NCBI GenBank assembly: GCA_000697055.1
Contig: JNDT01002416.1
Coordinates: 62,001-126,000, forward strand
Reading direction: 5' to 3'
DNA length: 64,000 nucleotides
Source: Saksenaea vasiformis B4078
Taxonomy: Eukaryota; Mucoromycota; Mucoromycetes; Mucorales; Saksenaeaceae
Both the position numbers and the translations under genes were made by a program. Below are positions 1 through 64,000 of the stretch, in pieces (position 1 is the first letter of the stretch; every line of letters starts with the position of its first letter). Below the pieces are notes generated by a model, which did not search any database, was not told the origin of the DNA, and was given only the letters and a program-made list of their open reading frames with translations.

Positions 1-1502
1 TTCATTGTTTCCTGCTACAATTCTGGCATTCTCCTATAGTACTGTTTTCGTTTCAAAAAGTTCTCATCCATATCTTCCTTTATCGTTTTAGCACTGTTCC
101 TTTTTTTCTAATTACATTTGCATGCTTCTTTTATATACGTGGTGTATGTGCACCGTGCGGCTGGAAAAGTTACAAAAACGGGATCAGAGAAAGAATGTCG
201 AGACAATTTTTATGAGGAAATTCAACAAGCATTGATTGAGGAAAGGAACTACAAATGGGCAAATGTGATCATGTAAAAAATGTATGTACACTGTCCAGAT
301 CGGAATCAGAACGCAAAGATAATGACGATAATGAGGAGGAGGATGAGGAAGATGGGTAGCACAGGAGGCAACTAACGCTCTCTTTACAGGTATAAGTCGA
401 GGCCAAAGGTTGATAGATCATGCTGCTTCTTGACACACGGGGAGTGACTTTAGGATGCCTCGGTGAATACGAGAAAGGCTGTCGCCGATGATATGATAGT
501 TCATATAGAGATGCATTGCTAGCTGGGCGTCTAGATGATTTTGAATTATCGTAGTGCATCGATTTGGATGCTTCGTTTGCTTCACAGTCCGTAGAACAAA
601 AATTCATAGTCTAATAAGTTATCAGATAGGTTAATGGAAAGGCATAAAAGAAATATCGTACATCATTCAGAAGATGTCTCTCACAATACAGACAAATATT
701 TAATTCCATCCTGATCGTATCAGAAGGAGAGCAAGAAAGGAAAAAAATGAAAGAAAGAGAGGAGCAAACAAACCAACCTCGCACGCAGACTTTATGAGTG
801 TCACCAAAAAAGAAAAAAACTTTTTTGGGAAGTTGTAGCATGGATGATCCAGGACAGATAGAACACGCTGACGCATAGTAGGAACGTGGGAAGAAAAAAG
901 AAAACAAAACTCTTATTTTCTCAGTCGGTTGCAATCCAAAACAACCCAACATTGCATGCTGTGCTTATGCCAACTTTTTCTTTTACCAGCACGAAAGTCC
1001 TTGTAATGGTGGTTATTGCAATTGTGGATGTTAAACGTCCCATACTGCCATTGTTCCTTTGCAATAGGAGCTAAGCATTTCACCGAAGCGGTGAAACCGT
1101 GGTAACAACATAAACCTTCCTGTATGACGACAATGGCTTTGATCAGCTGCTGTGGCTTCATTTTAAAGTTATGCATGTACTCTACAGATCATCTGCACTG
1201 CACGCAAAAACGGAATGTCTCGTGCCTACGTCTGGAGTTACTGTTAAAGAGGTGTCTCTGCATACAGGTTCGGATATCGGGAAAGCTGAACACAAACAAG
1301 ATCACATTTTCAAAGAAAATACACAGGTGTATCCTCTCGATTTCTGGGGAGGTTATGGATTGTTAGATGGTGTATGTACAAGGATACAACCTATCTATAG
1401 ATAAAAGCACTTCATGGAGACACCGTAGGATTCAGCAGTGCCTGTTACTGGGCCCTCTCTCTTTTTCTTTCTAATAAATAGTCTATTTATTCTTGCATGG
1501 GT
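1..1502. other. No supported gene
   Basis: Open frames of up to 113 codons occur on both strands here, for example a Ser-rich minus-strand frame at 269-607. None shows a recognisable domain, and I could not join them with splice sites into a convincing gene. The stretch lies downstream of the DUF7137 gene and may hold its 3' UTR and an unrelated 3' exon. Confidence 0.4.
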
Positions 1503-2461
1503 TTAGTCACGAACGAGTTCACGAATAAACACGACGGAAGTGAGGCACGCGACAGCAAAGGCAATAGCATAGGGATGAAGGGAGTCCTTTAACGTCATAG
1601 CAGCACTATTAAAACATAACGCACAGTAGGGGGCTGAATTTCGAAAAATGAATGAATGGGAAGCGTTACGCAAACGTAGACTTACATGATGTCATGGGTG
1701 TGTAACTCTCCGGAATATATAGAGCGATTGAAAGGGTAGTGACTGGCATCAACCAACCAGGCTGTATTGTCGCGCTTAGACCACGTTGATCGTACAGCTG
1801 GATCTGATAGAATCCTTCCATCAAAGGTGTATCGGGTGGAGCATCGGATAGGTGCCATATGGCGCTGGTTGCATCTCCATTCATCGTTGCGATAGGATAG
1901 TTAGCCGACTGAGGTCCCATCGCGGCTAATGTCAGATTGATAGGTCGCACCTTCAGCGACTCAAATTTCCACACAAACGTTACGTTCACCTTGGAGCTGA
2001 TAGGGTACAATGGCGATACAGAATCCGAGGGAGTAGGTGTCAAGAACGTTGCTGTACCTGGGTAAACCGAGACACCGAAGCTACCTGACATTGGTAAACC
2101 TGCAAGCGGATTTGTGCTGTTTTGTGATTGTGTAACATTTTGGCTAGTACCGTTGTTATTTACAGGTGACTGATGTATCGTGGTGTTCGAAGCCACTGTC
2201 GTAGCCGCGGGTATTATAATGGATGTAGGTGCATTTAGGGAAGTTGCATTTTGTTGTTGGTTTATCACTTAAAACCAAAGGTTTAGAGCAAAAAACTAAG
2301 ATTAAATACGCGTGTGTATACCTTGAGGAGCTGCACGTATGTCAGTATTATTTTAAAAAAGGCCGTGAGCTACCTCTGCGTATAAGAATATCCTGGCTCA
2401 CAACAGAGTTATATAACAAAAAGATGGACAACGAAAGGATGTATTTTGTGATTGAAAACAT
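1503..2461 (-). CDS. DUF7137-type secreted/membrane protein
   Basis: Model: complement(join(1503..1633,1686..2267,2374..2461)), 801 nt, 266 aa. Exon 1 encodes a signal peptide starting MFSITKYILSLSIFLL. Exon 2 has a Thr/Asn/Ser-rich linker with several N-glycosylation sequons, then a beta-sandwich-like segment (YPGTATFLTPTP ... VNVTFVWKFESL) typical of the fungal DUF7137 family. Exon 3 supplies a Cys pair and a C-terminal hydrophobic helix (AIAFAVACLTSVVF), so the protein is probably anchored in the secretory or cell-surface membrane by its C terminus. The start was chosen because its exon gives a signal peptide and splices in phase. Introns are 52 and 106 nt. The family name is from memory of its pattern; molecular function is unknown. 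Confidence 0.75.
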
Positions 2462-3949
2462 GAATCGATGTAAAAGAAGTTCTTATCATCAGATGGTCTT
2501 GGCACTCCTCTTTTTAAACAGCATAGCGAAAAAAAAAAAAAAACCTTATCTGTCACTATCGTTTAAATGTATTTCCTTTCCTTTCCCAAAAGATTATAGC
2601 GCTTAATTCCATTCAGGTAGACCCGACATCTTGGACAAACAATCTTGTTGTATGAAAGTTTTGAACCCCTTTGTCCTCAGAGATATAAGATATTTGCTTT
2701 TTATGGAGAAAATCATGATACTCTCCATCGTGATCCTTCTTGGCACTGGGCACCCGTCCGCTCTAAAAATAACTCTGGACTTTTTCGTATAAACAGCAAC
2801 TCGTCGAACAAATACGTGACACTACCCATTGCAGCCTTTTGCATACATACAAATTTTACAATGCATCTTATACACAAACAATGTAGTCCATTGTAGAGCA
2901 GGTTCTGTAGGGATCCAATACCTATGATGCGAAACATCAATGCAGACCAACAAAAGCTAAGCAGCTTCTTTTCGTGATTGGCAGAAATGTATACCAGATG
3001 CTGTGGAGCAAAAAGTCGAATACACATCATTTTTAGATGCGAGGGGCTGAAGGACCTTGATATTGTAACATTGGCACAGTTTGTGTCTCAGGTTGAGTGG
3101 CATCAGCATGTCCGCTTCATTTCGAGTGCCGCCATTCCATTGAACATGAACTGCCTTCCCGGGACGTATCTTGCCCACGAAAATACTGTTACCTAGCCGA
3201 GAGCAGGGTGTCCAATACATTGGCCAATGCTCAACTGCAGCATGCTCTAGGTGTTATCGCTATTCCTCGATATTGATTTTCCCGTCTCTGTGAATGCCTC
3301 CAGTTCAAACGGTTCTCTCGATCAGTTTTTGTACGTTCCTGCAACTTCAACTCCATGGCGATCCTTCGACCGCTTTTTCATGCAGCCAATCTACTCACTT
3401 CATGCTTGCCTTTAATACCTTCTTTTCTCTACTGTAACTTCCACAGAAATTGCTCCCTCCTCCTTCTCCCTCAAGGCCCTGGGCTGTCTGCTTTTAACAG
3501 CTGTTTGATTCAAATTGTCGTATCTGGCTGATTAAACTGCTGTACGTTCGTGACTACAACATACAACGCCTGGACGTCGACAAATAACAGTTCCGCTTAA
3601 ATTATTCTACACTAGCAGCTACGCCCTTTACATTCATCGCTGAGAACAACAGCACATGGAATGACGAACCCGATAGTTAACATAGCAGCTGTATCCGTAG
3701 TTCTCCCCATTATCGTCAAGTTTAGGATGCTTGTCCATTAGTGACACTTTATTCCAAAAAGAAAACCGACAGTGCGCTAGACGTTGTTACAAAATAGGAG
3801 TGATAATTTCGCAAGTGCCAATGTATAATTGTGTCTAATCATGTTCTAACGCCAAATAATCCTAAATCGATGCAGAGTCATATGCGAAATTTTTATTTTC
3901 CCATTTCGTCACCTTACGTAAGGAAACATGTATCCAATGAACCACCGTC
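2462..3949. other. Intergenic, no supported gene
   Basis: Frames of 60-105 codons on both strands at 2645-3220 have no recognisable motifs. The rest is the 5' region of the DUF7137 gene and the 3' side of VPS1. An A-tract lies at about 2529-2541. Confidence 0.4.
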
Positions 3950-6721
3950 CTAAACCGATCCAACAATCTCATCCGCCTTTTGCAGCGCCTAATCACAAAG
4001 TCAGCTGATACATAGATGACGCTGTAGTCTCATACCTCAATCATCTTCTTGCATTCTTTTCGTCTCTGCTGAGTGAACTCTGATTCCTGCAAGAGATCGT
4101 CAAGCACATCGGCCTTGTAAAGCTCAGACAAAAGTTCTCGCTGAAGCTCTTCTTTTGCGTGGCTAACAAGATTCAGCATGATGGCCTTTGGAACCATATC
4201 GATCATGGTACGCTTGACAATATCGTAGTATGATTGGATCAAAAGTTCTAAACAAATGAGTACCTCAGTGACCGAATACATTTAAATGACTTACTGATGA
4301 CTTCAGTCTCCATAAATTCGCGTTCTGACAAAGAGCCTGTTGCCTTGAGCGTTGCAGGAGGCTGTGGAAGGTTTTATCAGTTTTGATACCTTTCAATCGA
4401 CACGACTTACAGTTTCCATTAATCCACCCGATTTCTTTGTTTTCTTGTACCCGGCAAAGAAGTTGCCAAATACCGATGCGCTCTCGGGATCCACAGGAGG
4501 AGTACTAGTTGCGCTATTCGTTTGGAGCTGTTGTTGGGATCTACCCTTTGAGTGATGTTCATTTCCAATCGCCTGTTGCTGTTGTTGCTGTTGTGATTTT
4601 CCCTGGATCTGCTCGTTGACACGTGCAATGGCTTGGTGACCACTTAAAAAGTCGGGGTGCGCGGTATTAATATAAGATACTTCCATGCTATATAAATAAT
4701 GTTTAAGTAAACGTAGTAAATAAACAATGATACGTACGCAACGAGATCCGAGACAAGCTTGGTTGTAGGTGATAAGGCTTTCTTGAAAAAGGTCAAGACG
4801 ACTTGGTAGAATTTCTCTTTCAGAGTGGGGAAGCGTTTGAAGAACTTAAGCCGAAATGAGATGTAATCGAACATTTGTAATCATATCCTTACTTGTTTGT
4901 TCAACAGTTGACCCAGTATCCGCACTAACTCATCGTAAACCATGCTAATGCACTTGACACTTGGTTCCTCAAGTCGCTTGATTTGTTGCTTAATGATAAC
5001 CTCGAATGCTGTAGTGGCAATAAACAAAGCCGGCGAAGAACCCTAGCACAAAGTCAATACCTAGATAACAGGTTTAACCATCAAGTCATACCGATGAGTT
5101 GTAAAGAATAGTACGAATGTCTACATCCTTGATTTGTTCTAGTGGGTCAATACTCTTGACACCATTTGTGTAAAGCTCGTGGAACACGAAGCTGATACGT
5201 GCACCACCAGATAACTCAAAGCTTGACAGGTCGTTGGAGTTACCATCAATAATAGTGCGAAATTCCGTGCAGAATTCGGTGATTATATTTAATACCAAGT
5301 TCGCCTGATGGGCTGAGCTGTCTCCCAAAGGATCACCCAGTTGAAGGAGCTCTTGCTGATACTTTGCCAACGCAGATTGGATTTTGGCCTTAATCTCCGG
5401 CAGCGTGTTGCGAATATGGTGCATCAAGATCTACTCAACATGTCTAAGCAAACAGCTATCGTCGAAATTAGAAGGATCCTATGTTACCATGTTCAGTTTG
5501 CGCGCCAAGAACGGTGTGCCACAGTATTGGGCCTTGCTTTGGTAGGAAGGATGGTTCTCAAAATAATCTCTTTCGGCATCCAACGCTTTAGTGATCGATT
5601 TCTTTGACTCGATATCACGCTGGCCACGGTTGACAACAGGCACGTAACCTGTGCGAACGTTTAATTTCCATATTAAATCGTTATTCAGCGCTTACCTAAT
5701 CGTAATGGGATCACTCTGCCTGCCAAAATATCGATGACGTCCGTGCCCTGGTCCATCAGATCCACCTTTGTCAACACACCGATGGTGCGTAGGCCTTCGG
5801 GATCCACTTCTCTCGCAAGCTTCAAGCCATCCGAGTTTGCCAAATCCGTGTTTGCAGCTGTCACAGCAAGAATAATGGTATTAGGTTTGGTGACATACTT
5901 CATAATCATCTCGCGGATTTGTTTTTCAATATCCTTCGGCTGATCTCCTACTGGCACCTACATTACGACTAAGATTCTGAGCTTCCTTTTTCAATCTATG
6001 GTAGTTACCTTGGTGAGGCCGGGTAGATCGATCAATGTCAATGTCAGGACATTGGGTGAGAACACGCGCAAATTGATTGGTTGAGGTGAGATGGCTAAAC
6101 AAAATAAATAAATAAATTCAGGTGTCAATAGATAAACCCAACAAGACTTTGCCAAGCATCCTTACCTAAATTTTTGCCGGTCTTCAGCTCGGTATCTTTT
6201 ACGATTTCCTCTCTGATTTTATCAAAATTGTGAAACTTTTGCCCCGGCAAATGTAAGAATTCGCCCCACTCGTCTGGATTTTCATAGTCGTTGCCTTTGG
6301 GTTCCGCCGTGCCGTTTTCCTTATGGCTAGCCGGACGATTGATTAGTTGCAACACCTATGGAATGTGAAGATGGATGGAGAAACAATAAGTAAAAGAATA
6401 GAAAAGGAAAAGACGCGAAAGGAATAGGTGCGTACCAGGGGACGACGTGTTACAATGCCGGTGCCTCGCGGAAGAAAATCACGTTTAACGATGTTCTCAA
6501 GGACGGAACTTTTACCGCTAGACTGAGATCCGATAACGGCAATTTGAGGTAAATCGACAGGATTGTGGACGCCGACTGTCGAAAAAGCGTCTTGAAGTTT
6601 GTTCACTAACAGCCAAGTTCGTAACGAGAGAGTATATCAGGCACGCTGCACAATAGTAGCACAGATGAAGGAAAGAATTGCTCATGTTTATTTTACCTGT
6701 CTTGATGAGATGCGTGTCCAT
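3950..6721 (-). CDS. VPS1: Dynamin-related GTPase VPS1
   Basis: Model: complement(join(3950..3988,4036..4247,4295..4361,4411..4687,4738..4844,4893..5042,5092..5430,5488..5648,5696..5957,6009..6094,6166..6355,6436..6605,6697..6721)). It has 13 exons, 2085 nt and 694 aa; yeast Vps1 is about 704. The start MDTHLIKT splices in phase to [12 protein letters not shown]. Motifs seen are P-loop [16 protein letters not shown] and NRG, then the middle domain ([16 protein letters not shown]), [15 protein letters not shown], and a GED ending KADEIVGSV. No PH domain is present. The Gln-rich stretch in exon 10 fits the variable B insert. Dynamin-like GTPases of this type act in vacuolar sorting, endosomal and peroxisomal fission. 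VPS1 is preferred over DNM1 because of [20 protein letters not shown] and VLQLINR. Introns are 47-91 nt. Confidence 0.95.
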
Positions 6722-7416
6722 TGTCAAAAGTTAGAGAGCTCGACCCTGCCCGAGAAGCAATGTGAAAGGACAAACGGACTTAAGAATCGCTATTTGCGTT
6801 CATAACTCCGATCACCCTTTTGTTTCATTCTACGTCATCATGCTTCGGTCGATGTGGACTTTTGGGTATAATATCTAATGGGTGCCGATCTATTCCTGCT
6901 TTCTTGATATTCTGTAATTACTACTAGTAGATTTACTAATAGAATATCTCCTGAACAATCGCTATAGCTGGCTGCTGGGCACTTAGGCCGATTTTATTGA
7001 TACCGCTTGACGATCGTGACGGCCAAGGGAAGACGTTGACGAAGATATTAGCCCGATTCACGTTCACAAATACATATCGCTGTTAGTGCTATCGAATAAC
7101 TGCCAAATTCTACTTTCTTAAAAATTCCGACCACTACATATGCAGCGTGGCACATAAATGATACTCAGACATAATCCATTTTTATAAACGGGCATTATTG
7201 ATGAAAAGTTGATGACTGCATCTTGTAACATTAGCTTGCCAGACGCAGTTTACTATCTTACTGCAGAGTGTGTAAAACATTAATACTAAAGAATGGTTGA
7301 TCGATTCATTGAATGTAGCTCTATGAAACTTTTAGTTTTAAATATTTTATAAACAAGTACTTGACATCAGCTGATACACCGTATGGGAGTCTGAAGTTTG
7401 CGTCGCGATCCTTCCA
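6722..7416. other. Intergenic: VPS1 5' region
   Basis: AT-rich sequence between the 3' end of the Pro-rich gene and the VPS1 start. I see no gene. Confidence 0.4.
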
Positions 7417-8121
7417 TCACAGCAGGTTACTCTGCCACAAATCCCTTACGGCGCTGATGTAATTTCGTCTACCATACATGGTGGCATCGTAAAGTGGTAT
7501 AACGTTACTATATTGCGGCATTCCATATCCAAAGTGTGGATAAGGGTAAGCTCCATACTGATTGGACATGTCCGGGTAACAGACGTTTGGATCATACATG
7601 TTTCCATATGGAGTGCTTACAGGTACCACAGCCGGTGGATAAGGCGGGTAGAATTGCTGAGGCATCATCATATTTGGTGCAGTAAAAGGAGGTTGCATCT
7701 GTAGATATGTCGGTTGGTACGGATTCATGAATGGAGTCATATTCCCTGGTGGGTATGGTTGCTGAAATGGCATCGGCTGTGGCGCCATTCCGGCATAAGG
7801 CGTTGTGGGATGTGGCATCATCATTGGTTGTCCTGAAGGAGGCATCATCATGGAAGGGTGAGGCTGCTGAGAAAAATAGTCATCGGACGGAGGAGCTGGA
7901 GGCATCAGAACATATGGAGCCTGAGGAGGACGACTGACAGCTCCTCGCATGAATCTTTTAACTCCTTCAAATATCCCACCGGCGCCTTGTTGCGGTTCCA
8001 CTCCTGGTTGTTGCTGTGGTGCATGGAACGCCGACGGCTGTGCTGGAGCAGCTGGCTGTTGTTGCCCAGGGTGAGGAGATGCAGCTGCTTGTTGCGTTTG
8101 TTGAGGTATTTGCTGCTCCAT
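7417..8121 (-). CDS. Pro/Gln/Met-rich low-complexity protein
   Basis: Single-exon frame of 234 aa when started at the ATG at 8121 (MEQQIPQQTQ). It is dominated by Pro, Gln, Met and Tyr, with repeated PPYP and MMMP blocks. A small ordered-looking segment FEGVKRFMRGAVSRPPQAP lies near residue 55, and the tail NYISAVRDLWQSNLL may be helical. The frame stays open upstream to about 8190, where a pyrimidine tract and TTTTTTAG could be a 3' splice site, so a further 5' exon is possible. No known domain was recognised. Such composition is common in disordered adaptor, RNA-binding or endocytic proteins, but nothing here fixes a role. Confidence 0.6.
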   Translation of the reverse strand: MEQQIPQQTQQAAASPHPGQQQPAAPAQPSAFHAPQQQPGVEPQQGAGGIFEGVKRFMRGAVSRPPQAPYVLMPPAPPSDDYFSQQPHPSMMMPPSGQPMMMPHPTTPYAGMAPQPMPFQQPYPPGNMTPFMNPYQPTYLQMQPPFTAPNMMMPQQFYPPYPPAVVPVSTPYGNMYDPNVCYPDMSNQYGAYPYPHFGYGMPQYSNVIPLYDATMYGRRNYISAVRDLWQSNLL

Positions 8122-9004
8122 CAATAATAGGAATGCGTATCCGATTGAGCGTGATGGATTTATGCTTGGAATTACCAAGCATTCGTCTAAAAAAGAAGAT
8201 GATGGGACAAAAAACGAATAAAGGAAACTAAAAGACTCATGACATGTGCTCGTGAATAAACAAACATCGTTTAAATATCAAAAAAGGAAAACCATCAAAA
8301 CAACGTTCTGAATTTCAGACATTATCACAGGATTTGTACACTGTGTTGAATCTCTCGTGCTTTCACTTACTGTCGTCTATCAAAGGCTGCTCTCGTTATA
8401 TATAGAGTCTCGGCGCCTTTGCGAGATCGTATCAATGAAACGCTTCTATTTTCCGAAGGATTCCATAAATGATAGTGATAGTGTGACAATGCAACTGAAA
8501 TTATATACTGGGATAACTGCAACTGTTCAGTAACTGCATGAACATATTATAAGCCGCAAACCACTACCCTTGTATAGTTGCTTAAACCGTATCCAAGACT
8601 GATGGGAGCTCTATAAGGCTTGACCAGGTTAATATTGAATAGTCTTTGGGTGAGCACTTGTTCCCCACAATTTAAAATGGAGGAGGCTGTCCCAGGGTGC
8701 AGAGCCGCGTCTTCCGATCCATGAATTTCCTCTGACGGAGTTCAGTAGTGATGAGTAAGAGCCGTTTAAGGAAATTCCGCTTCCGTGTCCTACGTCTGGT
8801 CCTCTTCGTTATATTTGACAGGTGACCCTACAGCACACAGCTCTTCTAGTAACGTTGGGAATATGTCATAGACGGGTTTAAATGACAGCTACAATGCTTG
8901 TCTTATATTTGTCCATGTCGTTCAATCAAGTACGCATCTCATTCATTTGACAATTGTTGTAGCAAGATGACGTACGTGTATAACTCAATAAAAGTAATCT
9001 CAGG
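8122..9004. other. 5' region of Pro-rich gene and intergenic DNA
   Basis: No coding frame was recognised. A TATA-like element at 8396-8405 is listed separately. Confidence 0.4.
8396..8405 (-). promoter_or_regulatory. TATA-like box upstream of Pro-rich gene
   Basis: The minus strand reads CTATATATAA about 275 bp before the ATG at 8121. The distance suggests a long leader or an unrecognised 5' exon between them. The assignment rests on sequence alone. Confidence 0.35.
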
Positions 9005-9640
9005 TGCATTAAAATACTGTTTATTGAATGGATTTTTACGCTACTCTATGTAAATTTTGCATCCGTCAGGAGCCAGTTTTGCGCTAAAGAAGGGATGAAA
9101 TATGCGGTTATCAGTATATAAATTGGCGATAAAATAATACTCCACTTACATCAACTTGGTCCCCAGATGGACGCAAAATTTATTCGAGCAGCATAAAAAT
9201 CCATTCACCGTTAGTAAATGGAAGATACTTTGATGTCACTTCACTTAACCCCGAAGGGTATTCCCATCTCATGATGTGAACCGGCGCCGTATCTTGGACT
9301 GGTGGGCCCGGTGGAGATTGCAAATGGCCATATGGCCGAGTTTTGACAGCACTACAGAGGACTTGGACGATGCAGCACCTGACGAGGACTTCAAGCATGT
9401 AAGAATGAGTGACAACTGTGCATACAAATGGATATCATTTCATTTACCGAATGTGTCAGAGGGAGCTCACTCAGCCAAGGCGGTTCGAACAAAGGTCTTG
9501 TAGGCTAAAATACAAACATGGAGAATGAATGATCCTGTAAGTTTAAAAGTATTGACATCCTTACCGGGATGTTTTTTGTGAAGAACAGAGCCAAAGAAAA
9601 AAAAAGGGAAATTCATGTGGCCCCTTAAATACGGATCATT
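9005..9640 (-). repeat. Dispersed repeat family R, reverse-oriented copy
   Basis: It begins with a degenerate palindrome: arms at about 9018-9068 and 9168-9215 contain TTTTTACGCTACTCTATG and GCAGCATAAAAATCCATTCA in opposite orientation. It continues with the shared body, ending in GAGCCAAAGAAAAAAAAA and CCTTAAATACGG. The same order is seen, inverted, at 22325-22985 and 49540-50345. Confidence 0.6.
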
Positions 9641-12049
9641 TTGGGGTGGAACCTGTCCTTATCGCGAGAAATTCTTACTGCTTCCGATGGGATCCTGGGA
9701 ATCCATCACTGGAGTACCGACAATGTAAAACTCCGGTTATCCAGGCGCGAAGTGTTTTTTGGATTAGCGCAAAATAAACCACTTCTCACTGCAAAGACAT
9801 ATCACGTTCCGTCGCAAGATTTATTCAACTTGGACGTAATGTTGTATTTATTTGACGCAGATGATCAGTCAAAATCCAGTAAATTCGTTCCTGGATGATT
9901 TCTCTTTGCAGTCATGAAGAGCAAAGTTTGCACCAATGAGGGATTGAATGTACGTCACTTGCTGTTTATTTCTGTGCATAACCATTGAAAAGCACTTTTT
10001 TGTGCCAATTATAACATTATTATTGTTAACATGGGACGTACAATACTCCAAGAAATGAGTCAAACAGCCGTTTTATCCTTGTAAACGTCGAAAATCCAGC
10101 TGTGCAGCTCTGTTTCCTTAATAGCCCTTTTTTATGAGCCATTCAGTTGTTTCCGAACGAATTTGATCTACACTACTCACCAGCAGCATGTATAGTGCTT
10201 AAGGACAGCATTTGGAATGGTTTTCATATATACATTCTGCTGCGTATCTTTCTTAAACGATTACTCGGCTAAGGAATGCAGCTATTATCAACGGGCGGTA
10301 TATATTGTTTAACTGAGAGCTTACTATGTCCTCTCCTTTCCGGTCACTCGCCGTATCCAAATGTCTTTCCGAGATATATTTTTAAGTTGCCCAATGTTGT
10401 CAGTGAACAGCGATTTGTCATATATTTCCTTCACTCGAAGACATCCAATATTCTAAAAGCCAGGTATTGGCTTTATATCTTTAAACTGGACAATTGCTGG
10501 CCCTAACCTGGTAGTTTCTTTCTAACTTCGAAATTTATCCTTGAGGAACGATCCGAAACCTCCAGCTAAACCAAAACGTTAGAACGTGTACTGCACGCCT
10601 GCTGCAGCTTGCCATTGCGCTCCGGCATCTGTGACTTTTGTCGCCCTTTTAACGTCTTTTGCTGCGTTAATGCTGGAACAGGTTACCAAGCCCTCTATAT
10701 GGCTATAGTACAAAAAAGGGCACGGTTATCATCGACCAACGCAAAGGTTCTCAAACTTTCAACAAGAACCATTAGATGTTACATACCTTTATGTCCTCCG
10801 TGGTCCTTAAAGCCAAATCTAGTGCTTCCATCCATTAAGGACAAAAACCAGGTAAATAGTAGTTCCATAGCCTGACAGAAGAGCTAACGTCATTCATGGT
10901 CTTTGCGCAAACGTATGATGGAGGTTTCGCGAAGACAATATCAGAAACATAATCTAATTGATGACACCGCGAAAATAAAAGAATGTACCGAAAAGTTCTG
11001 GTCCAAAACCTAGTCGAAAAAGTTGGAGACCACGAGAAAAACATTATCCCACGAAACTCCTATTCCATTTCAATGCCTTAAGACGCTCCCACATATTCGA
11101 AAATTTTCCTTTTGATAGCTATTGCGCTTTCCCTCAGTCGGATCACTTCTGGTCCCTAAGCTCATTCTGTATACCAAGTCGACACCTCGAAAAGTTTTGA
11201 ATTGATACGAAATAAAAGGCAACACCAGCAAACAAGCAGCTTCTGTAGAACAGAGCTACTTTTAATGTCCCACCATATTCGACGTATTATTTGTTAGAAT
11301 GGAAAACGTCTGTCGTATTTAGCACAAAGTGTACTATAGCGTCATCAGTCAGGTAATAGCAAATAATAGACAGGTTCTGTGACCTCTCATGATAAACAAG
11401 AGCCTTAAAATATCCCTTCCTATCCTCATCATTAATATCGACGACAGATATCTCAACTATAGCCGATTGCCCGTCAGAAATTGGGCGGACCTCCGAGCCC
11501 CTAGAGTTAACGACGAGGAGTGATAAGGTTCCAAGTATGTTTACACTTGTTAAGGTTCATTTAGATGCAAATCAATACCAACTACACGGATACTCCCCCA
11601 TGTTTTGATAACGTAATTACTCCTTGTCAAATAGAAAAAAAATAAAATAATAAAAAAGAGTAGATAGCACCATCACCTCAACTTGCATCCTGAAAACGAC
11701 TATAACCAAGATGGAAAGCAAGAAGGGAGATCTGATGCAGTGAAACAAGAGATTTAGGAAAAAGACGGAGGACACTCATTGCTGTGATTTCTCAATACTC
11801 CGATGAAGACGTGGCGGAAATGTTTGTCCTTGTCGGAGTAAATTCTCCTTAACAGGTTTTGGAAGCGACCAGGTTGCTACGGGCGATCAAATAACAGCGG
11901 ACCCTCGCAAGCAAGGACACAATATGCTGATGAATCATTTATTGTGTTTCCTTCGGATTTTATACACTTCCGACCAGGCGTACAGACTGATATGATTTCA
12001 TCTTGTAGGCAAGTATCGCTTCCTGGCCTAGACTATCACCCTTTACTAT
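9641..12049. other. Gene-poor region
   Basis: Only short unrelated frames of up to 88 codons were seen, with no domain, no RNA gene and no clear repeat boundary. It is probably old transposon-derived or intergenic DNA. Confidence 0.35.
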
Positions 12050-12250
12050 CTGTTAAAATACGCTTTACGCTGCTCCGACTGAACGTTGCGTCCAGGAAAA
12101 AAATGATCCTGTCCTGAAAAGAAAATGAACATACACTCTTTGCGTACGGATTATGGCAGCAAAGTCATACATCACTTAAATGAACTTGATTCTCCCATAG
12201 GCGCAAAATCTAGCGAAGCGGCGTATAGCTTGTTTTATGGTTAGTAAATG
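12050..12250. repeat. Palindromic end of repeat family R
   Basis: Two degenerate inverted arms: TTTACGCTGCTC with TTGCGTCCAGG near 12063-12096, and GCGCAAAATC with GGCGTATAGC near 12200-12228. They are followed by TTAGTAAATG, as in the other copies. Confidence 0.45.
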
Positions 12251-12997
12251 AAATGATACATTGGTAACTTTTACTTTGCACGAGTACCCCGTGGCTCGTG
12301 CCTCGACGTATCCTTTTCACATATCTATCTATTTCACTAACACCTGATATTAATAGTCGATAGTCGTTGTCGTGACGATTGCATTCATTGAAAGCACCAC
12401 ATATCATGGCTGATCTTCCTGAATCCATGCTTGGACACATTGGAGCCATATGGCTAGATAACTCTGGATATCTTCCACGTCTATGTGTTTTTGATTACCA
12501 GATACCTCTTCCATAGGCTTGGCTGATAGAGGTAACCAACAGGTCAAGTAATTTGCGGCGAATAAAATGTATACAAAACAAGAAATTGTCCTTCCCCTTC
12601 AATACCCATCACATCCAGATCTCTGGGACACATCTCCTGGTTGGACATAAGAACAATGGACCAGAACAGCGTACCTTGAGTTGATGTGAAAACGTCTAAT
12701 CCCACATACAAGATCCAATAACGTAGCATGCAAAATGTACTTCTCAACGTACAGTTTATTTACAGCTAAACGCCAGACAATTTATAACTGATGCCAAGGT
12801 ATAAAGAAATCCAGTAGTTCCAACAAACTGCAATTTTTTTTTTGGAAATATGTTTTGCTTGCGCATGCACAAGTAAGAAAAGGAAAGGCAATAAAGACAA
12901 AAAACAGATAGGAGAAACAAGTAAGACATATAAGTGCATTATTCGCATGGTCACGGACCACAAGAGTAAAGACACAAGAGGATAAGACGGAAAAGGA
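12251..12997. other. Intergenic, no supported gene
   Basis: Downstream side of the zinc-finger gene. Short frames only. A T9-10 tract lies near 12834-12843. Confidence 0.35.
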
Positions 12998-13750
12998 TCA
13001 GGTGGCTGTGGATGCAGCTGGTTTCCGTACACATAAAGGAATTGAGGTCGATTTATCAAATCGAAGATGACGGTTTAATGCGTCTTGGCGGGCAAAGGGT
13101 TTCTTACAATAGCTGCAATGATAGGGTTTGATATCCAAGTGAATCTTAACATGTCTGTTCCGGTCGTGATGGCGCACAAATCGCTTAGGACACTGTGGGC
13201 AAGCATAAGGTCGTTCAGAGTTATGTGTTCTCCGGTGGGATTTAAGGTTGTAGGGACGAGTGAAAACTTTCCGACAACCTGGGAAATCACACTGATACGA
13301 CTTTTTACTTTTGACTGTCGTCCCCTTGAGCCGGTGGCGTGTCGCGGGAGACGGTAAATCGAGATCTGGCAAATTGGATGCATAGAGTACCGATGACTTT
13401 CCCTTCTCCTCCCTTGTGTCATCAGTATCTGTGGTCACAGGTAACTGAGGAAGGGTTTGATCGGGTAATTCTGATGACAGCATAGAGGCGAAAAGTTGAT
13501 CTCCGATATCAAGCGGTCGGGCGAATAAAGCTGGACTTTCGCCTTGTTGCGTTAGGGCGATCGGCAAAGAATCGATCGTGCCCATTCGTGGACTTTGTAG
13601 CAGAAAGGTTTCCATATCATTGCACATATTCAGATGACTGTTTAACGAGGAAAAGGAGAGGGGAGGGTTGCATTCTTTTTGAAGAAGCTCGGTAGATGCT
13701 TCTGGTGATCCGGCTGCTTGCATACACAATAGAACGGCAAAAAAATCCAT
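12998..13750 (-). CDS. CRZ1-like C2H2 zinc-finger transcription factor
   Basis: Single-exon frame of 250 aa from MDFFAVLLCMQ. An in-frame ATG lies 19 codons upstream, but a TATA-like CTTATAAACAG sits between the two, so the shorter start is preferred. The C-terminal half carries two classical fingers, YQCDFPGCRKVF..LKSHRRTH and YACPQCPKRFVR..RHVKIH. A third, incomplete finger has CSYCKKPFARQDALNRH without the last His, followed at a distance by Cys. The TRPYNLKSHRRTH..ERP arrangement plus the ARxDAL third finger matches the Crz1 family, calcineurin-responsive factors that move to the nucleus. No obvious PxIxIT docking site was seen, so calcineurin control is not demonstrated. The N-terminal half is Ser/Pro-rich. 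Confidence 0.75.
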   Translation of the reverse strand: MDFFAVLLCMQAAGSPEASTELLQKECNPPLSFSSLNSHLNMCNDMETFLLQSPRMGTIDSLPIALTQQGESPALFARPLDIGDQLFASMLSSELPDQTLPQLPVTTDTDDTREEKGKSSVLYASNLPDLDLPSPATRHRLKGTTVKSKKSYQCDFPGCRKVFTRPYNLKSHRRTHNSERPYACPQCPKRFVRHHDRNRHVKIHLDIKPYHCSYCKKPFARQDALNRHLRFDKSTSIPLCVRKPAASTAT

Positions 13751-13992
13751 AGAGGCCTTAGGTTGAGGGAAGGGTATGAAAAAGTTCGATCTGTTTATAA
13801 GCTGCATTTTATGGGACTGCAATGTGTAGGCCCCTTCATCAGTTTCTGCGTGATCGGCAAGACCATAGATTCATCGCGCGAAAAGAAGCGAGAACCCCTC
13901 ATGGGTACACATATAGAACACTTCCTAAAACAACATTCTGTTGGTTGTATGTCCTATTTCATTGTGTGTTGCCATTCTCCGAAAGTGCGGGT

Positions 13993-16900
13993 TCAGTAAA
14001 ACTCTATTTCTTTAAGAACCTCCTCACATTCCTCTGTCAAGTATTGTGATCTGCAACGTAAGCTCTCATCTAATAACCAATTCCAGTACTCGCTTTCTAA
14101 TAGTCGGTGTTCTACTCCGTTCAACATACGAAATGCTGTTAATAGTTCATAGCGCATCGCACCTAATCTTTCCCGTGTGTAACTTAATTCTCCTGCCATA
14201 CGCCGATGTCGTACACTGAACCATCTTCGATCAATCCTCATTGCGTCCACGCGAGAATCTTGAAACGACTTGTACAGCCTAATATAATAACATGTTAGAG
14301 TTGATCCATAGATCTTCCTAGATTACCTTGTATTTACCCGGTCAAGGGCGATTCCGCTGCCATCCAGTTCTTTTTCAATATCTCGCAAAAAAACGGCTCT
14401 CCAAACAATGCTGCTATTTTCACCTCCACTTTTGCTTATCATTTGGCTTTTACCGCTTCGACATGTTAGGACTATGAAGCCAAGCAACATAATACATGCA
14501 ATGACCACCCATTTAAAGTTTACCTCCCCAATTACAACAAGGAGGTTTGCAATGGGATTTCCATAATCCCGTGAATGCGGTTGAGCTTGTCCTTGCCGCT
14601 CGTGTTCCTTGCCTTTTCGCGTATGTGCCGACACAGTCTCCACATCTTCCATTTCGTTCAATTGGTTCGACTTGCCACTGGTAACCTCGTGTTGAATAAT
14701 TGGTAATATGGTGTTTACGGTCTCAGCCATCCCTTTGTTAGCTGCCCTGCTTACTATGCCTACGCTGCACAATGAGGTGTTTTGCTTGTAACTTTATCAA
14801 AAATTACCCTTCCCCATAATACTCTTCTGCCACTTAATTCCAGTGCTGCAGATAAGCTGGCAGCTCGTAGGAGATACGTAAGTGATACAGAACTTGATGA
14901 GCGGCACAAACGCGTCAGCAAACGGTAATGAGGGCGCCTTTGTCGAAATCATAACAACGTAACATCTATTATCCCTTGGTGGTAAATGACGTGCTCTACC
15001 ATTTCTGGGACTGAACTTACATGTACTCCTCACTCTTGAGGATGCGATGCGTTTCTGTTACGTCGGCCTCCTTAGCTTTTACTGGTTGGGCAGAATTAAT
15101 AAGCTATATTTAATCGTAGTAAACTCACACATTGGATTATTCACCGCCATCACATAGTGCAGCTGCCTTTCTTTGTCTCCTTCTGAGTTGGTCTGCCATT
15201 TGGAAATCTCCGGTACTATCAAGAATATCACGTCAGTGAATCATTGACAAATGCACTGACTAAGAAAACACCAGGTCATACCGCTATTGCCTTTCGCTTT
15301 GTTCAGCTTTGCCCATAATCCGCTTTGATCTCCTTCAGAACCGCCAAGCTGTTCAGAAAACATGTAATCGTACAGTCTTTTGGCGCTTATTTGCAAAACA
15401 ACCTCAGCCTCCTTTTTGTCTAGATGGTCAGTGCAGTTGCATGCCACGGGCCCTTTCGGTCGTTGCAGGTTGCTTGGCCAGTCATCCGCAACCAATGCAC
15501 TGCCATTCACAGGCTTGGTCGCTGCCTTCAATGTGCCACCGTTTTTCTTCCCAGAGCCGCGAGAGGAAGCAGCAGCAGCTTCCATGGCTGCAGTAAGAGC
15601 GCCTGCTGCAGGTGATTTTCGCGACTCATACAGGTCCTCCGCTTTCCCTTCCTGCGTTTCTGCGCTCGAGTCCGAATCGACAGGTAATCGACCCGTTTTC
15701 CGCTTTGGTGACGCCTCCTTACTTGGTTGCAAAGTTGGCGATTGCGAATAAGCTTGCACTGTAAGAGGTGTTACAGCCGCATTCAGTGCACTCACTGGCG
15801 TAACATGACTTATTGGGGTCTTTGATCGCAGTCGATTAGGCGTGATACTCCTTATAGAATCATAGAGTGCTTGTAAATCGACTTTCTATACGTTATCTAT
15901 TAGCACGCCATAGGCTATATGCTATGAAACTTGCCTGTGAACTCTTTGCTGCTTCTACCACCACGCGAAGTCTTTCACCGATAAGCTCCGCAGACTCCAA
16001 CCATAAGCCGAAGCAAAAGATCCGCATCGGACTCAATTTGGTCTCGATAATCATAAGCATTCCTTGAGAAGTGGATGATAACGGACGCTCCAGACGGATT
16101 GATTTGATTTTATTAAGCGGAAAAACCAGCTAACGAACATGATCAGATTCGTACCAGCCGTCATGTTCCTCGCTAACTCACCATGTTCAAACAGGTCATC
16201 ATCGTGCAGCTGTAAAACCACAGACTTGTCTGCGTCACGTACATATAGCCACTGTATCCATACTCTCCTGTAATATCCGTACCACGATCTGTCGGTGAAT
16301 CCATATCGTTCTTGAATGAGTCAGTCGTATCTTGACCAGGAAGATCAGTGGATGGTGACTTATATAGTGACGCTCCAAACGCTATCAAGGAGAATATTCA
16401 GGCGTCTCATCTCAAACAACTTCATGTTTACCTTCTAGTACGACTTCTGAAGGAGGAACGTTTGCAAATAATCTACGTAGCTCCCGCTGTCGCGACGCAA
16501 GTTCCGCAGAGTACCCTGAAAGGTGGACTGTTGGGGTATCCATCTCCAGCTTTGTTGGCCAGATCATCAACGTTCCGGATTCATTGCTACTCTGTCTGTT
16601 TACCCATGCGTCGTTATTTCCGGCGGATGCTTCAGGACTGCTGCTAGAAAACGCGCTAATGCCAGACATGATCCATGGCATACCCCAGGAAGCCGCAATA
16701 TCCGTAGCAGATGGCGTCGTTGTACCTGAACCAGATTCCGCAGGTACTGGTTTTTGAGGTTTTGCATTAAGCTCTCCACTCTTCATTAGCTTATTCCGAG
16801 ATCCTTCGCGGATCATAAGCGAAGTAAGCGAATAGGTCGTGGACATATCAGGAGACACGCTTTCATTCGACGACTGAGCATCTGTACAAGACGCCAGCGA

Positions 16901-18680
16901 TGATGTAGATCCTACTGTATTAAGATTGGTCTTCGGAGGGCCGCTTCCGCGTCGATTAATGCGAGTTGATCTCACCGCTTTTGGTGATAGCAATGCTTGT
17001 GGTGTTGTGGTATCAGTATCTAGGATATCCTGCGCTGGTTTAGTTTCCTCGTCATTGCCTTCTTCTTCTTTTTCTTGCTCCTTATTCTTGCATCGTTCGA
17101 TCATCGATAACCATTGTTGCATGTCTTCTTCTGTCTCGGATTGGAGTAAAAAGTTACTGTAAACAGACCTGGCGAATCAGACGCATAATGTATATATACG
17201 AGAAATCATACCATTGGGAATCACTAACTTCAAAGCAAAAGCGCCGGTCGGTATCGAGGTTGATTCTGTTAGTGCAATTCTTCACTCTTACACGGTCGCC
17301 CATCACAACGCAGCCTCTAATTTTATCTACGGTTGATACGGTGCACATGCCAAACCATCCGTCTTGCAGGAAAAACCAGCGTCGATACCAGTTATGTCGA
17401 GCAGGCTTTCCCACCGATAATCTACAGAATAGGTATCCCTGCTTGCCTAGTGAATCCTTTTGGCTATCACGAAGCATGTGTGTTGATTTTTCATGCATCG
17501 TGTGTTTAGGCTGGCTGAATACTTTTGGACTCTCTCCCTCGTTTTCATGAGCGGAAGCACTGGCTAGCTGATCAAGCCCAGTTATAGAATACTTTTTCAA
17601 GGATCGACGCGGTCGCATTTGATATATGTATTCGTCTTCCAGTGCACGGCATGCATCTTGTATGTTTTGAAGTTGGTATTCACATGAATTTTTACTCTAT
17701 TAATTCGGTTGGATTGGTCACAGGTGATTTCCATTTACCTCCTCGAGCCATTGACGCCATCCTGGTAACATGGTCCGCGGTTGGCTATATGTCTGGGAGC
17801 ACTCATCAATCTCTTCAATTTGCGCGCCCAAAGCACCAGAAAAGCTTTCAACAATCGTATTTTCGAGATTCGCTTTGAATGCAATAACCTGCCTAAAATA
17901 CTCTCCGCAGGTTCGAATGTATGATATCCGAACATCATACATTTGAAATGCATCTTCCCGTAGCGCACTTGCTTCCTTTTGTTTACTCAGCAGACTGAAC
18001 TTAGTCAGATGTCCCTCGTATTTTTCCAGCATTTTCTCGAACGATTTTCGAGCATCCTAACGAATACAGTGTCAATTTAATGTACGTAACTGTGATCCAT
18101 GCTTGAACCTTAAAATTTCGGAGTTCATGTTTCATGAACCGCTGCAAAGGATTCAGCAGGATATCTTCCATGTCGAAAACCTGCCACAATATTCATTTAA
18201 TTGTCATTTATTGGAAAATCGTAATTTACCAGTCTTTGCTTGATCGAGAGATTTGACTGAAGCGAGTTCATAAACGATTCGATCAATGTGCCAGCTACCT
18301 GTGAGTCTTTCTCAAATATAAGAGAAGCCATACTTTCTAGCCGCAGCATCGGAGACTTACCAATAAGGGATCCATCCATATTCTGTGGTAACACTCGCTT
18401 GCACAGAATACTCGTTTGGGCATTATATTCTGGAAGCGAATTTTTAGCGCTCACTTCATCCTGCTTTTTTATAAGACAGTATACTTGTCAAAACTTCAAT
18501 ATATTGTTTCAATGAACGTGTAAGACTGTCGAGCCATTTCTCCAAATGATCTACTTGCTCTTCCAAGTGTTGGATATTTGCCCTCCAAACGGGAGAATCA
18601 AGAACGACATCTTGTAACGTCAGAATATTAGTTGGGAAAGAAACAAGAGAAGGTAAATCTGTAGTAAACTGAGCGCTCAT
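13993..18680 (-). CDS. LAM/SIP3-type BAR-PH-GRAM-VASt membrane-contact protein
   Basis: Model: complement(join(13993..14278,14327..14759,14808..14965,15021..15075,15129..15215,15282..15885,15935..16087,16182..16381,16432..17156,17212..17696,17739..18056,18109..18180,18230..18680)), about 1341 aa once one extra base is allowed for in the first exon. Order: N-terminal BAR-like helical region (about residues 1-310); PH domain (about 364-462: GKQGYLFCRL, NWYRRWFFLQDGWFG, FLLQSETEEDMQQWL); Ser/Thr-rich linker; GRAM domain (GYMYVTQTSLWFYS, MLMIIETKLSPMRIF); VASt/StART-like sterol domain (VPLIKFCITYVSP); one TM helix WVVIACIMLLGFIVL near 1190; basic C terminus. Yeast Lam1/Ysp1 and Lam3/Sip3 share this layout and sit at ER-plasma membrane contacts in sterol transport. 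Introns are 42-94 nt; that at 15886-15934 is GC-AG. A T6 run at 18465-18470 shifts the frame. Confidence 0.85.
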
Positions 18681-19554
18681 GCCGATGAGGAGGAAGAAGC
18701 AGAGGTGAGACAGAAAATGGAAAAAATGAAGCTGTGCATGAAGTGCATCCGTTTGATAGGAAGTATGTCACAAACAGTCACCTACTGCAGCCTCGAGGTG
18801 GAAGTGTCATGTCCACCCCTTGGCGTTGGATGATCATTTCTCTGCTTCTTCTCTTTTGATGAGCCCATATCGTATTCATGCCGCTTTCATCTTTTCTCAT
18901 AACGTCATATTGAACACATCGATGTCATGCTACAGTAAATAATCTACAGCATATAAAACTGATCATATAGCTGGACTCCTGTTTGAATACACACAGATAT
19001 GCCGGCAAGCACATGCAACCACGTGGGGAAGGTTATGCTCCATCTCGGAGGTTGCGACGCCATCAAGTATACTCCGCCGTGCAATATGGAAGCACAAACA
19101 AGCATGAACCCATGCTGTATGATTGGTGGAAAATCTTCCTAATTAGGAAGCGGTGCAAAATTTCAAAGGAGCCCACATTGAAGACGAACCGACTTCGGTT
19201 TCGTCACAGCCAGTGATATGGGACTTACGAAAACTTTGGAAAAGGTGCGAAAAATTAACAGAAAATATTAAACAAAATAGGAAAGCCTTAAAAGAGTTGG
19301 GACGAGTAAGCAGACCAAAATGCATGAAGACAATAAGAAAGGGTGTCACGCACGACTGAAATGGATGAGTAATGCATATTCCACGGTAATCAACCCCTTA
19401 TCCCTATAAGAGCACAGGGCCCGAACTTGCAGTCAACATTCACTTGAAGTCCAAACTAAAGTCCGGAGTTGGTCTTTAACTGAGCACTAGCATTATCCGA
19501 AAGTGGGACCAAATGTGGGAAGCCCAGTAAGGAAATCCTTGTTGTTGCTGATAT
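18681..19554. other. 5' region of the LAM gene and intergenic DNA
   Basis: No gene was recognised. Frames on opposite strands near 19143-19359 mirror each other and carry no motif. Confidence 0.35.
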
Positions 19555-19930
19555 ACTGTTAATCGAACAAGTTTTTACGCTAATCTATATAAATTTTTGC
19601 GCCTGAGAAGTACCAAGCTTGGCGCCGAGAGAGGATCCAGGCGGCGACAGCCAGTGGTGGAGTGCTATGCGCCGTAGGGGACTTGAAGCGATAAAGCATC
19701 TGATTTTATATATTGCAGAACATGAAGGATACTGAATGTGCATCCGCGGCCACCTACTGAGATGATAGACGGAAGACCCCATCAAAGTCGAGACGGTCCT
19801 AGGACAGAGGTCTTGCAGGCTCAATGAGAGACAAAACAGACATGAGTAATCCTGGATGTGTATTTCAACAAAAGTGCATACCGGAGATGTTGAAGAGAAA
19901 CAGATAAAAAAAGTTCTTTGCGTTCCTTTA
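19555..19930 (-). repeat. Dispersed repeat family R, partial reverse copy
   Basis: It starts with one arm (CGAACAAGTTTTTACGCTAA then TTTTTGCGCCTGAG) and keeps the body markers ACAGACATGAGTAATCCTGG and TTCCTTTAAATCCCC. The second arm is missing, so the copy is truncated or rearranged. Confidence 0.5.
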
Positions 19931-21770
19931 AATCCCCATCACCGTTCGTTATCTAAAACGGGCGTTGCATCGAATCAATAATATACAAGCGAAATGTTCT
20001 TGGAGTTGAGGCACAAAATTCTGCTTCCCGCTGCAAGACTGAGGACTCCAACACGCAAAAAGGCCCACATCCGACGTAAAGTTTATTTAAGGCTAATGTC
20101 AAATAGCGAGAATCCAGTAAACTGAGTAGCATTTTTATGCGCCATCTCAAGTCGATTTTGCCGATTCCGGTCAACAACCGAAGCTATCGCTCCTGCGCAG
20201 TTTCTATTTGGGGCATGATGTTTCGGTATACACAATGACAAGGGAAACCGTTCTTTTCCACATGATGCCACCTCAAACGTTATATGTGTACCTTTCTCTG
20301 CTTGACAATTTGCTCAACAATTTCTGTGTATTTCGGTCTAAGGGCAGAAACGAAGACAAGAGAAGGTCTCCTATGTATATGGGGATAGACAGAGGTAAGC
20401 ACCTGTTGGAGAACAACAGAACGTCACTCAACCAGCCTTAAACAAACCAGATGACGCCAGAAGGCTTGTGGATAGTAGGGGTTTGGCTACATGCACCCCA
20501 ATTCCCCAAAAATGATTCAGATTAAGGCTTTAGTGATGTAGCTTATCTGACAAGAGACACGGATCTACAGTTTGTGTATGTATTGTGTATGGCAGCAGTA
20601 AAGGTATGATATGAAAGACCAGGGGAGGCGACGTATTAAAAAGAATTTCTTTTTATTCCATTCGCCGTCGCTTCTCTTTTTCTTTCTGCCTTTCACGTTT
20701 TAATTTTATGCCATGCCGGTTAAGTGTGCAGCAGTTCTTGCACTATCTTCTGATACTGAGTATTTAAATATAAAAGAAAGAGCGCATTCTCTAATGGCGA
20801 CACTACTACAAAAAAGGCGATTTACATATGGTGTCAAACTTGATGAGCTGTTTATGTTTATAATCAACTACAACTAACTTGAAAAAATAGCCTACTTTGC
20901 TCCCTTCCACGTGGCACAAGATCAGGTACAACTTTTTCCAAGTGGCCCAGGATTGTCTGTTTCATGCAGCAATCATTATACAAGGATCATGCATCCAATG
21001 ACAATTTGAAAGGAACGTATTTTTCCTATCCAAGAAATAATTAACTACAGCCATTTCTTTAGACTCGTTTTGCACCGCTGCGGAGGTTATTCTACTAAGA
21101 CGCGAGCACTTAGTTGGTGGGAGCCTCTGTAGCGGTCAGTCCTAACCAGTGCCTTTTTGGTAAATATGCATTGTTCCATACACACAAATGATTACTATTA
21201 TGATACAGCCTTCAAAAACCTCAGCAGAGACGCCTTGGATCTTGCAGTGAAGGCAGCCAACCAACCCTTAGGCAATCGGGCGCAAAAAACGTATTAGGAC
21301 TATCTCAAACTCACTCCTCGAGTGGTACGGTGGTTGAAGACCCGTCATCCTAACCTTTAGTTAGGCCCGGGTTTTGCGACCTTCTAGTGGAACGGCGTCG
21401 GCGCTGCTTGTACAGGTCAGGCAAGAAAATTACATGATTGACTGATTTTATTGACGTCATTTGTTGAGTGCGCCGATGGGGTGTGTGTAGCGAAATCCGG
21501 ATAGTAGCCACCGTAATCAATTGATAGTTTACAACGTAGGCAATAGTATATCAATATTACACGCCTTCTCGCAACTCTATAAATTGAGCAAAGACGCAAG
21601 CGGAAAAGACGCATTGCGATTTGCTGCAAAAATTTGACCAAGTCCCAAGCGATGAATTAAACCGCCGGCACGCGTTTGTGTTACATTAAACTTCAGTGTG
21701 GAAACCTGTTTCTGTGAAGGAGTCATGGCATTGCCAAACGCGCTGCCGCATAATTTATTATTATCCTTCT
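19931..21770. other. Gene-poor region
   Basis: No confident gene. A minus-strand tail at about 20660-20750 (KLKRERQKEKEKRRRME then stop) could be the last exon of a basic protein, but no upstream exon was found. Minus-strand frame 21417-21641 has no motif. Confidence 0.35.
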
Positions 21771-22172
21771 TTAAGCAGCCAATAGCTTGGTAATTTCTCC
21801 CGAAGAGTTAGCCTTGAAGAGATCGTCGCATCCTCCAATATGCTTCTTATTGATAAAGATGTTAGGGACGGTACGCTGACCAGTGCGTTGAAGGAGATAT
21901 TGCTGGATTGCATCGCCATTGTCTAAAGGATTATTGAATAAATAGTGTTGTATTTGGTTCATTCTTACCATCTTCGTCTAATTCAATGACAAAGAATGCG
22001 AGACCAAGCTGCTTCAGCAATTGCTTGGCTCTTGTACAGTAAGCTTCAAAAAGCGTTAGTATCACCCTTTTCATACACATATCAATTTATACTCACGGCA
22101 GTAACCCTTTGAAAAGACGGCAACCTTGTTTCCGGCGATAATTTCCTCAACAATTTTCTCAATGTTAGCCAT
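21771..22172 (-). CDS. Dithiol glutaredoxin
   Basis: Model: complement(join(21771..21922,21969..22043,22097..22172)), 303 nt, 100 aa. The start is MANIEKIVEEIIAGNKVAVF. The active site KGYCPYCTRAK is split by the first intron, whose phase restores the CPYC proline codon. Other thioredoxin-fold marks are VPNIFINKKHIGG (cis-Pro, glutathione binding) and GGCDDL. Length and layout fit a classical cytosolic glutaredoxin (yeast Grx1/Grx2 type), which reduces protein disulfides and glutathione mixed disulfides using GSH. No extension suggests organelle targeting. Introns are 46 and 53 nt. The gene stands alone between repeats. Confidence 0.95.
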
Positions 22173-22324
22173 GTCGTATTCCTTGGGTAGAGAATCGTAT
22201 TGAACTGCTTATAACCCTCGGGAAATGGCTATGACTGCTTTTTATGTGGTAGTCGTACGGCCGACGGTCATGCGGATCTGATCTTTCTTGGGACGCAGAC
22301 CATCAAAATACTGGATTTTGAGCA

Positions 22325-22985
22325 CACATTTACGTCATCCAAATATTATTTTGCGTCGACACCAACTCAATCCTGCGGTGAGGAGCAGCGTATCTTTGCA
22401 CAGAGAACCAGGTACTTTTGCTTCTGAACCGAAGGTGTATTGCGTTGGTCCATTGTAATAGGTTCCCAACGCACCAATTCGGAAGCCTTAAAGCGACAGT
22501 ATTTAAAGGGATGCATGAATTCCTTTTTTTTTTCATTTGGCTCCGTTTCCCACATGAAACGTCCTCGGTACGTACTGGGGCTGACTATACACACAGAAAC
22601 TCATGTCTTTTGATCGATTGTTCAGACTCCTGGTCGTAAAACAAGAAATTGGCCGCTCACTGAAGCCACGAACCTCTACTCCCACCCCCACCGAAATGGT
22701 GCGGGGTGTGGCACCCGCGAATGCGTGGGAATACCTGCGGGGTAAGTAAAATGACATCCAAGTATTATTCCATTTACTAACCCTGAACAAATTTTTATGC
22801 TGTCTATATGAATTTCGCGTCCATCGAGGAGGCCGCTTTGATGTAAGTAGTGTATGAATTTGTTGCCAACTTATGTATTAACGAACGCATACTTGATTCT
22901 TTTTTAGCGTGAAAGTGACTCCTCATGGACGCAAAATCCGTATAGATCAGCGTAAAAATTTGTTCAATAAGCAGTAGAAAGCTCT
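22325..22985 (+). repeat. Dispersed repeat family R, near-full copy
   Basis: About 660 bp. The left end has CACATTTACGTCATCCAAAT and ACTCAATCCTGCGGTGAGGA. The middle has CCCAACGCACCAAT, GTATTTAAAGGGATGCATGA, a T-tract and GGTACGTACTGGGG. The right end is a hairpin: arm 22785-22828 (AACAAATTTTTATGCTGTCT) is nearly complementary to 22922-22970 (CAGCGTAAAAATTTGTTCAA). Copies occur at 35532-35980 and 49540-50345, and in reverse at 9005, 19555 and 45225. Confidence 0.7.
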
Positions 22986-24469
22986 GTGTATTAGATAAAG
23001 ACAAAATTTGTCCCATTTATAGCCAGGGAATTGATGTATCCTTCAAAGTTAGATTCGTACAGCGTGTCCTATAGCGCTCCAAAATTGGTCAGGAATGGGA
23101 ATTGCCTCTCAGGAACACTCACTTGTAGTAATTTTTACAACTATTAAATAGCTATCTTAGAATTCTCTGGTCATGTCTGAGAGTATGCAAACACAAACGA
23201 GCCGTTGCGTGTCTGCGGATAGACCGCTTAGGCTTAGATAGGTGAAGATGTTGATAACTATCTATAGACGCTCTATATGTGTCTAATTTATGGACATTCT
23301 ATTCATAGAAACTTGTCTCCGAGACTCCATGTTCAGAGTCTGCCACTGGTATCAGTTTTTATTTATTTACGTTCAGAGCTGCGCAAACATTTAGTGAGAT
23401 GCCGCCAAAATGACGTTACAATTCTGACAGTAATATCATTACAGTACTAAAGACCAGTTTACATACAACTCTTTGATCTTTTTGCTGAAAATTCATAGAT
23501 CTAACAACATCCTGCAACATGCTGATAAGCTTATAGTGGTCTTCCGGATGATTTACACCTTCAGCGCGTTGGTTGGAGGTAGCAGAACACTGAGAGTTGA
23601 AATAAGTGACTTTGATTCAATATATAACGATATAAGTGCGACCTAGGAGAGTCTCAAAAAAAACTGAGAAACCTGAGGTTTAAAAGAGTGCGAGTGGAGA
23701 TCCGTGTTCCACTATATCGTAGACGTCAATTGCCACTGGAAGATACGTCAAGTACTTTTCTATTAGAAGGAACGATGTACTATCGTGAGAAAAAGACAAT
23801 GATATCAGTTGTCCAACCCAAATATAGCTATAAACGGTAGCTCATTTAGATTGATAAATACCTATTTTTGGTTACGAGGCTCGTAAATGGAGACTCTGCT
23901 AGCATCATCATTGCCCGTAGTATGGGTTTATCTTCGACAAGACAAGCTCCAGAAGATCAGAAGCAACGGTAGAGGCAACGATTATTTCCACGCAGTATGA
24001 GGCTGTGTCGACTTCACGCTTTTGCTTAAATAGAAATACGAATGTCTTCATACAATATGAGTTACGTTGCTGAATACATGGTTGAAGCAGGATTATGACT
24101 GGTTGTATGGTATTGATCAGCCTAGGACTGGACGGTTATTTTTATGTTGTAAGTCTGAATTATGTCTTTAGAGGGGTATTGCAATTGAACTGCGTCTGTT
24201 CTAATAGAACTGCACCGTATATATCACCAGAATACAAGTAGTGTAGTAAATTATTCAATATGATATTTAAAGTCCTAGTAACTACCAGTCGACAGTGGAA
24301 CTGAGTATAATATGTCATCTGAATTCGGTCACCAGAAACTTCCCTATTCAACGGTACAAACTGATTTTACGCGGCGCAAATTGTGATGCAAAAACTTGTA
24401 GATAGCTACGATTGTGTAATTGACAGTGCGACAGAAGATTCATATTCACTTTTGCCAAATAATACATTC
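22986..24469. other. Intergenic, no supported gene
   Basis: AT-rich DNA between the repeat and the 3' end of the HPC2 gene, without long frames or recognised motifs. Minus-strand frames at 24160-24530 overlap the HPC2 last exon out of frame. Confidence 0.4.
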
Positions 24470-26860
24470 TTATGGATCTGAAGGACCAGTGATCAGGGAC
24501 TCGATTTTCATTGAAGGCGATTTTTGCCATTGATCCTGAGTGGGACCTTGTGCGCTTAGAGTATTCGGCTGTTGCTGAGAAGTCTGCTGTTGTTCTGCAA
24601 TAGTAGGCGTTGGAGCAAACGAGTACAGTTTAGGCTTTTCCGGGAGTGCTGCTATAAAATACTTATTAATGACTATTTCGCACTTTATATTTTGAACTTA
24701 CGTCTTTTAGCAGTAGACTCCTCGGAAGAAGGCTGAGGTACAGCTCGTTTTACACCTTTCGCTGGAATTGGTGAGGTAGCAGTGTTAGCGGGTTTTGCAG
24801 CTGCTGTACCTGCAGATGGTGAAGCATCCCCATGTGTTGGTTTTTTGACAGGCCGTCGTATCACAGGAGGAGCTCCTCCACTGCTGCCTGTGCTCTTGGA
24901 ATCCTCATGCTTCCGTCGTATTTTTAGCTTATACTGGCTATAATGCCGACTAATGTCGTAAGATGTCATCCAACCCTCAGGCCAGCAGGCCAGTAGCTAC
25001 GAGATGTGTGTCAATTGACTGTAAAGCTCAGTATATCTGTTCACGTACCCTCTGATACATGATCTTTCTTGCTTTTCCCTCTGCTACTGTATTCTCCGTA
25101 ACTCCTGTCAATACACTACATCATGTTATTACTTGTCATATCGTTGCTGAATGGTATTTACCCTATTTCGTTTTGGATGGCAGTTGCTGTTAGTTCCTTA
25201 TTCATGATCTCGTATAGTATCTTTCGTGTCTCATCATTAAATCTGAATTTTCGCTCTGTTTGGGGGTTGGCTGTCTCGGATGAACCTTAAAGGAACGCAA
25301 TCAGTGAAATCCTTGCTTTCCTGGTGGAATACCTGCTTGATTTACGGGCTCATTATGCGCTTGTATTTGTTCCGGCATCATCTCATCCACCTTGGATTTG
25401 AGCAATTGAACAAGTTCCTGAATTTCCTGGTTCAATTCTTGGATGCGCGTAGGTCCAACTTTGGTAGTAATGAATTTCTAAATTATATCAATTAGCAAGA
25501 GTTGTTAAGAACATTAATACAATCTTCTTAATATTACCTTGAGAGTAAACCGATTGTAAGGAAGAAGCGTCATCAGATGATTGATGAAATTTTCCTCGGC
25601 ACAGTTATACTTGCGGAACACAATAGCACCTGCCGCAAATACAGTCGGACGAAGATTTTGTGGGAACTTCGCTTTCTTTTCAAAGCTCTCTATGGTGCAG
25701 TCATTAACACACTTTCTTCTATTTCCTAGCTCCCCACCAAGTGCTACATCCTTTCGTAACTTCTCCATAAGCTCATTCAATTCTGGATCCAACGGTAACT
25801 ATAAAAAAAAGAACTCAGCCTGCATCCGTTGTGGATAATTTACATACAAGAGGTCCAGGAGTATTAGAAGTTTTCTTCTTTTTATCTTGTCCTGCGACAG
25901 CACCGGCTGTTGTAACCTCTTGATTCGCAGCAGCGGCTGTACTAGAGGTTGATGAAGCCGAAGTAGCTGATGCAGATGTTGCTGGGCCCGCAGATTTTGC
26001 CGCATTCTTATCCACTTGTAGTCCAGTCGTATTACTCGTCTTTGATGTCTCCAATGCTTTAACATGAGATGTAGATTTCTTAACTGGTTTAGAGGGTGAA
26101 GCAGTAGTAATGGCTGATAACTTCTTTTTCTGGGTATACGAATTTCCATCTTCGGTGTCTGATATTTCAATAAACTCTGGTGCTGACTTGTGTGTTGAGG
26201 TTGCTGCTGTTGTCTTTCGTGTCTTCTCTTTTTTCGGTGTCGTTGCTGCTTTTTCTTTTGCTTTCGTGGTCGCTTTGCGCTTTGTGGTAGTTGATTTTGT
26301 TGATTTCGACGGTTCGAGAGATGCAGAACTAAACGAGTATATTTGTTTGTTATTACAAAATGTGCTGTAATAATAAGTATATTTACGCGTCCTGGCCGTC
26401 TAAGGATCCATGGTAAACAAAAAATCCGTCATGCTCCGGCACCGTGTAGTCGTAAGAAGCATCCAACATCATGTCACTATCATCGATAAACGGGTCATCG
26501 TAGTCGTATTCGTCACCTTTCTATACGAGACTATGAGATCCATGCGAGAAATCCGATCATACTCACCCGTGGTTGAGAATCATCTGATTCATCGTCATCA
26601 TCGTCGTCATGTTCTTCATTGTCATTAGCAGCGTAACGAGCTGCTCTTTCCAGAAGTCCTTTGTAGAAATCGTCGTCGTCCAATGAATCGGGGCGAGGTT
26701 GTGCAGGTACCTTGATCGGTGCTGCCAGCGAGGTATTCTGCATGCGTTTCAACAATGCCTGGTAAGAAAACATTGCAGGCAAGTTCTGAAGATCAACATC
26801 GACTTGGATTCGAATCGAGCGTGGCTCAGTAGAAGTACTCTTTGAGGTGTCTCCATTCAT
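24470..26860 (-). CDS. HPC2: HIR histone chaperone subunit HPC2 / ubinuclein
   Basis: Model: complement(join(24470..24651,24702..24996,25049..25115,25162..25285,25333..25477,25538..25798,25848..26328,26387..26520,26567..26860)), 9 exons, 1983 nt, 660 aa. The N-terminal third is acidic (DDDDFYKGLLERAARYA, then an Asp/Glu run). Exon 2 encodes the Hpc2-related domain: YDYDDPFIDDSDMM, then DGFFVYHGSLDG. A Lys/Ser/Thr-rich linker follows. Exon 4 starts a ubinuclein middle-domain-like helical region (DPELNELMEKLRKDVA, KFPQNLRPTVFAAG), continued in exons 5-8 (FNDETRKILYEIMNKEL, LLACWPEGWMTSYDISRHY). The C terminus is Pro/Gln-rich. HPC2/ubinuclein binds HIRA and H3.3-H4 and acts in replication-independent nucleosome assembly in the nucleus. 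Introns are 46-60 nt. Confidence 0.9.
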
Positions 26861-27081
26861 GATGTCGTCGCTTAAGGCTCAGTAGGCCAACGATCTTGTC
26901 GCAGAGTCAAGGATGGGTATTGAAGTAGCAGTCCTCTGGATTTTTGTCCATGCGAGTAACTCCGACCCAAAAACTTAACTTTCAACCAAGATAAAAAATC
27001 ACGTAGAAGAGCAATGAAAACCCTTTGGAAGATGCAGAAGACATCAAAAGAATACGCTTAATGCTTTTATTTTGATGGCTA
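26861..27081. other. HPC2 5' region
   Basis: Short spacer between the HPC2 start and the C-terminal end of a broken transposase. No gene. Confidence 0.4.
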
Positions 27082-27480
27082 CTAGTAACTTGTATGTCCT
27101 CCTTCGGCTTTAATGACCGCCTCCATTCTCCGAGACATGCTCGCCACGAGCACCTCCGACTCTTCAACCGTAACTTTTTGCCATTCTCCGTGAAGAACAG
27201 CAATCAATTGTCGTTTGTTACGGATATAATATCGACGGTCTTCGATGCGCCTTTTTGAGAGCACGGAACAGATTCTCAAAGGGATCGGGATCAGGACTTT
27301 GTGCAGGCCACTTCATTCCTTCTATGCCGTTGTCTTCTTTCCATTTTCTAGCTATTTTGCCAGTATGAGAACTAGAGTTATCTCCCTTAGAAGGAAGAGC
27401 GACATTGTACTTGGTCAGTCCAAATCCTGCGTTGAACTGTGCTTTATCGTCTCGGATTTTTTTATTTCAATTTCTTCATG
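27082..27480 (-). pseudogene. Tc1/mariner DD34E transposase, C-terminal remnant
   Basis: The minus strand encodes GDNSSSHTGKIARKW, KWPAQSPDPDPFENLF and the C-terminal LVASMSRRMEAVIKAEGG. The spacing from the Asp of DNSSSH to the Glu of FEN is 34 residues, the Tc1 DD34E signature. The last part, from about 27250 down, is in another frame, so at least one indel has occurred, and the N-terminal DNA-binding half is not recognisable. It is a dead fragment next to HPC2. Confidence 0.8.
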
Positions 27481-27484
27481 ATAT

Positions 27485-27552
27485 TTGAAATGATTCGCCG
27501 TTACTTCCAGATAGAATCTGCGTTTTGAAGTACGTACTTTTACGTTCATCCA
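27485..27552. repeat. Repeat shared with 56253-56320
   Basis: About 66 bp with the core TCTGCGTTTTGAAGTA and flanks TTTTACGTT, in the same orientation as 56253-56320. It directly adjoins the Tc1 remnant, so it may be a non-coding part of that transposon family. Confidence 0.5.
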
Positions 27553-27850
27553 ATTACTATTTATTCTGGTGGCAGAAAGCTGTGTCCACTGGAGAGACCA
27601 AATTCATGTAACTTGATTAATCCTCTGATGTAAAATTGATGTAATAACAACCGTCTATTCAATCCTTCTTTAGCGCAAACTCGCTACTAGGAATTTGGTT
27701 GACTCCAGACATATGGCGTTGTTCGCGTATGGTGACTTTACCTGTCCCACCAGCTGGACAATACTGACACCATCTCTACCTTTGGGTCCGAACGCTATTT
27801 CTGCCTAACGTAAAGGACTGGCATGACCGATCCATCTGACTGGCGCTGTA

Positions 27851-28109
27851 TTAGCCTTTGTATGATCTTTCCTTTTTCGTAAAATAAAAAACAGGAAGTA
27901 ACAAGACCTTGTAGAAATGCAAGAGAAAGTAAAGTACAAGGAAATTGCGGGTTACTATTGTCACTGACCTTAGAGGGATTACTCTCGAATTGAACAAACG
28001 GTGTCACTCGAACGGCTGGCGGTATTACTTGAGGCATTGGCAACATCGCATTGATGAACAATAAGCTTGTGGATTCGACATCAACGCTTAGTGTATACTC
28101 AGCAGGCAT
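27851..28109 (-). CDS. Possible small hypothetical protein
   Basis: Candidate model complement(join(27851..27907,27969..28109)), 198 nt, 65 aa, starting MPAEYTLSVDVESTSLLF and ending FYFTKKERSYKG. Support is only an in-phase GT-AG intron of 61 nt (donor GTCAGT) and a head-to-head position 226 bp from the FZO1 start. No domain was recognised. It could also be a chance frame in the FZO1 promoter. Confidence 0.3.
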
Positions 28110-28335
28110 TAGTTCGATATAGTGTGTGTGAGAACTGATCGTTTCCAGAGCATATTATTCATGATCAACAATGTGGCCTCAACATCCGAATATATGTATT
28201 TACTGTTTGAAAGAGCGACACCAGCAGCAGTATTACTTTTTGGGAAACCCATAGGTAGGGTGACTTCTGAGGTGGAAACAGGTGTTTACTTGTGCCAAGA
28301 TTTGCCTGTCAGTGACGGTAATCAGGAACACCATC

Positions 28336-30880
28336 ATGTCAGACTCAAAATATTATGGCGGTGCTTCATCAGTAAGAAACTACAGACGCTCATTGAGGCG
28401 CAATTCGGAGCCGAGTATCGAGACGTTGGATAGAGATTATTTCACTTTAGCTGCAAAATCCACTGAATCTACAACACAAATTCTCAATCCCCACTACTCA
28501 ACCTTGACCTCATCAGAATCAGCTCTCAATCTCTCCGACATATCTTCATCATCCTCTTCAACAGCGTCAATGAGAGCAGCTAGAACACATCAGCATAGAC
28601 TCAACGATGCTCAAGAACAAAGAACATACAGAGATAGTTGCCAGCGTCTGTTAACATGCATCAGTTCGATGAAGGGTATCTGCGAAGATCTCCGACGGGC
28701 AAATAAAGGCCAGATCCCAGTTTACTATCCGTTCCTGCGACGTTCGACCGACTTCCGCTTGCCGATGCTGTCTTCTGTCGAGAATTCGTCTCAAATAAAC
28801 ATGGGATCATCCGCTCTATATACCAAAAACCGTTTTTCACGCCACCAAAATGCGGAGCGTCGCCTACTTAATAGCGATTATGCAAAAGAATTTAATATCC
28901 TTCGTCTGGATGTGAAAGTCGGACATTCGAGTGCGAACCTTGACGCCTTGGAAGCGCAGTCAATCGCTACACTTTTGGATGAGCGACTGCTACAATGCTC
29001 ACATCACCTTGATAATCTCCATACAAGGGTTGCTGACACATCATCCAAGGTGCTTGTTACAGGTGATCTAAATTCAGGCAAGTCGACGTTTGTAAACGCC
29101 CTCCTGAAACGAGATCTTCTTCCCACCGATCAGCAACCTTGTACATCGATGTTTTGCGAAATCGTTGATGCAATGCAAAACGATGGCGTCGAGCAGGTGC
29201 ACGCCATATTTGATGTCGAAAAATACAATCGTCTGAATCCTGAAACATACCATGTTATTGAGATGCGCCACCTTTACAAAGTGACCACCGAACAATACGA
29301 CCATTATAGGATGCTGAAAATTTACACAAATGACGCACGCTCTGCGGAAGAAAGCTTACTGCACAACGGGATAGTTGATATTTCTCTGATCGATTCGCCC
29401 GGGTTAAATACCGACTCGATCAAAACAACAGCTGTTTTCGCACGTCAGGAGGAAATCGATGTAGTTGTATTTGTAGTGAGCGCAGAGAACCATTTCACAT
29501 TATCAGTGGGTTGAAATGTCGCTACGTATTTGTTGTTACTTATATTTCGCATAGGGAAAAGAGTTCTTACTCAATGCCGCCAACGAAAAGGCGCACATGT
29601 TTATTGTTGTTAACCGCTTTGACTCGATCAGTGACAAGGATCGATGTAAACGTCTAATCCTGGAACAAATCCGACAGCTTTCCCCTACCACCTACGCAGA
29701 TGCAGAAGATCTCGTGCATTTTGTTAGCGCTGGTGATGTCGATCTAGAGCCAGCTTCCCGCAAAATCGATGCTCCCGATTTTGCCAGACTGGAACAGAGA
29801 TTACGAGCATTTGTTCTCGGAAACCGTACCAAGTCAAAGTTGCTACCGGCCAAGAACTACCTCGCGAACCTGCTTTTGGATATCCTTGCGCTCTCAGAAA
29901 CAAACAAAGAGAAGTCAGCGCAGGAGTTTGAAGAAGCTTCGCTACATCTACGAGATGACTTGCCCGCGTATGAGCACCTCCTGCGCATGAGAGACCGTTT
30001 ACTGAATCAGGTGGAAAAGAGTGCGGAAAAGACCGTGTCCAATGTTCAGAAATACTCATACAAAAGGTTGAATGCAACTGTTGAAGATATTGGAACGGCG
30101 ATGAAAAGTATCGAATACTCTGGTATTCTGTTGATCTGGCAATATGCTCAAGACTGCATCGATTCGATGTCACGTAAACTATTTCAAGAAATTCGCCTTA
30201 TCGAGGACCATGCTCGTCAGCAAACGGCTCGAAGCGTTGAGCGCATTCACGACATGGGCCAGGAGCATCTGGGCGCTTATCAAATGGCAGTTAATGTAGA
30301 AAACATGTACCAGAAATCGCGCGATCGTCGTATTGTGATCAACGTGGAAGCATCCGACTTTTTCGATCTTGTTATCGATGATAAGCTTTCAGGGTGTGCG
30401 CTATCCTTCGGAACTGTTGCTATGGTTGGTGGACGCGTGCTGGGATTCAAGAATGCGATGTCCAGCATTTGGAGCGTGTCGAACGTGACTAGCGCGCAGA
30501 ACTTGCGACGATGGTTTATTCCTGTCGTCGGTATCATCAGTGCCAGCTTCTTGATGTATGTCGTCTCCGATATGCGCCGTGCTGTAGAGAGAAACGTTGA
30601 GCGAAAGTTCAAGGCAGCTGTGCATGAACTCGAATACGTAGAAAGGCAAAGTGCTCGCATTGCTAAAGGCTCGCGAAGGGCTCTAAAGGTGGAAGGCTGG
30701 GAAATTCAAAACCGATTACAAAAAGCCATCGAAACCAAGGAGAAAGAACGTAGCGAGACAGAGGCCAAGGCGCATATGTCTCAGGAAGCCTTTGATTATT
30801 TCACCTGCCTTCAAAAGATAGCGACGAGTCTTCTTGACAAGGTCCAAGCTGTACCGATAGAAGGTCGTACCAGCTTTTGA
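28336..30880 (+). CDS. FZO1: Mitofusin, mitochondrial outer-membrane fusion GTPase
   Basis: Model: join(28336..29505,29555..30880), 2496 nt, 831 aa; yeast Fzo1 is 855. The start MSDSKYYGGASS follows in-frame upstream codons without an ATG. A Ser-rich N terminus leads to heptad regions, then the GTPase: P-loop TGDLNSGKSTFVNALL, switch TSMFCE, G3 DSPGLNTD and G4 VNRFDSI. The single intron of 49 nt lies between HFTLS and GKEFLL. Two hydrophobic segments, GCALSFGTVAMVGGRVLGF and WFIPVVGIISASFLMYVV, form the membrane anchor. Heptad repeats follow to the C terminus. Fzo1 tethers and fuses outer mitochondrial membranes by GTP hydrolysis. It is convergent with the PIG-U gene, 154 bp away. Confidence 0.95.
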
Positions 30881-31034
30881 AATGAGCTCGCCTATTAACA
30901 AGGCAGAAGCTCGACGAGAACAATATCAGACAGTCTTTAACATTATATCCACTGCTTCATTGTTACCCGCCTCTCCTCTTTTTTTTTCCCTACTGTATTC
31001 AATATATCATATTTTTGTCTGTGCTCTACATCAT

Positions 31035-32644
31035 TTATTTTTGAACTACTTGCTTTCCTACAGTCTCTGGGTTTGCCACGTCATAATCTCGTCTGAGGGT
31101 AGCATATACTAGATCCACCAGGAAAAGAACTTGGCCAAGATTGTACACAAGAGTGATTGCGTAGAAAAAGTTTGCGTTGCCGCTTCCAAAATAGATCCAT
31201 AGATGCCAGAAGATAGGTGCCAAGGCTGATGCGTATAAGAACAGATTGGAAACCAAGAATCCATATCTACAATCTAACAAATGCATCAATAATGGCTCCA
31301 TCAGTTAATAGTATCTTACATTTAAATAGCTGGTCATGAAGAGGGGCCAAGGCGAGATAAAGCGCAGCATCTCCTACGGATGGATAGCTCTTGAAAACAG
31401 CCATAATTCCGCTCAAAATTGTAATGATGAATACTGGATGATGACTAAGGGAGATTTAGATAAAAGATCCTGATCATCCAAGACTTACCGGAGCTTGATG
31501 CATATAGGTGCCACATAAATGAAAACATGGAATTGGAAAATAATCATGAAAAAAGTGCGGAACTGATCAAAGATTTCGATGAAAAAGTACCAAAACATGC
31601 CAACATTGGGTGTCAGGTCGGTAACAAACAATCTACCAATGTTTGTTTACGTAAGAGAAAAGCGCAAATGGATCTGTGCGTCTTTGGACATACATCACTC
31701 CGTAAGTTGCTGGTATGAAATCCCATGATCCGACAACCCAACGTGAAATGCCGAGTAATAATGTCATCCAAGAAATATAGGCACCAACGGCGAAGATCGC
31801 CTTGTTTTATGAGCGCACGTTCTTATCTGGGCGCTTGTAGTTATAGCTTACCTTCATTTTTGAAGAAAGAATCATAATGAGGGCAGGAACAAGCATAGAG
31901 GGATAAAAGCTTAGATAAGATGCTACAGATGCCCAAAACATAGATAGCGATACACGACCTAAGTAACTTGCATAAATGAATTGCTTGCGAATTCTACCTT
32001 TTCTCACCTTTTAATGACCATAGGAGCGCCACGACAATACTCATGTTAGTGAACACAATTGTTGATTTAGAAACACACGATAAGATTGTCAACGGGTTGA
32101 ATAAGTACAGAACAGCAACAGTCAAGGGGCTGATTGGAGCGACATCTTTTTCGACCTCTAATTTAGGACGTCCGATCTCGCTAGCTTGCTTGGCTACAGT
32201 AATTTTCTGCAGACAATGAGCGATAACAATATCTGTCAAGCAGTATAAAAGGGGAACAGTTAGGGATGGCAAGCTCGTGAGAAACGAAAACATGTTGAGG
32301 AGAAGAGGCGCCTAAAAACGCAGAATACGGTCAGTAACGATCAGGACGACAGATCTGATTTACATGATGAAACAAACCACCATCATAAGGCGGCACATCA
32401 CTCTCATACAGATATACACCTTCCGTTACTGAATAAAGAAACGATGGATGAGCTGAATCTAGCTGCCAACAATCTTTACTTTACATCTTTTATAGCTTGT
32501 CACGGGTGTTGCTAGTTCCACGCGCTGTAGTAGCGTGTCTGCCACGAGAGGCATGCAGAACATGACCATCCTGAGAAGACCGGCTGTACCATAAATGAAA
32601 TAATTGCTTTGTAGTATTGCATGGGCAGATCGTGTCTGTGACAT
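31035..32644 (-). CDS. GAB1: GPI transamidase subunit PIG-U/GAB1
   Basis: Model: complement(join(31035..31273,31320..31444,31489..31632,31694..31800,31852..31958,32008..32311,32364..32428,32485..32644)), 8 exons, 1251 nt, 416 aa; human PIGU is 435. Family marks are RVELATPVTSYKR spliced to LTEGVYLYESDVPPYDGG, then LLYCLTDIVIAH, FVTDLTPNVGMFWYFFIEIF, FKSYPSVGDAALYL and WIYFGSGNANFFYA. About ten hydrophobic segments place it in the ER membrane, where the complex attaches GPI anchors to proteins. The start at 32644 gives a short N terminus. Longer in-frame starts up to 32734 are possible. Introns are 44-61 nt. A broken transposase starts 122 bp upstream on the other strand. Confidence 0.93.
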
Positions 32645-32766
32645 GGAGCAAACCGTCTCGTGCAGCATCCAGTCGTCGGAGTCGTATTTTTGAAACCAAG
32701 TCGCCTCGTTAGAAATCATGTCCTGCTTTTTCACCTGTTTCTTTTATCTGGAACGAACAGCATAAA

Positions 32767-33609
32767 ATGACTGTTATCAACTTCATTGATGCTAATCCGT
32801 CTGCGACTGTTGTTGAAGTTAGCAAACATTCATTGAAACGATTCAATGATCTGAAGGTTTCACGCAGCATTGTTTATAATTTCATGAGAAGCGAATGCAG
32901 CCTTTCGTTGAAAAAAGCAGACTTCCATTCTATTGAAAGAAACAGTGCAACAAACGTTGAGGAGCGGTACGATCGGGTTTCTAAATGAGAACGTACCAGC
33001 TATGAACTTCCTGACGTACTGCGTGTTTCTTGACGAGTCTGTTTTGATATTAATATGAAACGTTCAAGAGTTCGGTCCACAAAAGGTACTCGTGCCGTTG
33101 CTACCCGACCTACAATAACGTCTATATTGAGTGCCATATCTGCTGCAGGTTTGATTGCAGTCGACGTAAAAAAACCAAGTCCTGTCAAGAAGAGAAAGAC
33201 AGACGGATACCAGTATATAAGCTCAGGAACTGTAACTGGCCACTATATCAGTTTCTTAAACATGACTCTCGATGAAATGGACAAGCGTCCGCATATGAAA
33301 GGTCATAATATTGTTATGGATAATGCACCCATTCATACGCATGAAAACATTGAGAAGTATATTAAGTATCGAGGATATAAATGCGTGTATCTTCCCATGT
33401 ACTCTCCTGAGCTTAATCCGATCGAACAGTTTTGGGCAGTAGCAAAAAGCAAGGTTAAATGTCATAGGTTTTTGCAGGGAGACACTTTGTCAAAAGGAAT
33501 CAAGGAAGGTTGCGACACTGTGGAGAAAGTCATTTCCGAGGTTTTGTTTCCTATTCTTACGAGTGCTGGGATAAATGTCAAAGCAAATACCTATATGACG
33601 GCAAACTAA
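32767..33609 (+). pseudogene. DD34E (IS630/Tc1-like, DDE_3) transposase, frameshifted
   Basis: The N-terminal part, 32767-32985, is a helix-turn-helix-like region (ATVVEVSKHSLKRF). It runs into a stop. The next frame encodes YCVFLDESV with the first catalytic Asp, and then a second shift near 33042 leads to the frame ending at 33609. That last frame has MDNAPIHTHENIEKY (second Asp) and YSPELNPIEQFWAVAK, with the catalytic Glu exactly 34 residues after the Asp. Two single-base breaks make it inactive as it stands. No convincing long terminal inverted repeats were found around it. Confidence 0.85.
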
Positions 33610-34640
33610 CAACTTCATCAAAGGTTAATAAATGAATCAGGTAAGTGTCAACCAGATAAGTAACTAGCAATTTTATATCATTTTTCCAAAGAGCATAACA
33701 TCTGTGGTATATGTAGAACATCGTAGTATCCATCTTATCGAAATGTGTTCCATAACAGGAAGATCGGGATTAACGTATACCCATTTACAGTGAACTTCTC
33801 TATACGGGAACACCGATTATACCTCATCTCTATATCATAAAGACATCACCGAGATTATTAAAAAGTGGCACTGCTACCGAAGTAATTGCTATCATAAACA
33901 CCTATCACCGAGAAGAATGTCCACTACAATCTGAATTCCGAAAAGACTGAATAAATATAAAGACATCCAACAGTCTCAAAGGATTTTATCCGTTTCCCTT
34001 TTATTAAACTCATCCAAGTACCACAGCACCACAGCATCAACTGCCACCCATTATATGTAAAAGCAATCTTGACACTGGCGCGCTGTAATCAGAGGAGGAT
34101 TGTGATTTCTGAGCCGATAAGAGAGTTTTACCGATAGTGGATTAAGGCAGCTGGGCTTCTGAGTGTGATGTAACTGTTTTCTTTTTTTTAAAAAAAAAAG
34201 ACAGCGTTCTGGGCAGTGTCCATGGTGTGAAAAAAAGACCGTGTTCTGAACAGTGTCCTTTTTCTTGTGTAATGCCTATCATTTCGAGGGAATAAGCAGT
34301 GTGTATACTTTACTGCCAAGCGTATAACGATTCTAACGTTGTTGAACTGACGAAGAGGACCGACGAAATGAAAGATGTTGATATACGTTATTTGGAAGAT
34401 CCCACCGAACCTATTCTGGCTTCTCTCTTGTCTACTATGTCTTATCCTTCAAAATATCGATGATATCCCATTGTTCTCAACGAGAAGACCAACTTCAGGA
34501 AGAAAAGGATAGAGAAAAAGTATAACTTTTTGTAATAAGAGGTCTTATGCTTTAATGGAGTCACCGTCTGTGATATTCCCTAAATGTCAATCGGGCACGC
34601 AAGCACAGTGAGGCTGTAATCCGGCTTATTGGCGGAAAGA
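33610..34640. other. Intergenic / transposon-derived, no supported gene
   Basis: AT-rich DNA lacking long frames. A near-homopolymer T/A block lies at 34182-34199, and two similar GTGTTCTGAACAGTGTCC / GCGTTCTGGGCAGTGTCC stretches lie at 34203-34258. Confidence 0.35.
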
Positions 34641-34644
34641 GTGT

Positions 34645-34790
34645 GAAAATACAAGATTTTAAATACCCATTTGCGTCATCTAAATACTACTTTGCGTTGG
34701 TACCAAATCGCTCTTGCAGTGGGTACCCGAAAGCTTTTGCGCAGAGTCTCAGATACCTTCTATATACTATAGCCAGACGTGCAGCTTCTC
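34645..34790 (+). repeat. Diverged left end of repeat family R
   Basis: TTTGCGTCATCTAAATACTA and TTTTGCGCAGAGTCTCAGAT correspond to the left part of the copies at 22325 and 49540. The rest is unlike them. Confidence 0.4.
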
Positions 34791-35148
34791 TCTCTGATTC
34801 GCCCATTCGCGCTGCCCGCTTTTAAATGGGACGCTCCTCTGCTGCTATATCATTGGCCTCTCCTCGTTCAATGCTCATTGGCTCGTGACGAAATCATAGG
34901 CCCCTCCGCCACTACCTCTTTGAGCTGTATGGGAATCCCTAAGCTCGACGTGATAATTATGGCAAAAAGTCGACGTATTGATTAACTAGAATCATCAAAA
35001 AACACCTGTAAAGGCAGCATCATATGATGCTACTGGCATAAATGCTCACACGCTGCAATTAATCATTGTTAAAAAGAAGCATAATTAATCATCGTTAAAA
35101 AGAAGCAAGATTTGGCACAGAAGCAAATCTCCATCTTGCGAATCCTTC

Positions 35149-35528
35149 ATGAGCGGAAAAAAGCGACGCCTTGATGAAGAAGGTATAGATGGATGCTTAT
35201 TTATTGTAATAATACTCACCATACAAAAGACTCAGAGGATCCGTTGGCTAAAGTTGACACCAGATTCGCTTCGGTTGAAGCGGTGCAGTGGCTCCAAGGA
35301 GTATGTGCGAAAACAGGAGCACCACCTGTTAGAGTCAGGAAAGCAAGAAAACAGCAGACAAAGGAACAGAAGGAAGCGATAGCCGCTAGGAAGCGAGCAG
35401 CCAAACTGGAAGAAGCCCGGAAACATCGACCGCCCAATGCGAGACCCTGTCCGACCTGCAAACGCAACGGTGATTTTGACGATATGTGGACCCAGTCAAG
35501 AGCTTCTAACTCACCTTGTTACTTCTAA
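35149..35528 (+). pseudogene. Basic zinc-knuckle protein remnant
   Basis: Two overlapping frames, 35149-35382 and 35193-35528. The second encodes a Lys/Arg-rich coiled segment (KARKQQTKEQKEAIAARKRA) followed by CPTCKRNGDFDDMW, a possible zinc-knuckle half. The change of frame and truncation by repeats on both sides suggest a transposon gene fragment. The parent family was not recognised. Confidence 0.4.
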
Positions 35529-35531
35529 ATC

Positions 35532-35980
35532 AGAGATGTATTGTGCTGGTCCATTGTTAATAGGTTTCCCAACGCACCAATGGGAACGCGTAAAGTGACC
35601 GTATTTAAAGGGACGCATGAATCCTTTTTTTTTTCTTTGGCTCCGTTTCCCCACATGAAACGTCCCCGGTACGTACTGGGGTCGACTATACACACAGAAA
35701 TTCATGTCTTTTGATCGATTGTTTAGACTACTGGTCGTTAAACAATGAAAATGGCCGCTCCATGAAGCCACCAACCACTACCCCCCCCCCCACCGAAATG
35801 GTGCGGGGGTGTGGCACCCATCAAGGGATGGGATCACCTTCGGGGCAATTAAAATGATATCCAAGCATTATTCCATTTACTAACCTTGAACAAATTTTTA
35901 TGCAGTCTATATGAATTTTGCGTCCATCGAGAGGCCGAGTTGATGTAAGTAGTGTATGAATTTGTTGCCAACTTATGTGC
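35532..35980 (+). repeat. Dispersed repeat family R, copy lacking both ends
   Basis: Starts at TGTATTGTGCTGGTCCATTG and ends inside the hairpin region (left arm 35886-35930; the right arm is replaced by other sequence). It includes a C12 run at about 35781-35792. Identity to 22440-22860 is high by eye. Confidence 0.65.
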
Positions 35981-36312
35981 TGGATTACTTGCCTCACTAT
36001 CAGTTGTTTATTCAAAATATCAAGAAGGAAAAATACAACATTGCCGGCTATGGAAGAAAATCTCGACGTAATGAAACACTTGAATCTCGTATTCTGTTGC
36101 TGCAACAGATGGCCAAGAGTCTAAAAGAGAGATCACTGGTCGACAAGATTTTCGTTTCCCCTGGTGCCAATGCCAATGAACTGATGGCAGAAAAGTATTT
36201 GATAAAAAATGAAGATCTTTTGCAACAACTGAATGTCAATGGTGACGCTCAAGGTAAAAAAAAAAAAAAAAGAAAAAAGAAAAAGAAAAAAAGGAAAGAA
36301 GTCGTTGACTAA
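35956..36312 (+). pseudogene. RKS-motif protein fragment, possibly transposon-encoded
   Basis: A frame of 118 aa whose first residues come from the adjoining repeat. The body contains YNIAGYGRKSRRNETLESRI, LKERSLVDKIFVSPGA and a Lys-only tail from an A-rich run at 36256-36297. GYGRKS followed by a helix and DKIFVS loosely recalls the N terminus of serine recombinases (GYxRxS ... IFVD), but the likeness is weak and the catalytic domain is incomplete. It is a truncated fragment in a repeat cluster. Confidence 0.35.
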
Positions 36313-36949
36313 CCATTCAACTTTTTAGATCTGCTTACAGTGGTCCCCGATAATTTCACTCTCGATTTTTTAACCCTCAGTATTTTCAACATTTTGAGTG
36401 GAACTGAGCAAGTATCTACACCTTGAACCATTCAATACAATTGAACTCTCAGCAATTTCAACCTGAAAATTTGCTTGGTTATTTTCGGTTACGCGGGTTT
36501 ATCAACCAATTGTAAAGATTTGGGAACCTTCTTAAGGTAATGTTGTAAAAGCACGTTTCATGAAAGTAAATTACTGATACTTTTTACAGCAACAATGAGA
36601 ACATTTGCAAGATTATAGTTGATCACTTGCCATTTGACAACAGGATCAAGATTCATGATTGTTGCGAATTACTACGGGATCCAAAAAAATGGAATTTTTC
36701 AACTGTCGAACAAGGCCATACCAGAGATCAAAGTGACTCTACACTGCGCACTGAAAAGTCTTTATACACTTGACCAACTTCTGTAAATTGAAAATTGCTA
36801 TCTCTGCATGGTATACTATGTTCACTGGATCAAACAAATATCTAATGCATAGAAAAAGTCTAGAAACATGAAGTAGACTATGCAAAGAAATTTTATTTAG
36901 AATTTGGTACCATTTCAATGACATGTGTGGCCTCTGTGAGCCTTAATGA
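36313..36949. other. Transposon-end-like sequence, no gene
   Basis: At 36338-36390 the sequence CAGTGGTCCCCGATAATTTC with repeated TTTCAAC-like units resembles pogo/Tigger terminal repeats. No matching opposite end was found nearby. The remainder is AT-rich. Confidence 0.35.
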
Positions 36950-37690
36950 CAGCTTTGCATTGGGAGGCATCGAGGCAACCAAGAAAAACGGGGGCCATCG
37001 CCTGTCTTCAATCTGAAGAATCTGGATTGCTACGTGACAGTTCCACATTTTCGCATGAAGACTCTACAACAGGTTATTCGGATGCTTTGTCCTCAAGACT
37101 ATCTTACGTCAATAGACTTGTCGGACGCGTTCCTCCACCTGCTAGTACGTGGACATTCCGGAAAATACCTTCGCTTTCGCTTCGAAGGTAACACCCTCCA
37201 GTTTCGCACGACACTGTTCGATTTATCAGTTTTCACTTGGCTATTCACCCGGATCACGAAACTTGTACTTGCTTGGGCACGGATGCAGGGAATTCGCCTT
37301 ACCCACCTACCTCGACGACTGGTTATCGATGGCCGAATCTCATTCTCAAGCTCTTCATCACACGCGACTGGTAGTCACCCAACTCCAGAATCAGGGTTGA
37401 CTGCTGAACAAGGAGAAGTCCCAGCTACGGCCATCCCAGACGATCGAACACCTGGGTTTTCGGCTGGATTCCCGGACGATGACGGCTCAACTACCTGGTT
37501 CCAAACTCTGGGATCTTCGACGATCGATACAGGCACTTCTACGGAACCCATGAACCTCTCCTCGTAAGGCCCACAGTCTCACCATGCGGCTTTGGGCAGC
37601 CACTCTGGCGATCTTCCTGGTGAATCTCGACACCCAAGGGCTCATGAGCTTCAAGAACACTCACGTTGTAGCGCGCCATTTTTGCTCTAG
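36950..37690 (+). pseudogene. DIRS-like reverse transcriptase fragment
   Basis: Several frames in order show reverse-transcriptase blocks: VPHFRMKTLQQVI, DYLTSIDLSDAFLHL, KYLRFRFEGNTLQFRTTLF, then TYLDDWLSMAESHSQALHHT (the YLDD catalytic box), and a final part reading RKAHSLTMRLWAATLAIF. The NLKxLxxYV-VPHF-M-xL and YLDDWL patterns fit DIRS-type retrotransposons. Frame changes near 37010, 37215 and 37400 and internal stops show it is inactive. The tyrosine recombinase and ends were not found. Confidence 0.7.
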
Positions 37691-38668
37691 GATGGTCTTG
37701 CCATTATTTCTCATTTCCTCAAGCACCGATTCTATTTCTCTTTTTCTTTTTTAGTGGATCAATAAAAATGTCTGATTGACACGATACATCTTTCAAAGTT
37801 GTGGTACGACTTTGAAGCTCCCTGGCTGCTATCATTAGGCTCATGAAATCTCATCCGAAACTGACATCCACTGTGGCGCAACACAAGGTCTCTGGCATCA
37901 ACCCCAAGATGGACCCCAAACCTTTAAATCGAATGTGCATACGATCGAACCAGTTACTGTCTACTGGAGCCATGATAGGCTAGATGCTCATCCACTTAGC
38001 GAAACTATTTTCTATTGGCTTATTTTGTATAAATACTCCTTCAATTCAACGAATAAAACATTAGGTTATCAAAAGGTTATAACAACACAATCTTCTCTTG
38101 GTTATCTCAAGCCATCTCAAAAGGTCTTTTCCAAAGGTTTTTCTTTTATTTCTCAAACCGCCTCTTATTGCTCACCTCCGTTGGTTATTCTCAAGAAACC
38201 ACCGTTAACTCGAATCCGTTGATCCCTCTTCTTTTCTTTTCTTTTTATTTTACTCTCTGTCCGACAAACGACACCAATCCACTGTGCTCTTTTTATTTCT
38301 CTTTTTACCTTTGATGAAACTCTTTGCCGATTCTAAGATGACCATATCAACGATCTTACTAACGATCATATTCTATTTTATCCAGATCTCTTTGGATACT
38401 GTCAATACCGACAACAGTTACTCTATCCAACCTTTTCTTTTCTTTCTTCAAGCTTTACCGCTTAATCAAGTATTGGGGTTTGACTTAACTCTACACCTGG
38501 TGCTCACTCAATTCCGAACTTTTCTATCAACGAACATTACTCAACCGATACCTTTACCAACAATCATCTTCATCTAGCTTACGTTACGACAACACTTGGA
38601 ACACTACCCATATACAGCAACTGAAAAATACAGCGTAACATCGTATGTCCTTTCTGCCAACAGAATAA
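37691..38668. other. AT-rich intergenic DNA
   Basis: Frames at 37935-38222 and 38284-38577 are low-complexity and hydrophobic through T-richness. No gene is supported. Confidence 0.35.
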
Positions 38669-39980
38669 GTGGAAATTGAGTCGATTGAACTTATGACGCC
38701 ACACCAAAGGGCTCCTCGCATAAATAACTCTCCATCAACAGTAATAGAGAATACCTTCGTCTATACGTACCTTGGTAACATAATTGACGATATATTCGGC
38801 TCGGACCATAGTTACGGCAAGAGTTGGCTAATGGTTACCCAGAGAGCTCTCGAAATGGAACATTGATCTTTAAACCTGACTGGGTCTGCTACTGTCGACC
38901 GTGGATAAACCGGTACGACCTTGCTGTCTGTGAAGTGAAGGCCCCGGGAAAGCACAACGGAGGGATATACACTGATTATGACAAGCTGGCTTTCGAAATG
39001 AAGCAATGATTACCGGTGCAACCTCTCTAATTGCAAAACCCTATAATTTCAAAACCCGTTTTTTCCAAGAAATCTTGGCTCCACCGCCAGAAAACATAGT
39101 GTAGGTTTTTAAATCCTCTGTAATATCAAGTTCAATCCTAAAAAGGAGGTTGAATCTCTTATCGGGGGGAGGTTTGGTGCTCAAAGGTATACTAATCGCA
39201 TCGATCCTTTGCAAAATATGACGTAATAACTCCTCATGAAGAAAATCTATCATTGTGTCAATGCGAAACAATTGGTCTTTAAGTGGAATGCAAGGTTTCT
39301 CTTCTGCAGGTCATGAATGTCGTCATTCACAATCTCCTTGTCCTGTATCAGTGAATAAGTCTTATTCAGTTCTTGTATCAACAGTATCCTTTTATTCTCG
39401 GCAGCCACTCTCGAAATTGGGTATTGTCATTGTGGTCCACTTGATAGCCTGAAGGTGACAATTCATGCTTGTCACAAGTTCATCCAGCACTGAGGTTGCT
39501 TCATCTCCATGAACAGCTTTATCCATGAGACCTGTCTGGCGCCAGCAATTTTGGAAGATACTAGGATTGCGTTTTAGTGTATCAAACGAGAGCATAGCTC
39601 AATTCATACTCAGAAGGCTTTGACACATCCTCTATAATATCAAAACCCGGAATTTTCAAGCATTTTGCAGGGAGCGGAGGACTTGAAATCAGAGAGCGCA
39701 CCGTAACTCTCTGGTAAAAGCAGGAATAAACGACGCAACATCACTTGGTATACTAGTAGAAGGTATTTACAAATGAGAAAATGATATGATCGGTGACAGC
39801 AGTTCATCTTTGACAACGTGGTTAAACGGTTTTGGAGTGAGAACGTTTATAATGGATATCAAATGTCCCTCGGTTTACCGCCTGATCCAATTGACTGACG
39901 CGAAGTTGCCGGAGCCGCTGTCCCCTCTTCCGTTATTGCCGTTCCTGTTTGGCAGCCTATCACAGATCAAAGTAGGTTAG
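38669..39980 (+). pseudogene. PD-(D/E)XK-like fungal protein, broken and split by an insertion
   Basis: The left part (38669-39010, one frame change near 38815) encodes VIENTFVYTYLGNIIDDIF and then FKPDWVCYCRPWI and LAVCEVKAPGKHNGGIYTDY. D followed by E-x-K resembles a PD-(D/E)XK nuclease core found in a multicopy fungal family. The right part resumes after 39705 with AGINDATSLGILVEG and VRTFIMDIKCPSVYRLI, the expected downstream segment. Between them lies a 691-bp element. Frameshifts outside the insertion mean the copy was, or has since become, a pseudogene. The family name is inferred from the motif layout only. Confidence 0.5.
39013..39703 (-). mobile_element. pogo/Tigger-like DNA transposon remnant
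   Basis: A 691-bp insertion flanked by TA on both sides (39011-39012 and 39704-39705). The left end CCGGTGCAACCTCTCTAATT and the right end, read inward on the minus strand, CGGTGCGCTCTCTGATTTC are imperfect inverted repeats. Each is followed by units like CTATAATTTCAAAACCC. The minus strand retains a transposase-like C terminus (LKRNPSIFQNCWRQTGLMD at about 39530-39580, resembling the NCWxxTGI end of Tigger transposases). Internal decay leaves no intact gene. Confidence 0.6.
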
Positions 39981-40615
39981 GAATCTGATACTAATAGAGA
40001 TTGACCAAAAGCTTCATCTTAGAACTTGGCTAGCGAGACAGCCCATGAAATGGAAGGATTACAGACATCAAGAAGTAAAGGAAAGAGGAAAGTGACCTCT
40101 GATCAGATGGATTGATTGAATACATCTCGGCCCACATCTACTCGGCAAAGGAAGTAGAGATCTTTGCACGGGCGTTTATGCTTAAAGTACTTGCAAGAAT
40201 TAACAAATTCACCAGAAGACATCCAAAGGTCATACGATCTTATTAAGGTTGCTTGATAAAATATGATTTTCATGCATGAAAACCTGCGATGTCTGCCATA
40301 AACATCGTAGACCAAAGACCATGGACTTACTTGACATACTTGTACGAGTGGCAGGTTGTACTGTACTATTGGCAACAGATAGTCTGCCCAAGGTGTGATC
40401 CCAAAACTGTAGCCAACTCGTTACGACTAGTTATGCTAAACTTTACAAGCCATGCTATACCATCATCACACAACACAATATCAATAGCTCACTTTTTTTT
40501 TAGAGAAAACCAAAATGAAATAGGACGCTACATAAGGAAAAACAACCTAGAGACACATCTTGTGTTCGTTTCTTTTTGCTCAACCACAGCATTGTTTAAC
40601 TTTTTTTAATTGTTT
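39981..40615. other. Intergenic, 3' side of eS27
   Basis: Short frames only. T-rich tracts near 40490-40500 and 40600-40607 may include the eS27 3' end. No gene recognised. Confidence 0.4.
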
Positions 40616-41321
40616 TTAGTTTTGCTTTCTGCGGAAAGAAGAGCCTAATGAAGCAAGAAAAAAAAAGGTACCACATTAGTAAGCCAGTCTTCATTTTCCA
40701 TCAGAGAATCAATAATATTTACCCTCAGTCAAGCGAGCACGACCACCAGTGGGTTGGCACAAGACGGTTCCGCAAGACGAGCAAAGAACAACAGTCTGAG
40801 CGTGGCTGAAAACGGTGCTGATGTTCAAGCAGCCTAATGACATTCCGCAGTCAGAATCTGATGGGAAACAATGTCTGTAGAAATCTTACCAGGGCACTTG
40901 ACGTCCATGAAGAAAGAGTTGGGAGACTGGACAAGTCTCTTGAGCTTGTGGGAGCGCTTCTCGGTTTCAACGGAAGGGTTCAAAAGATCGACAGCCAACT
41001 ATAAAAACAAAACCATGATTAACCATTTTGTAACTTGAAAATAGGACATTGCGCCCTCCATTGAAGAGAGATCCATTGCTGTTGCATCCGCATTGACAAA
41101 TCATGAACATTTCTTTTTTCATTTTTTCGAATGTGAATGTGTACGATGCATGCGTTACGTGGGGCAGGTATGTAAAATGACAGATTCGCTTTTGATGTCG
41201 TGTTTCTTTTTTGACCGAAGTTTCCTTTTTTAACCCATCCATCCATCCATTCCCCATACCCATCCGCTAAAATAACATATCGTATGGTCGAAATGTGTGA
41301 ATAATGAGTACTTACAGTCAT
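40616..41321 (-). CDS. RPS27: 40S ribosomal protein eS27
   Basis: Model: complement(join(40616..40644,40723..40833,40890..40998,41316..41321)), 255 nt, 84 aa, the family's usual length. Exon 1 is only ATG-ACT; the 317-nt intron then joins it to [20 protein letters not shown]. The zinc motif is KCPGC ... [12 protein letters not shown], and the end is [17 protein letters not shown]. It is a small-subunit protein of the cytosolic ribosome. The long first intron right after the start is typical of fungal ribosomal protein genes and is the longest intron modelled in this window. An alternative ATG at 41418 (MANEIA) also precedes a GTAAG but gives a non-family N terminus. Confidence 0.95.
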
Positions 41322-42113
41322 TTTGAGTGAGTCGAAGGGCTCGAAAAAAGGGAGGGTTCAATGCGCCAAATTCCCCGGCAGATTTTGTACAATTTCTTAC
41401 CGCAATTTCATTGGCCATAAATGAACCTCCGATACAGCTGTCGAGAAAATCCCACTGGCGAACGCATGTATTCTACACGAGTTCCTTCGTCATGGCGAAA
41501 AACAAAAGAGCATCCCTTTGGTAGATTTACGTTTCTTTCATGTCGAAGACAAAAACTCTCTACCGAATGTAAATGGGCATGCTTCGTTGAGTGAGGAAAA
41601 TTCACATCATGAAGCAAGAAAACCTATCTGAGCACTTCGTGTATATGCATACAGTAATATATGTAGATGCGTTAAAGAATGCTTTAATTGGTATCTTTAA
41701 AGTCGCAGAGATAACATGTTGTTAATGATGGCGTGAAAAGTAAGAAATGTTTCTGATTTGGTTATTGGAGAAGGACGAAATGGAACCGACTTCGAATATC
41801 ATTATCAACATTCAGAGCTTCGTGTTATGTTAAAATGTCTCACGATGACAAAGAATGACTGATATCCGAAAGAAATTTCGCGATTGATATTAAGCGAGTT
41901 GGCTAATGTATGCTGTTGGTCTGCTTTGTATTGTATTGTTAAACGCCCTGTTGCTATTTCTTTCACATTATGATTTGGGTGTCATACCCGTCAATATTGC
42001 ACTGATCACAGAAGCAGACTTCGTTATTTGAATGAAAGGAACTTTATCATCAGATAACGGGCCATGACGAGCATCTAAAATGCATGCATAAATTATCTCT
42101 TTACTCTTCGATT
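41322..42113. other. eS27 promoter region and intergenic DNA
   Basis: No gene supported. A CCAT microsatellite (41237-41254) lies in the eS27 first intron beside it. Confidence 0.4.
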
Positions 42114-42389
42114 ATGTCTAAAAAAAGCACAAAGAAGGTAAAAAGTGGATGGTATCGGAAAATGGAAGCCGAAAAAGAAGAGCAAGAAAGAGTCGAAGCC
42201 TGCCCCAGTGTCAACGCCAGCTTCTAAACGCCCTGCCCGTGGGCGCACCGCAAAAACGTTGGATATATTACTTCTAATGACCTCGAATGGGGGTGCCGCG
42301 TTCTCGGGCACGGGCTATGGGTTAATAACGACGTTGCGGATGGTGCCTCTCTCATCAAGGTAACTGAAATGGCATCTGGAGCTTTATAA
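42114..42389 (+). CDS. Possible small basic protein, two readings
   Basis: ATG at 42114 begins MSKKSTKK. Reading straight on gives one frame of 92 codons broken only by TAA at 42225-42227, ending GASLIKVTEMASGAL. Removing a 43-nt GT-AG intron (42138-42180) instead gives MSKKSTKK-SKKESKPAPVSTPAS and a Lys/Arg/Pro-rich tail that ends at 42362. The N-terminal composition recalls chromatin-associated or ribosome-associated basic proteins. No family was recognised, and the locus may be a pseudogene. Confidence 0.35.
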
Positions 42390-43033
42390 TCAATCCCAAG
42401 TACTTAACGACGAGGGTGCATATGAAATGAAAGAATTTCTTGATAATAACGATCATGAGCTGATAGTCCCACCTTGATGCAAAACGATGTTCTTGATTTT
42501 CAATGGAACATCTTCCTTGAAACGTTTTTCTTCCTCGGTAACCAAATTAAAGTCTTTTTCCACTCGTTATAATTATATATCGTCTATGCAATCCTCCGAT
42601 ATGGTTTTTCCTTTTTTCTTTTTCCATGTATTTGTTGTCTCTACGAGTTTAAGGGATTAAAATTGGCATTTGATATATCCATGACTGTACGTTCTGGTAC
42701 AAAGGGTGCAGATGGTTTCTTGGTTATGGCATCATTTTTTCTCGCCTATCTCTGCATCAGACAAGCTATAAATATTTATATCCATTGAGAGGTCTCTATT
42801 TTCAACGCCAAAGAAATGAAAAGTCTGCGCAAGGAATACTGAAAGCGGAGGTTCCGGATTCGTGCAAACCATCAAATTTGACAGCACAAAACAGCTGTTT
42901 ACGCAAGGCAAGGCAGAGTACCTGCAAAATCCATGGAGTCATTAATAGAATTCATTTCCGAAACGAAAGAAAGGCGAAAGTTCGAATAAAGCTAGCATAC
43001 ATAATCATGACGAAAATCAAATTATAAGTCATA
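42390..43033. other. Intergenic, 3' side of acyltransferase gene
   Basis: No gene recognised. The plus-strand frame at 42785-43027 has no motif. Confidence 0.4.
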
Positions 43034-44785
43034 TCAGCCTTCAAAAGACCATTCGTATTGCTTTGCCAACGCTTTTCTTCGTCCATGGAGCTTAGAGGCA
43101 TCCCCAAATCGACGTACGCGACTGCGAATCGCACACCATACGGCATGAACGTCGTCGTTTTCGCTTTTGTATGACTTAATCATTTGTCTGATCCGCATCA
43201 GGTTTGTATCACGCAATTTCTTAAGTTCAAGGATTCGCTGCTTTCTTCGCCACATGCCACGTCCAAGCACCACAGCATCAAATAAACGCCAACGGCCGGA
43301 AAGATCCTTGAAGTTTTCATACCGTTCGTCGATAGACACAACATGGTACCAGATGAATACACCAAGCGTGGCAAGTGCTACAAAGAACCCGAAGAATGTT
43401 CCATGGAACAGAGAATACCATCCCCACAAGAACGCAATGATGTAGATGACAGGAACAAGTGCCAAACCAAAGAAGATTTTGTTTTGAGCACGCACCTCTT
43501 CATAGATCTCCCATTTCCCTGCATAGTAACCCGCCACGTAGAGAGGAAGATGCGCAACAAGTCCAGGCAGAAAGAGAGGAAGATCGATGAGCGATGCTAG
43601 CGTGCGCCGGAGAAGTGCAACCGTCGTTGAAGTTGCAGTGATGTTCTTGTTGTATTTAGCAATGTGAGAATCTTTAAGCGCAAGTGCCTCCAGCTCCAGT
43701 TTGTAGGCACGTAAACTTTGCTGCAATTTGGCAATCTCAGGTTCCTTTTGTGATAATTGGGTGATCGCATTAATCAAACTAGTCACACCGATCAGTTGAC
43801 ATCCTTTTCAACAATGCAGCATTACCTTTGCGTTACTGTGACATAATCTCTCATCAGACCATTTTCCCCAGGAAATAGTAACCACCGGGCCATCTCAGCT
43901 GCATCACGGCTTTCCCAGTCCGGTGCATTCACGGTAAGTCCCTCAACAGATCGCAATATATCGCTCGTCAGTTGTTTCGCTGCCTTTTTTTGGTCTTCGC
44001 GGTACAATTCAATGTACGAATCTACTTTAATTGGCTTCCCATATCTGCCAAGTGTTTGAATTCCTCGAAATGTTGCCTCTTCATTTACCTCACAATAGCC
44101 ACGCTACGATATTTCGACTTCTCCGGGTATACTATACCAACAGGGAGAATGGATGCATTTTTTGGCATTATACCATGTGAATTGGGGTGCGGTTCATCAG
44201 CAACCAACTTGGCATACTCGAGGGCAGCCTATCGTTCAAATACATAGAGAAGATCAATGTCAAGGCACGTGCCGGCCTATGCTACCCCGTCTTGGAGAAC
44301 CTACAAAGCTGACACCATCCTTGAAAACGCCGAGCCGAGGCAACGTGTGGCTGGTACCTTCCGGAAAGACAGCAACTGCTTCACCTAGACGCAGAACATC
44401 GAACGTTGCCTTGTATAAAAGCGCATTGTTTTTTGTCGTTCGATCGACCGGTACTACGCCTGCATTGTCCAAGAACCGTTTGGCATAGGGATGCTTGAAC
44501 ATTGTGTTTTTAGCCCAGTAATGCAACCTGCGCTTTTCAGGAAATGTGACGGATAAAATAGCCGGGTCTACAACCATGTTGTGATGGGTTGCTGCACTGC
44601 CAGATGAAGCCAAGCATTGAGTAAATGGCTCTCTAGACAGAAATACTGGCGACTTACACTATCAGTGGTCCTTCTTCTTCTGAAGGCACGTTATGTACAT
44701 CCTCCAACTTGATGTCAGAAAAGAAAGACCAAAGGGCACTTCTCGATATCTGAATGACGATATCGTGATTTATTCCAAACGGCAT
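43034..44785 (-). CDS. Glycerol-3-phosphate/DHAP O-acyltransferase (GPT2/SCT1-like)
   Basis: Model: complement(join(43034..43778,43826..44044,44089..44228,44305..44596,44658..44785)), 1524 nt, 507 aa. The start MPFGINHDIVIQISRSALW leads to EGPLIVAATHHNMVVDPAIL, the PlsC HX4D block (H-NMVV-D), then VPVDRT and FPEGTSHTLPRLGVFKDG (block III). SILPVGIVYPEKSKYRS follows. The C-terminal half has three or four TM segments (SLIDLPLFLPGLVAHLPLYV, FFGLALVPVIYIIAFLWGW, GTFFGFFVALATLGVFIW) and a basic tail. It resembles the yeast ER and lipid-droplet enzymes Gpt2/Sct1, which make lysophosphatidate, but is shorter than their roughly 750 aa. Introns are 44-76 nt. Confidence 0.85.
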
Positions 44786-45224
44786 GGTAAAGCTGTGGCA
44801 CTCGGCTCGAAAGATCCCAAAACAAAAAGCAAAATTTGGGGGTCCGTTCACGTCTGCGGTCTTTTTCACATGCCGAACTCGAAACACGTTGAATGTGACC
44901 TTGAAGTCGAGTAAAAGGTACAAATCTCATGACATATTAGAACATCCTTATTTGATAACTACTTAGTCTAGCCTATGTAGAACGCTCACTTCAATAGATT
45001 GTGTGCGCTTTTTGATTCCTGCAGAAGAAGTCGAAAGATCTCACACTTCATGTTGTCTTGGCGACCTTATTGGCTTCAACTATTGCGTTCTTACATAGGT
45101 TATTGAATAATTTTTCATACTATTCTAAATAAACCTTGTTCCCTAAAAATCCCAGTTTATGATAAGAGGGATTGAATACGTGGTTGCTAATACATCGATT
45201 TTTTCGCGAGAACGTCTATTAACT
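44786..45224. other. Acyltransferase 5' region
   Basis: No gene supported. An in-frame open stretch upstream of the chosen ATG (to 44923) lacks a better start. Confidence 0.4.
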
Positions 45225-45700
45225 TGCTTGGACTTGAACCCTCCAATGGGCACAAAAATTAATTCGAGCAGCTTAAACAGTAAGCCGTGGTCAGTAAATA
45301 GAATATTACTTGGATACAATTTTACTCACCCAGAAGGGTACTGTCGCCACATCTGACTCCGTGGGACCGGGTGCTGTTGGATGATGTTTTCAGAGAGCAG
45401 CTATGTCTTCGTTTTGACCGTTGCAGAGCTCTTGGAGTGATGAAACATCTGGCGGCCTGTTTCAAAAGATGAGCGATGCTGCATCACAACACTTGCTTGC
45501 TTGATTAACGGGCCTAAAGCACCAACATGCACCAAGGTAGGTTATGACAGATGCCATGCAGCCTAGGCGTCAGGCAAACAGACATGAATCACCGTGGATA
45601 CATGATGAAAAATTGACATCCTCGCCTGGGGCGTTGTAATAACGGAGCCAATGAAAGAAGGAGGAAAATCGATGTTCCATTCAAATATGTATCACACCCC
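45225..45700 (-). repeat. Dispersed repeat family R, reverse partial copy
   Basis: It opens with one hairpin arm (ATGGGCACAAAAATTAATTC, GCAGCTTAAACAG, TCAGTAAATAG). It then keeps the body markers CAGACATGAATCACCGTGGA and ACGGAGCCAATGAAAGAAGG in the order of the reverse copies at 9005 and 19555. Confidence 0.5.
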
Positions 45701-46630
45701 GTTAGGTGAAACAACTTTTTCTTGTATGAGACAAAAGAATTCTGCCATTAACATGTATTTGGCATGAGATGATGATACTTTATCGCTGAGACGCCTTGAG
45801 GTCAGATAACGTAAAGTTACCTTTGACCAAAATGCAATATGGAAGAACACGGTACGCAAGTCTTAGCATTCCATTCATGTCGACACCTTCCGTTCGTCCC
45901 CGCGAAAGAGAACTATACCTGAAGTTGTTTCTTTGGTTACAGTATATGTTTTCCTTAGAAATCAACAATACAGATTTATTATTTTTGTGCATCAAGCGAC
46001 GTTAGGCTTGATCACTCCTGAGAACTGCGATACTTCCATCGTAGTCAACAATTAGTATCATTGCAACGTCTCACCAATGAATCCCTAAGCTAAATTTCTG
46101 AACAAGGCAAGCATTATAGTAACTCCTTATTTTCTTCAACCAAGGCTGAATCATTAATCGCAAGATCTTCTCATGTATGTTTTGCGTACTGACGACTGCA
46201 TTCATGGAAGCTTGAATACTAGAGTTCGCTGTACATCCATGAGGAAAACTACATACTTGCTTCATGCAGGTATCAAATGAAACGACCAACTTCAGTTTAA
46301 CAACTTCTCTGGTGCCCCTGTTCAGGAAGATAGCCTGCTGTCCCTATGACAGTGATCGTTTACTCCGAAACCAGGAACCATGTTGATATGGCCAAAACGA
46401 ATTCGGAGTATCAATGATCTAAGAACAATCTTCTTTCCAAGTGCGTGTAGTGATGACTCTGCATGTCATCAAGACATCGCAGCGGCAATGTGGGAGATCA
46501 AGGAGGCCATTCAAGACAGGAAAAGTCAGCAGTATTAGCGGAGTTGAATATGACGTTATCAACAGTACCTCGCGAGGCTCTCGCTTCTTTGTTCAACAAG
46601 CATAAAGCACGGACGATTTAACAATTCACG
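45701..46630. other. Intergenic, upstream of importin alpha
   Basis: Only short frames without motifs. It includes the importin alpha promoter. Confidence 0.4.
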
Positions 46631-48436
46631 ATGGACGGTAAAACAGCTGATCAGAGAAGAAATAAATACAAGAACAAGGATGCTTTTCAGGCCGATCAGG
46701 TTAGAAGCCGCAGACAGAAGCATACGGTGGAGATCAGGAAACAAAAGCGAGAGGAGAATCTGTCAAAGCGCAGAAACATGGCTCTTGCTGCTGCGGAACC
46801 AGTGTCAGATGGAGAGGACGAATACGATACAACTGGACAACTGCAGGTGAGTCCATTTTATGAGGTAAAAAGCTAACTCATTGAACGATGTAGCTGCAGC
46901 AAGTGTTGATGTCACTTGTCGATGCCATCCAAAGCACTAATGTTGAGTTGCAATGCGAAGCGACAACTAAGTTTAGAAAACTGCTATCCAAGGAGCGTAA
47001 CCCACCAATTCAAGAAGTGATCAATACCGGTGTTGTACCAAAGTTTGTTGAATTTTTGAGATCACGGCATGAAATACTGCAGGTACCAAGGCGAGGCGGT
47101 TTGTATTATCATGTTGCTGATGGTTTGCTCGTTCCAGTTTGAAGCTGCATGGGCTTTGACCAATATAGCCTCAGGAACCTCAGATCAGACACGCACTGTG
47201 ATCCAAGCGGGTGCAGTGCCTGTTTTTGTTGAACTTATGAGCAGCCCTGCTGCGGACGTGAGAGAACAGGTATATTCCTTGTAGCACCGGTGTTCTTTGT
47301 AATGACCATTTTGGGGATAGGCTGTTTGGGCTCTTGGAAATATTGCAGGCGATAGCCCAGAATGCCGTGACTACGTACTGACGCAGAATGTGCTGACACC
47401 ATTATTGAATATATTCAACGAAAATAACAAGCAATCCATGTATCGCAACGCCACCTGGACACTGTCAAATCTCTGCAGAGGCAAAAATCCGCAACCAAAT
47501 TGGGATATGGTATATTTCACAGAAGTAATCCTTTCAGTAGTTTAATTTCTTTTTTAGATTTTGCCTGCTTTCCCTGTTCTGGCTAAGTTGATCTATTCCG
47601 ACGATGAAGACGTTCTCATAGATGCCTGTTGGGCTATTTCTTATATATCCGATGGACCCAATGAGAGGATTCAGGCCGTGATCGAAGCGGGTGTATGTCG
47701 ACGATTGGTTGAGCTTCTGATGCATCCTTCGACAACAGTAAGAACTCCTGCGCTTCGTTCCATTGGCAATATTGTCACTGGCGATGACACGCAGACTCAG
47801 ATTGTCATCAATTGTGGTGTGCTTCCAGCTTTGTTGTCGCTTCTTTCTAGTGAAAGAGATGCTATCCGCAAGGAGGCGTGCTGGACAATTTCCAATATCA
47901 CCGCTGGTAGCCCCGAGCAAATCCAGGCTGTGATAGATGCCAATATCATCCCCACTCTCGTGCATCTTCTCGCCACGGCTGATATAAAGATACGCAAGGA
48001 AGCTTGCTGGGCCATAGTCAATGCTACGTCAAGAGGTCTCGTAAGACCAGACCAGGTCCATTATATCGTCCTGCAAGGCGCTATTAGACCCCTATGTGAT
48101 GCATTGAAGGGTATGGACAACACAGTGACTCAGGTTGCGTTAGATGGACTGGAAACCATTCTCAAAGTGGGTGAAGCAGAGAAAAAGAATGATCCAGAAG
48201 GTTTGAATCGCTATGCGTACTACGTGGAAGAGTGTGGTGGCATGGAACAGATTCACCATTTGCAATCACATGAAAATGCTGATATTTACAGAAAGGCTTA
48301 TGATATTATTGATCGCTTCTTCGCTGATGATGATGATGGTACGGAGGAGATGAACGACGATGCTGGGCCACAAACATTCAACTTTCAATCCAATGTGAAT
48401 GTTCCTCAAGATGGTTTCAACTTCGGTGCACAGTAG
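46631..48436 (+). CDS. SRP1: Importin subunit alpha (karyopherin alpha)
   Basis: Model: join(46631..46846,46894..47082,47138..47269,47321..47509,47558..48436), 1605 nt, 534 aa, the usual length. The N-terminal importin-beta-binding domain is basic ([35 protein letters not shown]). About ten armadillo repeats follow, with the NLS-binding W-xxx-N pairs: [52 protein letters not shown]. The C terminus is acidic ([14 protein letters not shown]), as in the export-factor binding tail. It carries NLS cargo with importin beta through nuclear pores. All four introns are 47-55 nt and in phase 0, between helices. Confidence 0.97.
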
Positions 48437-49539
48437 GCTATCACTCATTATAGTTGTGATAGCCACTGTAGTTTGTACATTTTCTTGATCTCTTTCTTTC
48501 TTTCCCTTTCTTTTTTAGCCTATCCTGCTTTCCCAACAAGACGTTAGCTCCCTTACCCTGCTTTTATCCTTACCCTTCTTCTTTCTCTATTTCTCTTTCC
48601 CTTCTTTACCCTATTTCCCTTCCCCCGTATATCCCCAATACAGACCAACTTTTCAAACTATATAAAAAATTTGCATCATTGTTCATTACAAGGGTGTGAT
48701 AGTTACGTTTATACATTTTCCTTGTATTGTTTCCGGATTGAGATATATCTTAGTAGAGCACCGACAAGATCAACTGCTTTGGTTTGTAATCGACATCCTC
48801 CTGCGCGATAATGTTCCCATTCACCACTGTGTTTTTCCGTAACAATAGCAACCAGATTCCGTAATGATATCTTCTCTCTTGATGCTGTTGATCCACGGCG
48901 TGACGTTCCGAATTTTTGCATTGAGAAGCTGGGCTTGTTATCTATCCTAAAGACCTTGATAAATTCTACGCTCTCAAAAATGACATGTTTTAAATGAAAG
49001 GAAAATTTCCGAGGTTGCAAAAATGTTTAATGACTATCGGCATGTCTGCTCCTTACCAGTTTTTAAAAATACTACGATCATTCTGTTAGCCTTGGCCCTA
49101 CTACGATAAAGAAACGAGGTGGTATAGCTCCGAAACAACCTTTCTTGCACAGACACGCCAGATGAAACATCTTGAAGTAAAACAGTATTTCAGTTGCTCT
49201 GACAGTGGTCAGATTTACTATAAGTTAATTATAACTATATTTAGTATGAACTATTAATACGAATATCAATATGTTTTCATTATCTGGATTAGTATGGCCG
49301 AGGGAAATAAACCCACCGCTGACAGCCGTGTATTCATAAGCAGAAGTAGAAAAATGTTCCTTGTTTATTGATATGTAGAATGTCTTGTTGGGTGAACGCG
49401 GGAGAATTGTTTTTGTAGCATAATACGTACGGTGAAGGAAATCTCTATATTAGGCGCAATTACCGCTTCAGATGTGATTAATGTCACTTTGAGCATTCCA
49501 GTGACCGTCAACCCTGTCCGAAGGGCAGATAATAGTGAA
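48437..49539. other. Importin alpha 3' region and intergenic DNA
   Basis: Pyrimidine-rich 3' flank at 48480-48650. A 103-codon minus-strand frame at 48709-49020 has no recognised domain and no splice partners. Confidence 0.4.
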
Positions 49540-50345
49540 TTTTGAGCACATATTTACGTCATCCAAATATTACTTTTCGTCGACACCACCTCAATCCTGC
49601 GGTGAGGAGCAGCGTATCTTTGCGCAGAGAATCAGATACCTTTACTTCTGAATCAAAGGTGTATTACACTGGTTCATTGTAATAGATTCCCCAACGCACC
49701 AATCGGAACGCGTAAATGGTCCGTATTTAAAAGGACGCATGAATTCTTTTTTTTTTCTTTGGCTCTGTTCATTTTACATCCCCGCTATATACTTTTAATG
49801 GAATACACATCCCGGATCACTCATGTCTTTTGATGTATTGTTTAGCCTGTATGACCTCTGTCCCGAACCGCCTCGGCTGTGGTGGCGTCTTTACCCATCA
49901 CTTAAGTCAGTGAAATAAATGTTGTCGCACTCAGCATCACTCATCTTGTACAATAGATCGCTGGACGTTGTATCGCTTCAAGTCCTCTGCAGTGCGCTAC
50001 AATTGGTCACACTTCGTGCCAATCTGCTCCCTTTTCCCATCCCCCCACCCATCACGGTGCGGGGTGCGGCCACCATGACCTTCATGGAAATACCCTTCAG
50101 GGGTAAGTAAACTGATGTCCAAATATTATTCCATTTACTAACCACGAACAAATTGTTATGCTGTCTATATAAATTTAGCATCCATCGCGGTGCCGCGTTG
50201 ATGTAAGTAGTATATGAATTTGTTGCCAACTTATGTATTGACGAACGCATACTTGATTCTTTTCTTAGCGTTAATATGGTTCCTCATGGATGCAAGGTTT
50301 ATATAGATTAGTGTAAAAATTCGTTCAATAAACAGTAGACCACCT
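49540..50345 (+). repeat. Dispersed repeat family R, longest copy
   Basis: About 800 bp with the same left end (CATATTTACGTCATCCAAAT, CTCAATCCTGCGGTGAGGAG), middle (CCCCAACGCACCAATCGG, CGTATTTAAAAGGACGCATG) and hairpin right end (arms 50147-50185 and 50283-50335) as the 22325 copy. An extra block of about 150 bp near 49845-50000 is not present in the 22325 copy. Confidence 0.65.
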
Positions 50346-51212
50346 GCCTGAATTTAAGCATAAATAATGTCGAAACATGGGCCTTGAAGGAAACGCGATA
50401 GGAAGTTAGAAATCAATGAGACCAATTGTGAACTGCATCGTAGTCAAAGAAATGCAAGGCTAAGGGACGCTCTACTCCTTTCATCGCAACATAACCGACC
50501 CTGTGCTTCCAGGCTTTTATCTGTAACAAATTCCTTGTATATCAAAATCCCCTTCACCAACAGGTGACTCGTATTCGTTCGATGTACAATAAAAAGCGTC
50601 ATACATATCAAGCAGCTAGAGTACGCTATTTACTGGGTAGTCAAATCTTATTCTGCTGACCTTTCTATGATAATTCTGGTTTAGGGAGCAAGATTTGCAA
50701 TGTCAGCTGCTAGGTATCCCGTTATCCATATTGTCGCCTCTTACCTCCACAAGCTCGCATCGCTCCACCATTGCAGCAGTCTCAAGTCCAGACTCCCACC
50801 AACACGTACATCACAAGTCCCAGAGAACAACTGCCATTATATACTGTCTACACTTGCCCGTCAGTGGGTTAAATATCTCACAAAGCTCTGTCACATATTT
50901 TGGCAACAATTATTAAAGTATTTGCATAGGCACTTTGATCATATATGATTTATCAATGTCGGAAAAATACATCCGTGGAATCAAATAGTGCAGTAAAGGA
51001 TCCAAGGGACCATGACCAGCCCGTAACTCCCAAATTGATATCTTTATTCTGTAGTACGTCTGTTCGTCCTAAATGCCATTCAAGAACATGATTTAGGAGG
51101 CGTAGAAATGGGTACGGCTTGCACCATACAGAATGTCAGGTATTAGAAGATCGGCTTCTTGACCAGAAATGGTTGCATTCGTTAATATATTCATCACCGT
51201 TTGCTGGCATTT
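50346..51212. other. Intergenic, no supported gene
   Basis: Two overlapping frames at 50695-50948 carry no motif. No RNA gene seen. Confidence 0.35.
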
Positions 51213-51319
51213 CACTACGGGAAAAAATCTTAACCGTTGTATAATCTTGAAAAAACCTTAGCAAAAATCTTGCAAAACCAACAAAATTCAAGATTTTTCC
51301 AAGATGTTTTCCCGTAGTG
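51213..51319. mobile_element. CACTA-like MITE
   Basis: A 107-bp element bounded by perfect 13-bp inverted repeats CACTACGGGAAAA and TTTTCCCGTAGTG, flanked on both sides by ATTT (51209-51212 and 51320-51323). The inside is rich in AAAATCTTG-like units. The CACTA terminus is that of En/Spm-type transposons. There is no coding capacity, so it would be a non-autonomous copy. Confidence 0.7.
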
Positions 51320-51891
51320 ATTTCTCCATAGATTTGCTCTTTGGGCCGATTTCATACAACGATAATCACTCAACTATCAATACATTCATAGCCAGAGAAA
51401 AATCTGATTGCATGCATCGTTAACTTGCTGGCGCTAACCGATGGCATAGGCTCAATGCAAAGAGCCGAATAGAAATCGCCATTTTCCTGTGTACATTATG
51501 GTCAAAATACTTTGACAGATAATCTGCAAGCTCCGATGATAGGATGTATGTGAAATTGATAGATCTATAACTTCAAAAAATTTCTTGCAGTGACAATGTC
51601 ACTTCCTCATGCGGACTTCATAGCGAACGTTGCGAAGGGACACCACAGCAACAATCGTCGGACAATCAATGTGACCACCTCCGTTTCCAAATTTGAACTT
51701 TGGCGATTTCTGTTTTTTGAGTCTTCGTTCACTGAATCCGACTTTGCTCGATAAAGCATGTCCTGGAATTCTGACTACGTCCCTGTAGATTCGCACGGTA
51801 AAACAACATTCTATTTTTGTTGTTTACAATATCCTGATGGCACTACATAGAACGAGATGCATCCGATCTAGCTAGTTCTTTTCTGAGTTCG
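51320..51891. other. U2AF gene 5' region
   Basis: A minus-strand frame at 51599-51796 has no motif. Otherwise promoter and intergenic DNA. Confidence 0.4.
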
Positions 51892-53878
<1,987 letters not shown>

Positions 53879-54477
53879 TGAAGATGAAAACCTCCGCAAC
53901 CAAACATTCATTTCCTTACTTTCCCCCCCTTTTTTTTTATTTCAGTCTATTGATCCATCTCCCGCTTTATCTTTGAAAATTCTTGACAGGGTCACCGTTA
54001 AATTAAACAACGCTATGAGAAATCCAGCGGCATCTGAATATAGCATAGATTGGATACATGTCGAGCCCTAATCTCTGCCATTCATTCCCACTATCGTATC
54101 ATAGCATGGCTAGAGTAGTCCCTGTGACATGTCGGTACGTCTATTACGCAACCGGACCCATGGTAGTCCTGTAATCGATGGATAAGCTTGAACCAAGAAT
54201 GTGATGCACTACCATTTATATCCCGCGGCATCCAATGTATTCATGCTGCTTTTTCTACGCAGGAAGCCGATACTTAGTATTTAAAGTAAGCTGCTTGTAA
54301 AGTCTTAAAATTATAGTTTATTCTCAATATGGTCCACCTTCGTACCAGCATGTCGATTAATTTGCACGCCTGGATAAACACGGATCCTCTTTGAGAGGAT
54401 GGCAAACGAAACCGCCAGGATACCTTTGTCTGGTCCTTTAATTGACCAGAAAATGCTCCACGAGGACTATCGTATCT
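53879..54477. other. Convergent 3' flanks, no gene
   Basis: Lies between the U2AF and AGPAT-like genes. It includes a C6 T9 tract at 53925-53939. Confidence 0.4.
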
Positions 54478-55824
54478 CTACAGAGGTTCTTCCCACACTT
54501 CTTCATCCAATCCATCTGTCCAATTTTCGCGAAGTCTGGACAAGAAGTTGTCTTTTTCTACATAGCGATTTCGAAGCCAAGTAGCCAGACCTTCATCATC
54601 TGTAGGCAAATCCTCAATAGCAAATCTCTTCACATTGATGTGGAAATCATATTCTGGTGAAAGCGCACGCGTGTGCACACGTACCATACTGGGTGCTTCC
54701 TGAAATCGGTTACTAGACTTATGACGATAGGCAATTGTAAAATCTATCCGTCTGTTAAACGATATTCACGTGTCGCTGCGTCTTACCATAAACATGACTT
54801 ATGTGTGAGTTTCTAAATTCCTTAACGCATGTCACAAACCCTTTAGTACGAGGTACTAGGACGTTCTGCATGATTGGATATCCACGCTCCCTCGAAAATT
54901 CTTGTCCCTGTCACGAAGTCTGTAAATGATATCACCGCCATTATACAACTTGTCCTTACCTGTGCAAGTTTTTCAGGAGTAAATCGCGACCCTTCTGCGT
55001 AGCTAATGATCCAGGCTGGCGATTTCAATCTTTTGATAGTAGCAAATGTTGCATGAATCTTGCTCTGGTCTTGCATCCAATTGCGTCGTACGAAGATGAA
55101 TCCTGCCAGCTAAGCAATGTGTCACCTCCCGGATAATTCTTGTTCTCTTCTTCTTACCCACATACCCCAACCGAAAAATGGCAACTAAACGCGTAGATAC
55201 CTCTTGAGTCGCTGCAATCAAGACATAAAAAATATCCTTACCCATTTGATGGAATCTTTGACAAAGTACTTTTAAAATATTAGGTACAGTGGGGAAATAG
55301 ATGCTCTTTTTTTTTACCTTGCAATTTTGCAACATCTGTCTGCGTATGGCAACGGAGTGCAACATATAGAAATCCGTCCATGATCGATGGTTACTGATCA
55401 CCAATGCTGATTCACCGGAGGGGATTTTGTCACCAGAAAAAGTGATACGCGCCTTTTTGCAACGCTAAAAGAGAATACTGTCGTTTAGAAACGTGACAGT
55501 AAAAACGGGATCATTTTTTTCACCTCAAAGATGGCCTATATTAAGCGTGTGAACAACCTAGGCCTGGGAATATATTGATGTTTGTATTACCTGCATCGTC
55601 TTCCACACAAGACCCACAATATGCGAGTTAATTCGCATCACCAAGCGCTCTGACAATGGCCTCAACATGAATGAAGACACTTGCGCAATTTGGAGAGTGC
55701 CTGCCAAACTTTACCCAGGAATAAATGCCATGCTGCAGTAGTAACTGCCAACGGCTTACCCGAAAAGCGCAATACCGTAAAAGACCGCATTGACAGCGTC
55801 CGATATCTTTAGGATGGGGTTCAT
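54478..55824 (-). CDS. AGPAT/LCLAT-like lysophospholipid acyltransferase
   Basis: Model: complement(join(54478..54743,54787..54907,54960..55109,55158..55184,55242..55268,55318..55464,55524..55535,55591..55700,55776..55824)), 9 exons including ones of 12 and 27 nt, 909 nt, 302 aa. PlsC motifs are ALVISNHRSWTDFYML (NHX4D), YFVKDSIKWLPFFGWGMW, FIFVRRNW and ISYAEGSRFTPEK (block III), then GYPIMQNVLVPRTKGF (block IV). A hydrophobic N terminus precedes them. It belongs with animal AGPAT3-5/LCLAT1 and yeast Cst26 types, which acylate lysophosphatidate or lysophosphatidylinositol in the ER. Substrate cannot be told from sequence. The first exon's donor (GTATTG) was chosen for phase; a nearby GTAAGC gives a frame clash. 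Confidence 0.85.
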
Positions 55825-56054
55825 GTATTCGATGCGGCCGCTGAAGACTCGGTGTGGAGAAGACGAAATGACAACGGAAAGGATCAAAAGTCACAAGCGG
55901 GGCAAAAATTGCTCTTCATTTACTGTTATGACGTGCACAGGCGTCTTTTAACAGAAGTCAACGGAACGAAAGTGGAAGGAAAAGAAAGAAAGAAAGAAGT
56001 AATCTTTTGACGGAAAGAAAACGATCGTCCATAGTTAGTATACCGATTATAGCA
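55825..56054. other. Acyltransferase 5' region
   Basis: Purine-rich leader-like sequence (AAGAAAGAAAGAAAG at 55983-55997). No gene. Confidence 0.35.
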
Positions 56055-56160
56055 GAAAGACCGTATATCACTTACGCAAACTTGGTCCATCCCAGGGATG
56101 CAAAATTTATTGGAACGGCGTGCAACGTATTTTATGGTTGGTAAATGGAATGATATTGAT
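56055..56160 (-). repeat. Isolated hairpin arm of repeat family R
   Basis: ACTTGGTCCATCCCAGGGAT, GCAAAATTTATT and TTGGTAAATGGAATGATA match the right arm and flank of the 9005 copy. Confidence 0.45.
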
Positions 56161-56252
56161 ATCTTTTACTTACCTAGAAAATGTCCTGCTGCTCCTGGTT
56201 GCATATATTTTTCGCGTTTTACTACAGTAATTTTCCCATCACTTCGCGTCTA

Positions 56253-56320
56253 TTTTGAAATTATTCGGTGTTACTTGGAGATGAAGTCTGCGTTTTGAAG
56301 TATGTGGTTTTACGTTTATC
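56253..56320. repeat. Repeat shared with 27485-27552
   Basis: Shares TCTGCGTTTTGAAGTA and TTTTACGTT in the same orientation with the segment beside the Tc1 remnant, so it is probably an end fragment of that transposon family. Confidence 0.5.
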
Positions 56321-57368
56321 TGATGCTGTGATTTGCGTGTCATATTCTTCCGTGTTACGTTTGAGCCATTGGTAACTTCTTATTATCTCAGGCAGAGACA
56401 GCATTGTATTGTTTCATGGAAAAGGACATGTTAAAGATAGGGCCCTTTCTCATGCAAAAGGTGAACCAGTGATCGGATTCTTGTTATTTTATGCAAATCT
56501 TGTGTCAGAAACACGATTCTGTCGTCTCATGCAAAAAGTGTATTGAAGATAGGTTCCTTTTATCTCACACAAAAAGGATGTCTCCGATAACGGAAAGTGA
56601 TGCATATTTAAAGGGACACTTCTTTTTCCTTTTTTTTTCTTTTTTCTTTTTGTACATTTTATTCATCTTCTTTACCATCCAACATACGGGAAACTATCTG
56701 AAAAACGAAAGCACACAGCCTTGAAAACGATGCAAAGATCGTGTAACCGTACGAATCCTGTGTATCCGAGTTTGAATCCAGAAGGCGATCTTAATGAACA
56801 GTAAGACGTGACGCTAATGGTCGATGCCTGCTGTCGTAAGCACTATCTTTATTGAAGGCATTGCATATGAGTCTAGCCTATCTGAATACGTGCTAGACAC
56901 ACCAGAGTCATACGGTTAGACTTTCTTTGCATCTCTTCCAGGGCTATGTGTTTTTATTCATCAGATAGTTGCCATATGTTGGATTGATAAAGATGTACAT
57001 AAAAAAGTGAGAAATTAGCGCTTCCCTTAAATGCGCGTCACTTCCTCTCATCCCAACCATCTGCTTGTGTAAGACGCTAGTTCCGATCACCGACACACCT
57101 TCTACATGAGACGACGGAATCCTATTTCTGGCACATCGTTTGGATGAAATACCAAGAATCCAATCGCTATCTGTAACACAATAGTTGACACAAATACAAA
57201 CATGGAAGAGTATGACATGCAAGCCATAGCGTTGAATAAATGTAAAGAGATGTGGGAATAACGCCGAGTAATCATGGAAAAGCCCAGCTGTATCACAGTT
57301 CAATAAATATCATAACATACATGCACCCAATCTCTCTATCTTGAGTGGTGCATACAAAGACGTTGATT
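56321..57368. other. Intergenic, no supported gene
   Basis: Includes TTTAAAGGGACACTTC followed by a T-tract at 56598-56660, resembling the middle of repeat family R. Overlapping minus-strand frames at 56944-57303 have no motif. Confidence 0.35.
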
Positions 57369-57717
57369 TTATGAACGGTTATAATTCTCTGAACATCTGA
57401 CAATACGTTCGGTCTTCCTCAGTAACTTCGAGGGAGCTCTAATGTGACCCATTTTTGAGGGGTTAACGTTTTGTACATATACACCATCTTGATAATGACA
57501 GCGGTAAAATTCCCGGTCTGAATAAGCCGTTGTAAGAAGGTAGGTTTTCTTCCTTAGTTACGAGGTTTACCTTTCTGCTCGAAACCCCGCGCTATAACAG
57601 GTCGTCGTTTTGTGTACTTCTCAAGTTTCCACATTTCAAATTGCAACTTGATCTTTTTGACAAGCCCCATCTCAACTAATGAGAGCTGTCTTTTTAGCGC
57701 TGCACTCTGCTTTTTGG
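57369..57717 (-). CDS. Possible 3' exons of an unidentified Lys-rich protein
   Basis: Candidate terminal exons complement(join(57369..57487,57571..57717)) joined by an in-phase 83-nt GT-AG intron. They encode a charged, probably helical segment (LSLVEMGLVKKIKLQFEMWK) and a basic tail (MGHIRAPSKLLRKTERIV). The upstream exon was not identified, so the protein is partial. No domain recognised. A plus-strand frame overlaps just upstream, which weakens the case. Confidence 0.3.
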
Positions 57718-58107
57718 CTTAAATGGTACCTTGTCAATGCTTAGTGCCACCAAAGAGGAAATTCAATGTCAGCAACGATGAAGAAGAAGGACAGGACAGG
57801 ACAGCTATGAAGAAGCTAAAGCAAAGAAGGGGCGGACATCAAAAGCCTCAGCCCCTTTCACGAGGTTTGTTCTTTTCAAACATTCATCGCATTCTTCCAC
57901 TTACACTCCAAACCTCCTCCTGCGCCCCTGTTTTTGTAACGCACAGGCTTCTTACTCCTCGTTTCATCGCCACTCATCAGACGGGGTTTTAATGAAGGAG
58001 ACGTTGGCTGTTTCACCATCGAACCTATTGTTTTAATGCTACATATTCTACAACAAAAAAGAACCAGGTATTGTTGTCGCTACAAATCAAGTAGAACCGT
58101 ATATTTC

Positions 58108-58458
58108 TCAGTGTTCGGTATGCGGTCGAAGGTGAGTGCGTTGGGGATAGATTAGGGGATGTAGTTGGGAAAGATAGGTGATGGCCCACCTAATTGAAGT
58201 CAGTACTATTCTGTGCTTGTACTAACAGTTGTAGAGTAAAATGAGAAGAGAATTACTCACATGAGGTAACAGCAAGCAATAGACAGAATGATTAGAGTAC
58301 GAATTACACTAACAACAAAAGAAGTTTCCAATTAGGTGTTTCACCGTGGAAATCTTGGGCACTTACGTCTGGTTATTTCCCTTGGGAGTCAGCAAGTATG
58401 CTGCAACCGAGACAAGGAATGCGGCGAAAAATGCCCAAATGATATTGTAACCGGACAT
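58108..58458 (-). CDS. VMA9: V-type ATPase subunit e
   Basis: Model: complement(join(58108..58189,58261..58308,58367..58458)), 222 nt, 73 aa, the normal size. Exon 1 gives MSGYNIIWAFFAAFLVSVAA and PKGNNQT, exon 2 VIRTLIILSIACCYLM and exon 3 WAITYLSQLHPLIYPQR. The two TM helices, the PKGxNQT loop and the QLHPLI end are typical of Vma9 / subunit e of the V0 sector, which helps assemble the proton pump of vacuole and Golgi membranes. The three exons are too short to show as an open frame, and phases (2, 2) agree. Introns are 58 and 71 nt. Confidence 0.92.
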
Positions 58459-59582
58459 GATTAGGAAACAGAACTTCCTCTTCCCTGAAACACTGGAGAA
58501 TAGCTGAACTGAACAAAACCGACAAGCGGGGTTTCGCTACACGCACCAGGCGGTGAGGACCAGAATGACGTCACTAAACATTTGGACAACTTGGATTTCC
58601 TACCTGCAAATGCCCAGAAACGTTCGCCCACTGTACTACCGGAGGCGAAACCCGCACCTAACAAAGAGGCAGGTTAGAAGCTCCTTAGCTCCCATCCCCA
58701 GTAGGGAAGATGTGTGCCACGTAGAGGTGGTGAGATCCCAACTCCGGAACTATAACGAATATTGAGCCAATGATAATAGTGTGTGATAGGGAGGTCTAGC
58801 AGCACGGTCAAACTTGACGATATCGCTTGCTAACGGGATCTCTGTGGCGGGAAATTCATGACCACCTCAAGCTGACCCAAACTAATCATACAGGAATATT
58901 CTAGTAGAATCAGCGCCGCTAAGTTGTCAAGTCCTACAGTCTGCTTGTGAAAGTTTTCCGCACTTCAGTGACTTCGCCGTTGAAGATCCATTCCCTGCCT
59001 ATTCCTCTATCTCGCTATAGTGAACCTTCATTTCTCATTTAACGGATGCTATTTTGGATAGATAATATACATCCGATGAGAAGATTTTTCTTTTTCCATA
59101 CGTCAAATATCCTCCCCAAGTAAAATGTTCATAATTCGTTAGTCCCATATATCCTTTCGAGGATAATTATGCATGAATTGCAAATTATTAAATTTCTGCA
59201 ATATCACACTGGTGGACTATGTAGTTGTCTTGAAATGTAGGCCCAGAAGTTTGACGAAAGTATCGAAAGGATTGTTGCAACACCCTGGGTATCTAAAGAT
59301 CAGGGGAATGATGTATCTTTGTAACATCAACATGCCCATAAGCGCCTTCATCTTCTTTGGTTTCCTCGCAGTACATGTATGTATGTACGACGGCGATGTA
59401 TCGCATGCCTAAGCGTTCCTTCACCCATTGTCAATTCATCCCGCTGCTCTTTGTTGATCAGAGCAAACACGGCAGTGTCACGGCTTTGGATTGATCAGAG
59501 CAAAAATTGATTCCCAGCTAAGGCAACGCTTTCCGGCTCGCCTGCGGTGTCTGTGGTATTCTGCGCCAATAAAAATGACGAG
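58459..59582. other. Intergenic with decayed transposon-like text
   Basis: At 58550-58675 a plus-strand frame reads KHLDNLDFLPANAQKRSPT and PEAKPAPNKEAG, possibly a retroelement polyprotein fragment. TTGATCAGAGCAAA occurs twice 37 bp apart (59454 and 59491). No gene supported. Confidence 0.35.
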
Positions 59583-59676
59583 TTAATCTTCGGAATCAAA
59601 AATCAGCGAATGAATATCTCAAATTAATCTTCGGATGTTAAAGACAGCAAATAAAATCGCTCAGTTAATCTTCGGA
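59583..59676 (+). repeat. Three 41-bp-spaced TTAATCTTCGGA motifs
   Basis: Exact 12-mers at 59583, 59624 and 59665, spaced 41 bp each time. The units between share CAGC and TGAATA/TAAAAT parts, so these are imperfect tandem repeats. The array ends 5 bp before an ATG at 59682. Confidence 0.7.
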
Positions 59677-59681
59677 CTTCT

Positions 59682-59918
59682 ATGGCGACGGAGTTCCAAA
59701 AGGAAGCTTGCTTCTTGCTGTCAGCTATGAACACTCCGCAACAGCAACACAACGACCACATGCATCATGAAGAAGTATTCGCTTCCGTTGATGCCAACGT
59801 TTCAGAGGAGGTTTTCGAAGAAGACGAGGTAGTAGCAAATCTTTTTGAGGCCAATTTTCAGCAATTGCAGCAAAAAATGGGTGGCGAAATGAGGAAATCT
59901 ACCACACCAGTGGCGTAA
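59682..59918 (+). CDS. Possible small acidic protein
   Basis: A 78-codon frame starting MATEFQKEACFLLSAM, with a His/Gln patch (QQQHNDHMHHEEVF), an acidic stretch (EEVFEEDEVVANLFEANF) and a C terminus QKMGGEMRKSTTPVA. No family recognised. It follows the 41-bp repeats directly. It might be a first exon of a transposon-borne gene or a chance frame. Confidence 0.3.
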   Translation: MATEFQKEACFLLSAMNTPQQQHNDHMHHEEVFASVDANVSEEVFEEDEVVANLFEANFQQLQQKMGGEMRKSTTPVA

Positions 59919-60424
59919 CGACAACCGTTAATGGTATACAAGAATCTAACAGGCATAGAGGTTCCTAATCTTTGTTTCTTTACTGTTAAATATTTTTAGA
60001 GACAGTAAAATGGATGGTAGGCTGACATATGAGTTGCACAAGCCAATTGCGTTTTTTAAAAACGCATAATCAGTATTCTCTTGATCTAACGTTGTTGTAT
60101 TGCCCATGCCTAATCTGCCTTCTGGATCCTGAGCCTATCTATTCGAAATATTCAAAACGAAAAAAGGCCTTATGACCTGGATGACGGGTCCCTGGCCAGA
60201 GGGCCCAATGACAGAGTGAATGACACTTCTTATCATTTTCCATTGATACCAATATGAAAGTTGTAGAAAAATATTTCTCGGTCACCATCGCAGAATTCTG
60301 TACAGATTGCCCTTGTGCTTATCATAATAGTTACTTGTATGTATATTTGAATGTAGCTGTCTGTCAGTACGTCATCATTTACAAAGTTAACTGCCTGTTT
60401 GCACTGGCCATACCTTGCTGAAGG
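59919..60424. other. Intergenic, no supported gene
   Basis: AT-rich. Nothing recognised. Confidence 0.35.
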
Positions 60425-60817
60425 GAATTGCTACGGACACTCAGGATCTACCTCTTAGGGGCACTCATGTAATGTGTTTTCGCCGGCGGCTGGACAAACA
60501 CCTTACCGAATTTTAATGCACGTATGACCATCCTCAAATAAAAACCAAATCGTAGGTATTTGTGCAGCTAGCGTCCACAAGATGAGCGCCCATGAGCTGA
60601 ATGCCCGTAAATTAAACCCTCACCGAGCGCCTACAAATAGATATCATCACTTCATCTATCAAAGCCTAAGCAGTCGATCCACGGAGGCTTGACAACTCGT
60701 TGATATTTGCGTACGATCAGATTTCATAGAGAATTCGAAGCTACCTATTTAACAGTTCTCTAAATTATGTTACATGAGTGTCACTAAGAGGCAGAATCTG
60801 AGTGTTCGTAGCAATTC
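60425..60817. repeat. Long inverted repeat upstream of the Fanzor gene
   Basis: Arm 60425-60472 and arm 60770-60817 are reverse complements at 42 of 48 positions, sharing TTACATGAGTG, CTAAGAGG, TGAGTGT and CGTAGCAATTC. The 297-bp spacer has no frame. The right arm ends 156 bp before the Fanzor ATG. Confidence 0.7.
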
Positions 60818-60973
60818 TCCTTGCTGAAAGGCTCAGCAGACACCAAGGTGCAAAAACTGTTAGCCTATTAGCAGCGTCCCATCATGGATAGCGAAACAAC
60901 AGTCCTACGAGTTCACATATATTCCATATAACTATTTGACAACAAATCTCCCTTCCTTTTTATCCGCAAAGCC

Positions 60974-63968
60974 ATGGACAGACAGCAAAACGAAGTTGGA
61001 GAGCCCCCGCCCCGCAGGAGACGGTATGGGTATCAGGAAACCCCACTCTCGCAGTTGCCTGGTCGCGACTACTCATTTGTGCAAAAACTGAAGCTTTGCA
61101 ATTTTCTGCAGGAGGACCACAAGCAACTCAGGGTATTGTATTATGGAATTCTCATGTAAACTCTTTCAAATATATTAAGCACAGGATGATATAGGGCGTT
61201 CTTCGTTCAGTGGCAGAAGAATATGCAACCGCCTGTGAGTGTGCGATGCTTTTGGTGAATTTACATGTCCATCGTTGGATTGATGGCTACTTCGAAACTT
61301 TTCCTCCTGTCCATGAAGAAGTGTTCTTTATTGCAGCGTTTAAAATGATCCTTACTCGAGATACTGGCACAAATATTCGGGTAGCGTTTGTATGTAGTGA
61401 TGTTAGGAAGTTATCAGAATGAACTAAATCTGCTCCCCTGATAAATAGTCAAACTACCGCTGGTGTGTCGATCTACGGCAGACTTTCGAAAACTTTTTTG
61501 ATACTTGCAGAATGAACCCAGCGAGGGGAGAAGGTACACATGTAAATTTAAATTTGTAAGGCTAAATAAACTTATAACTTCTGCAGAAAACTACCGGTTT
61601 CCCACGTTGACATACATGATGAGAGAGCTGGCCCCGTCATTTGCGGGGAAAATAGTCAGCAGTGAGTGAGACCTTCTGAAAGAAAAACGGACACAAACTT
61701 TTGCATATTTCTAGACACTTACCTGCATATTACGTCTAATCTGGAAACATACATGAAGAGAACCTTTATTGCTTTTTTTGATGACCTGTTCGAAAATCAC
61801 CGGCAAGATCAGCGGCAGAATGGAAGAAGTTTAGGTATCACTCCACAGTTTAACGCGTTTACCCTATAATGCTTACGGTATATCGCCTTGCTTCCAATTT
61901 GTAGCATCCAGATGTGTCCAGGGAATAACAGCACAAGAACTTTTTGATCGTAGTGCATGGGCAACTTTAGATGATGATTCACTCACCGAACTTGAAGTTT
62001 TTTATGGATATGATAAGACAAGATACGAAGTTATTTTCTTCCTCACGATTGCTTACCGTTGGGTGCTTGCTAGAGAGTTTCAGAATGTTTACCAGGAAAA
62101 CCTTGGTAATGTAGATATAACCGCAGACCTCAGTGATGATGAAAACCAGCGGTTGCTTCCGTGTATGCTTCGTCTCTCAGCATTGATGCTTAAGCAAACA
62201 AATGAACTCAATGGAAAAGGCTGGACTCTCGTTCCAATGGCTAAAAACCAGATAGGTAAGCTGGAACCAGGTGACCTTCTTTGAACCATAGTATGGGCTA
62301 AGCAATAATACTACGCTAGGCTACTTCCCCGTAACCGGTAAAATACTTTACTGGGCGCTTAAAGACATTACCATCAACCTCCCGGAAAATCTAGCAGTAG
62401 GTGTCTCGTAAAAAAGAAAACATAAGTTGACCGAAGAAAAATTGACACTCTTACGTTAGGGTCCTTTGCAAGGCTTTCATACCTTCAATAATGCGCTCAA
62501 AGACATGATATACCGCGAACAACTTTGGGAAGCAATTTTTTGTCTTGATAGAGTCATGCCTCGCCGCCGCCGGGCACAAGATTTGGTCATATTCAACTGC
62601 ATGGAAGTAATGTCCTTACACTTGTCATATAAGGGATAAACAACGATGAGTTACCAGAAGTAGAGTTTGATTATGGCTTTGAAACGGATGGTGTTATGGT
62701 GGCAGTCAGATTTAAATCTCGCAAACCAAACCAAGGTCAGTCCAGTTTTTGTTATACCGTGGAGCACGCTAACAGAAAGGTTGCATTTCAGCATCTTATC
62801 CGTCCTCCCAGAGAGACTTTCAGTTCCTTCCTCGTAACAGGGATTTCTCTGATTTGCAGTGTGGCATCTATCATTTGAAGAAGGAGCCCACGGGCTTAAC
62901 GGTCGCACGCCATTTAGACCCTGAAAGAACTCGCATTGTGGGAATCGATCCTGGTATGCTCCTTGCTATGAAGAATCTAACAAAGGCTATATACGTATTT
63001 CGTAGGTATTCGTTCCCTTGTGACCGCCGTAGACACAGCGGAGGATCTTCATGATGAAGAAGCAAGAAATAGCCATACATTTTCTGTCACGAACGGTTAT
63101 TATCAGTAAGAACAAGATCCTGTATGTAGTCAGTGCAATAACTGCATGCTTTTTTAGAGCCAGCTCCAAATTTAACTGGAGTCTTCAGATAGAAAGGAAA
63201 AATCGTGAAATTGCCAACATGCAGGAAGTCTACGATCGTCTTTCGGAACATCCTAAGACGGCCTCATCTGTTCCGGAATTCCAGCGCTTTCTCACGGCAC
63301 AATTTAGCGAAAAACAGAGGTAGCTACAGAATGTTCTTGTCAATATGTGGTCATATTGAACGGACTTTTTCCAGGACGGATGAGTTCAACCGTCATTACA
63401 GACACAGGGAAAGGCGTGCCTTGCAGGACTCTTCCAGAAGTATGACCATGGACGTTATCGCAGACCAGGTCGGGGGATTTTATCCCAATTCAACTCTGGT
63501 GAGCATTTGACTGCTTACTTTTCATTCATTAATTATCTCTCTGCGTCAGCCTCCAGTTGCAAATGTGCAAAAACAGAACAAAAAAGCGCGGTATCGCCAA
63601 CGTCGTCAGCATCGTGAGGCACAAAACAGTAGACGTGACCAGCGGCGGGCATTTGTGGCATACGGAGATGCCGACCTGCATAGTGGAGGCTATAAGACAT
63701 ATGCACCGTTACCGGTGAAGGTGAGAGTGTTGAAGTTCTCTTGGTAGTGAGAATCTTATTAATATTTACTATCCATGTGTAGACCTTTCGCAAGGTGCTA
63801 GCACAGCGATGTCCAGTCATATGCATAGACGAGTACAAAACCAGCAAAGTATGCAGCATATGTCATCACGACACAGTCGATTTCCGTGACTATAACATGC
63901 AACTGTGTAATCATCGGTATGTTTGGGAAACAAATGGACACAGTGGAAACCTGACTCATATGAATTGA
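60974..63968 (+). CDS. Fanzor (eukaryotic TnpB-like, OrfB/RuvC nuclease homologue)
   Basis: Model: join(60974..61132,61195..61389,61449..61533,61587..61661,61715..61834,61905..62255,62320..62396,62460..62606,62651..62735,62780..62953,63006..63105,63158..63319,63375..63498,63550..63720,63783..63968), 15 exons, 2211 nt, 736 aa; introns 44-70 nt, all GT-AG. The N-terminal 480 residues are helical with FETDGVMVAVRF before the nuclease core. RuvC-I is RIVGIDPGIRSLVTAV (Asp488). A helical insert with many Arg/Lys follows, then VAYGDADLH (GDA 657-659), and CIDEYKTSKVCSICHH with Glu692 and Cys699/Cys702, ending CNHRYVWETNGHS. Fanzors are RNA-guided DNA endonucleases related to TnpB and often carried by transposons. 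The VW-x-x-D position of RuvC-III is Asn726 here. A GTATGT donor at 63917 could instead splice to an exon past the window. Activity is therefore uncertain. Confidence 0.88.
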
Positions 63969-64000
63969 TCTCTAGTAAGAGGTATATCAGACGCCGGCAT

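Follow-up and report, generated by a model that had tools for sequence, protein, structure and literature searches.

A Fanzor1-type gene with 18 exons in an apparently non-autonomous transposon family that tends to insert downstream of a one-sided motif in Saksenaea vasiformis

Results

The Fanzor gene and its exons

The window, a stretch of 64,000 nt from Saksenaea vasiformis B4078 (C665:62001-126000), carries close to its right edge a gene for a Fanzor, a protein related to RNA-guided DNA-cutting enzymes. Its protein content is Mucorales-like: the mitofusin frame at 29597-30880 is 62% identical to that of Rhizopus azygosporus and 58% to that of Absidia cylindrospora, with metagenome proteins reaching 66%. 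We searched 38.7 Mb of genome in 666 contigs, and sequence beyond the window was taken from its own contig, C665. Segment L009 is C665:120001-130000, and a window coordinate equals the L009 coordinate plus 58000; positions past base 64000 are given as virtual window coordinates. We built the gene model by joining exons across GT-AG introns, starting from the ATG at 60974. The gene overruns the window: most of it lies inside, and exon 16 is cut at base 64000. The spliced model places the exons as follows, the last two being read from contig C665.

60974..61132, plus strand: exon 1
61195..61389, plus strand: exon 2
61449..61533, plus strand: exon 3
61587..61661, plus strand: exon 4
61715..61834, plus strand: exon 5
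61905..62255, plus strand: exon 6
62320..62396, plus strand: exon 7
62460..62606, plus strand: exon 8
62651..62735, plus strand: exon 9, carries TDG (residues 415-417)
62792..62953, plus strand: exon 10, carries the RuvC-I aspartate D484 (codon 62947-62949)
63006..63105, plus strand: exon 11
63158..63319, plus strand: exon 12
63375..63498, plus strand: exon 13
63550..63720, plus strand: exon 14, carries GDA (from residue 653)
63783..63916, plus strand: exon 15, carries E688 (codon 63831-63833) and CSIC
63976..64000, on to virtual 64085, plus strand: exon 16, 25 bases in the window
virtual 64126-64217, plus strand: exon 17, outside the window
virtual 64268-64387, plus strand: exon 18, outside the window

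The original prediction opened the gene at 60974 and joined its exons in a single phase, and the spliced model bears out both points with a frame of 822 aa. All 17 introns of the window copy are GT-AG and 40-70 nt long. The RuvC-I sequence GIDPGIRSLVTAV, the GDA block and DEYKTSKVCSIC, which had been read from the earlier exons, are all present in the predicted protein. The predicted gene end at 63968 was wrong: a GTATGT donor at 63917, across which the exon then taken as the last had been read, opens intron 15, and exon 16 runs from 63976. We rejected this end because splicing out intron 15 carries the frame onward into exons with aligned counterparts in the homologues. The earlier count of 15 exons, 14 introns and 736 aa is thus corrected to 18 exons, 17 introns and 822 aa. 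Exons 16-18, nearly all past 64000, give the second zinc-finger half and RuvC-III, with CPQC (residue 769) and WNRDVNAGRNI both encoded beyond the window edge.

The protein is of the Fanzor1 type

The identification as a Fanzor held up, and Mucorales homologues, a profile match to SpuFz1 and published hallmarks support assignment of the predicted protein to type 1. Eight Mucorales proteins matched residues 400-822 (E 4e-63 to 4e-16), the best at 4.2e-63 with 34% identity. The aligned homologues, seven of the eight with P0008 left out, extend to the C-terminus and cover the exons outside the window. Pfam Cas12f1-like_TNB (PF07282) matched the window protein at E 1.5e-4 with 22.3 bits, below the curated cut-off of 26.3, and was found at E 0.01 or better in 5 of 8 aligned proteins. 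Searches of solved structures with single sequences gave no match. A profile of the window protein and seven homologues found the structure of SpuFz1 from Spizellomyces punctatus (8gkh; E 8.9e-4), over the TDG to RuvC-I region and weakly at DEYKTS. PpFz1 was not returned by either the sequence or the profile search of solved structures.

Published Fanzor marks are a DPG after the RuvC-I aspartate and a RuvC-II glutamate moved to a position some six residues ahead of the zinc finger, and a TDG motif in the WED domain marks Fanzor1 (PMC10711439). The window protein has GIDPGIRS from residue 482, E688 followed by YKTSKV and C695, and TDG at residues 415-417; E688 and C695 are invariant across the 8 aligned sequences. 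The Fanzor/TnpB pattern D-X(125,275)-[TS]-[TS]-X-X-[C4 zinc finger]-X(5,50)-RD (PMC3627910) is matched by D484, T691-S692 (206 residues between), CSIC at 695, CPQC at 769 and R787-D788. The zinc-finger cysteine pairs lie 70 residues apart, as they do in the aligned Mucorales proteins. Residues 695-772, encoded by exons 15-17, also hold a conserved C and H and a K/R-rich stretch, common to these proteins, and by this alignment they contain a Mucorales-type insertion.

The gene is carried by a DNA transposon

The gene lies within a repeated element, whose limits we drew from the extent of similarity between copies and from the patterns of its ends.

59527..59534, no strand: left copy of the 8-bp target duplication CGCTTTCC, with the right copy at virtual 64491-64498
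59535..64000, on to virtual 64490 (C665:126490), plus strand: Fanzor-carrying transposon, from its left end to the window edge
59535..59556, plus strand: left end GGCTCGCCTGCGGTGTCTGTGG, an imperfect inverted repeat of the right end
60423..60820, no strand: MITE-like insert of 398 bp with GG ends and its own 8-bp duplication TTGCTGAA, from copy comparison

The whole element is 4956 bp, and similarity between copies spans 59535 to virtual 64490. Its right end, inverted, reads GGCTCCGTGACCATGTCTGTAG. Allowing at most two mismatches, we found 28 left ends (control 0) and 38 right ends (control 1) in the genome, and 30 of the 38 right-end loci were read. All 28 left ends run on into element sequence, and only 2 of the 30 right-end loci (L032 and L043) lack other similarity to the element. 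The 8-bp duplications are identical in 4 of 7 two-ended copies, present with one extra base in another and missing in two. Such inverted ends and 8-bp duplications belong to a eukaryotic transposon other than IS607, the setting expected of Fanzor1. The longest stop-to-stop frame between the left end and the gene is 87 codons, and therefore no transposase gene is visible there. From these features the element appears to represent a non-autonomous DNA transposon family.

The MITE-like insert is nested in the Fanzor element, and since some copies have it and others do not, it is usable as a marker of copy descent. At three left ends, L050 (C154:30644), L056 (C383:18184) and L057 (C396:1135), about 120 bp of element-like sequence gives way to unrelated sequence; these may be hybrids or other elements having the same left end. 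In L017 (C632:101000-108023), part of the Fanzor element is tandemly duplicated at the contig end. The right end of the window copy lies, by eye, about 115 bp upstream of an ATG (L009 6605 onward), whose frame resembles a small, perhaps mitochondrial, protein. To look for an empty site we searched for the 20 bases that adjoin the right end of the window copy; there was one exact occurrence, and three more places with 3 mismatches were near the two given by the control.

Searches for a transposase partner

With a loosely defined inverted-repeat pattern we retrieved 45 places; apart from one on C217, each belonged to or came close to the two known end types, and none was accepted as an autonomous partner with the same ends. 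On C596, a DDE-like transposase frame adjoins a right-end-like 19-mer. Neither a left end nor a duplication was found there, and this frame was not accepted as a partner either. The frame itself (C596:129001-129837, in L032) carries HDESTFYANDGKQMLW and has no Pfam match. A genome search with its protein gave 49 matches, of which the one at C665:59335-60114 lies just outside the window. Domain searches gave 50 hAT and 48 MULE matches, the nearest of which, on contigs having a listed element end, is 19 kb away. A KDZ transposase search found nothing, and neither did its control. None of these searches (loose pattern, C596, KDZ, hAT, MULE) tied a transposase to the element ends. The usual target duplication is 8 bp for hAT and 9 bp for MuDR.

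Left ends lie at a fixed distance from a motif that recurs in the element

The 28 left flanks have TTnAAACTCCG(C/A) in common at about -28 to -17, and the left ends sit at a fixed distance downstream of this one-sided motif. Its CCG begins between -22 and -19 in 21 of the 28 flanks (background 3.3%, P 7e-26) and exactly at -20 in 16. It is followed by 9 nt and then by the 8-bp duplication, a distance of 17 nt in 15 of 18 spaced-pattern matches. The first duplication base is C in 23 of 28 left flanks. On the right, C is the first flank base in 24 of 25 ends, or in 26 of 30 with the five rows that the right-flank profile leaves out as diverged or having an unrelated interior (L019, L032, L039, L042, L043). 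We observed no mirrored motif on that side (2 of 30 right flanks have CGG at the corresponding position).

We built a motif matrix from the 22 sites having CCG at -24 to -18. The six sites outside it, including that of the window copy, all scored best at -27 to -29 when 26 places were tried. Scanning the window with this flank-derived matrix gave the following.

59507..59519, plus strand: target-motif place (TTnAAACTCCGnn), degenerate here (TTGATTCCCAGCT, no CCG), score 4.8, best of 26 places
59589..59601, minus strand: left-end motif box 1, score 8.8
59630..59642, minus strand: left-end motif box 2, score 10.1
59687..59699, minus strand: left-end motif box 3, score 11.8
59728..59740, plus strand: left-end motif box 4, score 11.2

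The first 210 bp of the window element thus hold four boxes against 0.16 expected (P 2.4e-5, with borders drawn post hoc). Of the two remaining boxes, one falls within the 103 bp at the right end (P 0.07) and the other is in the gene, where 2.75 are expected. Because the total of six is not far above the roughly four expected from background, only the crowding at the left end counts. At least one box scoring 7 or more was present in the first 230 bp of 27 of 28 left ends, which are related and not independent; L072 had none. These data make a spaced, one-sided insertion preference of the carrier well supported. In the openly readable papers that we searched, none described a target motif at a fixed spacing for an element carrying a Fanzor.

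A tRNA B-box was rejected as the target motif: a search of the 28 left-end loci found no tRNA, and the C that a B-box carries at the position compared is present in only 8 of 22 anchored sites. A crude scan of the flanks gave no consistent reading frame beside the insertions and no gene-start pattern.

A transposase is the favoured reader of the motif

The recurrence of the motif in the left 210 bp points to a transposase, rather than to Fanzor, as its reader. The simplest reading is that one DNA-binding protein, the transposase, would serve both the left-end boxes and the target box. We favour a model in which the transposase reads target boxes like those that it would bind in the left end, and in which this gives spaced insertion in one orientation. 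Overall, we put a probability of about 0.85 on a Fanzor1 gene carried by an apparently non-autonomous DNA transposon family, with the motif read by a transposase acting in trans and Fanzor as a passenger or helper. A transposase supplied in trans would bind the motif boxes near the left end, would read the same TTnAAACTCCG in target DNA, and would place the element some 17 bp past CCG, in a single orientation. By analogy with studied Fanzors, the protein would bind a guide RNA transcribed from the right end together with some flanking sequence, and its RuvC domain would cut DNA matching the guide. Such a cut may help the element to persist by provoking repair from an element-carrying copy, and Fanzor would then not be the chooser of the site. 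Against this model stand the window copy's own target site, which has no CCG, the two of seven two-ended copies with no duplication, the sub-threshold Pfam score, the weak guide-RNA signal, the box total close to background and the negative outcome of the searches for a transposase tied to the ends.

Alternatively, the element could be a plain MuDR- or hAT-type passenger, and the motif a host feature such as a promoter element or a chromatin factor's site. The hAT and MULE domain matches in the genome fit this, and published Mucorales Fanzor1 elements look MuDR-like (PMC3627910). Against it, the motif recurs within the left end of the element itself, and the flanks gave neither a consistent frame nor, in the 28 left-end loci, a tRNA. 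We regard this alternative as unlikely, while allowing it an appreciable chance.

The coding sequence is under purifying selection

We compared the window copy with 19 rows, which represent 18 distinct copies as L015 and L045 are the same place. dN/dS in the phase of the model was 0.08-0.26, and in the other two phases 1.24-1.69 (three pairs tested). Exon divergence was lower than intron divergence in 10 of 10 tabulated copies. L011, L016 and L018 had 0 indels across 2469 exon bases, and their introns had indels of 1, 2, 3 or 6 bases. The substitution pattern between copies shows purifying selection on the coding sequence of this intron-rich Fanzor1.

Among the seven copies read over the whole gene, the window copy alone is without stops or frame changes. 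L011, L013, L016 and L018 have a stop at codon 253 in common, and frame-changing exon indels were found in L014, L015 and the diverged C666 copy. Splice sites were lost in L018 (one acceptor), L015 (three sites) and the C666 copy (several). These six broken copies, together with a dN/dS of 0.98 for L011 against L018, which indicates that selection there is relaxed, would suit a dead relic, a nonfunctional gene that is merely carried along. The window copy is unbroken and has kept D484, E688, D788, CSIC and CPQC, and its dN/dS is low against all 19 rows, which makes a relic improbable.

Guide RNA signals and flank comparison

The distance from the stop codon to the right end is 103 nt; known Fanzor1 guide RNAs are 75-150 nt (PMC11423790). 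A 241-nt stretch at the right end folded with a z of -1.76, and 13 of 200 shuffles were as good. Across nine right ends, 6 of 24 predicted pairs had changes on both sides, and two diverged sequences weigh most in this count. Silent change showed no steady drop near the end of the coding sequence, and Rfam gave one sub-threshold match (E 0.82). We read these data as a weak guide-RNA structure signal at the right end.

We compared the 17 bases behind the motif in 28 left flanks with 30 right flanks. The best match was 11 of 17; for random segments the median was 10 and the 95th percentile 12. Within this set of donors we rejected guidance by another copy's right flank, there being no excess match over random segments. 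The flanks have no shared sequence after the motif, and positions -13 to -9 are unconserved, contrary to a homing model with a TAM touching the duplication.

These comparisons bear on whether Fanzor itself selects the site, reading (A)CTCCG as a TAM, with the element entering a staggered Fanzor cut 9 to 17 nt downstream. In favour of this, studied Fanzors cleave at a distance of 9-21 nt from their TAM and CCG is used by NlovFz2 (PMC10432273); here CCG and 9 nt precede the duplication. Against it, the recurrence of the motif in the left end is what a transposase site would show, and together with the flank data it makes selection by Fanzor very improbable. It is just as much a long shot that the element is a eukaryotic RNA-guided or TAM-led transposon, which site selection by Fanzor would make it. 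The site preference can be examined independently of Fanzor, since the element has the motif in its own end as well and there is no TAM-like conservation at the insertion point.

Discussion

Fanzor1 was described in 2013 in Rhizopus, Phycomyces and Mucor, and the Mucorales elements that carry it are reported to have inverted ends and 9-bp duplications and to lack a transposase (PMC3627910). The window element is like them in its Mucorales host, its Fanzor1, its inverted ends and its want of a transposase of its own. It differs in its 8-bp duplications from their 9-bp duplications and MuDR-like ends, the two being compared by description (PMC3627910). The original prediction also held that a fungal, intron-rich copy was important. 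The intron-rich Fanzor1 is real, and the claim to importance is weaker than stated, as Mucorales Fanzor1 has been known since 2013 (PMC3627910).

DNA cleavage has been shown for SpuFz1 and three further Fanzors (PMC10432273). Like the window gene, SpuFz1 belongs to a multi-copy element with inverted ends; its locus of 2.1 kb holds a single open frame, whereas the window gene has 18 exons (PMC10432273). The CA of its CATA TAM touches the left end (PMC10432273). In the window element, unlike that of SpuFz1, neither the left end nor the duplication is bordered by a conserved motif. PpFz1 of Parasitella parasitica is likewise a Mucorales Fanzor1; it has a solved structure and DNA cleavage, and a TAM of ATN and a cyclophilin-binding insertion in RuvC are reported for it (PMC11423790).

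The target motif is relevant to the question of what role Fanzors have for their transposons. The locus also contributes an intact, intron-rich Fanzor1 of a kind that annotation based on open frames would overlook, together with many diverged copies for comparison.
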